Origin: Armatimonadota bacterium
GTDB lineage: Bacteria; Armatimonadota; Fimbriimonadia; Fimbriimonadales; Fimbriimonadaceae
Direction: 5' to 3'
NCBI GenBank assembly: GCA_027451905.1
Contig: DAIDHV010000002.1
Span: 372,001 to 436,000, forward strand
DNA: 64,000 bases
Positions 1 through 64,000 of the stretch are shown here, piece after piece. Every line of letters begins with the position of its first letter. Within the stretch, counting starts at the first letter, position 1. Below the pieces are notes generated by a model. It did no database searches and was not told the DNA's origin. It was given only the letters and a program-made list of their open reading frames with translations. Made by a program: the position numbers and the translations under genes.

Positions 1-364
1 CATCCGGCCCGACTCCAAGGACATCGCATCGAAGTTCCTGAGCAAATTCAGCGACGGCTTCTGCTTTCATGACGTTTTGCTGCAGCCCAATTGATGAAGC
101 GTTGCTTGCGCTTGGCACCGAGCCGGGGGTCAGTAAAACCAAGGTTGACCCCTGCTCTCGCTCTTGGTCAATTAGGGTCGCAAGTCGCCTTATCCCTCCT
201 ATCATTGGGCTTGTGCATCCACAAGGCTCAAGGGAACCGTTGAAGTGACCGCTAATGACGATCCTGGTGAGGGAAGAATGGAGCGATTGGGATGGTTGGG
301 GCTTCCAGTGAAGCCCACCGCTTACAATTCCTAGTGTTGCCGCTGCCCAGCACCAAAATCTCAT
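1..364 (-). CDS. UshA-like periplasmic phosphoesterase, N-terminal part (gene runs off the window)
   Basis: The ORF opens with ATG at 364 and stays open to the window edge, giving about 121 residues without the C-terminus. The N-terminus (MRFWCWAAATLGIVSGG) is a short signal/anchor. It is followed by ISGHFNGSLEPCGC and then SPMIGGIRRLATL, and near the edge by MKAEAVAEFAQELRCDVLGV. The LEPCGC-x-GG pattern followed by an AEA..A...L..D..G.G segment is typical of UshA-like (seleno)protein relatives of the metallophosphatase/5'-nucleotidase superfamily. The metal ligands of the core would lie beyond the window, so the activity is inferred from family. It starts 14 bases after the stop of the DUF1573 gene, so the two are probably co-transcribed. 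Confidence 0.6.
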   Translation of the reverse strand, partial: MRFWCWAAATLGIVSGGLHWKPQPSQSLHSSLTRIVISGHFNGSLEPCGCTSPMIGGIRRLATLIDQEREQGSTLVLLTPGSVPSASNASSIGLQQNVMKAEAVAEFAQELRCDVLGVGPD

Positions 365-378
365 CTCGGGTGCATTAC

Positions 379-2106
379 CTACTCCGCAAACCGGCCCGAA
401 ACGGGAACTTTGATAATGGGCTGGGATGGTGAGTTGGTTCTCAACGTGAGAGTTGCCTGAATTGGGCCAAATCCTGGCTTGCGGAGGTACCGGATCGTGA
501 TCGTGTGAGAACTCCCCCGCCCATTTCCAGAAGTCCTCACCGAAAACTGGGGAAGGTTGAGGGATGCGCTGAGGATTCTAAACTGGCGGCCTGGCCAAGA
601 AACTTGAACTGAAAAAGGCCGAAAGCTTTGCCCGACTGGTCCAAGAAAGACTGGCGATGGATCGCAGACAATGCCATTTTGCAAGTAGATTGTGTTATTG
701 ATGGCACCAAAAACGGAATCATTTGTGCTGAGGTTCAAGGTCACGGGCACTCTTTGATTCTTGAAGTCCTTGGGGATCGTAATAAGGAAGCGGTACCCAT
801 CAATCGTCTGCTCCCCATCACCAACTTTGACTTTGCCATGGAAAGGAGATTCGGAGACATGAAATCCAGCCGGCTGCACCGTCCAACCCAGGGGTTTGAC
901 GCTTGGTCCATAAAACTCTAGATATTCCACAATATGCCGCTCGCCATGATGAATGGTCAAATTGGTAATGCTGGCGTCTAGACTTCCAGTCGATTGATGA
1001 ACACTAGACTGGGTAATGAATCGAAAGCGGCGCTTGATATTGACATCCACGGGGATGGTGATTTCGGAAGCACCTGGGTCGTTGGTAAATAAGTAAAGTT
1101 CTTTGTGGACCTCGGATCCATAGGCAGTAGTATCCATGCCCATTTTATAAAATCCAGTTTGACCGGCGGAGAGATCTAAAGGTGGTTCTTGAGTAAAGCA
1201 AGAGCAGTCTGGATGAAGTACCGTTTTCAGGGTTCCTTTTCCATAGTTTGTGACCTGAAGAGTTATTGAGAGCTGATCCCCTTGGACAACGCCTTTCGTC
1301 ACAACAACATTTTGCGGATCAAGAGAGATCTTAGGACTATTGACGGCAACCGCTTGGCGATCCCTGGTTGCCTTCAACAAGTCATCGACAAGGGTTAGGT
1401 TCTTATCAACAATGACTTGGTCAGAAGGCAGGCCAACATGGGTCCCCGTGTCGGGTCCGTTAACCAAGTGGGCAAAGCTGCTTGGGTTGGGGCTTTCATG
1501 CAGCCCAAAGTATTGGCTTAGGCCATATTTAATCGAGTTGTCAACTTCTAGGGCACTTGATCTTTGAAGCGGATCTCCTCTTTTGAGCCCGACTATAATC
1601 TCGTAAGGAGCTGAGCCTCCATGATTAAATACGGCGACGGAAGCAGGGATTTGAGAGTCATTGACTTTGGCAAGATGATCGGCGTACTCGATGCTGAGGT
1701 TTGGCTTCAGGGTTCCTTGGCTGTACAGGGGATCGGTTGTTGAAAAGAACGTTAGTCGGATGGGAAGACCATTTTGCCAAGCGGACAATGCGTCTTGTAG
1801 GGCACTAAAGTAGTCTGACCTCAATTGCTTTGGGACCGCCGAATCATCGTACCGAATCGTAATCACCCTCTTGGGAAGATATTGGGCTAAGGCAGCTGCT
1901 TTTTCGAACTGGCCCAGACTGAGTTGGTTTTCTACTCCCTCAACCAATTGCAAGAACTCCCTGCTGTCACCTGGTTCAACTGGAGGAATATCGGCCGTAG
2001 TTGGCTTGGTTTTTGCTTGAATTGATGCAGATCTTATTTGAGTTGGCGAAGGAAAGGATAAATCAATATGAGGTCGAAAAAGAAGGGCTGCCAAAGCAAA
2101 TATCAT
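379..2106 (-). CDS. Secreted DUF1573-containing protein with a degenerate metallopeptidase-like N-terminal half
   Basis: 575 residues, starting at ATG 2106. A hydrophobic N-terminus (MIFALAALLF) suggests export. Residues about 80-240 resemble a matrixin-type domain (RYDD, ALSAWQNGLPIRLTF, LSIEYADHL), but the place where a zinc HExxHxxGxxH motif would be reads YGLSQYFGLHES, so catalysis is unlikely. Residues about 265-365 form a DUF1573 Ig-like domain with the typical C-x-C (HPDCSCF) and TNDPG strand. Two further beta-rich segments of similar type follow, ending in NSPSQPIIKVPVSGRF. DUF1573 domains are known in exported proteins of unclear function. It lies directly upstream of the UshA-like gene, in the same direction, which suggests a shared envelope role. 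Confidence 0.65.
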   Translation of the reverse strand: MIFALAALLFRPHIDLSFPSPTQIRSASIQAKTKPTTADIPPVEPGDSREFLQLVEGVENQLSLGQFEKAAALAQYLPKRVITIRYDDSAVPKQLRSDYFSALQDALSAWQNGLPIRLTFFSTTDPLYSQGTLKPNLSIEYADHLAKVNDSQIPASVAVFNHGGSAPYEIIVGLKRGDPLQRSSALEVDNSIKYGLSQYFGLHESPNPSSFAHLVNGPDTGTHVGLPSDQVIVDKNLTLVDDLLKATRDRQAVAVNSPKISLDPQNVVVTKGVVQGDQLSITLQVTNYGKGTLKTVLHPDCSCFTQEPPLDLSAGQTGFYKMGMDTTAYGSEVHKELYLFTNDPGASEITIPVDVNIKRRFRFITQSSVHQSTGSLDASITNLTIHHGERHIVEYLEFYGPSVKPLGWTVQPAGFHVSESPFHGKVKVGDGEQTIDGYRFLITIPKDFKNQRVPVTLNLSTNDSVFGAINNTIYLQNGIVCDPSPVFLGPVGQSFRPFSVQVSWPGRQFRILSASLNLPQFSVRTSGNGRGSSHTITIRYLRKPGFGPIQATLTLRTNSPSQPIIKVPVSGRFAE

Positions 2107-2197
2107 GGTGTAATTGTGACTCGCAATAAAAGACTACTGGATTGACGCTTTAATTGAAGACTGAATTCAAATCTAGCTATGCCTTTTAATCTGAGAT

Positions 2198-3314
2198 CTA
2201 CTCAATAAACGCATCTTCAGCGGGTGGGCGTTTCAAATAGGCTTCAATAAAACCATCAATATCGCCATCTAAAACACCAGTAACATTGCCAGTCTCGAAG
2301 CCCGTGCGGTGATCTTTGACCATCGTGTAGGGCTGCATAACGTAGCTTCTGATTTGGCGTCCCCAACTGGCAGCTCCCCCTTCGTTTCGAATGGCTTGGC
2401 TTCTTTGATTGGACTCAGAGTGTTGGAGTTCATTGAGCCTTGCTCGCAATACCGACATGGCGCTGGCTCGATTTTTATGCTGGCTTCTTTCGTTTTGACA
2501 TTGAACAACAAGCCCGGTTGGGATATGGGTGATCCGTACCGCAGACTCGGTTTTATTGACGTGCTGGCCGCCTGCTCCTCCCGATCTCAACGTTTCAACC
2601 TGAATGTCTTTCTCGTCAATCTCCACTTCATTTTCTTCAACTTCGGGTAAGACTTCAATCTTGGCAAAGCTAGTATGCCGGCGTGAATTAGCATCAAAAG
2701 GAGAAATGCGAACTAGGCGATGAACTCCGTGTTCCGCCTTGAGGTATCCGTACACGCTTTCACCCGATATTTCTAGCTGCACCGATCGAAATCCGGCTGA
2801 ATCGCCGGGAGTTTCGCTAAGGATTTCGCACTTAAATCCTCGTCTTTCTGCCCACCTTGTGTACATCCGGTAGAGCATGGAAGCCCAATCACAAGACTCG
2901 GTTCCACCGGCTCCAGCGTTGATTTCGAGGAGGGCATTGCGATGGTCATCTTCACCGGATAGGAGGGTTTTTAGCTCGAATGAGTCTAAATCTTTGAGGA
3001 ACTGGACTGCCATGCGATCTGCTTCTTTCTGCATCTCTTGATCGGGGCTGTCTTGAAGCATGTCGTTGAGCTCTAAGACGTCCTTAAAGGTCTTTTCTAA
3101 TTCGAAAAGGGGCACCATTTCCGCTTTTAATCGAGAGGCACGCTGTAGAATTTTTTGAGCCGCCTGTGGGTCATCCCAAAAACCAGGTTCTTGAGAGGCT
3201 GCTTCTAATGAAGAAATATCGGCTTGCTTGCGATCGAGGTCAAAGATGCCCCCTAATGGCGTCTAATCGAGACCGAGCGTTGCCAAGCAATTCGGATTGA
3301 TCTTGCGTAAGCAC
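2198..3314 (-). CDS. prfB: Peptide chain release factor 2, with programmed +1 frameshift
   Basis: RF2 recognises UGA and UAA stop codons and triggers peptide release on the ribosome. The main frame contains the stop-recognition SPF motif (VRISPFDANS) and the catalytic GGQ (RSGGAGGQHVNK). The first codons lie in another frame: GTG at 3314 opens 24 codons ending AGG GGG CAT CTT TGA. This is the classic RF2 recoding site: an internal Shine-Dalgarno AGGGGG, a CTT slip codon and an in-frame TGA at 3242-3240. A +1 shift continues as DLDRKQADIS, EPGFWDDPQAAQ and then MVPLFELEKTF. The full product is about 371 residues, a normal RF2 length. Autoregulation by RF2 level follows from the known mechanism. 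The GTG start is chosen because a TGA lies seven codons upstream in the same frame. Confidence 0.95.
3239..3254 (-). promoter_or_regulatory. RF2 programmed +1 frameshift signal
   Basis: On the minus strand the bases read AGGGGGCATCTTTGAC. AGGGGG acts as a Shine-Dalgarno-like stimulator three bases before the CTT slip codon, and TGA followed by C is a weak termination context. This matches the E. coli site AGGGGGTATCTTTGAC except for one base. Confidence 0.95.
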
Positions 3315-3361
3315 GTGAGAAAGGATACCTTGGCAAGCTCAATGCTGAACCAAGCGACTTT

Positions 3362-3407
3362 AGATGACTGCGAATGAAAACTGAAGATGACTGCGAATGA
3401 AAACTGA
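3362..3407. repeat. Perfect 23-bp tandem duplication
   Basis: The unit agatgactgcgaatgaaaac plus tga occurs twice back to back (3362-3384 and 3385-3407) with no mismatch. It lies in the 179-bp gap between the divergent prfB and the secreted-protein gene at 3494, where promoters for both should be. Confidence 0.85.
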
Positions 3408-3493
3408 GACAAAAGTGTGCTGAACGAAAAAGTTCAGGCAAAGCGTCATAATACCGATTAAGCGCGTCTTGAAGGTGCGCGAGGTTTCCTTAT

Positions 3494-5500
3494 ATGAATC
3501 AAATTCAATTGAAGAGGATGATTGGCATGCTAGCCGTGGTTGCCGCATCTTCTTACTGTCTAGCAGGAGGTCAGATCAAACCTTCTCCTTTGCAGGTCAA
3601 AACTGTAACTGGGTACAGGCTTGCTCCAGTTCAATCGGCAACTTTCAATACTCTTTCTCTTCCTATTCAGATCAACAATCACTTTCTGATTCGAGGAGAA
3701 ATGGAGCACGACAACCCAATTCCACCCCTCAAGTGGAATTTCAACCATGGGACTGCTTCGACGGTTCCGGTCGGAAGCGCAACTTTGATTGGTGCTCCAA
3801 AGGTGCAATATAAATATCCGGGGATTGGGGCAACGGGTTGGGTGCCACCAGACGTCAATATTGGGGTTGGGCCATCCTATATCACCGAAACCGTTAATGC
3901 AACCGTTGCGTTCTTCAACAAGGCCACCGGTGCGATGGTTTTCTCTCAGGACTTCCAAACATTCTTTGCGCCTCTTAATCCAACCTCATTCCTGTTTGAC
4001 CCTAAAACGATGTATGATCCGATTTCACAGCGATTCTTCGTGATGGCTGATGAACAAGATTCCACAGGCAACGTTAGCAAGTTGGATATTGCGGTTTCCG
4101 CAAATTCGGACCCCAATGGAAGTTGGCATGAGTACCGAATTCAGGCAGCTCAGACGATTGGCGGCAATGCGTATTGGTTGGACTATCCTAGCCTAGCCTG
4201 TAGCAGCACCGGAGTTGTTATGACGGGAAACATGTTTCCGTTTAGCAACGGCGGGTTTGGTGGAGTCCAGTTCATTGTGCTTCCAAAGGCACCGATGCTG
4301 ATTGGCAACCCAGTCACCCCCGTGTCAATTCAAGATGCCTCGGCAGGATCGGCCCAGATGGCTCGTAATTGGGAAGCCACTCAATCCGACGTATACGGTA
4401 TGGCCCTCTCTTCCAGCTCAACAATGAGGGTTTATGATATTCAGAATCCAAATACTACAAAGCCAAGTCTGAAGATGGTTGACGTAGCTATACCTGCCTT
4501 CACTGGCGCTAATGCTGCCAATAGCATAGACGGGACAACCCTGGACACTATCGGAGACCGAATCTTTAATGCCTATGAAAGAAACGGCCATCTTTTGGCT
4601 GGTCACTCGGTACTCGGTCCAACCGGAACTTCAAATGCCCGCTGGTACCAATTTGCGATCAATGGATGGCCAACAAGTGGAAATGCTCCAACTCTGCTTC
4701 AGTCTGGGCAAATCAGTTCTGGCGCAAGTGATGACGATTTTCAACCTGCCATTGACGAGAACAAGTTTGGAGACATTTCCGTTCTCTTTTCTCGAAGCAA
4801 TCCTCAAGTTGAAGCCGATATCTTGCTGTCTACCCGGGTTTTCACCGATCCGTTGGGTCAAACCACGGTTCCGCTGGTTCTGCAAAGATCAGTCGGTACT
4901 GCACCTTACACCGCTTTTCGATGGGGGGACTTTTTTGAGGTTGCGATTGATCCGGTTGATAATTCCACGTTCTGGGGCGGAGAAGAAGCGATTGATGCCA
5001 ACGGAAACTGGCAGACTTATTTCTTCACTTGGACAACCAACGTTGACACCGGTGGAGTGAACTACCTTCCAACCGGGTACACGGTTCTTCAAGGCACCCA
5101 AACTGGAGGCACGCTCGGTTCTTTTGATGCAGTTGACCATAACACCTTTAACATGAACTCTGGAATTCAGAAAGGGTATGGCAGCGTGACGAACGTCGAA
5201 ACCACTTACAGTGGGATACCGGCTCCAAATCGATACATGGCGGCTACGTACGACGTCAACACCTTGCCAGGGGCTACTGTGTTCTTGTACGCTTATAATT
5301 ACACAACCCAGGTGTTTGACCTCATCAGCACGAAACCGGCACTGTCGACGGCACCGGTCACGGTGAACATCGCCAACTACAATAACTATCTCAACAATGG
5401 GCAAGCCAAGTTGATGCTGAGAGAAGCGATTCCTAATCGAACAAAGCTAAACATCATGTTCCCCGATCAAACCGATCAGCTCATTATCAGTTCCGAATAA
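3494..5500 (+). CDS. Large secreted protein of unknown function, probable beta-propeller
   Basis: 668 residues. The start ATG at 3494 is supported by GAGG nine bases upstream. Residues 1-25 form a signal peptide ending SSYCLAGG. The mature part is rich in Gly, Asn, Thr and aromatic strands, with segments such as WVPPDVNIGVGPSYITETVN, FDPKTMYDPISQRFFVMAD and DANGNWQTYFFTW. These are typical of exported proteins from soil bacteria that look like propellers or viral-neuraminidase-like folds. No catalytic motif is visible. It is monocistronic: a hairpin terminator follows within 20 bases. Confidence 0.6.
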   Translation: MNQIQLKRMIGMLAVVAASSYCLAGGQIKPSPLQVKTVTGYRLAPVQSATFNTLSLPIQINNHFLIRGEMEHDNPIPPLKWNFNHGTASTVPVGSATLIGAPKVQYKYPGIGATGWVPPDVNIGVGPSYITETVNATVAFFNKATGAMVFSQDFQTFFAPLNPTSFLFDPKTMYDPISQRFFVMADEQDSTGNVSKLDIAVSANSDPNGSWHEYRIQAAQTIGGNAYWLDYPSLACSSTGVVMTGNMFPFSNGGFGGVQFIVLPKAPMLIGNPVTPVSIQDASAGSAQMARNWEATQSDVYGMALSSSSTMRVYDIQNPNTTKPSLKMVDVAIPAFTGANAANSIDGTTLDTIGDRIFNAYERNGHLLAGHSVLGPTGTSNARWYQFAINGWPTSGNAPTLLQSGQISSGASDDDFQPAIDENKFGDISVLFSRSNPQVEADILLSTRVFTDPLGQTTVPLVLQRSVGTAPYTAFRWGDFFEVAIDPVDNSTFWGGEEAIDANGNWQTYFFTWTTNVDTGGVNYLPTGYTVLQGTQTGGTLGSFDAVDHNTFNMNSGIQKGYGSVTNVETTYSGIPAPNRYMAATYDVNTLPGATVFLYAYNYTTQVFDLISTKPALSTAPVTVNIANYNNYLNNGQAKLMLREAIPNRTKLNIMFPDQTDQLIISSE

Positions 5501-5519
5501 AGAACTCGGATATTAAGAA

Positions 5520-5549
5520 AAGGCTGCCTTACTTGGGCAGCCTTTTTTT
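5520..5549 (+). terminator. Rho-independent terminator
   Basis: A nine-base stem AAGGCTGCC / GGCAGCCTT with a seven-base loop is followed by a run of T. It ends the gene at 3494-5500. It also touches the stop codon of the convergent FliT-like gene, and could serve both directions, though the T-run is better on the plus strand. Confidence 0.85.
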
Positions 5550-5874
5550 ACGAGGCTTTCTTAAACCTTGAGCTTTGGGATGGCTTTTGGTAGGCAGAGA
5601 TAGCCTTGCGATGGGTTTGGATGCGGCTCTGAGCTTCTCCGATTGAGTTCCTTGTTGCCTCTGCTTTTCTTTGAATCTTAGCGTCTATACTATTCAGCTT
5701 TTCAAGCAGCTCCTTGGAAGGACCACCAAGCCGAGTTATTTCAGGAAGAAGGGTAGCTCGCTCATCCAAAAAGATTTGGGCTTCCGTCCAGCGGCTGCAT
5801 CGGATGGCCTCTTCAAATGCTGTCGTCAGCAATAAAAATCTTGCTTCTGGGCCCTTTAGCGCGTCAGGCAGCAT
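5548..5874 (-). CDS. Small helical protein after fliS, FliT-like flagellar chaperone candidate
   Basis: About 108 residues from ATG 5874 (a TTG at 5880 is also possible). The start overlaps the end of fliS, indicating translational coupling. The sequence is mostly helical: an N-terminal helix bundle (LLLTTAFEEAIRCSRWTEAQ) and a long charged coiled coil (LLEKLNSIDAKIQRKAEATR), with a basic tail. FliT proteins are small helical export chaperones commonly encoded just downstream of fliS. The assignment rests on size, helicity and position rather than on a recognised motif. Confidence 0.5.
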   Translation of the reverse strand: MLPDALKGPEARFLLLTTAFEEAIRCSRWTEAQIFLDERATLLPEITRLGGPSKELLEKLNSIDAKIQRKAEATRNSIGEAQSRIQTHRKAISAYQKPSQSSRFKKAS

Positions 5875-6271
5875 GAGCAATCTCTTCGATGTTGGTCTTC
5901 AGTTGATCTTCTAAGGTCATCCAGCTTAAGCGAAGCTCAGACATGATCTTGATGGAAGTGTCGACGGGATCGGTTTGATCATAGACATTGGCATTGATGA
6001 GCTGCTGCAAAACGTAAGAGTAAAGCGACATTAAGTTGTGGGCAATTTCCCCACCGGATTCCATATCGAGGCTAGACATGAGCTCAAGGACAATTTTTTG
6101 GGCCCTTTGTAGGTAGTCATTTTGACGGCTGTAGTCTTTTTGCAAGATCGCTTCTTTGCCAGACTCCATGAATCGAAGCGCGCCATCGTATAGCATGATG
6201 ACCAGCTTGAGTGGAGATGCGCTGTTAACCGCGTTCTTTTTGTATTCTTCAACGAGATTTCTATATGCCAC
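5864..6271 (-). CDS. fliS: Flagellar export chaperone FliS
   Basis: FliS binds flagellin C-termini in the cytoplasm and prevents early polymerisation before export. The product contains the family core: Y..N.V..ASP.KLV.MLYDGALRF, then a helix-rich body with LQRAQKIVLELMSSLDMESG and the conserved L..Y......A. The open frame extends upstream to 6361, but GTG at 6271 is preferred. It gives VAYRNLVEEYKKN at the family's usual N-terminus and has AGGA eight bases upstream. This yields 135 residues, a typical length. Its presence implies a flagellated organism. Confidence 0.85.
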   Translation of the reverse strand: MAYRNLVEEYKKNAVNSASPLKLVIMLYDGALRFMESGKEAILQKDYSRQNDYLQRAQKIVLELMSSLDMESGGEIAHNLMSLYSYVLQQLINANVYDQTDPVDTSIKIMSELRLSWMTLEDQLKTNIEEIAHAA

Positions 6272-6373
6272 CGAACGATTCCTGTCAGAGAAAGTTTGAA
6301 AACTCCCTGTAATGTTTATTGGAAATTCTAGGCTGGTTCTCAGGTTATTTTGTGAGAGCACTGAATAGAATCT

Positions 6374-6835
6374 TCATTTCATTGACAATTCCGACTTCGG
6401 AGTGACAATCATAGCAGTGGCAACGCAAAAGAAGCCATAGCAGGTAGGCGCCAGCCATACCAAATAAATTGGGTACGTTGGCTTGATGCCCTGGCGGGCT
6501 TCAAATTCCAAAAAAACCTGTTGAAATCGCAAATAAAGAAACACGGCAACCGTAACTGCTCCGGCGCAAAAGCCACAGGCACCGGCAAGACCCGCTTTTC
6601 GGCTTAAGTAGATTCCAAAGAGGTAGGCAGGGGCAAGGCCAAAGAGAGCTCCCCGGATTAAGATATTCGTTTTCGCAATTTCTTGAAAGGCAAGGAATGG
6701 CCAAATCGAAAGCAAGTAGAAAGTAATCGAGCCGGCAACAAAAGCACTGCATCCACCAATGATTTGGCTTTCAAAGTCCAATTTTTTGGATTTTGTACCT
6801 GGAGGCAGGGGCTCATCGGTCTTGAGAGGTTCCAA
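6374..6835 (-). CDS. Four-helix inner-membrane protein of unknown function
   Basis: 153 residues. A TTG start at 6835 is preceded by TTGGAG seven bases upstream. After a 25-residue polar N-terminus, four hydrophobic segments follow (around GGCSAFVAGSITFYLLSIW, ALFGLAPAYLFGIYL, AGACGFCAGAVTVAVFLYL and WLAPTCYGFFCVATAMIV). No family is recognised. It lies 102 bases upstream of fliS in the same direction and is divergent from acpP. Confidence 0.55.
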   Translation of the reverse strand: MEPLKTDEPLPPGTKSKKLDFESQIIGGCSAFVAGSITFYLLSIWPFLAFQEIAKTNILIRGALFGLAPAYLFGIYLSRKAGLAGACGFCAGAVTVAVFLYLRFQQVFLEFEARQGIKPTYPIYLVWLAPTCYGFFCVATAMIVTPKSELSMK

Positions 6836-6914
6836 CTAACAACTCCAATGCTACCGCACAAAATCGAACCAACACCTGTGAAAAGTGGCAGGCTATTCTG
6901 GTATCTTTTTGCCC

Positions 6915-7154
6915 ATGGCCGAAGAAATAATGCAACGTGTGGTCAAGGTAACTGTGTCTAAGTTAGGCGTCAACGAAACCGAGGTGGTTCCGTCCGCTTC
7001 CTTTCAAGACGATCTAGGGGCTGATTCGCTTGATTTGGTTGAGCTTGTTATGGGTTTTGAAGAAGAGTTCAACGTGCAGATTCCAGACGATCAGGTCACC
7101 AGCATCCGCACCGTTCAAGATGCTGCTGATTACATTCAGAAAAACGTTGCCTAA
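6915..7154 (+). CDS. acpP: Acyl carrier protein
   Basis: 79 residues, carrying fatty acyl intermediates on a 4'-phosphopantetheine arm. The modified serine is in the motif [11 protein letters not shown], followed by [10 protein letters not shown]. The start at 6915 gives MAEEIMQRV, the usual ACP N-terminus; a longer in-frame ORF from 6885 adds ten residues not found in the family. No strong Shine-Dalgarno is visible. The stop codon is directly followed by the fabF ATG, so the two are one operon. Confidence 0.93.
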
Positions 7155-8411
7155 ATGAGTCTGTCTCACGAGCCGTCTGGCCGTGTTGTCGTAACTGGAA
7201 TAGGGGGTGTAACACCTTTAGGCACCGGCGTCGACAAGTTTTGGCCTGCCTTAACCTCTGGTCAAAACGGAATCTGCAGGGTCACTCTTTGCGATCCCGA
7301 CCTCTTTTCTACCCAAATCGCGGCAGAAGTCAAAGACTTCAACCCCGAGGATTGGATCGAGAAGAAAGACGCCAGGCGCATAGATCGCTTTATCGCGTTT
7401 GCAGTTGCAGCCTCTACAATGGCCCTGGAAGACAGCAAAATTGAGATTTCGGATGAACTCCGGGATGAATTTGGCGTCTTAATCGGTTCGGGAATTGGCG
7501 GGCTCACTCTGTTGGGAGACCAGCATCGGGTGCAAATTGAACGGGGACCTAGCCGCGTGACTCCCTTTTTGGTTCCTTACATGATTCCAGATATGGCAAG
7601 TGGGTTCACCTCTATTGTTCACAATCTTAGGGGGCCCAATACCTGCGTGGTTACTGCATGCGCCACCGGTACTAACTGTATTGGCGATGCTTACCATATC
7701 ATCCGAAGGGGAGATGCGGTAGCCATGCTTGCTGGCGGCGCCGAAGCTCCCATCAACGAAATTGGCATTGCCGCATTTTCTGCGGCACGAGCTATGAGTA
7801 CGAGGAATGACGACCCCGAGCATGCCTCCCGCCCTTTTGAAAAGAGTAGAGATGGATTCGTCATGGGAGAAGGGGCAGCCGTCCTTGTGTTGGAAGATCG
7901 TGACTTTGCGATCAAACGCGGGGCTAAGATTTACGGCGAAATCATTGGCTATGGAATGAGCGGCGATGCCCACCACATCACCATGCCGCTTGAGGGCCAC
8001 GAAGGAGCGGTTCGATCAATGCGGATGGCGCTAAAGAACGCGAAAATTGGTGCTTCGGAAATTGATTATGTGAATGCCCATGGCACTTCGACCGAAATCA
8101 ATGATCGCTATGAGACGATGGCTTACAAGACGGTGTTTGGAGAGGATGCATACCAAGTGCCAATCAGTTCAACAAAATCTATGACCGGCCACATGCTTGG
8201 TGCAGCAGGAGCACTTGAGGCCCTGATTTGCCTGAAGGTCATGGAAGACTCTTTGATCCCGCCCACCATCAATTACTTTGAACCAGACCCTGATTGCGAT
8301 CTAGATTATGTGCCCAATGTTTGCCGGAAAAAAGATGTCAACATTTCTCTTAGCAACAGTTTTGGGTTCGGCGGACATAACGCCACAATAATCTTCAAGA
8401 AAGGTGAGTGA
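7155..8411 (+). CDS. fabF: Beta-ketoacyl-ACP synthase II
   Basis: 418 residues, condensing malonyl-ACP with acyl-ACP in fatty acid elongation. The thiolase-fold Cys-His-His triad is visible: active Cys in VTACATGTN, His in VNAHGTSTEIND and His in STKSMTGHMLGAAGALE, with the Gly-rich C-terminal loop NSFGFGGHNATIIF. The N-terminus (VVVTGIGGVTPLGTGV) is canonical. It is immediately downstream of acpP, as in many bacteria. Confidence 0.95.
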   Translation: MSLSHEPSGRVVVTGIGGVTPLGTGVDKFWPALTSGQNGICRVTLCDPDLFSTQIAAEVKDFNPEDWIEKKDARRIDRFIAFAVAASTMALEDSKIEISDELRDEFGVLIGSGIGGLTLLGDQHRVQIERGPSRVTPFLVPYMIPDMASGFTSIVHNLRGPNTCVVTACATGTNCIGDAYHIIRRGDAVAMLAGGAEAPINEIGIAAFSAARAMSTRNDDPEHASRPFEKSRDGFVMGEGAAVLVLEDRDFAIKRGAKIYGEIIGYGMSGDAHHITMPLEGHEGAVRSMRMALKNAKIGASEIDYVNAHGTSTEINDRYETMAYKTVFGEDAYQVPISSTKSMTGHMLGAAGALEALICLKVMEDSLIPPTINYFEPDPDCDLDYVPNVCRKKDVNISLSNSFGFGGHNATIIFKKGE

Positions 8412-8417
8412 TTCTCG

Positions 8418-9278
8418 TTGGCGCCTGCAGAGTATCTTCAGCGTTTTGTGGAATTGCTCAGTACAAAAAGGTCTGCCCACACGGTCCGGGCTTACCGTGC
8501 AGACTTGGCCCCTTTATTAAGCCCGCTTGAATCCATTGACCAATTAACTTCAATTGAAGTTAAGAAATGGCTAAGGGACCACGGGCAAGAACCCAAAACA
8601 AGAAGCAGGAAACTAAGCGCGCTCAGGGCATTTACCGGGTTTTTGCATGAGTACTACGGTATTGAAAATTCAGCCTGCGAGGCGATCGAGGCACCGTATC
8701 GAAGGAAGTCACTGCCAAAGGCGTTGCCGGAGGCTGAAGCCCTCTCTCTTTTGGATATGCCAAGAGCTGGTCGATTTCCCTTAAGAGATCAAGCGGTTCT
8801 TGAAGTTTTATACGGCTGTGGCATTCGAGCTGCGGAACTGGTTGGCATCAATCTTGATGCAATTGATTTTAGAAATGGCACGATCAAGGTTTTTGGCAAA
8901 GGTTCTAAAGAGCGAGTTGTGTTTTTTGGAAAGACATGTGAATTTGCTCTTAAGGAATACATTGCGGGGGAAAGAGTGGCTGCGGAAACTGGCCAGCCTC
9001 TGTTTACCAACCGGCAAGGAAAGCGGCTGTCTACAAGGTCTGTCCAAAACATCGTTCACTCCGTATTGGTGTACTCAGGCAGTCCTTACGCGGCAACACC
9101 GCATACATTCCGGCACTCTTTTGCAACCCACATGTTAGATCATGGTGCCGACCTGAAATCCGTGCAACAGCTTTTGGGGCATGAAAGCTTAGTCACCACT
9201 CAAATCTACACCCATGTCAGCATAGAAAGGCTGCGAGACGCGATCGACCAAGCCCATCCAAAGTCCAATCAATCCTAG
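8418..9278 (+). CDS. xerC: Tyrosine recombinase of the XerC/XerD type
   Basis: 286 residues with a TTG start six bases after fabF. The N-terminal SAM-like core-binding domain (AEYLQRFVELLSTKRSAHTV) is followed by the catalytic domain with R (CGIRAAELVGI), K (GKGSKERVV), H-x-x-R (PHTFRHSFATHML), H (LLGHESLVTTQIY) and the nucleophile Tyr in QIYTHVS. Length and motif spacing fit the chromosome-dimer resolvases; XerC and XerD cannot be told apart from sequence reading alone. Coupling to fabF suggests a housekeeping rather than phage origin. Confidence 0.85.
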   Translation: MAPAEYLQRFVELLSTKRSAHTVRAYRADLAPLLSPLESIDQLTSIEVKKWLRDHGQEPKTRSRKLSALRAFTGFLHEYYGIENSACEAIEAPYRRKSLPKALPEAEALSLLDMPRAGRFPLRDQAVLEVLYGCGIRAAELVGINLDAIDFRNGTIKVFGKGSKERVVFFGKTCEFALKEYIAGERVAAETGQPLFTNRQGKRLSTRSVQNIVHSVLVYSGSPYAATPHTFRHSFATHMLDHGADLKSVQQLLGHESLVTTQIYTHVSIERLRDAIDQAHPKSNQS

Positions 9279-9290
9279 GCTGGGATTACG

Positions 9291-9800
9291 TTAGCCGCCG
9301 GGATTAGATCCCGATCCAACTGGCGGTGCAGTGGGGCTATCTAAACCGCCGACAGAGCCGCTATCGCCTGGCAATACCTTGACTTCGGTCTTGATGTGAA
9401 TCTTCTTCTTGGGGGCCTTCTTAGACTTAAGAAAGGTCCGCCGTCTGGCGCCAGCCGAACGGTACACGATGCGCTCTCTGCCCCCGCTTGCTGGTTTTTC
9501 TTTGATAATGACCTCTGGTCCGCCCTGGTTGGCTGGATCGGTGGCACTGATGTTGTTATTGTCTTTGGTTAGAGGAGCGCGAGCCAAATGAGCAGTTTGT
9601 GATGGCACCTGCTGCTTCGAGGCCAACGAGTCTGGTGGAACAGGTCGAGAAGACTGGACGGCAGGCGGGGTCTGATTTTTAAGATCAGGAATTCTCTTTT
9701 GCAGCCGAGGGCCGATCAGAAAAAAGCCGGTGGAGGCCAGGGCAGCCGGAATAACGATCCACTTGCCAATGTTGCCGATAGGACTTAATTCAGACGCCAC
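9291..9800 (-). CDS. Small membrane-anchored protein with basic Pro/Ser-rich tail
   Basis: 169 residues, GTG start at 9800. One N-terminal transmembrane segment (WIVIPAALASTGFFLIG) is followed by a low-complexity region rich in Pro, Ser, Gln and Lys and a strongly basic block (ARRRTFLKSKKAPKKKIHIK). It ends in a Gly/Pro-rich tail. No family recognised. It converges on xerC with a 12-base gap, and no good ribosome-binding site is seen, so the start is uncertain. Confidence 0.45.
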   Translation of the reverse strand: MASELSPIGNIGKWIVIPAALASTGFFLIGPRLQKRIPDLKNQTPPAVQSSRPVPPDSLASKQQVPSQTAHLARAPLTKDNNNISATDPANQGGPEVIIKEKPASGGRERIVYRSAGARRRTFLKSKKAPKKKIHIKTEVKVLPGDSGSVGGLDSPTAPPVGSGSNPGG

Positions 9801-9876
9801 AGTTCAATTATGACGGTTAAGGAAAGCCGTAAGCAACGGTTTGAGTTCATAATTTGATAGCAAACTGCAAGAATCG

Positions 9877-11358
9877 GTGAGAGAACTGCCAACAAATGAG
9901 TCTAAATCCAAAGTCAAGGCAATGAACAAGGAACCGATTGAATCGTCACTGGGAGAAGTGGATCTGGGTTCATTCCTTAAAGGATTTGATCCCGAGGTAA
10001 GAATCAGCCTAGGACTGCTCTCTTCAGAGTTCAGTACAAACCTTCTGAGTACTAAACATGACACAGGGGATGATGAAGACGAGGATTCCGAAACATGGCA
10101 AGCTTTTTTTGGCCCCGCTGGATCTTGGATGGCCCATGTTCGAGTTCAAAATCTGGGCTCCTCCACTCATGTTGATTTGCGGCTATCAAATCGAACTTGT
10201 TACGTGCTACCGATAGATTGTGGGGTGGTATTTAAGGGAGCTTCTTGCCAAGTTATTGGTCAAGAAAACGGATGGATTATTTCCAACTCACAAAAGTCAG
10301 TTTTGGTTAAGGTGGATGGCGCATCTTGCATCCCGCCGGAAATCCATCAAGGCAGAATGCTTCTGCCGTTTTTGCCAAGCAAACTAGGGCTAGGTCCGCG
10401 CCAGTGCCTAGAATTGGAAATCTCTTTGACATTGTTGGAGGCAAGGATTGAAGCTTTTTGCCAAGACCATCAACTTTTGACTTTGCAGGCAAATGACGCC
10501 TTTGGATTGGTTTCTGAGGAATCTTTATCAGAAGTTCAAGTTTCGGTATTGAAAGAAGATGAAACAGAGCTATCTGCGGTTTTCGATTTTGTGCCTCATG
10601 AGCCAATCTTTGTGAGATTTGAGTCCCTGGGAGGAAGGCCCAAGAAGGTTGCGGCACTATCGAAAGAAGCGGAAGTATTTGCCCAGATCGATTTTGGTCA
10701 TTCCCATCGGGATGGTACATTTGGACTTGATTTCTTGCCTGCCAATCGTTTTGATGGGCAAGATGCGCCGATTTTAGAGGCTTATCATTTTTCTGACTTA
10801 AACAACAAAGTGAGTGAAGCCGTTGACTGCACTTTGGAAGCGTTTAAACGGCAAGACTATGAGAAGGCAGCCCTCTATGCCGAACAGCAGCTTTTGTTTA
10901 ATGGCAACGATCCTCTTGCCTGGTGGGAGCTAGCGGTTGCTCAACGGCATATGGGTCAAGATGCGGCGAGCGCCCTTGCTAATGCTCATTTTTTGGCACC
11001 CCATGACCCCCTGTTAAGAGCGGAATCCATTCTTGGTGCCGGCCCCGACCTTGCAACTGGCCTGGTTGGGCTCCTTCAGGAATTTGAGGAGCATCTTGAG
11101 CCTCTCCGCTGGGCGTCGGCTTGTTACTTAGAGCGCGGGCTATGGCAAGATGCGGCTACGTTTTTAACCAATGTCCACACGGTAAAAGAAGACCCGATCA
11201 CACATCTTTTGCTAGCCTATTGCTACATCAATGGAACAACAATGAAGACCCAAGCCGCCGAGCACTACCAAGGGTTTGTCAAGTTGGAGATAGCCAGCAA
11301 TCTTACTGGGTTTGAATCGGCGGCGAAGGCTCAAGTGGCGTCTGCGCTACAGCTTTAA
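9877..11358 (+). CDS. TPR-containing protein of unknown function
   Basis: 493 residues from GTG 9877; an in-frame ATG at 9922 is an alternative. The N-terminal two thirds are acidic and beta-rich (SETWQAFFGPAGSWMAHVRV, NRTCYVLPIDCGVVFKGAS) without a recognised fold. Residues about 315-390 contain tetratricopeptide-like helices (DYEKAALYAEQQLLFNGNDP, AWWELAVAQRHMGQDAASAL) and more helices to the end. No signal peptide, so probably cytoplasmic. The last 12 bases overlap the end of the convergent RNase H gene. Confidence 0.55.
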   Translation: MRELPTNESKSKVKAMNKEPIESSLGEVDLGSFLKGFDPEVRISLGLLSSEFSTNLLSTKHDTGDDEDEDSETWQAFFGPAGSWMAHVRVQNLGSSTHVDLRLSNRTCYVLPIDCGVVFKGASCQVIGQENGWIISNSQKSVLVKVDGASCIPPEIHQGRMLLPFLPSKLGLGPRQCLELEISLTLLEARIEAFCQDHQLLTLQANDAFGLVSEESLSEVQVSVLKEDETELSAVFDFVPHEPIFVRFESLGGRPKKVAALSKEAEVFAQIDFGHSHRDGTFGLDFLPANRFDGQDAPILEAYHFSDLNNKVSEAVDCTLEAFKRQDYEKAALYAEQQLLFNGNDPLAWWELAVAQRHMGQDAASALANAHFLAPHDPLLRAESILGAGPDLATGLVGLLQEFEEHLEPLRWASACYLERGLWQDAATFLTNVHTVKEDPITHLLLAYCYINGTTMKTQAAEHYQGFVKLEIASNLTGFESAAKAQVASALQL

Positions 11359-11985
11359 CTGGGCGCTAAGTACTTGCTGAGTTGTCTTAAAATGGAGCTT
11401 AGCCGCTTTGCCTAAGACGTCGGGCCCAAACTTGGCAACAAGCTGCTTGGCGGTTGGAATCACGTTGGTAGCCCCTTTGGGGATTGGCATGCCAAATTGA
11501 TCGGAAAGAGACTTCAATCGCAATAAAAACTCTGCCCTCGCCAAGATGGAGGCGGCTGCCACCGCGATGTCGGCTTCGGCACGTACAAAAGATCGCACTT
11601 CTAGCTGTTTTCCCCGCTCCATCAGGGCCCTCCTCACCGCGTGACCGCCTTTTGCAAACTCATCCGAAATCACATACTTTGCCTCGGTTGATTCAAGAAC
11701 ATTTTCTATCGCTCGGGCATGACCCCAAGCAAGGAGGGTGTTGAGGTTTTTGAACTTAGAGTAAAGCTCGTTGTACTTTTCGGGGCCAATTGGGATGACG
11801 CTAAAAGGGCAGACTGATTTTATTTTTATAGCTAAGCCGATGGCTTGAGGATCGGTGAGCTTTTTGGAATCTTTGACTCCTTCCAATTCTGCCAAATGCT
11901 CGGGCCCTACGCAGCAGGCAGCAATAACAAGGGGACCAAAATAATCTCCCTTGCCGCTTTCATCAACTCCAATGTGGCGATCCAA
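11347..11985 (-). CDS. rnhC: Ribonuclease HIII-type enzyme, short form
   Basis: 212 residues, TTG start with GGGAG nine bases upstream. It would remove RNA from RNA/DNA hybrids. The N-terminus IGVDESGKGDYFGPLV is the RNase HIII signature (DESGKGDYFGPL rather than the DExGRG of RNase HII). Other conserved acidic sites are VKDSKKL, SDEFAKGG and EADIAVAAAS. Typical RNase HIII carries an extra N-terminal TBP-like substrate-binding domain of about 80 residues; it is absent here because the catalytic motif begins at residue 5. The gene follows the DUF2961 gene by six bases. Confidence 0.85.
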   Translation of the reverse strand: MDRHIGVDESGKGDYFGPLVIAACCVGPEHLAELEGVKDSKKLTDPQAIGLAIKIKSVCPFSVIPIGPEKYNELYSKFKNLNTLLAWGHARAIENVLESTEAKYVISDEFAKGGHAVRRALMERGKQLEVRSFVRAEADIAVAAASILARAEFLLRLKSLSDQFGMPIPKGATNVIPTAKQLVAKFGPDVLGKAAKLHFKTTQQVLSAQLKL

Positions 11986-11991
11986 GGCTAA

Positions 11992-13131
11992 TTACTCCCT
12001 TTCCGTGCCCCATGGATTTCCATTTTTGGAGGTTCGCCATGCGTCTCTCATCCTGTGTAAATCGCCTTCATCCAACTCTTTTTTGGGGATTCTCTCTTCG
12101 ACGGAAGGTAGCTCTGGGAATTTTGCAGACGGCATTGTTTGATACCAATAGGCAACGCTTGATAAATCCATTGCATAAGCGTTGGCGTGGCCATGTTCTA
12201 TGCTTGCCCTGAGCCCGGTTTTGAACCGAATGGGGTCTTCGAAATGAAACCGATAGACGTGGGTGCGTCCGATCCAGCCAAAACGGTAGGAGTCATTTTG
12301 CCGCCCTGGAGCCCTTGCCGTCCCAAAATAGGGATGCAAATAGACCTCGTCGGGGCACCAGCATTGGTTAAAGTAGTCTTCGGTGCCGGTGCCATGGGCA
12401 GAACCGGGCCATGCTTCTCCATCGACCAAAAACATATCGTCTCCTTCTCCATACCACACCGCAAGGGGGCTGTTAATGTAGTAATTGACTCCAACAAAGT
12501 GCCCTTTGCCTTTGACCTCGCAAAACAGATAGTTGTTTTTATCAGAGGGGTTTAGCTTTTTCTCATGAGAGAGCCAGCCCTCGTCCTCTCGGCCTGTTTC
12601 GTCGGATTCGGGGCTCGTATATTCTTGGTGGAACCAGGCGTGGAATCGCCCTTCCGATTCTGGCATCGATTCGTGCTTTTCCACATCAACATAAAAGTAA
12701 AAATGGCTGATATCTTCTTGGCCCTGGTTTTCTACCGTGATCTTGGCTCCCGATCCAAACGGCATCGGAAAATAGCAGACTAGTCCGTTTCCATTTCGAG
12801 GTGTTGCCGCTAAAGGAAGTGAGATGAAGTTGTAGTTTTGTCCCCAACCTTGCCCAAAAAAGTCTCCGATAGGAGATTCCACGCTGGGGTGTTCTTGCCC
12901 ATCCCAATACATCCGCAGAACAAGTTTTCGGCGGGCGTGGGGTTCGGATGAGGCAAATGTGATCCAAATGTGCTTAATAATTCCGGCTCCTTCAATATCG
13001 GCAAGGGTGAGGGTTTCTCCGGCAGGGATCGGAATAAAGTCGTCATTGCCGCCAGATCGGTCGTAGCTAGAGTATCGCTGGGTTGGGGCATCAATGATTT
13101 TGCTGATATTGGAGAGAGGGCCTTGACTCAC
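11992..13131 (-). CDS. DUF2961 family protein
   Basis: 379 residues from GTG 13131. The open frame continues upstream to 13539, but family similarity starts at GPLSNISKII and the upstream 136 codons look non-coding. Characteristic features are QRYSSYDRSGGNDDFIPI, IEGAGIIKHIWITF, PIGDFFGQGWG and the acidic/aromatic core GTGTEDYFNQCWCPDE. DUF2961 proteins form two jelly-roll-like domains and are linked to carbohydrate metabolism; some relatives act on difructose anhydrides or arabinofuranan. No signal peptide is seen, so cytoplasmic. Substrate unknown. Confidence 0.75.
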   Translation of the reverse strand: MSQGPLSNISKIIDAPTQRYSSYDRSGGNDDFIPIPAGETLTLADIEGAGIIKHIWITFASSEPHARRKLVLRMYWDGQEHPSVESPIGDFFGQGWGQNYNFISLPLAATPRNGNGLVCYFPMPFGSGAKITVENQGQEDISHFYFYVDVEKHESMPESEGRFHAWFHQEYTSPESDETGREDEGWLSHEKKLNPSDKNNYLFCEVKGKGHFVGVNYYINSPLAVWYGEGDDMFLVDGEAWPGSAHGTGTEDYFNQCWCPDEVYLHPYFGTARAPGRQNDSYRFGWIGRTHVYRFHFEDPIRFKTGLRASIEHGHANAYAMDLSSVAYWYQTMPSAKFPELPSVEERIPKKELDEGDLHRMRDAWRTSKNGNPWGTERE

Positions 13132-13642
13132 AGGTTCAAATCTACCCGTTTCCGCTGGGAATTGTTGAGGGTGTTGCGCGCACTGTCCCGGCTGACAATA
13201 AATTCTGCAATATGCTACTCTATTCGTGTGAGCAGGCAAAGTGGCAGGCAAGCCAGGGAAAGTCTGGTGGAAGGGCTCTACGCGATGCTCAAGTTCCGGT
13301 CCAAAACTACCAGTTTTAGAGACTTGCGCACAGATCACGACCCTCTCACAGATGCACCTTCCCTGGCACACCTCAACGTGCATGTAGGAATTTGGCCATT
13401 TGGTGAGCATGAGGATGATGCAGCTCGTAACTACACGGACGGTTATTCTCACACCGACGGCAAGGTGTACAATCGGGACCAACATTTGTACCCAGTTACC
13501 TACTTTGAGAGAGTCTTCTTGGCTGGGCTGACCTATCATCCATGCACCGACACGACATCTGGTTCAGGTTGCCCTGCAATTTCAATCAGTGCTAAATGTG
13601 GAAAACCTCAGTCTTGAATAACATCGGGAGTGAAAACAAAGA
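13132..13642. other. 511-bp gap without a convincing gene
   Basis: Both strands carry open frames here (a minus-strand extension of the DUF2961 frame and a plus-strand frame up to 13617). Neither has a plausible start, signal or recognisable composition. Promoters of the two divergent neighbours should lie here, but no clear consensus box stands out. Confidence 0.5.
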
Positions 13643-14956
13643 ATGTTTGTAACCACGGCTTTTGCTATGTGCATCGTAACCAGAGGGCCGGATTCGGTTG
13701 CTGGCGAATTAGCGATGCTATCGGCAGGTAAATCTCTGTATGCGTGCCCCGTTGGCGTCCGGACAAATCTTGGGTTGGCAATAAGTGGCAAGAAAGACCT
13801 AGAACGCAAACTAGACATCAGCGGATACTTCCGATGCGGAGCTGGTTCAGGGCTGGCTTGGAATTCAAGCTCTCTTTTGCCCGCGTTCTACCCCACCCAG
13901 CAAGACATATCGCGTGAGAGGAGCCTTATGTTCTTAGGGAAACTTGTGGAACGTGGAAAGACTCAGGGCGTCGACGTATTTCCTGAGTTTCGACCGGGAA
14001 GCGGAGCAAACCCTGGCATTCCCTTGTCTGACTTTAGTCACCAGTACCAAAACTATTATGAGTCAAAATTTCACGGGCTTAAGTATCTTGGGGGTAGCGA
14101 CACCCCTAGAGCAAGCATAGGGGCTGAACTTGAATTAATCTTTTCATCTAAGAGCGGAAAGGAAAGGGATTATGTAATGGGTCCGCCGCGAACTTCAGCC
14201 TCACCTCTGGTTGCAGAACAGATTTATAGCAACCTTGAGGCGATGATGAAACGGATTGAGCGCGCGAGAGAGCATAGAGAGAGGATTCCGCGACCGTTGG
14301 AGGCTGTGCTGTCGAAGCATTCAGCGGGACTTGGCCCAGGGACTTATTGTTTGCCACTTCAATCGATTGTCAACAGGCTCCAGCCGGACCGGACTCCGGT
14401 CCTATTTGTAGATTCGAGGGTTGCAAGGTCTTATGTTTATCTAAAAATTGGAAAGGATCAGACCAGCGCGGCTTCTTTGGCGGAAGTCGTCGCAAGGGGA
14501 ATGGGGATGTACTGGAGAAGAGTTGGAGATATTTACTTCCTTGCTTGTAGCCCAGGAGACCCGCTTGTGGCGGCGAGGCAGTACTGGCTATGCACCCACA
14601 GCAAAGGCCTATTCACGATGCTTGACGGTTTATCGGGCTCAAGTGCCTTAGGGGGATTGTGGTATTCAACTTTTTTAGACCAGCCCGAGAAAATGTCAGA
14701 CGCAGACCTGGGTGTACTAAGTTCGCTCATGACCGTACTGGTTGCTGATCAGAAAGAGGCTTCCCAATTCCGAGATTCCTTGCAAAACCCCGACTTTCTA
14801 GCAGGAAAGTTCCAGATTGACCTTACGATCACGCAAAGAATATCGGCTCCGCCATACTTGGGCGAAGTCGACGTTCCCTTGGGAGATGAGAATATTGCAT
14901 CGCCGGCAAGCAATATCGCGCAAGCCTCATCAACGGGTAGTACGCAGGGACATTAG
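13643..14956 (+). CDS. Secreted protein, first of two tandem paralogues, secretin/STN-like domain
   Basis: 437 residues. ATG 13643 follows an in-frame TGA at 13631, so the start is firm. A short hydrophobic N-terminus (MFVTTAFAMCIVTRG) may be a signal. It shares its whole architecture with the next gene: an N-terminal beta region (FRCGAGSGLAWNSSSLLPAF), a charged helix (RIERAREHRERIPRPLEAVL) and a region around residues 265-300 (VYLKIGKDQTS, SLAEVVARGMGMYWRRVGDI). This last region resembles the STN/secretin N-terminal fold, where a 'tame' beta-alpha-beta unit ends in a hydrophobic strand. The function is unknown. Confidence 0.6.
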   Translation: MFVTTAFAMCIVTRGPDSVAGELAMLSAGKSLYACPVGVRTNLGLAISGKKDLERKLDISGYFRCGAGSGLAWNSSSLLPAFYPTQQDISRERSLMFLGKLVERGKTQGVDVFPEFRPGSGANPGIPLSDFSHQYQNYYESKFHGLKYLGGSDTPRASIGAELELIFSSKSGKERDYVMGPPRTSASPLVAEQIYSNLEAMMKRIERAREHRERIPRPLEAVLSKHSAGLGPGTYCLPLQSIVNRLQPDRTPVLFVDSRVARSYVYLKIGKDQTSAASLAEVVARGMGMYWRRVGDIYFLACSPGDPLVAARQYWLCTHSKGLFTMLDGLSGSSALGGLWYSTFLDQPEKMSDADLGVLSSLMTVLVADQKEASQFRDSLQNPDFLAGKFQIDLTITQRISAPPYLGEVDVPLGDENIASPASNIAQASSTGSTQGH

Positions 14957-15075
14957 GTAACTGTCCTTCGAGGAGTGACGAGCCAAATACTTGAAATGTC
15001 ATCCCCACTTATATCCACTTGCAATGGTCGGCAAAACAAAGTCATGAGAAGAATAGTACTTTTTTGGAGAGTAAG

Positions 15076-16368
15076 TTGATCCAGTTTGTTTTTACTTGCT
15101 TACTTTTGACGGCTCGCAGTAGCACTGTTTCAGCAATTGTGAGCCAAGCTTCTGCCCACACACCTCTCTTTGCTTGCCGAATACCGAGCAAGGAGATCTT
15201 GAACAAGGTTGTTGATAGCAAGGTACAGTTTGACGCAAAACTTCATATAGCAGGGAAGTTTTCGTGCCGAGCTGGTTCTGGCTTAGCATGGGACTCTCGT
15301 TCTTTGTTGCCTGGATTCGTGCCCTCCGATCAGGATATAACCCTCGAGAGAAACCTACAAGTTATCGGAAGGATTGTCTCGGTTTCAAGTCGAGGAGCGG
15401 GCAACGCTTTCACTGGATTTTTGCCAGGTCACAAGAACTCAAACGGTATTAGTATGGCTGCAATCAGCCACACAGATGCCAGTGCTTACGAGTCGAATTT
15501 TAGAGGGCTCACCCACCTTGGCGGAGGTGGAGTGCCTCATGCTGGGTTTACACTACAACTATTCTTAACTATGGTGGGTAAAGACGGAACCCAAAAAAGC
15601 TTCAATCTTGTGCTTCCAGCAGAGAGCCACCATCCTCATCGAGATTTCATTCTCTATCATTCAGTAGAAGAAATGGTTCATGAAATTGAGAAAGAACGTG
15701 AGCATCGAGAAAGGATTCCGAAAAGCCTGCAGAATCTGTTAGAAAAGGAACCCATCAATTTAAGCCCAGGAGTGCATTTGTTAACCTTGCAGACTATTGT
15801 CGACTTGATTCAGGGCCGTGAGGGTAGGGTCTTGTATGTGGACAAAAGGGTCAAGGATTTTTTGATTTACATCCGAATCGGCTCGGGATCACAAGTGCTA
15901 GCTTCGTCTTTAGCCGAAGTTACGGCAAGGGCGATGGGGATGTACTGGCGCAAGGTAGGCGGGCTTTACTTTTTGGGCTGCAGCCCCGGCGATCCTTTAG
16001 TCCAGGCGAGAATGGACTGGCTTGCCAAGCATTCAGCGGGACTCCACTCCTTTTTGAAGGCGGCATCGTCTTCAGCCCAATACGGGGGTGTCGATTTGGC
16101 AACATTTCTTGGTCAGCCTGAAAAGGTTGCTGATGCGGACCTAGGGGTTCTCAATTCAATGTCTCAAATCGTTGAAGACACAACCTCGTGGGCTGGCAAA
16201 AATGGCACGAACCCAGCCGAATTCATCGCTGCCCTCAGTGACCCAAATTTTATTGAAGGAACATTTCAGGTTTCTATTGGGGGATCGATGAACATCTCGG
16301 AGCCGCCCTACCTAGGTAGTCATACTTTTGACCTTAGTGACGAAAGGGTTCAAGAACCCGGTCATTAA
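15076..16368 (+). CDS. Secreted protein, second tandem paralogue
   Basis: About 430 residues. The frame is open from TTG 15019, but TTG 15076 is favoured: GGAG lies six bases upstream and the product then begins with a clean signal peptide (LIQFVFTCLLLTARSSTVSA). Matching blocks with the first paralogue are FSCRAGSGLAWDSRSLLPGF, EREHRERIPKSLQNLL, SSLAEVTARAMGMYWRKVGG, FLGCSPGDPLVQAR and QPEKVADADLGVL. The pair probably arose by local duplication; they are separated by about 120 bases. The family is not recognised beyond the STN-like segment. Confidence 0.6.
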   Translation: MIQFVFTCLLLTARSSTVSAIVSQASAHTPLFACRIPSKEILNKVVDSKVQFDAKLHIAGKFSCRAGSGLAWDSRSLLPGFVPSDQDITLERNLQVIGRIVSVSSRGAGNAFTGFLPGHKNSNGISMAAISHTDASAYESNFRGLTHLGGGGVPHAGFTLQLFLTMVGKDGTQKSFNLVLPAESHHPHRDFILYHSVEEMVHEIEKEREHRERIPKSLQNLLEKEPINLSPGVHLLTLQTIVDLIQGREGRVLYVDKRVKDFLIYIRIGSGSQVLASSLAEVTARAMGMYWRKVGGLYFLGCSPGDPLVQARMDWLAKHSAGLHSFLKAASSSAQYGGVDLATFLGQPEKVADADLGVLNSMSQIVEDTTSWAGKNGTNPAEFIAALSDPNFIEGTFQVSIGGSMNISEPPYLGSHTFDLSDERVQEPGH

Positions 16369-16481
16369 GTGATTAGGATCGTTGCTTGTAAAGAATCTAT
16401 TATTCTATGGTCTTTTGAGCCGGGGTGGGAGAAACTAAGGCTACAGAGAGCGTTTTCTGAATACGCTAAGGGGCGGGCGGT

Positions 16482-16567
16482 TGGTGCCCGGGGCGAGAGT
16501 CGAACTCGCACGCTCTTACGAGCAAGGGATTTTAAGTCCCCTGTGTCTACCATTCCACCACCCGGGC
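16482..16567 (-). tRNA. tRNA-Leu, anticodon TAA
   Basis: On the minus strand the acceptor arm GCCCGGG (5') pairs with CCCGGGC before the discriminator A and an encoded CCA (16484-16482). The anticodon loop CTTAAAA gives anticodon TAA, the T-loop is GTTCGACTC, and a long variable arm (TGCTCGTAAGAGCG) is present, as expected for a class II leucine tRNA. It reads UUA codons. Confidence 0.95.
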
Positions 16568-16642
16568 ATGAACCTATTAGTGTACTGAAAATAGGGATTC
16601 TTGCGTCTTGATGGGCATGGATTGCTACTTGAAAGTGCCAAA

Positions 16643-16658
16643 CCTAGCCAAGGCTAGG
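16643..16658 (-). terminator. Terminator-like hairpin after the glycosyltransferase gene
   Basis: CCTAGCC-AA-GGCTAGG forms a seven-base stem in the gap between the glycosyltransferase stop and the tRNA, on the minus strand followed by TTTGGC. The U-tract is weak, so termination is only a likely role. Confidence 0.4.
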
Positions 16659-16693
16659 AGATTCTCTTTGCCCGCTTTTGACCTGCAAGTAGC

Positions 16694-17833
16694 CTAAACT
16701 TCTCGGCCAAGAATTTCAGAGAAATAGGCTCGATATCCGGCAATGGACGCGTCTTCTGTATAGGGTTCCCAGCTTTCTTGGGGAGGTGATACTTTTGGCT
16801 TGGCTAACTCTTCCAAGACTGCCTTGGCAATGGCCTCAACATCGCCCATGGGCGGGCAAACGCCATATCGAGGAGGCTGTAATATCTCGGCAGGGCCGCT
16901 TGGGCAGTCGGTAAAGATTACGGGGGTGCCCGCGGCTAGAGATTCAATTAACACGGTGGGAAGTCCTTCCAACCGGCTTGTCATCAAGAGCAGTCGCGCC
17001 TTTTTCAAGAATGGATAGGGGTTCTTCTGAAACCCGGCAAACACGACTTGATCGGTGAGGCCAAGCTCAACCGCAAGCTGTTCAAGTTTTGGTCTTTCCT
17101 CGCCATCGCCAACCAAAATATAACGGAAATCCATCGACTGTTTTACGATTGCCAACGCACGGAGGGCAGTCGCAAAGTCCTTGCTGGCAGTGAGCCTGCC
17201 TAGCCCGACCAAGAGCGGCTCTTCAATCGCGGTTGAGTAGTCTTGGCAAGGTTCTTGGTTTAGCAGGCTAAAAAAGTCGGACGTAATTACGGGATTGGGA
17301 ATCGTGTGAACCTTGGATTGGGAAAGTCCCAGCAGCCTTATGGCTGCGCTGGCGGTGCCCGCGGAGATGGCGATCACTCCGTCCGCATGGGGGTAGAGCC
17401 GTTTCACAACATGAGGCATCATCCGTCGATTTCGGCTAGCAGGATCTTTTGATTCCTGCTCTACGTTACTGTGAATTGTCACCAGCAACTTGGGCTTCCA
17501 CTTTGAGATTCTTTTGGCAAGGATCGCGGCGGAGCTCGGCTGGTGAAGGGCAGTCACTACCAAATCGGGCCGCTCAAGGTTGAATAACTTGGCAAGGGCA
17601 AAAATGCTTTTGACGGGATTTGTCATCTGTAAATCAATGAGCGGGACCAAATCGGAGGGCCAATCTTGACGAGAGGGCCCCGATCCTTCCAGCACCGCGA
17701 GTTTGACGGCGACTCCCTTCTTGGCAAGGCCGAGCACGATAGCTCGTGTGATCTTCTCGGCGCCGCCTTCTTCTAAGTGGGTTGTGTGAAAAAGCACCTT
17801 TGGCTTGGAATCCTGTGGCGTCAAAATTTCCAT
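16694..17833 (-). CDS. Glycosyltransferase family 4 (GT-B fold)
   Basis: 379 residues. The N-terminal half has the donor-loop-type GGAEKIT motif (THLEEGGAEKITRAI). The C-terminal half has the family-4 features LVGLGRLTASKDFATALRAL, LVGDGEERPKLEQL and the E-x7-E motif SRLEGLPTVLIESLA, binding a nucleotide-sugar donor. It begins four bases after the stop of ugd, so donor synthesis and transfer are probably coupled, for example in capsule, exopolysaccharide or envelope glycan assembly. The acceptor is unknown. Confidence 0.85.
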   Translation of the reverse strand: MEILTPQDSKPKVLFHTTHLEEGGAEKITRAIVLGLAKKGVAVKLAVLEGSGPSRQDWPSDLVPLIDLQMTNPVKSIFALAKLFNLERPDLVVTALHQPSSAAILAKRISKWKPKLLVTIHSNVEQESKDPASRNRRMMPHVVKRLYPHADGVIAISAGTASAAIRLLGLSQSKVHTIPNPVITSDFFSLLNQEPCQDYSTAIEEPLLVGLGRLTASKDFATALRALAIVKQSMDFRYILVGDGEERPKLEQLAVELGLTDQVVFAGFQKNPYPFLKKARLLLMTSRLEGLPTVLIESLAAGTPVIFTDCPSGPAEILQPPRYGVCPPMGDVEAIAKAVLEELAKPKVSPPQESWEPYTEDASIAGYRAYFSEILGREV

Positions 17834-17836
17834 TAT

Positions 17837-19138
17837 TTATGGAGAGCCTTTTAGCCCGATCGTGAAGTACCGAAATCCGGCGCGTTGAGCTAGTTCGGGG
17901 TCATAGACTCTTCTGCCATCAAAAAGAAGGGGGTTCTTCATCACCTTGGCTAGCCGCGCCAAATCCATCTGCTTGAACTCATTCCACTCGGTAACCAAGA
18001 TCAGGGCATCGGCACCCTCCGCAACAGCATAGGGTGACGTTTTGATGTCCAGTTGACTGTAGAGCTTAAGAACGTGTTGGCTAGCGGCGGGATCATAGGC
18101 TCGAATAGACCCTCCCTCCTTAAAAATTCGGTCAATAATTGTAAGCGATTTTGCGTCTCGAATGTCATCGGTATTGGGCTTAAAGGCAAGGCCAAGCAAT
18201 CCAATCGTCTTCTCTTTGAATCCCCCTAACTCCTTGGACAGGCGATCAAGAAATCGATGGGTTTGCTGTTGGTTGATATCCCAAACCGATTGTAAAAGTT
18301 CAAAATGGTAGCCCATTTGCTTAGCGGTTGCAAGCAGCCCGGTGACGTCCTTTGGAAAGCAACTTCCGCCCCAGCCCAGTCCAGCCTGAAGAAAAGCAGG
18401 TCCAATGCGAGAATCGCTGCCAATGCCCTTAGAAACATCAGCAATGTTGGCACCACACTCTTCGCACAAAATGCTCATTGCGTTGATAAAGCTAATTTTC
18501 ATTGCCAAAAAGCTGTTACTGGCATATTTGATAAGCTCTGCACTGTTGACATCGGTGATGAGGATGGGGCGATCAAGGGGACGATAAAGGTCAATAAGGG
18601 GCTGAGCCGCTTCCGGAGATGAGGCGCCAATGACAATGCGGTCTGGCTCCATCGTGTCTCTTACCGCGCTGCCTTCTCGCAAAAATTCAGGATTGCTAAC
18701 GACCTCGAATTGGGTTCTTTTGACCCCAAGTTCCGTGATAATGTTGGCGACAAGGTCTCCGCTTCCCACTGGCACGGTGGACTTGTTGACGATTACCGTA
18801 AAGTGGTGAATGCCTTTGGCAATTTCAGATGCAACTGTTTTGACGGCCGACATGTCTGGTGAGCCATCAGCAGCGGGGGGAGTTCCTACTGCAATGAAAA
18901 CAATCTCGCTGACCTTAACCGCATCTTGGATGGAATTGGATACGGTGAGCAGTCCTTCGGTTATGGTGCGCTGTAGAATTTCCTCAAGGCCCGGCTCGTA
19001 AATGGGGGATTTGCCAGATGCAATCAGCCTGAGCTTGGCCTGATCCTGGTCAACGCAAATGACATTATTGCCAAGATGGGCTAAAACGGCACCGGTAACA
19101 AGTCCAACATAGCCGGTTCCAATAACTGCAATCTTCAT
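17837..19138 (-). CDS. ugd: UDP-glucose 6-dehydrogenase
   Basis: 433 residues, oxidising UDP-glucose to UDP-glucuronate in two NAD-dependent steps. It begins with the Rossmann motif VIGTGYVGLVTGAVLAHLGN and contains NPEFLREGSAVRD, the catalytic cysteine region GLGWGGSCFPKD and the C-terminal NAD/UDP domain (GLLGLAFKPNTDDIRDAKSL). Length is typical. It is upstream of, and co-directional with, the GT4 gene. Confidence 0.93.
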   Translation of the reverse strand: MKIAVIGTGYVGLVTGAVLAHLGNNVICVDQDQAKLRLIASGKSPIYEPGLEEILQRTITEGLLTVSNSIQDAVKVSEIVFIAVGTPPAADGSPDMSAVKTVASEIAKGIHHFTVIVNKSTVPVGSGDLVANIITELGVKRTQFEVVSNPEFLREGSAVRDTMEPDRIVIGASSPEAAQPLIDLYRPLDRPILITDVNSAELIKYASNSFLAMKISFINAMSILCEECGANIADVSKGIGSDSRIGPAFLQAGLGWGGSCFPKDVTGLLATAKQMGYHFELLQSVWDINQQQTHRFLDRLSKELGGFKEKTIGLLGLAFKPNTDDIRDAKSLTIIDRIFKEGGSIRAYDPAASQHVLKLYSQLDIKTSPYAVAEGADALILVTEWNEFKQMDLARLAKVMKNPLLFDGRRVYDPELAQRAGFRYFTIGLKGSP

Positions 19139-19504
19139 TTAGCCTTTAAATTATTTTGGCACTTTGCTTGAGGGTATTCAGGTTTACCTAGAGTCATCAC
19201 AGATTTAGATTTCGCTGGGTCTGCTAATTCTTCGGAAAGCCTAAGAGGTGAACTTGGCGATGTTGCATTGTAGAGCAATGGAGCGAAAGCAGACTATGCT
19301 TGGAATCAAACTGGAATGTGAGCAAAATTAAGAACTCGTCCCTTTGTTGAGTTGAATGAAAAAAGAGTAGCACCAGATACCCTACTGACCCATTTCAGAG
19401 TTCAAAGACAGGATTTTTGTAAAAATCTTTCCCTCCCTCTCCCAAAAATTTGGAAGAGGGAGGGATTGGATGCAAATCTACATTGTTTGAGCCATGGGCA
19501 GTGT
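19139..19504. other. 366-bp intergenic region with hairpins
   Basis: No gene is supported. The region should contain the ugd promoter. Near its right end lie a small hairpin (GATTTTTGTAAAAATC) and the purine/pyrimidine stem annotated separately as a terminator. Confidence 0.5.
19431..19464 (-). terminator. Terminator candidate of the alcohol dehydrogenase gene
   Basis: A ten-base stem CCCTCCCTCT / AGAGGGAGGG closes a 14-base loop. On the minus strand it is followed by AAAGATTTTT, 40 bases beyond the adh stop codon. Confidence 0.45.
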
Positions 19505-20617
19505 TCAAAACTCGATCACACTGCGGATGACGTTGCCGGTTTCCATTTCATGGAAAGCGGATTCAACGTCGGCCAATTGGATATGTTTGGTGACCATATC
19601 GTCTAACTTAAGCTGCTTTTTGAGGTAGAGATCGGCAAGGAGAGGAAAATCATGAGAAGGCAAAGTGTCTCCGCAATGGCACACATGCAAGGATGCTTTG
19701 TTCCAATAGACTCCGGTTGCCATGTCTCCCAAATTCAGGTTTACGGAATCGGATGCGGCAGGGAAGCCTATTGTGGTGGCAGTGCCTCCGTAACTTAACA
19801 GCTTGATTGCCAATTCAGTGCAAGCGGGGATTCCCGTAGCTTCAAAGGCAAAATCAACTCCCCCATCCCAGCCGTCCTCGGTGATGCGGCGAACTTCTTG
19901 AAGAGGGTCAACTAGTTTGGAATTGACAGTGTGGGTGGCACCAAAATTCTTTGCCCACTCTAATTTGACCGGATTCACGTCGATGGCGATGATCTGAGAC
20001 GCATGCTGCAGCCTTGCCCCTTGGATCACACTTAGGCCAACTCCTCCGCAGCCAATGACGGCAACACGAGAGCCAGAATAGACAGGGCTGGTGTTGAAAG
20101 CAGCTCCGACCCCCGTAATAACACCGCAGGCGATGAGGCAAGCCTTGTCCAGAGGCATTTCAGACGGCATTTTTATCGCTGCTTTTTGATGGACTACTGT
20201 ATATTCGCTAAAGGTGCCGCACCTTAAAACCTGTGAGCATTGGGCGCCATCCAATTTTCTTCGGATCCGAGGCTGAGCTCTCAGTGCCGCATAGCAATGG
20301 CGAGGGTCACCTCGTAGGCAAGCGGGGCAGGTTTCACAGGGTGCGCGGTAGGCAATAACAACGGGATCTCCTACTTTGAGGTTGGTGACCCCGGGACCCA
20401 CTTCTTCCACGTAGCCGGCTCCTTCGTGGCCAAGGACAATAGGGAACGGCATCCCGTTGCCATTTAGGTTTTTGACGGTGAGATCTGTGTGACAAACTCC
20501 GCTTGCCACAATTTTGATCAGCACTTCATTGGGGCCCGGAGAATCAATCGTAATTGTTTCAATGACGGCCGGTTCACCGGGGTTAATAAGAAGGGCGGCC
20601 TTGCCTTCGCGACTCAT
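19505..20617 (-). CDS. Zinc-dependent alcohol dehydrogenase (MDR family)
   Basis: 370 residues. The catalytic zinc site is seen as Cys in SGVCHTDLTV and His-Glu in LGHEGAGYVEEVG. The structural zinc site is four cysteines in CETCPACLRGDPRHC, and the NAD-binding Rossmann turn is VIGCGGVGLSVIQGA. The sequence is of the class III/benzyl-alcohol-dehydrogenase-like type (cytosolic oxidation of an alcohol to an aldehyde); the substrate cannot be read. It lies 92 bases from the M42 peptidase gene in the same direction. Confidence 0.88.
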   Translation of the reverse strand: MSREGKAALLINPGEPAVIETITIDSPGPNEVLIKIVASGVCHTDLTVKNLNGNGMPFPIVLGHEGAGYVEEVGPGVTNLKVGDPVVIAYRAPCETCPACLRGDPRHCYAALRAQPRIRRKLDGAQCSQVLRCGTFSEYTVVHQKAAIKMPSEMPLDKACLIACGVITGVGAAFNTSPVYSGSRVAVIGCGGVGLSVIQGARLQHASQIIAIDVNPVKLEWAKNFGATHTVNSKLVDPLQEVRRITEDGWDGGVDFAFEATGIPACTELAIKLLSYGGTATTIGFPAASDSVNLNLGDMATGVYWNKASLHVCHCGDTLPSHDFPLLADLYLKKQLKLDDMVTKHIQLADVESAFHEMETGNVIRSVIEF

Positions 20618-20709
20618 AAATGTATCCTACTGCTTTCTCATCACCAGATGCCAGCGAGTCCTCACTGCTTGTTAACAGGTGAGGGGGACGGTATCGCATC
20701 CCTCACAAC

Positions 20710-21726
20710 TTACTCCGCTAGTTTTTGCACAAGGGCGCAGGTTAACTGGGCAAGATTTGCGATGGAATCTTGGTGAATGATTTCGTAGCCATGAGAATTT
20801 TCCATAGGCAGCCCCAGAGTAATCGGCCTCGAACACAATCCACGGCTGGCCGCGCATGAGGCGTCACTGCCTCCGCGGGAAAGATGCTGAAGCTGGATTT
20901 CCATTCCTAAATTTGCAGCTACCGATTTTACCAATTTGATATCTTGGGCAGCCATGGTTGAGTAGCTATCTTTGACCCAAAGTGTAGGTGCCGCCGACAA
21001 AATTGCTGATGAATCTTGGACTACGGGGCCAAGCTCCAAGGCAATGCAAACATCGGGCTGGAGGGTTCGCATTAAGACCTGGGCTCCTTCTCCGCCCACT
21101 TCTTCGGCAGCGGTTGCCGCAAAAACGGTGGGGATGTTTGGCTGCAGCATGGATAGGGCTTGCAGCCAACTGACAAGGTCCGCCCGATCATCAAGAAAAT
21201 AGCCGCAGATGGTGTTTTCTACTTGCAACAGCTGTCGGCGGGATTTGTGAATGACAACTCGAGTCCCCGGTCCTACCCCTTTTTCGGCCAGAGACGCGGC
21301 TTCTAACCCCGTAAACACAGAGGCGTGATCCCAATTCAATGCCGATTTTTCTGCCTTTCTAGCCGGAGAAGTCTCTGCGCTAGAGTGGATGGAGCCGAAT
21401 CCGAGTACTCCGTTGATAGGGCCGCTATCGGAAAGGATTGCAACCGGTCCCTCACCTAGCTTCCAGGCATGAATTCCACCGAGAGGTGCCACTTTGAGTG
21501 TGCCGTCTTGCCTCACGTTGGTGACAATCAGTCCAATTTCATCAAGATGGGCAGTCACAAGCACCGATGGCTTTTGGCTGCCTTGCACGATGAGATTTCC
21601 CTTGGAATCGGTTTCTGAGGCAATGTTGATGGCTTCTAAGTGGTTGGAAACCACCGACCGCACTTCGTCCTCTTGGCCGGCAGGGCCATAGGCTGAGACA
21701 AGACTTTGCAGCAGTTCGAGACTCAT
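20710..21726 (-). CDS. M42 family aminopeptidase
   Basis: About 338 residues from ATG 21726, giving the usual family start MSLELLQSLVSAYGPAGQE; a TTG at 21759 would add 11 residues overlapping the upstream gene. M42 enzymes are dinuclear zinc or cobalt aminopeptidases (glutamyl aminopeptidase/PepA/TET-like). Metal-site motifs are VTAHLDEIGLIV, GYFLDDRADLVS, AAEEVGGEGAQV and, near the end, the His in MENSHGYEI. Cytoplasmic, and likely peptide-degrading together with the adjacent M20 enzyme. Confidence 0.85.
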   Translation of the reverse strand: MSLELLQSLVSAYGPAGQEDEVRSVVSNHLEAINIASETDSKGNLIVQGSQKPSVLVTAHLDEIGLIVTNVRQDGTLKVAPLGGIHAWKLGEGPVAILSDSGPINGVLGFGSIHSSAETSPARKAEKSALNWDHASVFTGLEAASLAEKGVGPGTRVVIHKSRRQLLQVENTICGYFLDDRADLVSWLQALSMLQPNIPTVFAATAAEEVGGEGAQVLMRTLQPDVCIALELGPVVQDSSAILSAAPTLWVKDSYSTMAAQDIKLVKSVAANLGMEIQLQHLSRGGSDASCAASRGLCSRPITLGLPMENSHGYEIIHQDSIANLAQLTCALVQKLAE

Positions 21727-21736
21727 AAATGCGGCT

Positions 21737-22933
21737 TTATTGGGCTGGTCCAAGGGCAAGGGCGCTCATTGCCGCAATACCGTAGGGAATAGCTTCATCG
21801 TTAAAGTCGAACTCTGGAGCATGAAGGTTTGGGTAGGTTTCTTGCTCTGGCTTTTTCAGACCCAAGAAGTAAAAACAGGCAGGGACAGCCCTTCCGTAGA
21901 AGCTAAAATCTTCGGCTCCCATAATTTGGGGCATATCTTCTTGCTTCATCCTTTCTCCAAGGACGGGGCAGAGAGTTGTACGCAAGAGCTGAACCAAATC
22001 AGGATCGTTGGCGGTAACGGGATATCCATAAGTGAATTCCACTTCCGCGCTGCCTCCGAAAGCCTCCGCAACGGTTTTGACGAGATGAGGAATTTGCTTC
22101 ATGGCAAAGGTTCTTGTCTCGGCGTTTAGGGTGCGGAGCGTTCCTAACATTTCCGCAGTATCGGGAATGATATTAGTTGCGGAGCCAGCCTGAATCTTGC
22201 CAATGGTGACAACAACCGCATCGGTGGGATTAACATTGCGTGACGCAATGCTCTGAAGGGCGGTCACAATGTGGCTTGAAATAAGAATGGGGTCGATTCC
22301 CAAATGGGGTTGAGCCGCATGGCCCCCTTTCCCAGTGACGGTCACTGTAAAGCCGTCTGCGCTTGCCATCATGGGGCCCGGTCTTGTAATGGCTTCCCCA
22401 ACATTGAGGCGATTGAATCCGTGAAGTCCAAAAATCCGGTCAACGGGTTTGCCGAGGATTTGCCCATTTAATGCGCCTTCCTTAACCATCCGGTCACCAC
22501 CGGCGCCGCCTTCTTCGGCGGGTTGAAAGAGGAAAAGGACATTATTGGGTCTTTGCGCGGTTTTAAAAAGTCGGTTGGCTGTTCCAAGGAGGATGGTTGT
22601 ATGGCCGTCATGGCCACAGGCATGCATCTTGCCAGGATGAGTTGAGGCATAGGGCAAGCCCGTGTTTTCTGAGATGGGCAGGGCATCCATATCGGCACGC
22701 AGGGCAACTGTTTGGGCTGTTTCTGCATTTTGGGTCGCCGGTAGCCATGCTAACACGCCGGTACCTCCTGCAATGCCTCCTTTATAGGTTAAACCAATCT
22801 CGGCAAGCTCTTTTTGCACAATTTGGCTTGTTCGATGTTCTTCGTACCCAAGTTCGGGGTGGGCGTGAATGTCATGGCGGATATCGGTCAGCCGCTTGAA
22901 CTCAGAATTTTCCATAACGAGTGTTTCAACCAT
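21737..22933 (-). CDS. M20 family amidohydrolase (N-acyl amino acid/hippurate hydrolase type)
   Basis: 398 residues. Metal ligands are in ACGHDGHTTILLG, QPAEEGGAGGD and the late GAEDFSFYG; the N-terminal RHDIHAHPELGYEEHRTS is the classic amidohydrolase opening. The insertion dimerisation domain (FTVTVTGKGGHAAQPHLGID) is present. It should cleave N-acyl amino acids or related amides in the cytoplasm; the exact substrate is not readable. The gene pairs with the M42 gene, with a ten-base gap. Confidence 0.88.
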   Translation of the reverse strand: MVETLVMENSEFKRLTDIRHDIHAHPELGYEEHRTSQIVQKELAEIGLTYKGGIAGGTGVLAWLPATQNAETAQTVALRADMDALPISENTGLPYASTHPGKMHACGHDGHTTILLGTANRLFKTAQRPNNVLFLFQPAEEGGAGGDRMVKEGALNGQILGKPVDRIFGLHGFNRLNVGEAITRPGPMMASADGFTVTVTGKGGHAAQPHLGIDPILISSHIVTALQSIASRNVNPTDAVVVTIGKIQAGSATNIIPDTAEMLGTLRTLNAETRTFAMKQIPHLVKTVAEAFGGSAEVEFTYGYPVTANDPDLVQLLRTTLCPVLGERMKQEDMPQIMGAEDFSFYGRAVPACFYFLGLKKPEQETYPNLHAPEFDFNDEAIPYGIAAMSALALGPAQ

Positions 22934-23094
22934 GTTGCCATAATACTTGGATTCAGAAAATTTCCTTGAAGAGGTCGAAGCTAGGTTAAGTCTAAAGGGA
23001 GCCAGCCAATTTTCAGGTCAGCAAGGATGTTCCTTGAAACATTAAATGTGCCAACCGCCATTTGCCCAAAAGGTAAACTCAAGCAAGTTAAACC

Positions 23095-23277
23095 ATGGAA
23101 AAGGTCATGCGTTTTTCGAGTCCGGAAGCCAAGGAAAAAGAGGAAAATGCCTTTTATAGGAGTCTGACACCTGCCGAACGGGTGAAAATTGTTGAGCAGC
23201 TCCGGCAAGCATGGATACCAGAAGATGAACAAGGGCTGGAAAGAGTTTATCGAATCGTTACAGTCCCAAAACGTTGA
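23095..23277 (+). CDS. Small helical protein, possible antitoxin-like partner
   Basis: 60 residues from ATG 23095 (or ATG 23104). Charged and helical: SSPEAKEKEENAFYRSLTPA, then ERVKIVEQLRQAW and a basic end YRIVTVPKR. Its last 53 bases overlap the start of the next gene in another frame, typical of coupled toxin-antitoxin-like pairs. No motif is specific; the role is inferred from size and overlap. Confidence 0.5.
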   Translation: MEKVMRFSSPEAKEKEENAFYRSLTPAERVKIVEQLRQAWIPEDEQGLERVYRIVTVPKR

Positions 23278-23677
23278 GTTCTTGATTGTAGGAGCCTTCG
23301 CGTTGGCTCAGTACGGACTGCCCCGATTTACCCAAGATTTGGATATCTTCTTAGATCGGTCGCCAGATTCAGCTCGAAATCTTAGGGCCGCTTTTAGCGA
23401 GTTCGGCTTAGAAATGTCGGAGAGTGAAGAACAAGAGTTGATTTCGAATCCTCGGGCCATGATTGTTCTTGGAAATCCGCCTTCTGAGATTGATCTGCTT
23501 AATTTTCTTGACGGAGTTGAATTCAAAGACGCGTGGAATCATAGAATTCGAGGAACTATTGTTGGCATTGAAGCCGATTTTATATCCAAAGAAGACTTTA
23601 TCCTTTCCAAGCTAGCAACCGGTCGGCCCAAGGATTTGCAGGACGTTCAACGACTTCAAGAGATTCTTGGCAGCTAA
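23225..23677 (+). CDS. Nucleotidyltransferase-fold protein (AbiEii/MNT-like)
   Basis: 150 residues from ATG 23225, inside a longer frame from 23189. It contains the minimal nucleotidyltransferase signature: LIVGAFALAQYGLPR, then TQDLDIFLDRS with the catalytic D-x-D and a later acidic residue in PSEIDLLNFLDG, ending in KLATGRPKDLQDVQRLQEIL. Such proteins transfer nucleotides to RNA or protein, or act as toxins/antitoxins. It overlaps the small upstream gene, suggesting a two-gene module. Confidence 0.7.
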   Translation: MNKGWKEFIESLQSQNVEFLIVGAFALAQYGLPRFTQDLDIFLDRSPDSARNLRAAFSEFGLEMSESEEQELISNPRAMIVLGNPPSEIDLLNFLDGVEFKDAWNHRIRGTIVGIEADFISKEDFILSKLATGRPKDLQDVQRLQEILGS

Positions 23678-24025
23678 TCCGACAGCGGCTCAATATGCCC
23701 CGAGTTTCGACTCAATGAACTTAGTCTTGATCAGCTGGTTCAGCGTCGAGGGTCAAAAAGGACAAATTAGCCTTGGAACTACCGGCGCCTTGTTGAAGTA
23801 TTGATTTCTAACTTTCTTGCCGACCTCGGGAGGGTATCGGCTACAAGAAACCGGTCTTAGGTAGCAAAACCGCCTAGGGCACAACATTTTCTCTATAATG
23901 GACCTTTAACAATGCGCTGTTCAAATAACAACCAGTTCGCTTCTCCGACAGCTTCTAGCCTAGGGCTTCGGCATGTAGGCCGATCTTCAGTGATCAAAGC
24001 CAATACCGGCGGGAAGGGCACGCTT
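23678..24025 (+). other. 348-bp intergenic region with a -10-like box
   Basis: No gene seen. A perfect TATAAT occurs at 23894-23899 without a good -35 at 17 bases. It could serve the VPS10-type gene, whose frame is open from 23912 although its likely start is 24026. Confidence 0.35.
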
Positions 24026-27000
24026 ATGAGCCTTTGCCGATCTGCCGTCTTTGCTATTGTCATCCTTGGGGCGGTTGCCCTCTCCAGTCCCGCTTCGGCG
24101 CAATCGGTGAACCCTGCATTATTTGATGCTATGAGATGGCGCTTAATCGGACCATTTCGCGGGGGAAGGATTTCGGCAGTATCCGGGGTTATAGGCCAGC
24201 CGGGAACGTTTTATGCGGGTCTACCGATGGGTGGAGTTTGGAAGACAACGGACGCGGGTTGGACTTGGCACCCTATTTTTGATTCGGTGCGCAAAGTTTG
24301 TTCTATTGGATCGGTAGCGGTTGCTCCTTCCGATCCTAATGTCATCTATGTTGGAACTGGTGATATGGTCATTCGAGACATCTCTCGGGGAGATGGCATT
24401 TGGAAATCCACCGATGCAGGCAAGACTTGGTTTCACAGTGGATTGAGTAATGCAGGCCATATTCCATCTTTGTTGGTGGATCCCAAGAATCCCGACATCG
24501 TTTTGGCGGCTTGTCAGGGAGATTTGCAAAAGGATTCGAACCATCGGGGTATTTACCGAAGCGAGGATGGAGGCAAGTCTTGGACAAAAGTCTTATTTGT
24601 TGATGACGTCACCGGCGGCGTCAAACTAGCTTGGGATCCAAACCACCCCGACACAATTTTGGCTACGACCAATCAAGTTTATTTTGGCAAAGGCGCAAGG
24701 CCCTTCTTCCGCCGTGGGGCAAAGCCTCCGGCAAGCCATACCTTTGTTTATAAGTCAACAGATGAGGGCAAGACCTGGACCAAGCTTTCTGGCGGCGGAT
24801 TACCGCCTCTATTTGGAAGAACGTGCGTTGCGATTGCCATGCATACCCACGATCAGCGGATGTTTTTGGTTCAAAACTCCGGATTGTGGAGATCGGATGA
24901 TGGTGGCAGCCATTGGAAGCAGATGGATGCCAGCGACCCCCGGGTTCGCAATGGGCAAGGAGGTTACAACTGCGGGGTTTACGTCAATACTGGTGATCCC
25001 AACACGGTTTATGTGATCAATACAAGTTCTTATATTTCTAGGGATGGCGGCAACACATTTACGGGCTGGAAAGGCGCCCCCGGCGGTGATGACCCTCAAC
25101 AAATGTGGCTAGACCCCACCGATTCAAATCGAATCCTTTTGGGAATGGATCAAGGAGCCGCAATTACCTACAACGATGGCCAGTCTTGGAGCCTTTGGTA
25201 CAACCAGCCAACCGGCCAGTTCTACCACATTGGAGTTGATAATCGTTGGCCGTTTTGGGTGTATGGAACAGAACAAGATAGTGCCAGCATCGCGACCTCG
25301 GAACGGGGAATTTACGGTGAAATTACGCCTTTAGATTGGTCTCCAAATCCTGCCTTTGAGTTCGGTACCGTCGTTCCAGACCCTATCAATCCCAATATCA
25401 GCTATGGCATGGGATCGAATGGAGGCATTGAGAAGTGCATTTTCCCCTCTGGCCAGTGGGTTACCGTGGGTCCAGATGCAGACCCTAATTTGCACCTCAG
25501 AACTAGCTTTTCACGCCCACTTGTGTTCTCTCAAACCAATCCCCACGAGTTGTTGGCAGGATTCCAGATGCTGATGGCAACGACAGATGGCGGAATGCAT
25601 TGGCGTGCAATCAGCCCCGATCTGACTCACCCCAAAGGCTGGAAACCTCCCAAACCGGAAGTCAAGCCTCCTGTTAAGAAGCACCCAAAACAGGCTGATG
25701 ATTTTTTTGAACAAAACAGTACAACCGTCTCTGATGATCCAGACGCCTATCATGCTCAGTTTGGGTTTGGCGGGGGTGCCATTGAGTGCATTTCTACCTC
25801 CAGCGTCAAAGGAGGTGTGATCTGGGTTGGCACCAGCAATGGGCTGATTAAGGTGACTCAAGATGGAGGGGCAACCTGGCATGATGCTTCCATTCCTAAA
25901 ATTCCTGGAGGCCCGAGAGCCGACATCAGCTCGATTGATGCTTCACATCAAGATCCGGCAGAAGCGTATGCCTCGGTCGACAGCCACGGATCGGGTGATG
26001 ATGGCCCTCATCTGTATCGAACCACGGACTTTGGCAAAACTTGGACGGAAATCATTAACGGTTTAGCCGTGAATGAAGCGGGCGGCAGCTTTTGCAGAGT
26101 CATCCGCGCCGATACGGTTAGGAAGGGGCTTTTGTACGCGGGCACCGAAAGTGATGTTTATGTCTCGTTTGATGATGGAGATCACTGGCAGAGCTTGGAT
26201 TTGAATCTGCCTAACACTTCTTATCGAGACCTTGTGGTGCATGGTGACGATCTTGTGGCGGGCACGTTTGGCAGGGCCATTTGGGTTTTAGACGACTTAT
26301 CACCATTAAGGCAGGCTTCTGAAGGATTGGAGTCAAAATCCAGCTTTTTATACAAGCCTGCAAACGCGATTCGGGTTCAGCGCAATGTGGGGCAGGACAC
26401 TCCATTTCCGCCTGAGGTTCCTCACGCCAAAAATCCTCCCGAGGGTGCCATCTTTGATTACTTACTCAAGGCCAAGCCGTTGGCGCCTATCACGCTGACA
26501 ATCAAGGATTCTAGTGGTCAAGTGGTGAGGGTTCTTTCAAGCTCACCAAGGCGGCAAATCACGCAAAAGCCACCTAATCCCGATTTTTGGCTCCAAAAGA
26601 GGCTACCGCTTTCAACCCATCTTGGGGACAATCGGGTGGTGTGGGACCTACGTTGGGCGATGCCTCCTGCCTTTGAATACTCGTGGAACATCAACGCCAA
26701 TCCTCATGAAACGCCACCTTCACCACGGGGACCGATGGTTCTGCCCGGAAAATACACGGCAATTTTGGATGTAGATGGTAATCAAACAACCCAAACATTT
26801 ACGATCACCAACGATCCCAATTCTCCTGGAAATTTGGGAACTTTGAAGCAAGCCTATGGTTGGGAAATGAAGGTTTATTCGGCAAGTGAGAGTGCGAACG
26901 CCGCTTACAACGCAGCCAATGCTCTCAAAGCAAAAATTGCAGATTTGCTGAAAGCCAGAAATCTTCCTGCCGATGTTGTGAAGGCGGCAAATGCTCTGAG

Positions 27001-27292
27001 CAAGAAGGTCGACTCGGCTGCTGGCAGTGGCGGCGGTGGTGGGATGTACTTCTTCTTTATGAGGAGAAACGGGCCCCCAACATTGTCTGGCCAGGTGCCG
27101 GCCATGAACAACTTGCTTGACAAATTGGATTCCGCGGATACAGCTCCAGCGGAGCCCGTGGTCAATGCATGCAAAGAGGGTCTGGCTAACTATGCCAAGG
27201 CAATGGCTAGCTGGAGCGAAATTAAAGATAAGGATTTGCCGGCTTTGAACAATTTGCTCAAGAAGAACAATATCCCTGTCCTTTCGGTTTAG
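24026..27292 (+). CDS. Secreted VPS10/sortilin-type beta-propeller protein
   Basis: 1088 residues from ATG 24026, chosen because it gives a clean signal peptide (MSLCRSAVFAIVILGAVALS, ending SPASAQ) and has GAAGG eight bases upstream. The mature protein repeats BNR/Asp-box units such as GIWKSTDAGKTWFHSG, IYRSEDGGKSWTKV, LWRSDDGGSHWKQM and LYRTTDFGKTWTEI, as in sortilin-like ten-blade propellers. The last 250 residues are a beta-sandwich (VWDLRWAMPPAFEYSWN) plus a helical Ala/Lys-rich tail with a Gly-rich break. Such proteins are common in Acidobacteria and similar soil bacteria, annotated as glycosyl hydrolases without proof of activity. Confidence 0.8.
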   Translation: MSLCRSAVFAIVILGAVALSSPASAQSVNPALFDAMRWRLIGPFRGGRISAVSGVIGQPGTFYAGLPMGGVWKTTDAGWTWHPIFDSVRKVCSIGSVAVAPSDPNVIYVGTGDMVIRDISRGDGIWKSTDAGKTWFHSGLSNAGHIPSLLVDPKNPDIVLAACQGDLQKDSNHRGIYRSEDGGKSWTKVLFVDDVTGGVKLAWDPNHPDTILATTNQVYFGKGARPFFRRGAKPPASHTFVYKSTDEGKTWTKLSGGGLPPLFGRTCVAIAMHTHDQRMFLVQNSGLWRSDDGGSHWKQMDASDPRVRNGQGGYNCGVYVNTGDPNTVYVINTSSYISRDGGNTFTGWKGAPGGDDPQQMWLDPTDSNRILLGMDQGAAITYNDGQSWSLWYNQPTGQFYHIGVDNRWPFWVYGTEQDSASIATSERGIYGEITPLDWSPNPAFEFGTVVPDPINPNISYGMGSNGGIEKCIFPSGQWVTVGPDADPNLHLRTSFSRPLVFSQTNPHELLAGFQMLMATTDGGMHWRAISPDLTHPKGWKPPKPEVKPPVKKHPKQADDFFEQNSTTVSDDPDAYHAQFGFGGGAIECISTSSVKGGVIWVGTSNGLIKVTQDGGATWHDASIPKIPGGPRADISSIDASHQDPAEAYASVDSHGSGDDGPHLYRTTDFGKTWTEIINGLAVNEAGGSFCRVIRADTVRKGLLYAGTESDVYVSFDDGDHWQSLDLNLPNTSYRDLVVHGDDLVAGTFGRAIWVLDDLSPLRQASEGLESKSSFLYKPANAIRVQRNVGQDTPFPPEVPHAKNPPEGAIFDYLLKAKPLAPITLTIKDSSGQVVRVLSSSPRRQITQKPPNPDFWLQKRLPLSTHLGDNRVVWDLRWAMPPAFEYSWNINANPHETPPSPRGPMVLPGKYTAILDVDGNQTTQTFTITNDPNSPGNLGTLKQAYGWEMKVYSASESANAAYNAANALKAKIADLLKARNLPADVVKAANALSKKVDSAAGSGGGGGMYFFFMRRNGPPTLSGQVPAMNNLLDKLDSADTAPAEPVVNACKEGLANYAKAMASWSEIKDKDLPALNNLLKKNNIPVLSV

Positions 27293-27340
27293 CTTCTGCA
27301 GTTATAGTAGGAATCTTGTCCTTTTGGTCGCCCCACTAAG

Positions 27341-27507
27341 GCGGGGTTAGGGGAGGAGAGCGAATTTGAACTTAGATTCCCTTTCTAATTCCTTAAACCA
27401 CCCCGCCCCCCGTTTTAACGGGGTTGCACCTCTCCACCGGAGAGGAATGGCAACCGCTCTCCATCACCGACCCTTCCTCTCAACGCTCCGCGATGAAAGG
27501 AAGGGAG
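27341..27507. repeat. Dispersed intergenic repeat, copy 1
   Basis: The segment begins ggggttaggggaggagagcg and ends with tctcaacgctccgcgatgaa plus aggaaggga. The same two ends recur at 41981-42188 in the same order. The interior contains GC-rich hairpins (ccccgttttaacgggg and cctctccaccggagagg). It fills most of the gap between the VPS10 gene and the thioredoxin gene. Confidence 0.75.
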
Positions 27508-27554
27508 GTTAATTCAATCCTCTTGGAAAGGAAATCTGGCCAACGGGAAAATCT

Positions 27555-28142
27555 TTAGTAGCTCAAACCTGCTAAGTAGTTTTTGATGGCTACCGCATCG
27601 GACTCGCTTATCTTCGCACCGGCACGCTTCAAATCCGAGATAAAGTAATCTTCATCTGCGGGTTGAGTTTTATCTGGAAATCCCATATTCGTCATCTTTC
27701 CGTTCTTATCCAAATCGTTTGGGCTAAGGCAGGTCGCCAAAACTTTTCCTTTCGGGCTTAGAAATAGCCAATAAGGGATTCCCATGTTCACTCCTTTGTA
27801 AGTCGTCAACATTGTTTGCCATCCGGCATTCTCTAATCCTTGATTGGGCTTCGATTCCATCCCGTCAATATGAACCACCACAAAATTCTTCTTGAAAATG
27901 GGTGCGAGGGTCGGATCTGCTAAGAGGGCGTCCATCCTATGGCACCAGATGCACCAAGAGGCGTGGAAGATCAAAAAAACACTCTTGTGTTCTTTGGCAG
28001 CTTTGGCTTCCGCATTTTTGAGCAAGGTCTTGGCGCTGGGAACAGGTGAAGTTCCACTGCCGCTCACTGCAGACTGGGCAAGGGCCATAGAAGCAGAGAC
28101 AGCCAACGCTGCCGCCGTGATGAATTTAACTGAATGTTTCAT
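27555..28142 (-). CDS. Exported thioredoxin-fold protein
   Basis: 195 residues with a signal peptide (MKHSVKFITAAALAVSASMA, cleaved after LAQ). The redox motif is C-I-W-C in FHASWCIWCHRM, followed by the cis-Pro region GIPYWLFLSPKGK. This is the thioredoxin_7/DsbD-gamma-like class, likely a periplasmic thiol reductase. Monocistronic. Confidence 0.8.
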   Translation of the reverse strand: MKHSVKFITAAALAVSASMALAQSAVSGSGTSPVPSAKTLLKNAEAKAAKEHKSVFLIFHASWCIWCHRMDALLADPTLAPIFKKNFVVVHIDGMESKPNQGLENAGWQTMLTTYKGVNMGIPYWLFLSPKGKVLATCLSPNDLDKNGKMTNMGFPDKTQPADEDYFISDLKRAGAKISESDAVAIKNYLAGLSY

Positions 28143-28327
28143 AAGTCTTTTGACGTTACCGCATCGTAGGAGGTTTCAGAATAGTGACTCTTGATCCAGC
28201 GGCCAAGCCTGGATTTCCATCTTGCTGAACGAGTTAAAGTGAGCACCAAAATTGGAAGTGCTCCCTTTGTGCAGAGCGAGTTTCAATCACTAGCCAGAAC
28301 AATACGGCCTTAGAAAATCAAGAAAAC

Positions 28328-29212
28328 CTAATGTTTTCGTGAGACGGCAAATTGGGCAATCTGGAAGAGAGGAGGGGATTCGATACCCTGAGATTGCAAG
28401 GCTCCGATGGCACGAGATATCGCATCTTTTGCTAACTCTTCCGATCGGTCAACTCCATAAACCGCAGGAAAGGTTTGCTTTCCTGCATGCCGATCATTGC
28501 CGACCGGCTTGCCAAGCTGCTCTTCAGTCGACGTCTCATTCAGGATATCATCTGCAATCTGAAAGGCAAGCCCCAGATCGGCACCATAAGCCTTTAAGGC
28601 TGTCACTTGAAGGTTGGTACCGCCGCCTAACAATCCCCCCATTGCGCACGTTGCGGCAAACAGTGCTCCTGTTTTTCTGGGATGGATGTAATCAATCGCC
28701 TCTGTACTTGCCGCCTCACCCTCCATCACCACATCAACATATTCGCCACCAACCAAACCGTCTCTGCCCACCGCCTGACTTAACAATAAAACGGATTGAG
28801 TAACCCTCGCCGGCTCTGCCTTGATGGAAGAGAGGGTTTCATAGGCAAGGGCAAAAAGGGCATCACCGGCGAGAATTGCCGTCATTTCATCAAACGCCTT
28901 ATGAAGAGTGGGGCGGCCCCGTCGAAGATCATCGTTGTCAATGGCGGGCAGGTCATCATGGATCAGCGAAAAGGCATGGACCATTTCAATGGCGCACCCT
29001 GCATCGATTGCCGAAAACGGATCTCCACCGACCGCTTCCGCGCTAGCCAGTGCTAAAATGGGACGCAATCGCTTGCCTGAAGAAAGCAAGGAGTAGCGCA
29101 TGGCCTCCGAGAGCCGCTCACTTGGTCCTGACTTCAACTGGCACAGTAAATCTAACCTTGATTCGATGGCAGACAGCCAGCTGCGAGGGACCTCTTCTAA
29201 TCCTGCAAACAT
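28328..29212 (-). CDS. ispA: Short-chain polyprenyl diphosphate synthase (farnesyl/geranylgeranyl type)
   Basis: About 294 residues from ATG 29212 (GTG at 29218 is possible). It condenses IPP with allylic diphosphates. The first Asp-rich motif is HDDLPAIDNDDLRRG (DDxxxxD, the bacterial type II FPPS form). The second reads IADDILNETS, where the usual fifth position Asp of DDxxD is Asn. Other landmarks are SSGKRLRPILAL and GKPVGNDRHAGKQTFPA. The Asn change is conservative but worth noting. Gene name by family; product length is not certain. Confidence 0.85.
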   Translation of the reverse strand: MFAGLEEVPRSWLSAIESRLDLLCQLKSGPSERLSEAMRYSLLSSGKRLRPILALASAEAVGGDPFSAIDAGCAIEMVHAFSLIHDDLPAIDNDDLRRGRPTLHKAFDEMTAILAGDALFALAYETLSSIKAEPARVTQSVLLLSQAVGRDGLVGGEYVDVVMEGEAASTEAIDYIHPRKTGALFAATCAMGGLLGGGTNLQVTALKAYGADLGLAFQIADDILNETSTEEQLGKPVGNDRHAGKQTFPAVYGVDRSEELAKDAISRAIGALQSQGIESPPLFQIAQFAVSRKH

Positions 29213-29312
29213 TCTCACTATAGATTAACTCTAAGGGCTCGTAAAAAATCAGCAATATTGAGGATCTGAGCTAGGCTTAAAAGTCAAGTTTTGATGCGCC
29301 GCTAACTTGCCG

Positions 29313-29723
29313 TTAATGGCTGATCATGGCTATTCCAAGAAAAATAGCAAAGATAATGGCAGATATCCCAATGCAAACCATAAAGATTTGGCCGGCAAAA
29401 CCTGCATCTCTTAATGAATGTAAAAAGACAAAGACATTCCCTTTTCTTCCCACATAATCTGGGGTTGCCGCAACTGTTGGCCGTGATTCTAGTTCGGTGA
29501 TTCGGCGTTCTAACCTCAAAATCTGAAGTTCTGACCTAACCGTATCAATTGATTTACCGGTTGCCTCCGCAACCGATTTCAAAGTCAGTTCGTCAAACCC
29601 AGGCTGATCAAAGGCTAACCTAGAAACCAATTCTCGCGTGTCCGCCGACGTGTTTGAAGAGGGATCTTGGGGATGAAATACCGGTGGCTTTGGGCCAGTG
29701 TCAGTTGTATAGGTTTGCCTCAT
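29313..29723 (-). CDS. Small protein with HTH-like region and C-terminal membrane segment
   Basis: 136 residues. The middle (LTLKSVAEATGKSIDTVRSEL, then a helix) resembles a helix-turn-helix or a short coiled segment (RLERRITELES). The C-terminus has a hydrophobic helix (GQIFMVCIGISAIIFAIFLGIAM). Function not recognised; possibly a membrane-tethered regulator. Confidence 0.45.
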   Translation of the reverse strand: MRQTYTTDTGPKPPVFHPQDPSSNTSADTRELVSRLAFDQPGFDELTLKSVAEATGKSIDTVRSELQILRLERRITELESRPTVAATPDYVGRKGNVFVFLHSLRDAGFAGQIFMVCIGISAIIFAIFLGIAMISH

Positions 29724-29858
29724 CGGTCTAAATTATAAGCGAGAATTTGCCACATTTCTTTTCATTTTCTCAAGAATTTAGTCACTTGTACCCATAGAAA
29801 CTCAGAAACTTCTCAGTAGATCGCCACAGATGGCATCAAAATCTACGTTTAGATAGAA

Positions 29859-30929
29859 GTGAAGTCTTCTTTACTTCTCAGCTATTCTGATCGCATTTTG
29901 TCGGATTGGAAACAGCTTTATAAAAGTGCAGAAAACCCTCACTTCTTCCAATCCCCAGAGTGGGTTCTTAGTTGGGTGCAACAAAAGGGGCATCAAAAGA
30001 GATTGAAGTTTCTGGCCCATTACGAGGGCCAAGATTTAGCGGCTCTGATTCCGCTAACTCAATCGGGAGTTTGGCTACGCCCAGCTGCGGCTGGTCCCTC
30101 CGATTACCTGTCCCCGCTGGCAATCAACAATTCTGGATTTCAGCCAATCACAAACCAAATGTTGGAAGTTGCTAAACACCAACCCTTTCTCCTTCCTCGC
30201 CAACTTCAGCCAATCACCCAGCACATTGACGCCGAGCACCTCAAAGTGACTCAATACCAAGAGGATCAGTCTTATCAAGTCCAGTTCATCGGTAACTATC
30301 AATCGTATTTAGAAGGGCTCAGCAAGAGTTTGAGGTACGACCTTAAAAAGGCAGAAAAGTGCGAAGCACTTCAAATCAAAAACTACCGCGGACTCAAGTC
30401 ACTAGAAGTCTTGGACCTTTTTGTGGATTTGCACCGAGCGCGGTGGAGATCACGCAAGCAGCCTGGCGCCTTCACCAACTCAAGAGTTCAATTTCATAAA
30501 CGAGCCATAAGCCAGGGACTTGATGCGGAGATCAACGTCGCCTACTTTCATCAAGTCCCGATTTCTGCGATCTACGTGCTCTATTCAGGGAAGACGGCCT
30601 ATTTCTACCAATCCGGAACGCTTCCTGCCAAATTGTCTCCATGCCCATCGGTGTCATGTGGATCGGCTCTCATTGCCAATGCAATTCATCGAACCAGCGA
30701 AGAAGGGCTTTCGACTTTTGACTTCATGAGAGGATGTGAGCCCTACAAGATGAGGTGGAAACCCAACCAAACAACGTCGATCTATACGGTGCTTATGACT
30801 CCTCGATCGCGCCTTGGGGAACTAAGTGAGTTTATATCTCTGCGCGCGCTCTATGCAGAAAAGCTAATCCGGAATCGGTTAGAAGGCACCGCTACCGCTC
30901 TCCAAGCCGTCACCACGATCTACCTTTAA
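29859..30929 (+). CDS. GNAT-fold acetyltransferase, CelD/FemAB-like
   Basis: 356 residues, GTG start. The N-terminal part carries FFQSPEWVLSWVQQ, typical of this group. The C-terminal GNAT_6 domain includes SLRYDLKKAEKCE, LHRARWRSRKQPGAF and the strand-helix YQSGTLPAKLSPCPSVSCGS, FDFMRGCEPYKMRWKP. Relatives act in extracellular polysaccharide or cell-wall modification. It stands alone between unrelated genes, so no substrate is suggested. Confidence 0.7.
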   Translation: MKSSLLLSYSDRILSDWKQLYKSAENPHFFQSPEWVLSWVQQKGHQKRLKFLAHYEGQDLAALIPLTQSGVWLRPAAAGPSDYLSPLAINNSGFQPITNQMLEVAKHQPFLLPRQLQPITQHIDAEHLKVTQYQEDQSYQVQFIGNYQSYLEGLSKSLRYDLKKAEKCEALQIKNYRGLKSLEVLDLFVDLHRARWRSRKQPGAFTNSRVQFHKRAISQGLDAEINVAYFHQVPISAIYVLYSGKTAYFYQSGTLPAKLSPCPSVSCGSALIANAIHRTSEEGLSTFDFMRGCEPYKMRWKPNQTTSIYTVLMTPRSRLGELSEFISLRALYAEKLIRNRLEGTATALQAVTTIYL

Positions 30930-30975
30930 TCCTCTTGCTACTGGGTCCAGAAAGAGCGTCAGCACCCGCTTAAGC

Positions 30976-31485
30976 CTATTCAACGAGATCTTCAATAAGG
31001 ATGAACTGCACGTGAGATTGGCGATCAACCGCTAGCCGAAAGACTTCGACACTAACCTGAGGGTAAGCAGCTTTGATTTTTGCTTTCGCGGCGAGGGCGT
31101 CTTCAATCTGCTTTTTAGCCATTTCAACCCCCGTAAGATCAGGATGAACTCGAAAATAGTCCCCACAAACTGCCGCTTCCGGACCATCTCCTGCTGCTCC
31201 ATGGAAAATCAAGACCGCCTTCTTAAGGAGATGGGCTTCAATCATAAACGATACTTCTGCCCAAACTTGGCTTGATCGGCTTTTGTATTCATTCTGATCG
31301 CCAACTGCCAGCGCGCCAGGTCCGCCAGGAATGAAAACTCGGTCGTAGTTTGTTGTGCCTAAATGTTCCTCTAAGAACTTGTCTTGATACTCCTGAATTC
31401 GCCCGTCCGAGCAGGCTAAAACGACGGCCTTGGGAAGGTCGGGAAGCCACTTATTGTACGAATAATTTTTCGCGAAAAATTTCAC
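30976..31485 (-). CDS. Beta-carbonic-anhydrase-like protein with an incomplete zinc site
   Basis: 169 residues, GTG start. The N-terminal VVLACSDGRIQEY fits the beta-CA motif C-x-D-x-R, and FIPGGPGALAVGDQ matches the following loop. The second zinc motif H-x-x-C appears as FHGAAGDG, so the Cys ligand is missing, and a Cys nine residues later (VCGDYF) cannot replace it in the known geometry. It may be catalytically inactive or have another function. Confidence 0.6.
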   Translation of the reverse strand: MKFFAKNYSYNKWLPDLPKAVVLACSDGRIQEYQDKFLEEHLGTTNYDRVFIPGGPGALAVGDQNEYKSRSSQVWAEVSFMIEAHLLKKAVLIFHGAAGDGPEAAVCGDYFRVHPDLTGVEMAKKQIEDALAAKAKIKAAYPQVSVEVFRLAVDRQSHVQFILIEDLVE

Positions 31486-31616
31486 GTCTCACTAGATTAT
31501 GCTCAATTTCAATTCGCATTGACGTAGCCCATGCTTAAAGAGCCATAAATCCCTAGCACCCTGACAACAAATCATAGCTTCCTCAACCACAGGACAGGGT
31601 TAGTAAAATAGGATTC

Positions 31617-32234
31617 ATGTGCGCGGTTGATAAGCTCCAAACTGCTGGCGATCAAACCTTCATGAATCTCTTTAAGTTGAATTCGACAAGCCCCATCGGA
31701 CCAGTTAACCAAACTCACTACCCCATGCGCCCAAGGTTTATCATCAGAGAAGATCTCCAACTTGGAAGGTACATTTCGGAAGCCAATTGGGGTCTCATTC
31801 CATTTTGGGCCAAGGACATCAAGATTGGTAGAAATGCCTTTAATGCGAGGTTGGAATCTTTATTAGAAGGCAAACCTATGTTCAAAGCCGCTTTCAAATA
31901 TCGCAGGTGCCTTTTGCCGGCAACTTCCTATATTGAATTTCGCGCCGAGGAAGGTAAAAAAATCCCCTATGAGTTTTTCGTCGAAGGAGGCGCTCCCTAT
32001 GCCTATGCGGGGTTATGGGAAAGTTGGGATGATGGCACCGGCTCTCTTGAAAGTTGCTCGATGCTAACCACAGTTCCCAATGAACTTGCTGGCGAGTTTC
32101 ATACCAGAATGCCAGCAATTTTGAGACCTGAAGATTATGATGCTTGGCTAGACCTCAAGTCAACACCGACTCAACTCATTTCCTTAATCCATCCCTATGA
32201 CTCCTCTGTAATGGAAGCCAAAAGAGCAGGTTAG
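31617..32234 (+). CDS. yedK: SRAP (HMCES/YedK) abasic-site shielding protein
   Basis: 205 residues. Cys2 immediately after the initiator Met (MCAVDK) forms the thiazolidine crosslink with abasic sites in single-stranded DNA. Other active residues are visible: Asn in FNARLES, Glu in TSYIEFRAEE and His in FHTRMPAIL, with the WGLIPFWAKD segment of the family. It protects replication forks. The CsoR operator starts seven bases beyond the stop. Confidence 0.88.
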   Translation: MCAVDKLQTAGDQTFMNLFKLNSTSPIGPVNQTHYPMRPRFIIREDLQLGRYISEANWGLIPFWAKDIKIGRNAFNARLESLLEGKPMFKAAFKYRRCLLPATSYIEFRAEEGKKIPYEFFVEGGAPYAYAGLWESWDDGTGSLESCSMLTTVPNELAGEFHTRMPAILRPEDYDAWLDLKSTPTQLISLIHPYDSSVMEAKRAG

Positions 32235-32240
32235 CCAACT

Positions 32241-32258
32241 TATACCCTAATGGGTATA
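32241..32258 (+). promoter_or_regulatory. CsoR-type operator upstream of csoR
   Basis: TATACCCTAATGGGTATA is a perfect inverted repeat (ATACCC ... GGGTAT) nine bases before the csoR ATG, matching the form of copper-responsive CsoR sites. It overlaps a likely promoter, giving autoregulation. Confidence 0.85.
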
Positions 32259-32266
32259 ATGCCGAG

Positions 32267-32548
32267 ATGACCAAAATTGGGCTTGATCGGAGACTAGCAC
32301 GAATTGAGGGACAAGTTCGCGGACTACGCCGCATGGTTGAAGAGGATACGTATTGCAACGACATCTTAAATCAGCTGAATGCAGTGCGCTCCGCGCTGGA
32401 CCAGGTCGGAGCCGAACTGGTGGCTCGCCATGTTCAAACATGCATTTTGGGTCATGACACCAGCACAGCTCATTCTCATGCTAAAGCCATGACAACCGAT
32501 GAACTGGTGGAAGAACTGCGAGAAACACTTTCAAGGCTGATGCGGTAA
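32267..32548 (+). CDS. csoR: CsoR family copper-sensing repressor
   Basis: 93 residues, all-helical. The copper ligands of CsoR are C-H-C: Cys in EEDTYCNDILNQ, His in ARHVQTC and Cys in the same segment. The DNA-contact arginines (RRLARIEGQVRGLRRMV) are present. Without copper it should repress; binding Cu(I) releases it from the operators. It lies between two copies of the operator and 24 bases before copA. Confidence 0.92.
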   Translation: MTKIGLDRRLARIEGQVRGLRRMVEEDTYCNDILNQLNAVRSALDQVGAELVARHVQTCILGHDTSTAHSHAKAMTTDELVEELRETLSRLMR

Positions 32549-32563
32549 TACCCTATAGGGTAT
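32548..32563 (+). promoter_or_regulatory. Second CsoR-type operator, upstream of copA
   Basis: ATACCCTATAGGGTAT is a perfect palindrome overlapping the csoR stop codon, with the same half-site as the upstream operator. It suggests that copA is also controlled independently of the csoR promoter. Confidence 0.85.
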
Positions 32564-32572
32564 ATTGAGAGG

Positions 32573-34918
32573 ATGGACCAAATTGCAGAGCACGAAAAGA
32601 GTAACAATCAAAGCACTCTCCAAGAGATCACTTTAGATATTCATGGCATGCATTGTGCAAGTTGTGTTCTTAGGGTTGAGAACGCCCTCCGCGCGGTTAA
32701 TGGCGTTCAAGATGTCAACGTCAATCTTATTTCAAATACGGCAAAGGTCAAGGGCACCGATCAAGCCATACCGCAAAAGCTGATTGAAGCGGTTGATAAA
32801 GTTGGATACGATTCGTCCATTCATGTGTCGCCGCTTCACAAGCTGAACTCTCTGGGCCAGCTTCCGACGGCTGAACCAGGGATGAACGCCAATGTGGCAC
32901 AAAAGCCTCCCGATTCAGGCCAACACGCCGATTGGGACCATGAACATAGCCCTCACGATGCTGCTCCGATGGAACCTTCTGGCCACTCCCATGGCAACGG
33001 CTCAGATTTCAAACCGAGAGGGCTTATCTTTCCCTCTGCTTTCTCAATCTTAGGGGCTCTGATGAGCCTTCTCTGGCCCCAATCCGTCATCATTGTCCCC
33101 GCGTTGACGGGGCTCTTAGCCGGCATTGTTATCTTTAAGTTCGGAAAGAAGATCTTGATATCTGCGTGGAAGTCGGTTTTGCACTTCAGCCCGGGAATGG
33201 ACTCTCTTATTGCAGCAGGAACCCTTGCCGCGTTTGCTTCCGGGTTCTTTCAGCTGTTGAAACTCAAGGCGGGAATGTCAGATTTTGAAGTCGGATCTGT
33301 CATCATGACTTTTCAACTCATCGGCAGGGTCTTAGAAACCAAGTCTCGAGGATCGCTAGCGTCTTCTGTCTCCGGCTTACTGAGCCAACTTCCCCCTTAT
33401 GCAACAAGGATTAAGGATGGAGAAGAAGAAAATATTGCGGTTGACGAGTTGCAAATTGGCGACATATTGGTTGTGAGGCCCGGACAATCTTTTGCCGCCG
33501 ATGGATCCGTCCTATCCGGCAAGTCCCACGCTAACGAGGCATTAGTGACCGGTGAATCTATGCCCGTATCCAAGGAAGCGGGAGACAAGGTCATCCAAGG
33601 ATCCATAAACGGACCCGGCCTGCTTCAGGTCCGAGTCGAGAAGCCAGGTTCAGGGTCAACCCTTGCCCTAATTGCAGAAGCGATTAGCAATGCTCAATCC
33701 TCGAAGATTCCGCTGCAGCGCATGGCAGATGCCATCGCCAGCTGGTTTGTTCCCAGCGTGTTTGTAGCCGCCCTTGCGGCGATTGCCATTTTCTTAGTTC
33801 GAGGTGCTCCTGCTTGGGATGCGATCACGGTTGGGATTTCAGTCCTAGTTGTCGCATGCCCCTGCGCTCTCGGTGTGGCGATTCCCGCCGCCATTGCGGT
33901 GGCAAGCGCCAAGGCTGCAGACCATGGCATCTTGTATCGGGATGCTGCCTCGTTGGAAAGTTCCGCAAATCTAAGCGAAATCCTTTTTGACAAGACTGGC
34001 ACTTTGACCCAAGGAACTCCTTCTCTGACCGATACAATCTTGTTGAATCAAGGCACTCCTTATGATTTGCAGCTTGCTTCCGCAGCAGAATATGGTTCAG
34101 AACATCCCATTGCAATTGCGATTCGAACGGGAATTACAACCGATCTTAAACCTGATGCAGGCTCCTTTATAGCTTATGGAGGCAAGGGCGTCCAAGCCAT
34201 AATTCACGGAAGCTCCGTATTAGTTGGAAGTCCAAGTTTGTTAGAGGACCAGGGAATAAGCCTAAGCCCAGAGTCTCTCAGCCAAGCTCAAGCACTCTTT
34301 GCAAGTGGCAAAACGGTTAGCTTTGCGGCAGTAGACGGGCGCTTATGCGCCATCCTTGCGATTGCCGACGAACTGCGCGAAGAGGCTCCCGAAGCGATCC
34401 GCAGCCTTAAGAGCCTAGGTGTCAAACCTGCTCTTCTCACTGGTGACAATCAGTTGGCTGCCAACGCGGTGGCTCTGGCGCTAGGAATCGAGGATATCAT
34501 GGCAGAGGCAAGCCCCAACCAAAAACTAGAGGAAATCACCAAGAGAGTCAACAAGAAAACGTCCAAGCAGCTGGTTGCCATGGTAGGTGACGGCATCAAT
34601 GACGCCCCCGCACTGGCCCTAGCCGATGTTGGTATTGCCATGGGGCAAGGAACCGACGCCGCGATTGGAGCCGCTTCCGTCACCCTGCTTCGCGCTGATT
34701 TAAGGGCAATCCCCACCATGATCCGCCTTAGCCGCGCAACCCGAATAGTCATTATGCAAAACCTATACTGGGCTTTTGGATACAATGCCCTTATGCTGGC
34801 GTTTGCCATGACCGGCCACCTTAGCCCCATGTTTGCTTCGGGGGCAATGGCAATCTCTAGCTTAACCGTGGTTCTCAACGCCCAGAGACTGCGCCGGTTT
34901 GACCATATGCCCCAATAA
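32573..34918 (+). CDS. copA: Cu(I)-translocating P1B-type ATPase
   Basis: 781 residues. An N-terminal heavy-metal-associated domain (GMHCASC) is followed by a His-rich linker (ADWDHEHSPHDAAPMEPSGH). The P-type core has the phosphatase loop VTGESMPVSKE, the ion-binding CPC in ACPCALG, phosphorylation site DKTGTLTQG, SEHP and the hinge GDGINDAPALA. It pumps copper out of the cytoplasm. The GAGAGG immediately before ATG is closer than usual for a Shine-Dalgarno. Operon and operator place it under CsoR. Confidence 0.94.
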   Translation: MDQIAEHEKSNNQSTLQEITLDIHGMHCASCVLRVENALRAVNGVQDVNVNLISNTAKVKGTDQAIPQKLIEAVDKVGYDSSIHVSPLHKLNSLGQLPTAEPGMNANVAQKPPDSGQHADWDHEHSPHDAAPMEPSGHSHGNGSDFKPRGLIFPSAFSILGALMSLLWPQSVIIVPALTGLLAGIVIFKFGKKILISAWKSVLHFSPGMDSLIAAGTLAAFASGFFQLLKLKAGMSDFEVGSVIMTFQLIGRVLETKSRGSLASSVSGLLSQLPPYATRIKDGEEENIAVDELQIGDILVVRPGQSFAADGSVLSGKSHANEALVTGESMPVSKEAGDKVIQGSINGPGLLQVRVEKPGSGSTLALIAEAISNAQSSKIPLQRMADAIASWFVPSVFVAALAAIAIFLVRGAPAWDAITVGISVLVVACPCALGVAIPAAIAVASAKAADHGILYRDAASLESSANLSEILFDKTGTLTQGTPSLTDTILLNQGTPYDLQLASAAEYGSEHPIAIAIRTGITTDLKPDAGSFIAYGGKGVQAIIHGSSVLVGSPSLLEDQGISLSPESLSQAQALFASGKTVSFAAVDGRLCAILAIADELREEAPEAIRSLKSLGVKPALLTGDNQLAANAVALALGIEDIMAEASPNQKLEEITKRVNKKTSKQLVAMVGDGINDAPALALADVGIAMGQGTDAAIGAASVTLLRADLRAIPTMIRLSRATRIVIMQNLYWAFGYNALMLAFAMTGHLSPMFASGAMAISSLTVVLNAQRLRRFDHMPQ

Positions 34919-35026
34919 TGCCGACAGTTTTTAGTCAAAATCTTATGATGCTTGATCATAGGAAGCGTTCCGATGAAAAAAATATAAACTTTCTTGCGTA
35001 ATCACTAATAAATTGGCTTGGGTGAA

Positions 35027-35068
35027 AGCTGTTTGAAGTTCACCACCGAACTTCAAACAAGCTAGAAT
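35027..35068 (+). promoter_or_regulatory. Large palindrome over a probable promoter
   Basis: GTTTGAAGTTC (35031-35041) and GAACTTCAAAC (35048-35058) form a perfect 11-base inverted repeat around a six-base spacer. They are flanked by AGCT on both sides. A -10-like TAGAAT lies at 35063-35068, and a weak -35 (TTCACC) falls inside the palindrome. This geometry suits an operator controlling the DUF1800 gene, since no T-run follows. Confidence 0.6.
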
Positions 35069-35097
35069 AGCAACAAGGCATGAAGCAAGGAACAACG

Positions 35098-36567
35098 ATG
35101 GCTCTCTCTGAACGACAAAAAATTTCTCACCTCTTGCGTAGATTAGGGCTTGGAGCCGGAGAAATTGAACTTCAAACTTACCTGCCTTTGGGGGTGGAAG
35201 GCACCATTGACCGCCTGATTAACTACGAAAATGTTGAGTCTGGCATCACTATGCTTCCCTACCAAATGTCGGTTGACAAACCCGATTCGCCCCCCAACCT
35301 AGACTCTTACATTGCAAGCATGTGGTGGACTTTCCGAATGTGGGCAACGCAGCGGCCATTAGAAGAAAAGCTGGCTTTGTTTTGGCACACCCACTTAGCA
35401 GTTGGAGCCGATAAAGTTGATTTTTCGCCCATGATGTTCGAGTACTTGGGCATCCTTCGACGTCGGCAGATGGGCAGATTTGCGGATCTGCTCAAAGATG
35501 TGTCCATCTCCGGTGCCATGCTGCGCTATTTGGACGGTGACCACTCGATTGCCAACCGATCAAACGAGAACTTCGCCAGGGAAGTGATGGAGCTTTTTAC
35601 GATGGGGATTGGCAACTACACCGAACATGACGTTCATGAAGCGGCAAGAATTTGTACCGGATTTGGTCTTTCCTATCCCATTTTTGAAGACAACGGCCAA
35701 AAGTATGATTTACGGGTCCGAAGCTTTTTAGAATCTGGAATCCCCTTGGCAGGTGGATTTTGGAGTTACGCCCTTCATGATCAAGGGAACAAAACGATTC
35801 TGGGTCAATCTGGCGCCTTCACCCCGAATGATTTCATGGAAATCCTATGCAAAGAGCCAGCTACTGCCAAAAGAATTGGCACCAAATTCTTTGAGTTTTT
35901 TGCCTATAATCGGCCCAGCCAAGCCATTCAAGAACACATGGGAAGCCTGTTCAAAAAGCACGATGGCAATTCCAAAAAAATCCTCCTAGATTTAGTGCAA
36001 ATGGATGAGTTTTGGTCGGATAAGGCGGTGCGGGGAATCTACAAGAGCCCCGTCGATTTTTGTATTGCCCTGTTCCGTCAGACTGGACTGGGCGACATGA
36101 TTCGCAAAAAGCAAAACCCGCTTAGTGAAGTCACACCGATTGATCCACAGCTTAAGGGCGGCCTTTACTACTTGGTAAGCCTTTTGCAAAAGCAAGGATT
36201 GCAGCCCTTGTATCCACCCAATGTAAAAGGCTGGATTTGGGGACATCAGTGGGTTACAGCCGGATCTCTTTCCAATCGAATCCAACTGTCTTCTAGCCTG
36301 TTTTGGATGGGGAATCCTAAGCAGCGGATCGGAAACGCCACTGCCAACTTGATCCTCAAACAAAATCCGAAAAACGAGCAGGAAGTGGTTGAGCTTTTCC
36401 TCCGCCAGTTTGATGCCGACCCCGATACCGTCCACATGAAACTCCTCGTGGAGGCCTTTAACAAAGTTGGAGGCATGACCAATCTGCAAAACATCGACAA
36501 CGCTCCGGTACCTTTAACCGAACTTGCCAAACTGGCATTTTCTGCACCAGAGTTCCAATTTTGCTAG
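35098..36567 (+). CDS. DUF1800 family protein
   Basis: 489 residues from ATG 35098, supported by AAGGA six bases upstream. An in-frame ATG at 35080 would add six residues. Family landmarks are ISHLLRRLGLGAGE, RPLEEKLALFWHTHLAVG, SNENFAREVMELFTMGIGNY and YTEHDVHEAARICTGF. DUF1800 is usually encoded next to a DUF1501 protein; no such gene follows here. The role is unknown, but many members are exported or polymer-related. Confidence 0.85.
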   Translation: MALSERQKISHLLRRLGLGAGEIELQTYLPLGVEGTIDRLINYENVESGITMLPYQMSVDKPDSPPNLDSYIASMWWTFRMWATQRPLEEKLALFWHTHLAVGADKVDFSPMMFEYLGILRRRQMGRFADLLKDVSISGAMLRYLDGDHSIANRSNENFAREVMELFTMGIGNYTEHDVHEAARICTGFGLSYPIFEDNGQKYDLRVRSFLESGIPLAGGFWSYALHDQGNKTILGQSGAFTPNDFMEILCKEPATAKRIGTKFFEFFAYNRPSQAIQEHMGSLFKKHDGNSKKILLDLVQMDEFWSDKAVRGIYKSPVDFCIALFRQTGLGDMIRKKQNPLSEVTPIDPQLKGGLYYLVSLLQKQGLQPLYPPNVKGWIWGHQWVTAGSLSNRIQLSSSLFWMGNPKQRIGNATANLILKQNPKNEQEVVELFLRQFDADPDTVHMKLLVEAFNKVGGMTNLQNIDNAPVPLTELAKLAFSAPEFQFC

Positions 36568-36592
36568 GTCAAAGCTTAACTGCTATCCCAGG

Positions 36593-36979
36593 CTACTGAG
36601 AGATGCAATCAGCAACCGCGTGGGTGGCAGTTCCTTTCTTGTTACCGCACGTAGAGGCAAGCGTTGCCGAGACTGGGTAGCACTTTTCCGCAAAGTAATA
36701 AACCGCCAAGAGCCTTGCCGCTGCAATTCCAATAAGGAGGGCAGCCAAGGCGACAAGGGCAACTTCTCGCATTTTTCCCCGAACCGCAGTTTTTGCATTG
36801 GCATATTCGATAACCGAAATCTCATTCCAGCTATGGCGTGAGTTGCGAAATGCCTGCCCCAGCGCATTTTCTTCGGCTAATGTTTGAATCAAGTTCTGCT
36901 GTTTCCTTTTGCTAACAAAGCAATACACAACCGATTGCCACCGCAGATGACTCCTACTTCTTCCGTTTGTTTTCATCAT
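36593..36979 (-). CDS. Small membrane protein coupled to an ECF sigma gene
   Basis: 128 residues. Its ATG overlaps the sigma-factor stop (ATGA), so they are translationally coupled. It has a polar N-terminal half and one membrane segment (VALVALAALLIGIAAARLLAV), then a short Cys-containing tail. Position suggests an anti-sigma role or a sigma-associated membrane protein, but no zinc or anti-sigma motif is seen. Confidence 0.5.
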   Translation of the reverse strand: MMKTNGRSRSHLRWQSVVYCFVSKRKQQNLIQTLAEENALGQAFRNSRHSWNEISVIEYANAKTAVRGKMREVALVALAALLIGIAAARLLAVYYFAEKCYPVSATLASTCGNKKGTATHAVADCISQ

Positions 36980-37581
36980 ATAGCCTTTGCTTCCTGCTCT
37001 TCTAACACGCTTGCAAGCTTCTTTCGGCCTGCGTAAAACTGAGTTTTCACTGTATTCAAATTTCGGTTTAATTGAAAAGAAATCTCTTGTAACGTCATTC
37101 CCTGCTCAAAGTACAACACAACAATCTGAGCTTGTTCTGGCGGCAACGCCTTCAGTGCGTTCTCTAGTAAGTCCCTGAGATCTGATTGGTGAAAGGCGGG
37201 GTCGGAAAAGGCGACTTCATGAGCCTCTTCTTGCAGTTCTGAATTGCCGCGCCACCGGTTTCGGCTGTGCCAGGTCATTGATTTGTACTCGGCAATCGCA
37301 AAGAGCCATGTTTTGAAGGAAGCGCGAGGCACAAATCGGGGCAACCCGCACCAAGCGGCCAAGATGACCTCTTGAAAGGCGTCCTCTGCATCTTGGCTAC
37401 CAACATGCCGCTGCAAATATCTTCTTAGGGCTGGACGATAGGGATCAAGCAGCTGATCAAAAGCCGCTCGATCCCCGCGTTGGGCGTATTCTAGCAACCA
37501 ATTGGAGCCAGAAAAAAGCTTAGAAAAGGCCATCAGTCGGTCCGAGGAATATTTCTCCTTACCGAACTGCAGAACCGACAT
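36976..37581 (-). CDS. ECF-type RNA polymerase sigma factor
   Basis: 201 residues. ATG 37581 has AAGGA at a good distance. Region 2 is GDRAAFDQLLDPYRPALRRY followed by SQDAEDAFQEVILAAW and SFKTWLFAIAEYKSM. Region 4 is LPPEQAQIVVLYFEQGMTLQ and the helix-turn-helix EISFQLNRNLNTVKTQFYAG. It should direct RNA polymerase to a specific regulon. Neighbours upstream (PEP-CTERM gene, 31 bases) and downstream (membrane protein) form a probable operon. Confidence 0.88.
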   Translation of the reverse strand: MSVLQFGKEKYSSDRLMAFSKLFSGSNWLLEYAQRGDRAAFDQLLDPYRPALRRYLQRHVGSQDAEDAFQEVILAAWCGLPRFVPRASFKTWLFAIAEYKSMTWHSRNRWRGNSELQEEAHEVAFSDPAFHQSDLRDLLENALKALPPEQAQIVVLYFEQGMTLQEISFQLNRNLNTVKTQFYAGRKKLASVLEEQEAKAI

Positions 37582-37612
37582 ATGCTTTCCTTAAAGCGCA
37601 ACGTTTACCCAA

Positions 37613-38170
37613 TTAACGGCTTCGTTTTTTTCTACGTCCTATCAACAGTCCCATAAGCGGGACCGCTAAAAGAAAGTCGGAGGGCTCTGGCACAGTTTGA
37701 AGCGTAATTTGAGTTCCCGAATCGCTAAAAGCACCGGCGTGATACAAGAACGAATCCCCAATATTGGCACCCGAATAAGTTACACTTTGGCCGTCTAACA
37801 CGGTTGGCGAATCTGTTGTGCTAAACATGAACCCGCTTTCTGAATCATTGGGGGAAAGATAGTCGCCCGAGGTCTGGGCCAAGAACCGAATTCCGTAGCC
37901 GTCAGTCGAGCCGCCGTGTGTCACAGAGGCGTTCCATCCGGTAGGTCCCATGACATTAGTCGGCATAGTCGGAAGGTAGTTTTGACCCGGATTCCACGCG
38001 TACCATAGAGTTCCAATTGTGGTTGATCCCGTGTTGGTGAGATGGATATCGTAGGTGTAGACACCCTGACTTAGGGTGTAAGTGATGTATCCCGTACCCT
38101 GAGGCAGGCTCTGGGCAAAAGTGGCAGCCGATGCGATAAGGCCAAGGGCAATGATGAGGTGTTTCTTCAT
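37613..38170 (-). CDS. PEP-CTERM sorting-domain protein
   Basis: 185 residues from ATG 38170, with GAGAAG just upstream. Signal peptide MKKHLIIALGLIASAATFAQ. The middle is a beta-rich, Gly/Ser/Thr-rich domain. The C-terminus has the PEP-CTERM signature: VPEPSDF, a hydrophobic helix (LLAVPLMGLLIG) and the basic tail RRKKRSR. Such proteins are processed by exosortase at the membrane and often go to the extracellular matrix. Immediately upstream of the ECF sigma gene. Confidence 0.85.
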   Translation of the reverse strand: MKKHLIIALGLIASAATFAQSLPQGTGYITYTLSQGVYTYDIHLTNTGSTTIGTLWYAWNPGQNYLPTMPTNVMGPTGWNASVTHGGSTDGYGIRFLAQTSGDYLSPNDSESGFMFSTTDSPTVLDGQSVTYSGANIGDSFLYHAGAFSDSGTQITLQTVPEPSDFLLAVPLMGLLIGRRKKRSR

Positions 38171-38259
38171 GATTCTTCTCGACAAAAGAGATTCGCGGTG
38201 TTTAGGCGCAATCATGAATGTAATGGCAGTCCAGCTGAAGAAAGTTTGAATACCTTATG

Positions 38260-39051
38260 TTAAATTTCAACTTTTCTATTCTCAAACCTCATCTCTCCGC
38301 CCTCTTCATACCTTGGCGATCGTCGCCGAATCACCGCGTACGCTCGGTCCTGCTCTTCCCAGTAGTCAAACTCAAGATCGGGACAGCTCATGACTAAGGC
38401 TTGGGTTAGAATATGGCTCTTAGACTTTGGAGAACCTGTTCGAATCTGCCTTTCTTCAGACCAAGTCTCGATCAAAGCTTCCGCCGAATAGGGAAGATGG
38501 CGATTCAACAAAGAAAGCATTTGAGGTTGAAAGTGCATTAAAGAGGTGACTAATTGATACTGAGGAGGACCTTCACCGAGGGCCTGTAACGAGTCTTTGA
38601 CCAACCACTGGATGGGTGGCACCGAATAAAGTGATTCTAGTTTTTTAGCAATTTCAATCGCTTCAGGAAGATGATCCACTGCCGTGACTTTCCACCCCAA
38701 AGATGCCAAGAAAATTGCCTCTCGACCGGAGCCACAGCCAAGACATAGCGCCTGCTCGTTTTGAGATGGCAATGGCAACCGGTAGAGGAATGCAGGCACG
38801 TCCCACAGCCGATACTCCGCGCCATCCTCACAAGGAACGGGAATCTTAACAAGGCTTGCCTTTCGCCCCATTTGGCTAAGGGTTTCCACCGCTTGCAAAC
38901 CCTGGGCGCAGTCTAAAACATCAATGGGCACAGCCTGAGGTGGCAATGCATACGGCATGGAATTGATGAGAGATAAGGGGATCCAAGCCGCCTCAATGGA
39001 ACCAGGCGACTCCTCGCCGGGCCATAGGAACTTTGTCAGCCTAATTTGCAA
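38260..39051 (-). CDS. Class I SAM-dependent methyltransferase with rhodanese-like N-terminal part
   Basis: 263 residues. The TTG start at 39051 has a strong GGGAGG six bases upstream. Residues about 10-85 resemble a rhodanese domain but lack a catalytic Cys loop. The C-terminal methyltransferase has the SAM motif ALCLGCGSGREAIFLASLGW and the acidic motif VTAVDHLPEAIE, in the style of TehB-like enzymes. Substrate unknown. Confidence 0.7.
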   Translation of the reverse strand: MQIRLTKFLWPGEESPGSIEAAWIPLSLINSMPYALPPQAVPIDVLDCAQGLQAVETLSQMGRKASLVKIPVPCEDGAEYRLWDVPAFLYRLPLPSQNEQALCLGCGSGREAIFLASLGWKVTAVDHLPEAIEIAKKLESLYSVPPIQWLVKDSLQALGEGPPQYQLVTSLMHFQPQMLSLLNRHLPYSAEALIETWSEERQIRTGSPKSKSHILTQALVMSCPDLEFDYWEEQDRAYAVIRRRSPRYEEGGEMRFENRKVEI

Positions 39052-39166
39052 CCAATTCCTCCCAATTTCTACTCATAACCACCGACCGGCCAATACAGTT
39101 TTCCTAGAAACCTAGCAATCAGATTGACCCACAGCACAAATCCCTAAATCTGAATAAACTTTAACA

Positions 39167-41806
39167 ATGCCAGCGCGCCAGATTCGCCTTCTTCAACTCT
39201 TTCTTTTAGGATTCCTCGCACTTTGGATCGCACCTTTGGCTCAGGCTCAAACTTCCTACCCTTTTCATAATGTTCGCATCCAGTTCTTGACTCCAAACGT
39301 TGTCCGCATTGAGCAAAAGGGTCCAGAGGGCTTTGAAGATCGAGAAACATTTAATATCCTACGGCCGTTTTGGAATCAAGTTCTGGTAGACGTCTCTTCC
39401 ACTGCTTCCACAACCACACTGAAGTCTTCTAACATTACCGTTGTTCTTCAAAAGCACCCTCAGAGCCTAAGTGACGTCGCAGTTTATGATCATAATGGCA
39501 AGCTGCTTTATCAATTTAACGGGCAGATGCCAGCGCCTTCCTACCTACCGGCTCCCAATGATCCTCAAAAGTTCATCGTTGCTGATTACCCGAGGATTGT
39601 TCCGCCAGCTTGGGGCGCAACCCCTGCCCCTCCCAATGTGTCGGACCTATATCCACAAACGTCAGGATGGGATTTAGGAAATCAATCCCCTGATATCTAT
39701 GTATTTGACGAACCGAATGCACGGACTCTCTATCGCGACTACATTCGATTAACCGGTCCAACGGAAATGCCCGATAAATTTGTATTTGGGTTTTGGAACA
39801 GCCGATGGGAACCGTATACCGACAAGACTGCAGAAGCCGAAATTGAGGAGTATCGCCGCTTGAACTTCCCTCTTGATCTGTTTGTGTTGGATACAAACTG
39901 GAGGGTTGGAGGCTCTCACGGCTATCAAGTGGCCACAAATCTTTTCCCCGACATGAAGGGATTTATGGCCTTTGCCCACAGGCTAGGGGTGAAGATCATG
40001 ATGAATGACCATCCGGAGCCTATAGCTCCAGCAGCCAGCCCCAAAGAACTGAATTTTAGGTGGCAGGGATTGGATAGCCAATTCCAAAACGGACTGGATG
40101 TTTGGTGGTTTGACCGCAACTGGGGCACCCACTTAGGCACTCCCGCTCCCGGACTGCCGCTGGAAGTGTGGGGCATGAGACTGTATCACGACATGACCCT
40201 CAAAGCCCACCCTGGCCTTAGGCCCATGATCATGACCAACGTTTCTGGAATTGATAATGGGCTTTGGCACTATGCCCCCGTTGCAGCCGCCCATCGCTAT
40301 CCAATTTGGTGGACGGGAGACACCCAATCCAAATGGAGTTATCTGAAGCGGGCAGTAAGGAATGCCATCAATTCCGGCGTCGAGACCTTGACTCCTTATG
40401 TGAGTGATGATCTTGGCGGACACATCGGCGTTCCCACCCCCGAGCTCTACACCCGATACTTGGAATATGGCGCGCTGGCACCGGTGGACCGCGTTCATTG
40501 CACCTACGAAAAAACCCGAGTTCCTTGGGCATTCGGCCCCGCCGCCGAATCTATTGTGCGCAGGTACATTAATCTGCGCTATAGGCTACAGCCCATCTTT
40601 TATGAGGCTTCTCATCATAACTATTTAACTGGTGTTCCTTTGCTGAGAAGGCTGGATCTCTACTGGCCCAACGCTCCGCAGACGATGCTTGCCAACGAGT
40701 ACATGCTTGGAAAGAATCTGCTTGTCGCCCCTGTATTGCATAGCCAGCAGCCCGAGGGTGTCACGATTCCTTCCTCTGCATTTGTGGGGGGTGGACTTTC
40801 TGGTAGCTACTACAGTTCAACCGATCTCTCCGGCCCGGTTGTGGTCAACCGGATGGACCCTCAAATTGATTTCAATTGGAATCAAAATGCACCAGATCCG
40901 CGCTTAAATCAGAGCCAGTTTAGCGTCAAGTGGACTGGCAAAATCGGTCCCATCCCCCAGTCTGGTTTTTATACTTTCCTAGTGGAGTCAGACGACGGCG
41001 CGAGGTTATTGATCAACGGTCACAAAGTCATTGATCAATTTGTGCCTCAAGATGATGTAACCAACAAGGCTAGCGTGCGATTAAAAGCAGGGCGAACCTA
41101 TTCGATTGAGTTGGACTACAACCAGCTTGGAGGCGGTGCTTTGTGCCACCTGCGTTGGCTGACCCCCTTTACACCGGTGCCAAAGCCTGTCAAGCAGGTA
41201 TGGATTCCTAATGGATTTTGGACTGACCTATGGACGGGCCGTACCCTACGAGGTCCGCAAGTTGTTCAGGAAACGGCTCCGCTTGATGTGTGCCCCATGT
41301 TTACACGGGCGAACTCGATATTAATTACTGCCCCTCAAATGATGTTCACAGACCAAAAACCATGGTCTCCCATTACGGTGGATGACTATGCGGCTGGCCC
41401 CGGGCAAGATGCCTCCACCCTTTATGAGGATGACGGCAGAACAACCGGATACGTGACTAGGCAATTTACAACTACGCTTATCCATGCAGACAACCTGACC
41501 AATGTGGATCGGCTGTTCATTGACCGCAGGGTTGGGTCTTATGTGGGCGATCTTGCCCACCGATCTTGGTTAGTAAGAATCCACTTGCCAAGAGGATTTC
41601 ACGCTCTAGGAAATCGTGTCCAACTGGATGGGCATCTTGTCAATGCTCAGATTATCTTGCCCAGTAAGGTCGGCAAAATCGTTTTGCACGGCGGCAATTC
41701 ACCAGATGGCCCAGCCGGTGGTGAAGTTGTGGTAGTTTCCATCCCAATAGGTCCTGCCCAGAACGGTCACGTCGTTTCGGTTGAATTTGCTCGCGGCAAC
41801 CCCTAG
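39167..41806 (+). CDS. Secreted GH31 alpha-glycosidase with PA14 domain
   Basis: 879 residues with signal peptide (LFLLGFLALWIAPLAQA). The catalytic nucleophile is Asp in GLDVWWFDRNW (about residue 316) and the acid/base Asp in WTGDTQSKW (about 385), as in alpha-glucosidases and alpha-xylosidases. A PA14 carbohydrate-binding domain (GSYYSSTDLSGP to LLINGHKVIDQF) is inserted at residues about 540-665, followed by a C-terminal beta domain. It would cleave alpha-linked sugars outside the cytoplasmic membrane; linkage not readable. Confidence 0.9.
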   Translation: MPARQIRLLQLFLLGFLALWIAPLAQAQTSYPFHNVRIQFLTPNVVRIEQKGPEGFEDRETFNILRPFWNQVLVDVSSTASTTTLKSSNITVVLQKHPQSLSDVAVYDHNGKLLYQFNGQMPAPSYLPAPNDPQKFIVADYPRIVPPAWGATPAPPNVSDLYPQTSGWDLGNQSPDIYVFDEPNARTLYRDYIRLTGPTEMPDKFVFGFWNSRWEPYTDKTAEAEIEEYRRLNFPLDLFVLDTNWRVGGSHGYQVATNLFPDMKGFMAFAHRLGVKIMMNDHPEPIAPAASPKELNFRWQGLDSQFQNGLDVWWFDRNWGTHLGTPAPGLPLEVWGMRLYHDMTLKAHPGLRPMIMTNVSGIDNGLWHYAPVAAAHRYPIWWTGDTQSKWSYLKRAVRNAINSGVETLTPYVSDDLGGHIGVPTPELYTRYLEYGALAPVDRVHCTYEKTRVPWAFGPAAESIVRRYINLRYRLQPIFYEASHHNYLTGVPLLRRLDLYWPNAPQTMLANEYMLGKNLLVAPVLHSQQPEGVTIPSSAFVGGGLSGSYYSSTDLSGPVVVNRMDPQIDFNWNQNAPDPRLNQSQFSVKWTGKIGPIPQSGFYTFLVESDDGARLLINGHKVIDQFVPQDDVTNKASVRLKAGRTYSIELDYNQLGGGALCHLRWLTPFTPVPKPVKQVWIPNGFWTDLWTGRTLRGPQVVQETAPLDVCPMFTRANSILITAPQMMFTDQKPWSPITVDDYAAGPGQDASTLYEDDGRTTGYVTRQFTTTLIHADNLTNVDRLFIDRRVGSYVGDLAHRSWLVRIHLPRGFHALGNRVQLDGHLVNAQIILPSKVGKIVLHGGNSPDGPAGGEVVVVSIPIGPAQNGHVVSVEFARGNP

Positions 41807-41980
41807 CTGAAACTGGATCCTGGATGGGTTTACGCGAAAAACCATTTAGAGCAAAGACTCCCCTCTTTGGAGGGGAGCCCCGATTGAACAGGGGGACCAC
41901 CTTCCCTTTCGAAGATGGGGCAGGATAGGCACAAAAGTTGTAAATTGATTCCCCTCCTTTCCACCTTGTTGGAGAGGAGG

Positions 41981-42188
41981 GGTTAGGGGAGGAGAGCGAT
42001 TTTGAACCTAGATTCCCTCCGTCTCATTCCTGCCACCATCACGCCCCTCGCTTTTGCGAGGGGCAGCCCTCCACGGAGGGGAACGGATGAAGATCTGGTT
42101 GCGAGGTGCACAGCTCCACGGATGGGTATGGATACCAACTCTCCATCCCCGACCCTTCCTCTCAACGCTCCGCGATGAAAGGAAGGGA
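41981..42188. repeat. Dispersed intergenic repeat, copy 2, with flanking hairpins
   Basis: It begins ggttaggggaggagagcgat and ends tctcaacgctccgcgatgaa plus aggaaggga, as in the copy at 27341. The interior differs but keeps a perfect hairpin GCCCCTCGC TTTT GCGAGGGGC. The bases before it (from about 41860) hold further G/C hairpins (ctcccctctttggaggggag and cccctcc...ggagagg), so the whole 480-bp gap between the GH31 and S10 genes is repeat-like with no gene. Confidence 0.75.
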
Positions 42189-42287
42189 CGAATCCGTCTG
42201 AATCACCTACGATCCCATCTTATCCGATCCATAAAACTAAGTCCTCAAGGCTTGTCGATTTAAGGATCCCGGCCATGTTGCAAAACT

Positions 42288-43916
42288 ATGGCACTAATTG
42301 TCGACAAGCGCAAGTATTGTATCTGGACTATGGTGCCGTTACTTGCATTAACACTGATCTCTCATCGTTCGTCCATGGGCCGGTTAGAGGCTCTGAGCAT
42401 GCCTCCACTTCAACAGCGCAGACGAGGACCTGGAGGCCGTCCCTTTGGAATGCAGCCTTCCAATCCCATGCCCGCCGCCAGCCCGACTTCTAATGTGATC
42501 CCAGGTGATACGGGGCCTTATGCACCCATGAATTGCAATAAGCCCTCTGAGTGGATCGTAACCCATCACAAAATTACGGTTAACGGTCAATCTTTTGCCT
42601 ACACCGCAACTGCCGGATTTTTGCCGATCAAAGATCGAGCCGGAGTGATCAAAGCCAATATGTTCTTTGTTGCCTACACCAAGGACGGCACGAACCGATT
42701 GACTCGACCAGTGACCTTTGCCTTTAATGGCGGCCCCGGATCATCATCCGTTTGGCTCCATTTAGGAACCCTTGGCCCGATGAGGGCAGAAATGACCTAT
42801 CATGGCCATCTTCCCAAGCCACCTTTTCATTTAGTTGACAATCAACAAACGTGGCTGCCGTTTACAGATGTTGTGATGCTAGATGCGGTCAACACTGGAT
42901 TCAGCCGAACAACCACCCCAGGCGATCCTGAGTTTTACGGAAGAGACGGAGACCTTCAGGCTTTTACAACTGGAATCACCCAGTACATGACTTGGGAAAA
43001 TCGGTGGAGATCTTCCATTTACGTAGCCGGTGAAAGCTACGGCGGCTTCCGAGTTGCGGGGCTAAGCTACAGCCTGCTCAGGGCGGGAGTTGCCGTCAAC
43101 GGAATCGTTTCCGTGTCTGGGGTTATGAACATGAGCACCCTCGATCCGAGCAAGGACGATGACCTGCCTTACATCAGCTACTTCCCCTCGGAAGCGGCAG
43201 TGGCTTGGTACCACAAGGTTCTTAGTCCCTCTATGATGAAGAGTCTGCCCGATCTTATCAAAAAGGCAGAAGCCTTTGATCGAGGTCCCTATACAGAAGC
43301 CCTCTCAAGAGGATTTATGAGCAAGGCTAAAGAAGATAAGATTGCCGAGCAGATGAGCCAATTCATCGGCCTCCCCGCCAAATTCATCGAGAGAACCCAT
43401 CTTCGGGTCGCGCCTTGGGCATTTATGGCCGAGCTGCTCCGAAACAAGGGCGAGAGCACGGGCCGGTACGACGCAAGAATCCTAGGCGAGATGAGCAACC
43501 GCAACAGCCAATTTCCGGAGTTTGACGCGAGTGACGCGGCAACATCACCGGTTTTTACGGCTTGTATGAACGATTACCTCACCAACTTCCTTAATTTCCA
43601 CTCGAACGCAAGATATCGCATCATGGCTGGTGTGTATCCCTGGAGCTTTGGCGGCAACCCCGACACCAGTGATGACCTGCGCCAAGCTATGACCCAAAAT
43701 CCTCACATGAGGGTGATGTTTTGCTGCGGCTGGTTTGATTTAGCCTGCCCTTATATGGGTACGCGGTATGTGGTCAGCCATATGGAACTACCGAGGGACT
43801 TGATGAGTCACTTCCAGTTCACTTACTACCCTTCCGGGCATATGATCTACACAGATACACCAAGCCGCATCATGCTTCAAAAGAATATTGATGCCTTTAT
43901 CACCAAAACCAAGTAA
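42288..43916 (+). CDS. Secreted S10-family serine carboxypeptidase-like protein
   Basis: 542 residues. N-terminal hydrophobic stretch (IWTMVPLLALTLIS) then a Pro/Gln-rich linker. Alpha/beta hydrolase with NGGPGSSSVWLHLG (oxyanion), the nucleophile Ser in VAGESYGGFR, Asp in GWFDLACPY region and His near the end in YPSGHMIYTDTP. These are serine carboxypeptidase marks, so it may trim C-terminal residues in the periplasm or outside. The N-terminal start is uncertain because no Shine-Dalgarno is seen. Confidence 0.85.
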   Translation: MALIVDKRKYCIWTMVPLLALTLISHRSSMGRLEALSMPPLQQRRRGPGGRPFGMQPSNPMPAASPTSNVIPGDTGPYAPMNCNKPSEWIVTHHKITVNGQSFAYTATAGFLPIKDRAGVIKANMFFVAYTKDGTNRLTRPVTFAFNGGPGSSSVWLHLGTLGPMRAEMTYHGHLPKPPFHLVDNQQTWLPFTDVVMLDAVNTGFSRTTTPGDPEFYGRDGDLQAFTTGITQYMTWENRWRSSIYVAGESYGGFRVAGLSYSLLRAGVAVNGIVSVSGVMNMSTLDPSKDDDLPYISYFPSEAAVAWYHKVLSPSMMKSLPDLIKKAEAFDRGPYTEALSRGFMSKAKEDKIAEQMSQFIGLPAKFIERTHLRVAPWAFMAELLRNKGESTGRYDARILGEMSNRNSQFPEFDASDAATSPVFTACMNDYLTNFLNFHSNARYRIMAGVYPWSFGGNPDTSDDLRQAMTQNPHMRVMFCCGWFDLACPYMGTRYVVSHMELPRDLMSHFQFTYYPSGHMIYTDTPSRIMLQKNIDAFITKTK

Positions 43917-43955
43917 GCCACCCTCCTGTGGGGCCCAATTGGTTCTTAGATGAAA

Positions 43956-43987
43956 GATCGCCCTTATTTTCTTTGACAAGGGCGATC
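43956..43987 (+). terminator. Hairpin terminator candidate after the S10 gene
   Basis: A ten-base perfect stem GATCGCCCTT / AAGGGCGATC with a 12-base loop, followed by TTCTTAC. It lies 40 bases after the S10 stop. Confidence 0.65.
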
Positions 43988-44159
43988 TTCTTACATTTAT
44001 TTTGAAGGCTTCCCGTCAAGATCCTTGGTAGCTACTTAACGATTGGAACATTCTCTTTCCAAGGGAATTGGTAACTCCAGAATAAATGAAAAGAAAAGGC
44101 ATTTCAATCCACTCTCGGCTGTAGGTAGGTGTGGCTAGTCCCCATTATATGATCAATGG

Positions 44160-44969
44160 TCAATGTCCGTATTGACCTCCTGTTGTCGTCAGCTGCTTGG
44201 CGAAGTTTACAGGGGCTAGCCCCTGTAAACTTCGGTGCGGCCTACGGGTGTTGTAGTGATCTTGAAAGTCATCGAGTTCAGATTGAAGCTCCTGACCAGT
44301 GGAATATCGGCTTCCCCTTAAAAGCTCGTCTCTGAGCTTGTCAAAGAGGCTCTCAACTCGTCCATTTTGCCAGGGCTTACCTGGCTGAATGAAGGCGGAT
44401 TCCACCCCAGGGGGAAGCTTGATAGCTCTAAACTTAGGTCCGTTATCAGAAACGATTTGAGACGGCTTGGCACGAGTTAAGAAAAGCCATTTAAGCTCTT
44501 CCTGAACCGATATTGCCGGAAATGAAGGGGCTGCCTTAAGAAGAAGGCACTCTCTTGTAAAACAGTCTAGAACCGCCAAAATACGTGCCTGACGACCATT
44601 CTCTAGCCGCTCAGTGGCAAAATCCATACACCAACCTTGGTTAGGAGCTGTGTAGCTCAAAGATGGTAGCTTTGGTACTTGTAGCTTGCGACGAACCCGG
44701 CGAGATAACCTTAATGATTCCTCCTTCCAGATCCGGTGCACTGCCTTGATGTTCACGTGAGGAAGCAGAGCATGAACCCTCCGAAAACCATAGCGAGGAT
44801 TCGCTTTTGCAAGTTCAAGAACCTTGATTCGTAATTCTGGGTTGCGATCCTTTGGAGCGTCAAGACTTGTGCCTCGAGAGATATCGCCCGTCTTACAGGA
44901 ACGACTTCGGGAACAGCCTCGCGCCAACAGGGATTTGACGACCCGTTTCCTTGAAGCGAGGCTTACCAT
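44160..44969 (-). CDS. IS3-family transposase, catalytic subunit (OrfB)
   Basis: About 269 residues from the ATG at 44969; the frame is open further upstream because OrfAB can be made by frameshift. The integrase-fold DDE triad is visible: Asp in QGWCMDFATERL, Asp in QIVSDNGPKFRA and Glu in NGRVESLFDKLRDEL. An HTH-like region (RYGFRRVHALL) precedes it. The end GLAPVNFAKQL is family-typical. Confidence 0.9.
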   Translation of the reverse strand: MVSLASRKRVVKSLLARGCSRSRSCKTGDISRGTSLDAPKDRNPELRIKVLELAKANPRYGFRRVHALLPHVNIKAVHRIWKEESLRLSRRVRRKLQVPKLPSLSYTAPNQGWCMDFATERLENGRQARILAVLDCFTRECLLLKAAPSFPAISVQEELKWLFLTRAKPSQIVSDNGPKFRAIKLPPGVESAFIQPGKPWQNGRVESLFDKLRDELLRGSRYSTGQELQSELDDFQDHYNTRRPHRSLQGLAPVNFAKQLTTTGGQYGH

Positions 44970-45226
44970 TTTCCCTTGATCACTTCCTTGCAGGCAGCGA
45001 TATCTAGGCTCAGTTCGCTGATGATATGACGTAAACGGCGATTCTCGGCCTGAAGCGACTTTAACTCGGCTAACTCTGACTTGCTCATGCCTGAATATCT
45101 TTGTCGCCAACGCTGAATCGTTTTATCCGTGATCCCATACTTGCGAGACGTGCCCGCAATGGTTGCCCCAGCCTCAATCTCTTGAAGCACCTTGATGATC
45201 TGTACTTCTGAGTAGCTATTTGCCAT
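44963..45226 (-). CDS. IS3-family transposase OrfA with programmed -1 frameshift
   Basis: 87 residues from ATG 45226. Helix-turn-helix (AGATIAGTSRKYGITDKTIQ, then RWRQRY) and a C-terminal leucine-zipper-like helix (LAELKSLQAENRRLRHIISE). Its end, GGA AAA TGG TAA, contains the slippery heptamer G GGA AAA (44975-44969). A -1 slip leads into orfB at its ATG, so an OrfAB fusion transposase can be made. Confidence 0.88.
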   Translation of the reverse strand: MANSYSEVQIIKVLQEIEAGATIAGTSRKYGITDKTIQRWRQRYSGMSKSELAELKSLQAENRRLRHIISELSLDIAACKEVIKGKW

Positions 45227-45390
45227 GTCTTTTGTAATCCTATCTCTATGCCAAAGACAGACATTTGACACTGATCATTTTACAGGGAACCAGCCAGGTG
45301 GCCTGCTAGCGGGTAGAACACATGATCACAAGGCGGGTTTAATCCTAGCGCAAGGCATTAGCAACCAATTCTTGTTATAAGTCTGGATGC

Positions 45391-45426
45391 TGCAATGAAG
45401 TGCTCACAACTCAAATCTATGCGCAT
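45391..45426 (+). pseudogene. Fragment resembling the end of a tyrosine recombinase
   Basis: Twelve codons read CNEVLTTQIYAH, close to the conserved H...TTQIYTH motif holding the catalytic Tyr of phage/Xer-type recombinases. The surrounding bases do not continue a domain, and the reading frame ends soon after (HWNRRRSL stop). It may be an integrase remnant from an older mobile element. The match is short, so chance is possible. Confidence 0.3.
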
Positions 45427-45472
45427 CATTGGAATAGACGAAGATCTTTATGAAAATTGTATAGAAATGGAC

Positions 45473-45500
45473 TTGACAAAAAAAGGAGTACGGCTATGCT
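45473..45500 (+). promoter_or_regulatory. Sigma-70-like promoter of cassette copy 1
   Basis: TTGACA (45473-45478), spacer of 16 bases, then TATGCT (45495-45500). The second copy has the same two hexamers at 48169 and 48192, so the promoter was duplicated with the cassette. Confidence 0.7.
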
Positions 45501-45558
45501 AGGGTAGTTGCTCATGAAGACTAAGTTTTTTTCCGGCCAAGGGGGCCCGCTAATTAAA

Positions 45559-47123
45559 ATGAAGAATATTCTGATTGGGGGGGGGCAATCTTTGCCCTTT
45601 TCCTTCTCCCGCTGAGCGCGTTTGCCCAGCATTATGATATAGGGGTGGCAGTGTCACCCAACATGTTTCCGGGAGATTCTTCGGCTGGGGGGTCCAGTCC
45701 TTCGGGAAGTTTTATTGGCTCGGGGTCCTCGACCTCTCCTATTGCTGGCAATATCACATTCACATATACTTGGAATGCAGATGGCACGGGAGAGAAGCCG
45801 CCTCCTGCCTTGATCTGCACCCTTTCCGACGAAGCTGATGTCTGGTTTAGCAACACTGCGGCTGTGGCTCCTAGCATGGCAAACGTGAATGATGGATATG
45901 GGACCCCGGCCCAGGTTCAGCCTGGTCCAAGGGTCATGTCTTATAGTAGTCACGTTTTAGTTATACAGAACCCAGGCACCTCATTCCAAGAAACGATAAA
46001 TGGCATTTATGCGTCTTCCAATAGCAATTGGAGCCTATTCAATGCCGACACATTCGAAACCTCTGTGACCATTCCAACCATCATGGTAACAGGGGCACCC
46101 CTTGTCCAAGGAATTCCTCAAATTATAGAGGGGCAAGCTGTAGAACCTGCCCTCGCCCCCGCAATGGACCAATTTACATCCTCTTACACAATTTTGGCTC
46201 AGGGCTGTCGGCCAGTGGAAGATAACCCAATAGTGTACGATCAGCCGTACGCATATCAACTCTATACTAGCCATTTGAACCAGCCAGGTGGAAATCCTGC
46301 CGTGTTTGTATTTACTCAAGCAGACGGTTCAGGTACGCCTCAGATGTCAAGCAACTATATAAATGCCACCATTACTGCCCAATTTACAGTCCAGGCAGAT
46401 AGTGGTCCGGTCCAAGTCTCCGCAAGCCAAGGGGTTCACGTAGAGGCACCGCAGTCAAACTATGGCTCCGGCGATCGACCGACAGCTGGGGCAGTTTCCC
46501 CGAATCAAGAGGGGGCGATGGCCTCGGGATCACTTGACCTCCTAGGGGACCCTCCTGGTCTCGTGCTCAGTGGCGCAATCGCACCGAATGGGACAAATGC
46601 AGGCATGTACCTTTACGGCTGGGTCGTCGATCCCGCACTTGTACAGCAGAATCGGTGGCCCATTGGTCAAAATTTTTGGCTGCAGGAGTTTATTGACGAC
46701 GGGTACGAATATAAGGTAGGTTCGAGTAATCCCACCTCGCCGCTACAGGCAGGTGTTACGTACTTGGACGGCCCGTATGTCAATCCGCCAAAGAATTATG
46801 ACAATTTCCTGCAAATTCCATCGTCGCCTTCGAGTCCCAATTTCGGCGATTCTCCCGGCATTGGATTTGAGGGCAACCAGGAAGTTGTGGAGAATAGTCA
46901 GTTTTTCACATACCTAATGTACATTGCGCCACAGGCACCAGGTAGTGGCATTGCCTCGCTTCCGATCCCTATTGCGGAAATAGAATGGACCGCAAAAGGG
47001 GCGGCGCAACTAGTCAACGGGAGTTGGGTTCCGCTAGGCTCTACTTTCGACACCGGCTCAAAAATCAACCTGAACCCAAAGCTACCGTCAGACCTTCCTT
47101 CTTGGACCCTAATCTGGAACTAA
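45559..47123 (+). CDS. Secreted protein, cassette copy 1, signal peptide out of frame at a G9 tract
   Basis: The first ORF part starts ATG AAG AAT ATT CTG ATT, followed by nine G. After the run, the frame of the long product reads AIFALFLLPLSAFAQ, a standard signal peptide ending with a Ala-x-Ala site. The initiating codons are one base short, so translation from the ATG stops after 18 codons. With ten G (or seven) the gene is continuous, about 521 residues. The mature part, from QHYD, is beta-rich with Pro/Asn/Gly, including blocks GIPQIIEGQ, RPVEDNPIVYDQPYAY, SGPVQVSASQGVHVEAP and LPSWTLIWN at the end. No known family. It is followed three bases later by its partner gene. Confidence 0.7.
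45577..45585 (+). repeat. Nine-base G homopolymer inside the signal-peptide region, copy 1
   Basis: Exactly nine consecutive G bases after ATT and before CAATC. The length sets the reading frame: 7 or 10 joins the ATG to the signal peptide, 8 or 9 does not. Such tracts are well-known slippage sites for replication or transcription. Confidence 0.85.
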
Positions 47124-47126
47124 ACA

Positions 47127-48050
47127 ATGAAAGAAACAACCAACATGCAAAGACACTATCTTGGCGCCTTCCTCGCATTAACTACCTTGGCTTTGCCTGC
47201 ACTTACGGTGGCTCAAGTGAGTAATGATGGTCAACAAACGTCCAACGCCAGCACTATTATGAGTCCACGTGCTCAGGCCAAACGAGACCTCATAAGAAGG
47301 CTCGAAGCTGGGTCCGCTGAGATTTCCGCCAACATCGATCGGCAACTCCTACCCTACTATCACCGGGCAAAAGAGTTGGAACGAGAAGGGACAACTAAGG
47401 ACCTTGATGCTTACTTGACTAAGGTCAGGTTGGCAAGGCTCTCAACCGAAGAATATGCAGATTCCAAGTATGGCACGTGGATTAGCCAAACATTGCTAAC
47501 GAACCTTATGGGCCAAGATGATATGAAGGGCATTTGGACGGCCCAGGGAAGTCCAAAGTCCAAAAAGACTATAGGATACAACTACCTTAATATGGCGTCC
47601 GCTGCCTATATGGGATTCACATACCCAGGTGAGTATCAGCTTCTAAAGAAGGAGCTTAACTTGCCCTCGCCAGAGCCAGAGTCTGCAAGGCAGGTCGACT
47701 TTGGGGATTGTCCAAAAGGGGTTGAGATCTTTGCTCTCTATCGTTACAACGAGAGCATGGGCGACACTAAGTTTACCGACATGGCTAAGGAATGGGCGAT
47801 AAGGCACATGTATAATCACCTTTTGCCTGGCAATGACAATCTTTTTCTTGCCTTGCTGAGCGATACTTGGTCTTCAAATCCGCCTGCCGCACTTGCTGCT
47901 CTCCGGCACCATTTTCCCCACGGAGTACCACCGAGTCTCATGAAGGACTACGGAACCAGTTGGCTAGTCGGGACGATCGCCTATAATGTCGAAGAAGACG
48001 CCAAGCATCCACCAAAGAATCTTGGCAAGTACACAGGGCCAGAAAAATAG
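47127..48050 (+). CDS. Exported partner protein, cassette copy 1
   Basis: 307 residues. ATG 47127 lies three bases after the previous stop; ATG 47145 is an alternative start. A signal peptide is visible (LGAFLALTTLALPALTVAQV). The mature protein is helical and charged with blocks LLPYYHRAKELEREG, FDAYLTKVRL-type spacing in DAYLTKVRLARLST, KYGTWISQTLLTNLM, ALAALRHHFPHGVPPSL and a conserved end GKYTGPEK. It shares these blocks with the partner in copy 2. Family unknown. Confidence 0.65.
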   Translation: MKETTNMQRHYLGAFLALTTLALPALTVAQVSNDGQQTSNASTIMSPRAQAKRDLIRRLEAGSAEISANIDRQLLPYYHRAKELEREGTTKDLDAYLTKVRLARLSTEEYADSKYGTWISQTLLTNLMGQDDMKGIWTAQGSPKSKKTIGYNYLNMASAAYMGFTYPGEYQLLKKELNLPSPEPESARQVDFGDCPKGVEIFALYRYNESMGDTKFTDMAKEWAIRHMYNHLLPGNDNLFLALLSDTWSSNPPAALAALRHHFPHGVPPSLMKDYGTSWLVGTIAYNVEEDAKHPPKNLGKYTGPEK

Positions 48051-48168
48051 TGAGCCGGTTGGGCAAAACGCATTTCCGCCTCTATTTTTTAATTGGTCAA
48101 AGGCACTCAATTTAGGCTCCTTGTTTGGTTTGAACGACGATCTTCAGGATAATTACAATAAAATGGGC

Positions 48169-48197
48169 TTGACAGAGGACGATAAGGGTGATATGCT
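48169..48197 (+). promoter_or_regulatory. Sigma-70-like promoter of cassette copy 2
   Basis: TTGACA (48169-48174), 17-base spacer, TATGCT (48192-48197), then a leader conserved with copy 1 (TCATGAAGAC, later CCCGCTA and TTAAAATG). In this copy the leader folds GCGGG-GAAA-CCCGC just before the ATG. Confidence 0.75.
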
Positions 48198-48255
48198 GGA
48201 CAAAATTGTCATGAAGACAAAGAATTTTGCCAGGCGGGGAAACCCGCTACTTAAA

Positions 48256-49913
48256 ATGAAGAATATTCTGATTGGGGGGGGGCAATCTTTGCCCTTTTCC
48301 TTCTCCCACTGAGCGCGTTTGCTCAACACTATGACGTGACGTACTCGGAATCGCCGGGAATGTTTGCTGGCGGAAGCCAAGCTGGATTCTACCTGCCTTA
48401 CGGCGATTTTGAAGTTTATGGGGATACTCAAGGGACAGGGAACAGCCAGAACAGTCCGATTGGAGGGACTATCACGTTCACCTTTACCTACAATCCAGAT
48501 GGAACCTCCCAGCCGCCCCCTCAGTTTGTGATTTACCGAATCTTCACAGAGGCTGGCACTTCGTTTAATGGTGCGGTGGCCAATATTTCTGAGGCTAGCG
48601 ACAACGACGGTTTTGGAGATCCTGAGGTTCTTGATAAGGTCCAAAATGGGGTGAGTTCTTCAAAGTCTAACAATCCGAATTCTTCGAACGAAGGCTACCA
48701 TGACCTTGTTGTTCAAAATCCGGGCAAAAGCTTTACCGAGACCATCCAACTTTCCGCCAGCGCGGTCGGCCCTTTGCCATCGGGTGCTTCCGCAAGTAAC
48801 TTTGTAGAAGCAATCGTGAGTGCGGACATGCCCCCTACTATTGATGTGTACGCGGCACCTGTTGAGGGGGGTTACCCGCAAATTATTGAGGGTCAGAGGT
48901 GTGAAGCAGAAGTGTCAGGCAACACCTGGGATGCAAAGAGTGCCGTTGTTACTGTTCAGGGCTGTAATCCAGTTCAAGATATTCCGATTGATTACACAAA
49001 GCCCTACGCTTACAAGCCATTTAATGGTGGAAATGCTGTATTGGATGGCGGAGGTCCGATATTCGTCTTCACCCAGGATGATGGTTCCGAAAAGCCGCAT
49101 ATTGGATCATCTTGGTGGAATGCGACGATAACCGCCGCCTTTAACGTCCAAGAAGATTCGGGACCGGTGCCATTATCGGTTAGTCAGAATGTCCAAGTTC
49201 AGGCTCCAGCCTCGTACTACGGTCTCGGGTTAAAGTTCAGCCTCAGCTACCTTAACCAACAAGCGTTAAACGCGCTAGAGCAGGCTCAGATGGGCCTTGA
49301 GAGCTTGGATCCCATCGGCACCAACCCGGTTGACGATTGGCTAAAGCTCATGAATGCGGGAGGCACCGCAAACCCAGAATATGGAATGTATGGAATTTAC
49401 CTTTACGGCTGGGTACAGGACCCCTCAATAGCCGCCCAAGAATCGGTAACTCCTGGTAGATATTTTTGGATCCAAACGTTCGTCGACGGGTCTACTTACT
49501 CCACCGGGGGAGTCACCACACCGTTCATGCCGAGCCCCTCAAGCACCTATGAGGACTATCTGGTCGAGGCAGATGGGCTCCATGCAGCGGCTAATAGTCA
49601 GCATATGATTAAACCAGACTTTGCTGATTCACCTGGCTTTAATCTTAGCCTTATAGGTGCCCAGAAGGTCACGGCCTCTGCTGAGTACGAGACGTATTTG
49701 ATGTATACGCCGCCAGATATCGCCAGCGGGTACCCATCTTTAGACGTCCCAGTTGCCGAATTGACTTGGACCGCACTGGGAGGTGCCGCCTTTAATAACT
49801 TAGCCTGGACTCCAGAATTTGGCTCCTCCTTCGACAGCGGGTCTTCGCTCAATCTAGATCCAGTCTCTCAAATCGTCCTGCCGTCTTGGTCACTTGTTTG
49901 GAACCCAAATTAA
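48256..49913 (+). CDS. Secreted protein, cassette copy 2, signal peptide out of frame at a G9 tract
   Basis: Same architecture as copy 1. The ATG opens MKNILI, then nine G. The long frame reads AIFALFLLPLSAFAQHYDV directly after the run, so here too one extra G or two fewer is needed to join them. The continuous product would be about 552 residues. Blocks shared with copy 1 include GYPQIIEGQ, QGCNPVQDIPIDY-TKPYAY, EDSGPVPLSVSQNVQVQAP, GIYLYGWVQDPS and LPSWSLVWN. The internal GTG 48336 could start a product without a signal, but nothing supports this. Its partner follows four bases after the stop. Confidence 0.7.
48274..48282 (+). repeat. Nine-base G homopolymer inside the signal-peptide region, copy 2
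   Basis: Again exactly nine G bases between ATT and CAATC, in the same codon context as copy 1. Confidence 0.85.
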
Positions 49914-49916
49914 AAA

Positions 49917-50867
49917 ATGAATATCAACCTAAAAACTCAGACATTCCGAATCGGAACCACCTTTGTCTCCTTGGCTATTTCTTGTTGCATCATGGCTCAA
50001 TCGTCACCCCCAGGTCATTCGGGCGGTGTGAGCCAGAGCCAAAAACAAACCTCCGCACATAACTCAAGACAGGAGCTAATGACAACGGGGAGCAGGGCGG
50101 GCGCAGCGTGGGTGAAGGCAATAAATGCTAATGACAGGGCCGAAGAAGCTGCAATTGATTGCGAACTTCTACCCGAATACCACAAAGCCAAGGATTTGCA
50201 GAGGGAAGGCAAAACAAATGAGTTAGATGCTTTCTTGACGAAGATGCGACTAACCGTCCTAAAGAAAAGTGATTACAAGGTCTCTAGATACGGCAGGTGG
50301 ATGAACCAAACCCTAATGACGAACTTAACCGACGAGCAAAATATGAAGATGCTCTGGATTGCAGAGGGTAAGCCCCGCACCAAAGAAGCTTTGGCTGGTA
50401 ATCCAATCGGAGAAGCGGCTGCCGCCGCGCTCGGGATTACCTATCCCGGTGAGTACCAAAAACTCAAAAATGACCTAAAAATTGGTAGCCCAGTCGATAA
50501 GTGGGACAAACCGTTTGACTTTGGAGATAACCCCCGAGGGGATGAGGTATTGGCGCTGATGGAGGTGAGCAATTTTTATAATCCTGACGCTGGAGCCTAC
50601 GAGGGCCAAATATGGATTTTTGCCATGCGAAGGCTTTATTATCACCTCATGCCGGGGAGTGATGAGGTGTTTCTTGCCCTCCTTTGGGGCACCTATACCA
50701 GCAATCCTACCGAAGCCCTCAAGGCTTACCATCGCCACTTCCCCAATGGTGTGCCAAAGTGGCTTGGTGGTAGCGGAGTTAAGCCTCGCTCTCTTCTCAG
50801 TGTCCTCGAAAGTATAACAGGCACTGCATTCCATTACACAAGCAAATACACCGGTCCCGAAAAATAG
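49917..50867 (+). CDS. Exported partner protein, cassette copy 2
   Basis: 316 residues, ATG three bases after the upstream stop. Signal peptide in TFVSLAISCCIMAQSSPPG. Homologous to the copy 1 partner through LLPEYHKAKDLQREGKTNEL, DAFLTKMRL, RYGRWMNQTLMTNL, DFGDNPRGDEVLALMEVSN-type segments, ALKAYHRHFPNGVPKWL and the terminal KYTGPEK. Mostly helical and polar; no catalytic motif is seen. No recognised family. Confidence 0.65.
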   Translation: MNINLKTQTFRIGTTFVSLAISCCIMAQSSPPGHSGGVSQSQKQTSAHNSRQELMTTGSRAGAAWVKAINANDRAEEAAIDCELLPEYHKAKDLQREGKTNELDAFLTKMRLTVLKKSDYKVSRYGRWMNQTLMTNLTDEQNMKMLWIAEGKPRTKEALAGNPIGEAAAAALGITYPGEYQKLKNDLKIGSPVDKWDKPFDFGDNPRGDEVLALMEVSNFYNPDAGAYEGQIWIFAMRRLYYHLMPGSDEVFLALLWGTYTSNPTEALKAYHRHFPNGVPKWLGGSGVKPRSLLSVLESITGTAFHYTSKYTGPEK

Positions 50868-50921
50868 TGAACTGGAGGGGCAAAAATGGGAATGGATACA
50901 GTGCGACTGTTCGTGGGTAGT

Positions 50922-51560
50922 CCCTTAGCGCCTTTGCGTCTTTGCGTGAAAAATCATCACGCAGAGGCGCAAAGAATCGCAAAGGATTGGCTGGTCCCTA
51001 GCTACTGGTCATTGCCAGGCATTTGATCACTGATCATTCCACAAAGACTAGCCAGAGGCAGGGGGACTCATTGCTACGTCCTAAAGGCAAGCTCCCTTAG
51101 CGGTCTTCGCGTCTTAGCGTGAAAAGTCATCACGCGGAGGCGCAGAGAATCGCAAAGAATTGGCTGGTCACCGGCTAAATGTCAATTGGTACCTTGTTTA
51201 ATGATCATTTCACAAAGACTAGCCAGAGGCAGGGGTACTTGGTAGGTCGGGTGGCAAGTTCCTCTAGCGCCTTTGCGTCTTAACGTGAAAATTCATCACG
51301 CAGAGGCGCAAAGAATCGCAAAGAATTAGCTAGCCACCAGGCTAAAGGTCATTGCCGGACATTGAATGTTGATCATTTCACAAAGACTAGCCAGAGGCAC
51401 GAAGGCTTGGCCCGTCGCTTTCTCTACTCCCTTAGCGTCTTGGCGTTCTTGGCGTGAAAAGTCATCACGCAGAGCCGCAGAGAGTCGCAAAGAATTAGCT
51501 AGTCCCTGACTAGACGTCATTCTGGGCATTGAGCACTGATCCTATTATGGGGGCCTGTCA
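50922..51560. repeat. Four tandem ~170-bp units with inverted repeats and IS-like ends
   Basis: Units begin near 50922, 51094, 51262 and 51429. Each has an inverted repeat (CTTTGCGTCTTTGCGTGA ... TCACGCAGAGGCGCAAAG in unit 1) followed by about 67 bp starting TGGCTGG or TAGCTAG and ending GACTAGCCA (50988-51054, 51161-51225, 51327-51393, partly 51496-51560). These segments resemble the terminal inverted repeats of the IS at 44132-45296 and share its TGATCA and GGACATTGA inner bases. No coding potential. This fills the gap between the cassette and the GH20 gene; the bases 51561-51646 show nothing. Confidence 0.75.
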
Positions 51561-51646
51561 AACCTACTCGCGCTCATCTTCAACCTGAATCTTGCTAATT
51601 CCTCCCTACCACTTTTTTAATCTAACAGCGGAACCGAATCTCGTTT

Positions 51647-53605
51647 TCACCTGGAACCCTGAGTGTAGGGATGATAAAGGTTTGGGTCTGGAAGCAATAT
51701 AAACTCCCCATGGCATATTCCCTTCGTCAAACCGGCCAAGGTCAAATGGATCGCTATCGTGCCATTGGAGCCTTCTGGAACCCGAAACGATACCACATCG
51801 GAATCATCATCAGAAGAGTCTATCTTTACCCCTTTTAGATCCACAGGTTGACCGTTTACCATCAACGAATTCACCGTCATTGCGCCGTTGCTTCCCTCTA
51901 AGTTCCAAATTCCGATCCTAATCAAAGTTCTGTTGCCAATTTGGGTCGGCGTTAAGTTAAAGTCAACGGATGTCTGGGCACCAACCTCGGCATTAACCGA
52001 CCATTTGGCAAGCACCGGAGTTGGAGGTTCTAATCGGCGATAATTCACGTCCATGGCTTTGAGGCGCCGCAAATGAACCTTCAAACGGGTCATAAAATGG
52101 CTGTAGTTTAGCGAGTCATGCGGTGACCACATCACTTCAGAAAATGCGCATAGCCTAGGAAAAGCCATGTACTCGACATGCTTAGAATTGGAAATGTATT
52201 CTGTCCAAATTTGGCACTGAGCGCCTAAGATGTGTTTGGCATACTTTGCGGGAAGTGAGCTTGGCACAGGATTGTAATTGTAAACCTGGTGCAAAGTCAG
52301 GAGCCCTCCAATTGCATGGGGCTCAAGCTGATGATCTCTTGTCTGATAATGATCTAAATAGGTATAGCCTCCCGGCGCCATCACGACGTCATGACCTTCA
52401 GAAGCGGCCGTGATGCCTCCTTGCTCGCCTCGCCAGCTCATGACCACCGCGCCTGGGGCTAACTTTCCGCCTTCCAAGATTTCATCCCAACCTACCAAAC
52501 GTCGGCCGTGTTTTGTCAAAAAGGCATCCATTTGATGGGTAAACCAGGTTTGAAGCCCGCGTGGATCGGTGATTCCGAGTTCCTTCATTTTTGCTTGAGC
52601 TTCTGGGCTATTTTGCCACTGGGTTGTGGGAGCTTCATCACCACCAAGGTGGATGAACTTAGACGGGAAGAGCTTCATCACTTCAAGCAACACATTCTGC
52701 ATAAACTTGAGAGTAGAGTTCTTCATATTAAGGGTGTCCTCACTCACCCCCCACTGATCGTCAACCGGCACTTGCTTGCCGGTGTTGCCAAGTTGGGGGT
52801 AAGAAGAAACAGCCGCCTGAGAGTGGCCGGGCATTTCTATTTCTGGAACAACATTGATAAACCTTTGCTTGGCGTACGCAACCACCTCTTTTACGTCTTC
52901 TTGGGTGTAAAATCCACCTTCTGCCCTAGGATCAAACGTGTGCTTGCTATAACGGAGCATTGACTTGTCTCGCCAAGCGCCGTGCTCCGTCAAATTGGGA
53001 TATTTTTGGATTTGAAGCCTCCAGCCTTGGTCCTCCGTAAGATGCCAATGAAACACATTGAACTTATGTAGGGCCAGAAGATTCAAAAAGCGAAGGATAA
53101 ACCCTTTGGGCATAAAGTGCCGACCGCAATCCAAGTGACAACCCCTCCACCCAAACCGAGGATAATCCACGATGTTGAGACACGGAATGTCATACGGACC
53201 CGACTGAAGCGGTACTTTTCTGAAGGTTGAAGCTGGAAGCATTTGGCGCAAAGTTTGCACCCCGTAAAAAACTCCAGCCGCGCCTCCTCCAATGATTCGA
53301 ACCACATGAGGCGTGATCGTGATTGTATAACCTTCTGGTCCATGACCTTGGTTCGGGTTTATGGAGAGAGAGATTTCACTTTTTGAGTAGTCTCGGCTTG
53401 GAAAGGCAAATCCTGTTCCGGGGCTAAGTTCCTGCCGCAGCATCAAAGCGGGGTCGCTGCAGCCGTCTCCCACCTGAAGGGTTGTTGCGGAGGAGAGGAT
53501 GAATATGCCTTGCCCCATTTTCATAGAAACTGGTTTGGGAATAATGGCAGGAGCCGGTAGGGCTTGCTGATTTGCAGCGGCGATGAGAAGGGTTGCAAGT
53601 ATCAT
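51647..53605 (-). CDS. GH20 beta-N-acetylhexosaminidase
   Basis: 652 residues with signal peptide (MILATLLIAAANQQALPAPA). It releases terminal N-acetylglucosamine or -galactosamine. Landmarks are the N-terminal GH20b domain (PKPVSMKMG), the barrel motifs RGCHLDCGRHFMP and FNVFHWHLTEDQGW, and the catalytic Asp-Glu pair in HLGGDEAPTTQW. Overlaps the GH3 stop (ATGA) with AGAGGA upstream, so the two are coupled. C-terminal beta domain present. Confidence 0.92.
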   Translation of the reverse strand: MILATLLIAAANQQALPAPAIIPKPVSMKMGQGIFILSSATTLQVGDGCSDPALMLRQELSPGTGFAFPSRDYSKSEISLSINPNQGHGPEGYTITITPHVVRIIGGGAAGVFYGVQTLRQMLPASTFRKVPLQSGPYDIPCLNIVDYPRFGWRGCHLDCGRHFMPKGFILRFLNLLALHKFNVFHWHLTEDQGWRLQIQKYPNLTEHGAWRDKSMLRYSKHTFDPRAEGGFYTQEDVKEVVAYAKQRFINVVPEIEMPGHSQAAVSSYPQLGNTGKQVPVDDQWGVSEDTLNMKNSTLKFMQNVLLEVMKLFPSKFIHLGGDEAPTTQWQNSPEAQAKMKELGITDPRGLQTWFTHQMDAFLTKHGRRLVGWDEILEGGKLAPGAVVMSWRGEQGGITAASEGHDVVMAPGGYTYLDHYQTRDHQLEPHAIGGLLTLHQVYNYNPVPSSLPAKYAKHILGAQCQIWTEYISNSKHVEYMAFPRLCAFSEVMWSPHDSLNYSHFMTRLKVHLRRLKAMDVNYRRLEPPTPVLAKWSVNAEVGAQTSVDFNLTPTQIGNRTLIRIGIWNLEGSNGAMTVNSLMVNGQPVDLKGVKIDSSDDDSDVVSFRVPEGSNGTIAIHLTLAGLTKGICHGEFILLPDPNLYHPYTQGSR

Positions 53606-56109
53606 GGTTTTTCCTCTTTGTTGATTTCTGCGGCAAGTTGATTACTAATTTTAAATGTTGAGCCCCATCCATTGCCATTGCCAATTTTGCGACCATAAGG
53701 CATCAGTCCTTGGTCGGAAAGCACGACATGGTAAGTGCCCGGAACAACCCTCCAGTTGTGAACCGAGACGTCCCAATATCCTAACGACTTTAGGAGAATC
53801 GAGATTCGAAAGGTTTGACTTGACTTGCCAGCCATCGATACTCTGGCAAATCCCTCCAACTGTCCCACTGGTCTCGGCACCTTCGAGTGGGGAAACTCAA
53901 TAAACGCCTCAACCGTGTCATCACCTGCCATTTCTGATGCGTTGTACAGCGATCCATTGATCTGCAGCCTAGATTCGGCACCAGTGCCTAATGTCCTTGC
54001 GGCCGCTTTCAGATCATCAAATTGAGAGTAGCTCAGCCCGTAGCCAAATGGAAACAAAGCATGGATTCCCTGCTTGTCGAGTCCTCGCTGCCCAATAAAA
54101 ACCCCTTCTTTGTAGAAGATTTTGTGATCTATGGCGGGATATGTCCCCGTAGTCAGCAGGTCCTTAAGGTGCTCTGGAAAGACAAAAGGAAGCTTTCCGG
54201 ATGGGTTTAATTGGCCGTAAAGGATTTTAGCAACCGCTTCATCTCCATTTTCACCCGGGTAGTAGCTGTCGATGAGGGCAGCTCCCTTCTTGACAAAGGG
54301 CCGAACCTTAACCGAGCTACCCGCATTCAGAATCATGATAACCGGCTTGTTCATCTTCAAAATAGAATTGAGCAGTCTCTGCTGGCGGGCTGGAAGCTCA
54401 TAGGATCGATCTTGCCCCTCAGCTTCAAGATTAGGATTGAATCCCACTGCGGCAACTATCACGGAGGCCCTCTTGATTTGCGCGATTTCCTCCGCGGTAA
54501 AGAACGGCCTTGAGAGATCGCTGATGCCAAAATTGGCGATGGCACCACCCTGGTTTTGGTAGTAATCAATCTCTACCGAATAGGAATTGCCTTTTGCAAA
54601 ATGGAAGTTGGCGTCGCCTTCGGTAGCGGCCTGATCGCGCCACATGTCGATAACCTTTTTGCCGTCTACAAAAACTCTCATCCCGTCATCGCTTTGTGCC
54701 CTAAGCAAATAGTCCCCCGTTTTTTCAGGTGAGAAGTTGCCAGTCCAACGCACAGAATAGTTATCGTGTCCCGTGATCGAACTAGGGCCCTGATCAGACC
54801 AGTCATTTTGGATCACGCCCACGGTTTCTGTAGCCACAGGCGGGCCTTGCAATCTCATTCCCTTGTAGATTTGCATCTTCCAGCCAGAACCAGACGCCGA
54901 AGTTACGGTGCCATCACATACGTAGCTTGAAGAACCTTGATAATGGATTTGGGTTACTCGCGCCCCAGGAATTTCCTTTTTGATTGACGTCACTAGTCCA
55001 ATTTTGTAATGGGGATCAACAAAAGAAGATCCGCCGCCGTTGGTTACGGCGGGATCCGCATTGGGCCCAACCACAACCACATTTTGATTAGGTTTCAATG
55101 GTAAGATGTGTCCGGGGTTAGCAAGTAGTGTGGTCCCTTCTTCTGCAATTCTCAAGGCAACCGCATCATTTTTGGCTTGGACCCATGGCTGACCTGATTT
55201 CTGAGGCCGATCCATCCAGTGGAGAGCAAAGGCAACTCTCAGCAGCCTTGCTACCTTATCATTCAACAAGTTTTGTGAAATCTTGCCCGAAGCAAGCAGC
55301 GGCAGCAATGTGTTGGAGTTCATGTAATCGCCGCTTGGCATCTCAAGGTCTTCACCGGCATTAAATGCGGCTACTCCATCATGAGTAGCCCCCCAATCCG
55401 ACATGACAACGCCTTTAAAACCCCATTCATCTTTGAGGATGTCGGTTAGCAGAATCTTGTTTTGTGAAGCATGCTCACCATTGATCAGATTGTAACTATC
55501 CATCAGCGCCCAAACATGACCCTTCTTAACCGCTGCTTCAAATGGCACTAATTGGACTTCGTGGAGGGTCCTTTCGTCTACAATCGAGTCATCTGTTTGA
55601 CGGTCAATTTCGTTGTCGTTGCAGGCAAAATGTTTGACGGTAGCGGCTACTCCTTGAGCCTGAACCCCCCGAATGATCGGAACATCCATAGAAGACGTTA
55701 AAAAGGGATCTTCCCCTAGGTACTCAAAGTTTCTGCCATTCTGAGGAATCCGATCAAGGTCAACACCAGGGCCCAGCCAGTAATAGACACCACGGGCTCT
55801 GGCGTCGATCCCAATCGCGTTGCCATAAGCATGGGCAAGTTCTGGATCCCAGCTTGCCGCTAATGTAACACCAGCCGGATAAGCCGTTGAGGGTCCCTGA
55901 TTTCTTAACCCAAGGGGCCCATCTGACATTCGGAATCGAGGGATTCCCAACCGTGGGATACCGTAGGTGTAAAATCCGTCAACTCCACTAATCATGTTCA
56001 GCTTTTCGGCTAAGGTCATTTTTTTGATGAGTTGGTAAATCTCACCTTCCGAGCCATCCTTACTGATGTTCGGCCGAGTTAGGATGAGGGTGGCGATTGT
56101 AAGAATCAT
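53602..56109 (-). CDS. GH3 beta-glycosidase with PA14 domain
   Basis: 835 residues. The nucleophile is Asp in GVVMSDWGATHDGV. Other GH3 blocks are LGPGVDLDRIPQNGRNFEYL, VKHFACNDNEIDRQ and, in the C-terminal sandwich, SSVKVRPFVKKGAALIDSYYPG. A PA14 domain (GPPVATETVG to VFVDGKKVIDMW) is inserted in the C-terminal half. The first residues are weakly hydrophobic (MILTIATLILTRP), suggesting export. Good AGGAG upstream. Coupled to the Gfo/Idh gene by ATGA and to GH20. Confidence 0.92.
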   Translation of the reverse strand: MILTIATLILTRPNISKDGSEGEIYQLIKKMTLAEKLNMISGVDGFYTYGIPRLGIPRFRMSDGPLGLRNQGPSTAYPAGVTLAASWDPELAHAYGNAIGIDARARGVYYWLGPGVDLDRIPQNGRNFEYLGEDPFLTSSMDVPIIRGVQAQGVAATVKHFACNDNEIDRQTDDSIVDERTLHEVQLVPFEAAVKKGHVWALMDSYNLINGEHASQNKILLTDILKDEWGFKGVVMSDWGATHDGVAAFNAGEDLEMPSGDYMNSNTLLPLLASGKISQNLLNDKVARLLRVAFALHWMDRPQKSGQPWVQAKNDAVALRIAEEGTTLLANPGHILPLKPNQNVVVVGPNADPAVTNGGGSSFVDPHYKIGLVTSIKKEIPGARVTQIHYQGSSSYVCDGTVTSASGSGWKMQIYKGMRLQGPPVATETVGVIQNDWSDQGPSSITGHDNYSVRWTGNFSPEKTGDYLLRAQSDDGMRVFVDGKKVIDMWRDQAATEGDANFHFAKGNSYSVEIDYYQNQGGAIANFGISDLSRPFFTAEEIAQIKRASVIVAAVGFNPNLEAEGQDRSYELPARQQRLLNSILKMNKPVIMILNAGSSVKVRPFVKKGAALIDSYYPGENGDEAVAKILYGQLNPSGKLPFVFPEHLKDLLTTGTYPAIDHKIFYKEGVFIGQRGLDKQGIHALFPFGYGLSYSQFDDLKAAARTLGTGAESRLQINGSLYNASEMAGDDTVEAFIEFPHSKVPRPVGQLEGFARVSMAGKSSQTFRISILLKSLGYWDVSVHNWRVVPGTYHVVLSDQGLMPYGRKIGNGNGWGSTFKISNQLAAEINKEEKP

Positions 56110-57098
56110 TGTTTGCTCCTAATTTGCCTGATTTCTTCTAAAACACAGGCTAGGGATTCGAGGGATGTCTGGGGTGTTACAATCTCGAATGGCATATTCG
56201 CCAAAACGTGATCAACAAAATATTTTAATTCGTGATAGTAGCCACCAAGGTCCGAGATGTTTCCGCCACCATCGGTGGACATTTTTGCAAATTCAGGTTG
56301 TACTGGTTCTTTGCCCTCTTCATAAATTGTTAAGGGACCTCCATCCATGATAGCGGCTCCATTCTCATAAACGGCTCTAAACGAGTGCTTAAATGGGGTA
56401 CCTTGGGGAAAATTCCATCCACCCTCTAAATGAGCAATCTTGCTTCCAAATTTCATGGTGGTAAAGACATGGCTTGGACCGGTTTGATCAATCGTTCCAT
56501 AACTCACCATTTCGTCTGGTTTACCAAGCAGATAGAGAGCGTAGTCAGTATCATGAATATGCATATCTAACACGCCACCACCTGCCCGCTTAGGGTCACT
56601 TGTCCACGCCTTGGTTGCCCACTTTGGAAACGAGCCATACCTGGTGAGGTTAATGCTTTTGAGTTCTCCTAACCTGCCTTCTACCGTGAGTTTTTTGAGG
56701 TATGCGTACTCTGGCCAAAACCGGATGCAGTGACCAATGAACAGTTTGACTCCAGCTGCCTTGCAGGTTTCTGCCATTGCCGATGCGTCTTCCACCGAGG
56801 TCGACATTGGCTTTTCACAGAACACATGCTTGCCGGCTTTGGCCGCCAATTCCGTCCATTCTCGGTGCATATCGGTGGGCAGGCAAACATCAATCGCATC
56901 AAACTGGACCGCAGAGGCGGCGTCTTCAAGATTAGAGAACACGGGCCGACTCGTATCTTCCCCAAACTTTTTGGCGGATTCCGGCCCAGGATCGATACAG
57001 CCCACCAGCTCAACATTGGGCAGCTGTTTGTACACGCCAACATGCATCCTCCCCATAAAACCGTAACCCACCAAAAGAATTCTAAGACTTGCAGACAT
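56106..57098 (-). CDS. Gfo/Idh/MocA family oxidoreductase
   Basis: 330 residues. NAD(P)-binding start LVGYGFMGRMHVGVYKQLPN, then the second-domain signature VFCEKPMSTSVEDASAMAET with the Glu-Lys-Pro motif, and GGGVLDMHIHDTDYALYLLG with the catalytic His-Asp. Oxidises or reduces a sugar or inositol derivative in the cytoplasm. Its promoter lies divergent from the ABC importer, supporting a role in the same sugar pathway. Confidence 0.9.
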   Translation of the reverse strand: MSASLRILLVGYGFMGRMHVGVYKQLPNVELVGCIDPGPESAKKFGEDTSRPVFSNLEDAASAVQFDAIDVCLPTDMHREWTELAAKAGKHVFCEKPMSTSVEDASAMAETCKAAGVKLFIGHCIRFWPEYAYLKKLTVEGRLGELKSINLTRYGSFPKWATKAWTSDPKRAGGGVLDMHIHDTDYALYLLGKPDEMVSYGTIDQTGPSHVFTTMKFGSKIAHLEGGWNFPQGTPFKHSFRAVYENGAAIMDGGPLTIYEEGKEPVQPEFAKMSTDGGGNISDLGGYYHELKYFVDHVLANMPFEIVTPQTSLESLACVLEEIRQIRSKQ

Positions 57099-57378
57099 GA
57101 GTTTTTAGAATATCCTTATTTCGCGGCGAACGCTTTTTAAGCCCGTGGACGGCATCCAGAGCTGGCCTTGTTAAGACGGAGAGCCCGAAAGCTCAGGCAG
57201 GAATGGTCTCTTTTCATGCCTAGGAGGGTGCCTCCTTGCAAGGAATTTTAAAATCTGGCAATATGAAGAGGCTCATATCGCTTTTTGCAACTGCACCCAG
57301 CCAAGCCAACCAATTTGGCTTACAATAGGCTACTCAGGCTAACATTCACATGTTGGACCGGGGAGCAAGGAAACAAAT
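57099..57378. other. Divergent promoter region of the sugar locus
   Basis: 280 bases without a gene, between the minus-strand hydrolase operon and the plus-strand importer. Two nested palindromes, AGGAGG-GTG-CCTCCT (57222-57236) and CCTTGCAAGG (57234-57243), are possible operator or attenuator elements. No regulator gene is adjacent. Confidence 0.45.
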
Positions 57379-58734
57379 ATGAAAAACCAGTTTGGTCTGC
57401 AAGCGATGATCCTCGCATCTTTCACTGCCTTAGCGGTTGGATGCGCTCCTGGTGGAACCACCTCTTCAAAACCGACAGCCCATGAGCTTGCGGCTACAGG
57501 AAAGCCGACTGGCAAAGTTGAGGTCAAGCTTTTTAAGGGAGGGTACGGAATTGGATTCTTTCAAAGAGCAGCCCAGGATTACATGAAGCAAAATCCAGGG
57601 GTCACCATCACCGTTTCCGGAGACCCGAAAGTTTGGGAAGAACTTAGGCCGAGAATGGTGGCAGGAGACCCGCCAGACTTGATGTACCCAGGCTGGGGCA
57701 TGGACCATTGGAAATTAGCCCAGGAAGGCCAGCTTTACACACTTGACAAGGCCCTTGAATCTCCCGCCTATGGCAGCAAAGAATCCTGGCGCTCTACGTT
57801 TATCCCCTCGGTGCTTGCCCTTGGTCAAAAAGATGGCAAGCAATACGTGATGCCTTACTTCATCAATATCCAAGGGATGTGGTACGACCCAGGCGTCTTT
57901 GCCAAGCATGGCTGGACTCCGCCTAAAACCTTCCCCGAGCTTCTTGCTTTGTGCCAAAAAATCAAAGCGGCGGGAATTGCTCCACTGACCTTCCAAGGGA
58001 AATATCCCTACTACATGATCGAAAACATGATCATCCCCTGGGTTCAATCCATAGGTGGAATTCAGGCGGTTAATGACCTTCAAAACCTCAAGCCCGGAGC
58101 GTGGCAAGCTCCTGCTGTGCTCCAAGCCGTGAGCATGATTGATCAGCTTAACAAAGCGGGTGATTTTGAAAAAGGAGCGGTAGGAATGACCCACACAGAA
58201 TCTCAAACTGAATTTGTGAATGGCAAAGCTGCTATGATTCCTTGCGGCTCTTGGCTCCATTCTGAAATGGCAAAGACCATGCCCCCTGGCGCGCAAATGG
58301 CTTACTTTTTGCCACCAGTGGTTCCTGGTGGAAAAGGAGATCCCACCGCCATGGAGATTTCCATTGAACCTTGGATGGTGCCGGTCAAAGCCAAAAATCC
58401 AGAAGCGGCGATTGATTTCTTTAAGTACCTGACCTCATTACCGGTTGCTCAAAAGTTTGTTCAAGAAAAAGAAACGTTGATGTCGGTGGTAGGAAGTGAT
58501 TCAGGTCCTCTACCTCCTCTGCTCCAGTCCCAGGATGATCTTTTCAAGCAGAGCAAAACTGTCTACAGCTATATTGCAAGGCAATGGTATCCGCAAATGG
58601 AAACTTCCATCGAAAATGCCCTCACAAGCCTTTTGAATGGAGACATTACCCCTCAGCAATTCTGTGATCGGGCTGAAGCCGCCGCTAAAAAGACGCGCGA
58701 CGATCCCAACATCATGAAGCACCATCTCAACTAA
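57379..58734 (+). CDS. ABC sugar-importer substrate-binding lipoprotein
   Basis: 451 residues, with AAGGA seven bases before ATG. A lipobox is visible (LAVGCAPGG) so the mature protein is anchored by Cys22-area lipid. Family 1 solute-binding features are VTITVSGDPKVWEELRPRM, PPDLMYPGWGMDHW, EFVNGKAAMIPCGSWLHSEM and the WMVPVKAKNPEAAIDFFKYL region. It should capture a sugar outside the cytoplasmic membrane and hand it to the two permeases. Confidence 0.92.
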   Translation: MKNQFGLQAMILASFTALAVGCAPGGTTSSKPTAHELAATGKPTGKVEVKLFKGGYGIGFFQRAAQDYMKQNPGVTITVSGDPKVWEELRPRMVAGDPPDLMYPGWGMDHWKLAQEGQLYTLDKALESPAYGSKESWRSTFIPSVLALGQKDGKQYVMPYFINIQGMWYDPGVFAKHGWTPPKTFPELLALCQKIKAAGIAPLTFQGKYPYYMIENMIIPWVQSIGGIQAVNDLQNLKPGAWQAPAVLQAVSMIDQLNKAGDFEKGAVGMTHTESQTEFVNGKAAMIPCGSWLHSEMAKTMPPGAQMAYFLPPVVPGGKGDPTAMEISIEPWMVPVKAKNPEAAIDFFKYLTSLPVAQKFVQEKETLMSVVGSDSGPLPPLLQSQDDLFKQSKTVYSYIARQWYPQMETSIENALTSLLNGDITPQQFCDRAEAAAKKTRDDPNIMKHHLN

Positions 58735-58740
58735 AATCGG

Positions 58741-59646
58741 ATGGCAGCTTCAAAATCGGGGATTAATAAGGGTAAAGGAACATTTATTGTCCTTTACCTT
58801 GGTCCCGCCCTCATCATCTATCTCGGCCTTGTCATCTGGCCGCTGATTCAGGCTTTCCAATTTTCTCTGTACCGATGGAGCGGATTGTCCAACGTTGCCA
58901 CGTTCATCGGGCTCCATAACTTTCAAAAACTTGCCCATGACGACGTCTTTTGGCGCAGTTTAGAGCATAACCTTGCCCTTCTTGTGATTGGAGGAGCGGT
59001 AATTGTGGCGATATCCCTGGTTGCCGCTCATCTCCTTGCCGAAAAAGGGCGTTCGGCCCGGCTGCTCAGAGGGGTCATTCTTTTTCCTCAGATGATGTCT
59101 CTGACAGTTGTCGCCATTTTGTGGATGTTCATCTTTAACCCCCAATTTGGGATCGTTACCGGATTGTTCAATGTATTGCATCTTGGAAACTTATCTAAGA
59201 CATGGCTTGCCTACCCTCCCACCGCCTTGCCTGCGGTAGGAATTGCCTTTGCTTGGTTTGCAATTGGGTTTTATGCGATGCTTTTTTCGGCAGGATTGAA
59301 GACAATTCCCGATGAAGTCAAAGAAGCTGCCGAGCTAGACGGCGCGGCAGGATGGCAAAAATTCAGAAAAGTCACCTGGCCAATGCTGTGGTCCATCAAG
59401 CGCATTGTCCTTGTCCACTTGACCATTTTGGTGCTCAATATCTTTGTTCTGGTGTATTTGATGACCGCGGGAGGGCCTGATCGCGCCACTGAAGTTTTGC
59501 TGACCTACATGTATCAGCGTGCCTTCCAAGATTCTCAGCTAGGTTACGCAACTGCGATTGCAGTTGCCAATTTTGTGGTGGCGATGGTTCTGACATTCCT
59601 TGTATTGCTGGTGATTGGCAAAGACCCCACCGAGGCAAGACCTTGA
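58741..59646 (+). CDS. ABC sugar-importer permease 1 (MalF-like)
   Basis: 301 residues with six hydrophobic segments. The EAA loop that contacts the ATPase is EVKEAAELDGAAGWQKFRKVTWP. Six bases after the binding-protein gene. No ATPase gene is in the cluster, so a shared MsmK/MalK-type ATPase encoded elsewhere is expected. Confidence 0.9.
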   Translation: MAASKSGINKGKGTFIVLYLGPALIIYLGLVIWPLIQAFQFSLYRWSGLSNVATFIGLHNFQKLAHDDVFWRSLEHNLALLVIGGAVIVAISLVAAHLLAEKGRSARLLRGVILFPQMMSLTVVAILWMFIFNPQFGIVTGLFNVLHLGNLSKTWLAYPPTALPAVGIAFAWFAIGFYAMLFSAGLKTIPDEVKEAAELDGAAGWQKFRKVTWPMLWSIKRIVLVHLTILVLNIFVLVYLMTAGGPDRATEVLLTYMYQRAFQDSQLGYATAIAVANFVVAMVLTFLVLLVIGKDPTEARP

Positions 59647-60449
59647 AGAAGATTGTTTCAACCCTCATTTTGGCAAGTGTCCTCGGCCCCATGATTTGGA
59701 TGCTTATCCTTAGCTTCAAGCCTGGCTATAAGATTGTCGCCAACCCCTGGTCACTGCCCCATCACCTGCACTTTGAGAATTACACCAATGCTTGGACCAC
59801 AGCCCATTTGGGCCACGATTTTGGAAACAGCATCTTGGTCACCATTGGAACCCTTATCGTTCTCATGCCAATCGGAGCGATGGCTGCCTACGTTCTTGCC
59901 AGATACCCCTTTAAGGGCTCTCAACTTATCTTTGGCACTATTTTAGGTGGCATGATGTTTCCATTTTTCTTGGTTATGGTGCCGCTGTTTATGCTGATGA
60001 ATCAGCTTCATTTGTATGACACCAAATCTGGGCTCATCTTGGTTTACATTGCCTACTCTCTTTCTTTCACGATTTTTGTGCTCTATGGGTTCTTCCAGAC
60101 ACTGCCCCATGAATTGGCTGAAGCCTCGATGCTAGATGGCTGCAATCACCACTCTGTTTTCTGGAAGGTTATGCTGCCGCTGGCAAGACCAGGCATGATT
60201 GTGGTTGCCGTCTTTAATGCGATCGGGCTGTGGAACGAATATGCCCTTGCTTTAGTCTTGGTTCCGAGCCAAGCCAACCACACTTTGCCACTTGGAATCG
60301 CTGACTTGGCGTCCACCCAGCAGTACCAAAGCGATTGGGGCGCACTTTTTGCGGGATTGGTTATTGTGATCCTTCCCGTTTTGATTGTTTACTGGATTTT
60401 ACGAGATCGGATTCACGATACGATGCTGGCGGGTGCCGTCAAAGGATAA
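59643..60449 (+). CDS. ABC sugar-importer permease 2 (MalG-like)
   Basis: 268 residues. TTG start overlaps the permease-1 stop (TTGA). Six membrane segments and the EAA loop ELAEASMLDGCNHHSVFWKV. Forms the transmembrane channel with permease 1. Confidence 0.9.
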   Translation: MKKIVSTLILASVLGPMIWMLILSFKPGYKIVANPWSLPHHLHFENYTNAWTTAHLGHDFGNSILVTIGTLIVLMPIGAMAAYVLARYPFKGSQLIFGTILGGMMFPFFLVMVPLFMLMNQLHLYDTKSGLILVYIAYSLSFTIFVLYGFFQTLPHELAEASMLDGCNHHSVFWKVMLPLARPGMIVVAVFNAIGLWNEYALALVLVPSQANHTLPLGIADLASTQQYQSDWGALFAGLVIVILPVLIVYWILRDRIHDTMLAGAVKG

Positions 60450-60451
60450 CT

Positions 60452-61309
60452 ATGAACAAAAAAGGAATTAACTACTGGTCTTTTCCGGGCGGATTACAAA
60501 ATAGCTTTGATCCGTTCGAAGCGATCAAACTTTCTAAAAAGTATGGCTACCAGGCCCTCGAATTTGGAGTTTCAGATTCAGGGGTCCTACCCCTATCTAT
60601 TACGGAACAAGAGTGCCAGAAAATAAAGCAAGCCGCCGATTCTGAGGGAATTGCCCTTGATAGCTTAGCGAGCGGGCTTTACTGGTCTCGAGCCCTAGGC
60701 GACGGAAATCCAGCCCAAAGAGCGGCCGCCCTGGAAGACCTCAGAGCCATGCTGAGGATCAGCCGGTGGCTGGGTGCCAAAACCCTGCTTGTAATCCCGG
60801 GGGCGGTTGACGTCTTCTTTTTGCCAGGCAGAGAGGTGCAAGACTATCATGAGGTGCATAATTACGCCTCCGATGGACTGTCTAAAGCGTTAGAGTTTGC
60901 GGAAGAAGCCGAAGTGCGGATGGGGCTAGAAAATGTTTGGAATCGCTTTTTGATGAGCCCGCTGGAAATGAAAGGGTTTTTAGAGAAGTTCAATAGCCCA
61001 TGGATCGGCTCTTATTTGGATGTTGCCAACGTGTTGCCAATGGGATATCCCGAGCAGTGGCTAAAAATCTTAGGAAAACTCATCGTTGGCGTCCACTTTA
61101 AGGACTACCGCCGCGCGGTTGGAACGGCAGAGGGATTTGTTGACCTTTTAGAAGGCGATGTCAACTGGCCGGAAGTAATGAAGACCATCAAATTGATTGG
61201 ATACGATGGTCCGGTTGTTGCCGAAATGATCCCCTTGTACCACCACGCCCCTTTAGTCCGCGTTGAAAATGCTTCTCGGGCCATGGATGCGATCCTTGCG
61301 ATGGCTTAG
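60452..61309 (+). CDS. TIM-barrel sugar phosphate isomerase/epimerase family protein
   Basis: 285 residues from ATG 60452 (AAAGGA five bases upstream; the frame is open earlier). Xylose-isomerase-like fold with strands INYWSFPGG, YQALEFGVSD, GIALDSLASGLY, the conserved Glu/His sites LENVWNRF, GSYLDVANV and VHFKDYRR, and VVAEMIPLY near the end. Probably converts the imported sugar in the cytoplasm; the specific reaction is not readable. Confidence 0.82.
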   Translation: MNKKGINYWSFPGGLQNSFDPFEAIKLSKKYGYQALEFGVSDSGVLPLSITEQECQKIKQAADSEGIALDSLASGLYWSRALGDGNPAQRAAALEDLRAMLRISRWLGAKTLLVIPGAVDVFFLPGREVQDYHEVHNYASDGLSKALEFAEEAEVRMGLENVWNRFLMSPLEMKGFLEKFNSPWIGSYLDVANVLPMGYPEQWLKILGKLIVGVHFKDYRRAVGTAEGFVDLLEGDVNWPEVMKTIKLIGYDGPVVAEMIPLYHHAPLVRVENASRAMDAILAMA

Positions 61310-61407
61310 AAAGTCCAACCGTCATTGGGTACAAAATCAGAGTTCTCCATTGCGGGGGTCTAGCCTTCCAAAAGGCGGATCTCCGCAACAGAGGGCCTCT
61401 CAGTTTA

Positions 61408-61431
61408 GTGCCGCCCAACCTAGGGCGGCAC
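61408..61431. terminator. Strong hairpin between convergent genes
   Basis: GTGCCGCCC (61408-61416) pairs perfectly with GGGCGGCAC (61423-61431) around a six-base loop. It lies between the isomerase and dnaA stop codons, a position expected for a bidirectional terminator, though no T-run follows. Confidence 0.5.
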
Positions 61432-61449
61432 AACTTGTGTGTGGCTCTT

Positions 61450-62910
61450 TTATTCAGTTGGCCGAGATCGGTTTCCAAACAAGCTGCTGACTTTTTCGGG
61501 ACATATTTTGCCAAGCAGGATCTCGATGTCTTCCCTGGTTTTGGGTTCAGACTTCAACATTTCTTCTACTTTTTGGTAGCCATGCATCACGCTAGAGTGG
61601 TCTCGGTTTCCAAACTGGGATCCAATATGCTTCCAGGTATCTTCGGTGACTTCTCGGGCTAAAAATATCGCAACATGACGGGCGTAGACGATGGGGCCTC
61701 GTCGTGATGCCCCTCTCACTTCACCGGTTTCAATGTGATAATATCGGCTGACAAGGTCAATGATCTGTTTGACATTGGGGCGGTTAGCGGTCCGACGCCC
61801 ATAGTGCTTCTCTGCATAGGACTTCACATAATCTGCGGTCATTGCGCAGTTATCTGCCAAAGACATCATATGAAGGGTTTTGAGGGCCCCTTCTAAGGTT
61901 CTGATGTTATCAGAGATTTTTTCCGTCATCAGCATTGCAACGTCAGGGCTTAGTTCAATGCCAGATTGCTTGGCCTTCGAAAGCAAGATAGCGCACCGAA
62001 GCTCTGTATCGGGAACACTGATGTCCACCACAAGTCCCCACTCGAATCGGGTTCGCAGCCTCTCATCCATTTGATGAAAGTCGCGGGGGCTACGGTCCGA
62101 GCAAATTATAATTTGACTGCCAATTGAGCGCAGATGGTTGTAGGTATGGAATATCTCTTCGCACGTTTTTTCCCTGCTAGCCAGATGCTGAATATCGTCA
62201 ATCAGCCAGACTTTGCATCCACGATTTCGCCACCGAAAAGCTTCCACCCGGTTCTCCTGGAGAGCTCTCACAAAATCTTCACCAAACTGCTGTCCAGAGA
62301 CAAATCCAATTTTGGAAGTTGGATCCAATCGCAAACACTCCATGGCAATTGCGTTCAACAAGTGGGTTTTCCCAACTCCATTGGGTCCGTAAATAAAAAG
62401 AGGATTCATATCAGCGCCAAGTTTTTGGGTCACTGCTTTTGCCCCTGCAATCGCTAAGCGATTGCTCTGCCCCACGATAAAATTATCAAACGTGAGCCTA
62501 GAATCTAGATTCACCATCAAAGGCTCATTGGAATGCGGTGAAGGATCAGTTTTTTGGCTAGGAGCAGGGACCGACGCCCGATAAGGGACAGTTAGTTCAC
62601 TTGACGCAGCCGCCTTGGTCTGGGCTGCCACTTGTATTTCCACCGATACGGAGTATCCAAGCTCATCGCTCAACAACTGCTCAATTCTCGATAGGAACCT
62701 GCCTTCAACCCACTGCTTCACAAAAGAACTTGGGCAGCCAAAAGTTGCAACTGCATTCGACAGACTTTTCGGACTGAGGGGCTTAAAGAACTTAACAAAC
62801 CAAGAAGAAATGACGTCTTGTTGAAGGAGAATCAACACGCCCTTCCAAGCCTCCACTAATTGGATAAAATCCTCAGTGTCTTCTAGGCTAAATTGACCGG
62901 CAAGTTTCAT
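61450..62910 (-). CDS. dnaA: Chromosomal replication initiator protein DnaA
   Basis: 486 residues. AAA+ domain with Walker A IYGPNGVGKTHLLNAIA, Walker B VWLIDDIQHLASR and the sensor region DRSPRDFHQMDERLRTRFEW. Domain IV DNA-binding signature FGNRDHSSVMHGYQK recognises DnaA boxes. Domain I is N-terminal and an unstructured linker follows (SVPAPSQKTDPSPHSNE). It initiates replication at oriC. dnaN is not next to it. Confidence 0.95.
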   Translation of the reverse strand: MKLAGQFSLEDTEDFIQLVEAWKGVLILLQQDVISSWFVKFFKPLSPKSLSNAVATFGCPSSFVKQWVEGRFLSRIEQLLSDELGYSVSVEIQVAAQTKAAASSELTVPYRASVPAPSQKTDPSPHSNEPLMVNLDSRLTFDNFIVGQSNRLAIAGAKAVTQKLGADMNPLFIYGPNGVGKTHLLNAIAMECLRLDPTSKIGFVSGQQFGEDFVRALQENRVEAFRWRNRGCKVWLIDDIQHLASREKTCEEIFHTYNHLRSIGSQIIICSDRSPRDFHQMDERLRTRFEWGLVVDISVPDTELRCAILLSKAKQSGIELSPDVAMLMTEKISDNIRTLEGALKTLHMMSLADNCAMTADYVKSYAEKHYGRRTANRPNVKQIIDLVSRYYHIETGEVRGASRRGPIVYARHVAIFLAREVTEDTWKHIGSQFGNRDHSSVMHGYQKVEEMLKSEPKTREDIEILLGKICPEKVSSLFGNRSRPTE

Positions 62911-63150
62911 TGTTCGTAACGAGGGACTGGAGAAAAAATTATACTAAATGTTAAGATTCCTGATTTAAGAAATTTACACAATTTATGGGCAAAGAACTCC
63001 ATCCAGAAGCTAAGAAACTTAGATTAAATCAATATCAGTATTTTTACTGTGATTATCCGTGTTTTTCGATGGTTTTCTATAGATTTAAGTTCCCTTTTAA
63101 GGTTTCGGTTTACCAAAATTTGAAATAATCTAAGGTTGTGGTAGGTAAGG
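62911..63150. other. AT-rich region upstream of dnaA, candidate oriC element
   Basis: 240 bases rich in A and T without a gene. Near matches to the DnaA box TTATNCACA occur as TTATCCGTG (about 63052) and TTTACACAA. The AT runs could be a duplex-unwinding element, but boxes are too degenerate for certainty. Confidence 0.35.
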
Positions 63151-63792
63151 TTGACTAATAAAGTTTTGGGAATTCTCAATGGCAATTGGGGGAGCGATTC
63201 GGTGATGCTGAGGTGGCTTGCCGAGGCAGACTTAATCCTTGCCGCTGACGGAGCCGCCGACTTGTGTTTGAGGCTTGGATTTCAGCCTCACCTCACGGTT
63301 GGAGACCTGGATTCCTTGAAGGCAAATCCCAAAAACCTCAAAGAAATTGAAGTCATTGATGACCAAAACTTTACTGACTGCGACAAATTGCTAACTGCCC
63401 TTTCCAAGCATCAAGAAGCCAACATCACCCTAATTGGGTTAGAGGGAGACCGTCCCGACCATTTTCTAAGCTCATTGCTATCGGTAGCAAGGGTAAATAT
63501 CCGATTGCAAATTGGATTTTCTAAGGGATATGGCACTCTCTTGGTAAGTGGACAATCGACAGCCTTTACCACCCACGGAACAACCTCGATGCTGCCTTTG
63601 GAAGCCTGCACAGGAGCTTGCCTTTTAGGGACAAAGTGGCCCTTATCGGATGCCGATTTATCATTAGAGGGATCGGTTTCTATATCCAACCGAGGGTTAG
63701 GACCATGTCAGGCTTCTCTCAGGACCGGTGCTGCCTTCCTATTTGTGGAATCGAGCGAAATGCCAAATTGGGAGTTTTTTCATTTTGACTGA
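63151..63792 (+). CDS. thiN: Thiamine pyrophosphokinase
   Basis: 213 residues with TTG start (upstream TAAGG is close to the start, so an earlier start is possible). Forms thiamine diphosphate from thiamine and ATP. Motifs: AADGAADLCLRLG, VGDLDSLKAN and FTDCDKLLTAL, with LIGLEGDRPDHFLS. The C-terminal thiamine-binding half includes LPLEACTG and LSLEGSVSISNRG. Stop overlaps the next gene by eight bases. Confidence 0.9.
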   Translation: MTNKVLGILNGNWGSDSVMLRWLAEADLILAADGAADLCLRLGFQPHLTVGDLDSLKANPKNLKEIEVIDDQNFTDCDKLLTALSKHQEANITLIGLEGDRPDHFLSSLLSVARVNIRLQIGFSKGYGTLLVSGQSTAFTTHGTTSMLPLEACTGACLLGTKWPLSDADLSLEGSVSISNRGLGPCQASLRTGAAFLFVESSEMPNWEFFHFD

Positions 63793-64000
63793 ACCGGTCC
63801 ATTTAGATGGAATTGATTGGGCTTTAGTACTTGCTTTTATTGTTGCTATCGCAGGGCTTGGCCTCTTTACAAAACTCAAAAGTGAATCTGCCCTTAGCTA
63901 CATCGTGGCAGGAAGGGCACTATCCGTCCCTGCGTTTGTAGCAACGCTTGTTGTCACCTGGTACGGAAGCGTTCTTGGGATTGGAGAGTCGGTTAGCTAT
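63785..64000 (+). CDS. Sodium:solute symporter, N-terminal part (gene runs off the window)
   Basis: 72 codons from TTG 63785 to the window edge. A first membrane helix (DWALVLAFIVAIAGLGLFTK) is followed by the typical N-terminal motif SYIVAGRALSVPAFVATLVV and TWYGSVLGIGESV. These are SSS family (SLC5) hallmarks. It overlaps thiN, but whether it carries thiamine, a sugar or an amino acid cannot be told from this fragment. Confidence 0.75.
   Translation, partial: MTEPVHLDGIDWALVLAFIVAIAGLGLFTKLKSESALSYIVAGRALSVPAFVATLVVTWYGSVLGIGESVSY

Follow-up and report, generated by a model that had tools for sequence, protein, structure and literature searches.

Poly-G tracts in signal-peptide codons and promoter spacers as candidate phase-variation switches of secreted-protein genes in Fimbriimonadaceae (Armatimonadota)

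Two interrupted signal peptides in one window

The window analysed here, a stretch of 64,000 nucleotides from a genome of the family Fimbriimonadaceae, carries two paralogous genes for large secreted proteins, and a secreted partner of 307-316 aa starts within 4 nt 3' of each of them (Table 1). In both large genes a tract of nine G's lies between an ATG and the remainder of the signal peptide. The codons ATG AAG AAT ATT CTG ATT (MKNILI) run into the tract, and the frame that continues behind it, AIFALFLLPLSAFAQ, is displaced by one base. A tract of G10 or G7 joins the two frames; with G9 as assembled both genes are out of frame. The positions of the tracts, the MKNILI codons before them and the remedy of one more G or two fewer were all described in a first-pass annotation of this DNA, and the sequence bears them out. 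Behind the tracts the frames are free of stop codons to 47123 (512 codons) and 49913 (543 codons). No alternative start rescues either gene, as the AIFALF frame has a TAA closely upstream and no start codon in between. Another ATG, 45 nt 5' of the inner one and in the same frame, makes a better start and is likely the actual start of each gene. Translation from it gives MKTKFFSGQGGPLIK- in gene 1 and MKTKNFARRGNPLLK- in gene 2, downstream of TTGACA and TATGCT boxes that stand 16 or 17 nt apart.

Table 1. Position of tracts, leaders, promoter-like boxes and partner genes in the window, and of further tracts in the source genome (contig:position)
Feature	Position	Strand	Description
Promoter-like boxes, gene 1	45473..45500	+	TTGACA 45473-45478, 16 nt, TATGCT 45495-45500; same box pair at gene 2
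Leader, gene 1	45514..45576	+	ATG 45514 (MKTKFFSGQGGPLIK) and inner ATG 45559 (MKNILI), one frame
G9 tract, gene 1	45577..45585	+	Within signal-peptide codons, out of frame as assembled
Remainder, gene 1	45585..47123	+	AIFALFLLPLSAFAQ and mature secreted protein, without Pfam family
Partner gene 1	47127..48050	+	307-aa secreted protein, five-member family in source genome
Promoter-like boxes, gene 2	48169..48197	+	TTGACA 48169-48174, 17 nt, TATGCT 48192-48197
Leader, gene 2	48211..48273	+	ATG 48211 (MKTKNFARRGNPLLK) and inner ATG 48256 (MKNILI), one frame
G9 tract, gene 2	48274..48282	+	Within signal-peptide codons, out of frame as assembled
Remainder, gene 2	48282..49913	+	AIFALFLLPLSAFAQ and mature secreted protein, about 40-45% identical to gene 1
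Partner gene 2	49917..50867	+	316-aa secreted protein, 85% identical to copy on contig C5
C10 tract	C1:447153		Between well-formed start (MRDFTSFKFRRLANHLLKTVGC) and signal peptide of 1202-aa RHS-repeat protein
C11 tract	C6:8864		In frame, at end of signal peptide
G11 tract	C5:9327		Between TTGACA and TAGTCT, 12 nt 5' of secreted-protein ATG
G10 tract	C2:225658		After TTGACT, closely 5' of secreted protein

The two tracts are the sole runs of at least 8 of any base in the window. Runs of G7 and G8 are absent from it, and G9 stands out against the real run-length distribution. Dinucleotide shuffles of the window yield as many G8 matches, so that G8 is not rare by this test; we set the test aside because shuffling makes more runs than the real distribution contains.

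Around the tract the two genes are identical over about 57 nt, and their whole proteins are only about 40-45% identical. The leaders have therefore been homogenised and amount to less than two independent events, and the block that they share is a sign of recent recombination or duplication. The first-pass annotation had argued from two independent loci; the identical tract and context stand, the independence was overstated. An IS3-type transposase pair in two overlapping ORFs (window 44160-45271, minus strand) ends about 240 nt 5' of the first G9 gene, and this element may have helped to duplicate the region.

A Pfam search with the G9-gene products and their partners gave no significant family. 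The large protein has no homolog in the 112 other genomes of the class, and no public genome matched the leader in an exact-pattern scan. Structure predictions reached a mean pLDDT of 30 for the secreted protein and 48 for its partner, too low to use. Additional copies of the partner are present on contigs C5 and C12 of the source genome, with only remnants of the large gene, 50-65 codons long, close by (L039:2920-5110 and L042:3034-3987); one of these copies is the 85% identical relative of the window's second partner.

Other tracts in the source genome

The 2.87-Mb assembly contains eight G/C runs of at least 9 bases, with lengths of 9, 9, 9, 10, 10, 10, 11 and 11. Six of them are situated at the 5' ends of secreted-protein genes, and the other two have no clear gene. 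The RHS leader on contig C1 repeats the situation of the window: its C10 puts the frame one base out, and C11 or C8 joins it. The RHS gene itself, with its long interrupted leader, occupies L034:306-3914 on the minus strand (G000:C1:443461-447066). The single named relative of its product places the source genome in Fimbriimonadaceae. Several RHS C-terminal fragments, 80-91% identical, are found at C1:172013-188733 and C5:31787-33907, as if they formed a store of variant tips. We found no excess of G runs of at least 9 in the source genome over its relatives, the counts being ordinary; the signal is the position of the tracts, not their number.

Enrichment at signal-peptide genes in nine genomes

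We collected 86 G/C runs of at least 9 from the source genome and eight other genera of Fimbriimonadaceae, and took random positions within the same loci as the expectation. By a simple hydrophobicity rule for signal peptides, of whose matches a few are probably spurious, 17 of the 86 tracts lie at most 60 nt 5' of a signal-peptide ORF with the G's on the coding strand (3.6 expected, random 4.2%, P 1e-7), and 14 have an ATG on one side and on the other a signal-peptide ORF that is 250 codons or longer or extends past the end of the sequence retrieved (3.0 expected, random 3.4%, P 1.4e-6). Runs of G4-G7 gave 4-7% and A/T runs of 6 or more gave 3-5%, against 20% for G runs of 9 or more (P 1.5e-6); the effect is therefore specific to long tracts. 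Tracts 5' of genes with the C's on the coding strand were at background (5/86), RHS promoters excepted. Roughly 60% of the 86 tracts have no assigned role.

The signal-peptide design of the window recurs in other genera, in unrelated proteins and in mixed phase. One genome (G007) has in-gene tracts of both kinds: ...VAVSSL-GGG-ASAQ and ...VLVT-PPP-VTAQ are out of frame, ...VGLT-GGG-YAQ is in frame. In-frame cases include the tracts of L177 and L040. In another genome (G010) two paralogs have a common leader with G9 and do not differ at all over 143 nt 5' and 946 nt 3' of the ATG; their phase is set by the choice between two candidate starts. The two ATGs of this shared leader (L195, L198) overlap in different frames. 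From either of them a plausible signal peptide can be read as far as the G9, and the tract might switch between the two starts. Several of the tract genes L036, L040, L121, L203 and L218 encode small Cys-rich secreted proteins, and some adjoin pilin-like genes with an N-methylation motif. A link of tracts to pilin-like genes (7/140 against 2.6% at random) was too weak to claim.

Tracts in promoter spacers across the class

A second position of the tracts emerges from a survey of 113 genomes of the class. The pattern TTGACA-N0..12-G8 or longer is represented by 44 distinct tracts in 25 genomes and 17 genera; the reversed pattern gave at most 9 matches, and tracts preceding TTGACA numbered 7 distinct cases. 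The recurrent order is TTGACA, G tract, TANNNT, ATG. A TANNNT box starts at most 3 nt after the tract in 15/34 cases with TTGAC upstream versus 9/126 without it (P 1.6e-6), and an ATG follows the box by 5-10 nt in 12 cases with TTGAC and 2 without. As the tract lies between TTGACA and TANNNT, its length sets the promoter spacing, which mostly falls between about 15 and 22 nt, on either side of the usual 17. The -10 box abutting the tract, often 5-10 nt from the ATG, suggests a near-leaderless mRNA.

In these relatives the tract length also differs among copies of a promoter. In one genome (G012) a promoter of the form ttgacata-C(n)-(aa/tg)gtccttatcct is present in three near-identical copies, in which n is 10, 11 and 12. 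Two of them precede RHS proteins and the third a different secreted-protein pair. These tracts are the most direct evidence of instability, although they belong to paralogs in one genome and not to alleles. The two RHS genes (L093 and L094, on G012:C16) are 93% identical to residue 1109 and then continue into unrelated C-termini of the polymorphic type.

A proposed model of switching

We propose that the G9 tracts of the window are phase-variable contingency tracts and belong to a lineage-wide set with both translational and transcriptional switching, a reading to which we assign a probability of about 0.8. The proposal builds on the position and frame of the tracts, their enrichment over the controls, the promoter architecture and the length differences between near-identical promoters. 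In the window a long mononucleotide tract in the 5' coding part sets the frame by its length, and the gene is intact apart from it, as are the partners and the promoter boxes. Such loci are multiple and favour surface or secreted products, both in the source genome (6/8) and in the nine genomes (17 and 14 of 86). The first-pass annotation had already suggested a contingency-locus system. If it is right, further tracts should occur 5' in genes for surface or secreted proteins of the lineage, and they should differ in phase and in length; all three were found, and the suggestion is thereby supported.

According to the model, slipped-strand mispairing at replication would gain or lose single G's. 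A tract of G10 or G7 would make the signal peptide continuous and let the protein be exported; with G9 translation would stop about 9 codons past the tract, so that both window genes would have been assembled in the OFF state. In the translational mode the tract would act from within signal-peptide or leader codons, as in the window genes, the RHS leader and the genes of G007 and G010. In the transcriptional mode it would lie between the two promoter boxes, -35 (TTGACA) and -10 (TANNNT), the latter a few nt before the ATG, and set their spacing by its length. Tract length would then vary within populations, its state would control expression, and the benefit would consist in varying the surface and secreted proteins.

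We further lean towards the view that Armatimonadota, which are largely free-living and not known for phase variation, possess here a family-wide set of poly-G phase-variable genes, with a common promoter architecture and signal-peptide tracts, that switches rapidly changing secreted proteins, among them RHS proteins whose C-termini vary.

Alternative explanations

In the case of an undercount in sequencing or assembly, each of the two tracts would in truth be G10 and the genes would be ordinary, a caveat that the first-pass annotation had raised. Indeed, exactly one base is missing in each window tract and in the RHS leader, which is the usual direction of homopolymer error. However, G10, C10, G11 and C11 were assembled in the same genome, and G10, G11, C12, C16 and G20 across this or related genomes, so no length cap operates; and miscounting cannot produce an enrichment at signal peptides or promoter spacers that depends on position and run length. 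The caveat has thus lost weight, and we consider an undercount unlikely. It could still be true of the window's two tracts, but a true G10 would remain a slippery site at a lineage-typical position, and the lineage-level conclusion would be unchanged. Long G runs might also arise by chance from Gly/Ala-rich signal peptides and G-rich promoters, and the G8 matches in the window shuffles agree with that. Yet the enrichment is confined to run lengths of 8-9 and above, an equal enrichment of G5-G7 was tested and not seen, and TTGACA stands far oftener before a tract than after it; composition or codon bias is thus a highly improbable source of the pattern.

Constitutive recoding, whether by ribosomes slipping by -1 on G-GGG-GGG or by a G gained in transcriptional slippage, would give a fixed fraction of full-length product. 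One same shift would rescue all three out-of-frame tracts of the source genome, and the heptamer G GGG GGG could serve for a -1 slip. The RNA downstream of the window tracts nevertheless has no significant stimulatory structure (z -0.7 and -0.9), in-frame tracts exist in L177 and L040, and recoding cannot account for tracts in promoter spacers, which makes it quite unlikely as the general explanation. We rate as very unlikely that the two window genes are pseudogenes next to an IS3 element, with a single frameshift that recombination afterwards copied, despite the nearness of the transposase pair to the first leader, the family remnants on C5 and C12 and the homogenised leader block. Both frames (512-543 codons) are open apart from the tract, nothing is damaged in the promoter boxes or the partner genes, and decay does not explain why the sole lesion falls at a lineage-typical tract. 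Phase variation by tract length remains the reading that we prefer.

Significance and comparison with known systems

To our knowledge, homopolymer phase variation has been studied almost only in host-associated pathogens, where it is explained by immune escape. The open-access literature, outside which most subscription journals fall, yielded no report that connects Armatimonadetes or Fimbriimonas with phase variation, homopolymeric tracts or slipped-strand mispairing, in agreement with the first-pass remark that such a system is not described in this lineage. Armatimonadota are known mainly from environmental samples, and a recurrent set of poly-G switches in them would call for another selective force, such as phage, predators, rivals or surface attachment. 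If our proposal is true, host-free environmental bacteria would commonly vary their secreted antagonistic or adhesive proteins at the level of the population, and annotation pipelines will keep presenting such genes as pseudogenes or with wrong starts. The loci are precise enough for a clear and cheap test of switching.

The RHS copies of G012, 93% identical over 1109 residues and with unrelated C-termini, resemble RHS/WapA-type polymorphic secreted proteins. The RHS genes of Fimbriimonadaceae differ from these in having a homopolymer tract in the promoter or leader, and we know of no other such case.

A survey by Orsi et al. (2010) described 5' homopolymeric tracts, namely poly(A) and poly(T) no longer than 7 bases, as a general device of inactivation (PMC2831843); in Fimbriimonadaceae, in contrast, the tracts are long poly-G or poly-C and are placed at secreted-protein genes. 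Promoters with poly-G between -35 and -10, or closely 5' of the transcription start, are established for porA of Neisseria meningitidis and for tp0126 and tpr genes (tprL) of Treponema pallidum (PMC3899988, PMC7864442). The candidate promoters of the relatives are similar in that genes of exported proteins are preceded by a G tract, about 8-12 long, which determines the distance between -35 and -10, around 17 nt. They differ in that the -10 box abuts the tract, often 5-10 nt from the ATG, and that many unrelated genes are concerned. The closest match to the window is presented by pilC1 and pilC2 of Neisseria, whose signal-peptide region contains a homo-guanine tract (PMC5354566, PMC5953494). 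As in the gonococcal pair, two paralogs of a secreted protein carry a G tract of at least 9 in the signal peptide, placed to turn the gene ON or OFF by frameshift; the proteins are unrelated, the phylum is another one, and switching, demonstrated for pilC, is here a proposal. The mechanism would thus be of a known kind, shared with pilC, porA and T. pallidum, and by our literature search the phylum appears to be a new setting for it.
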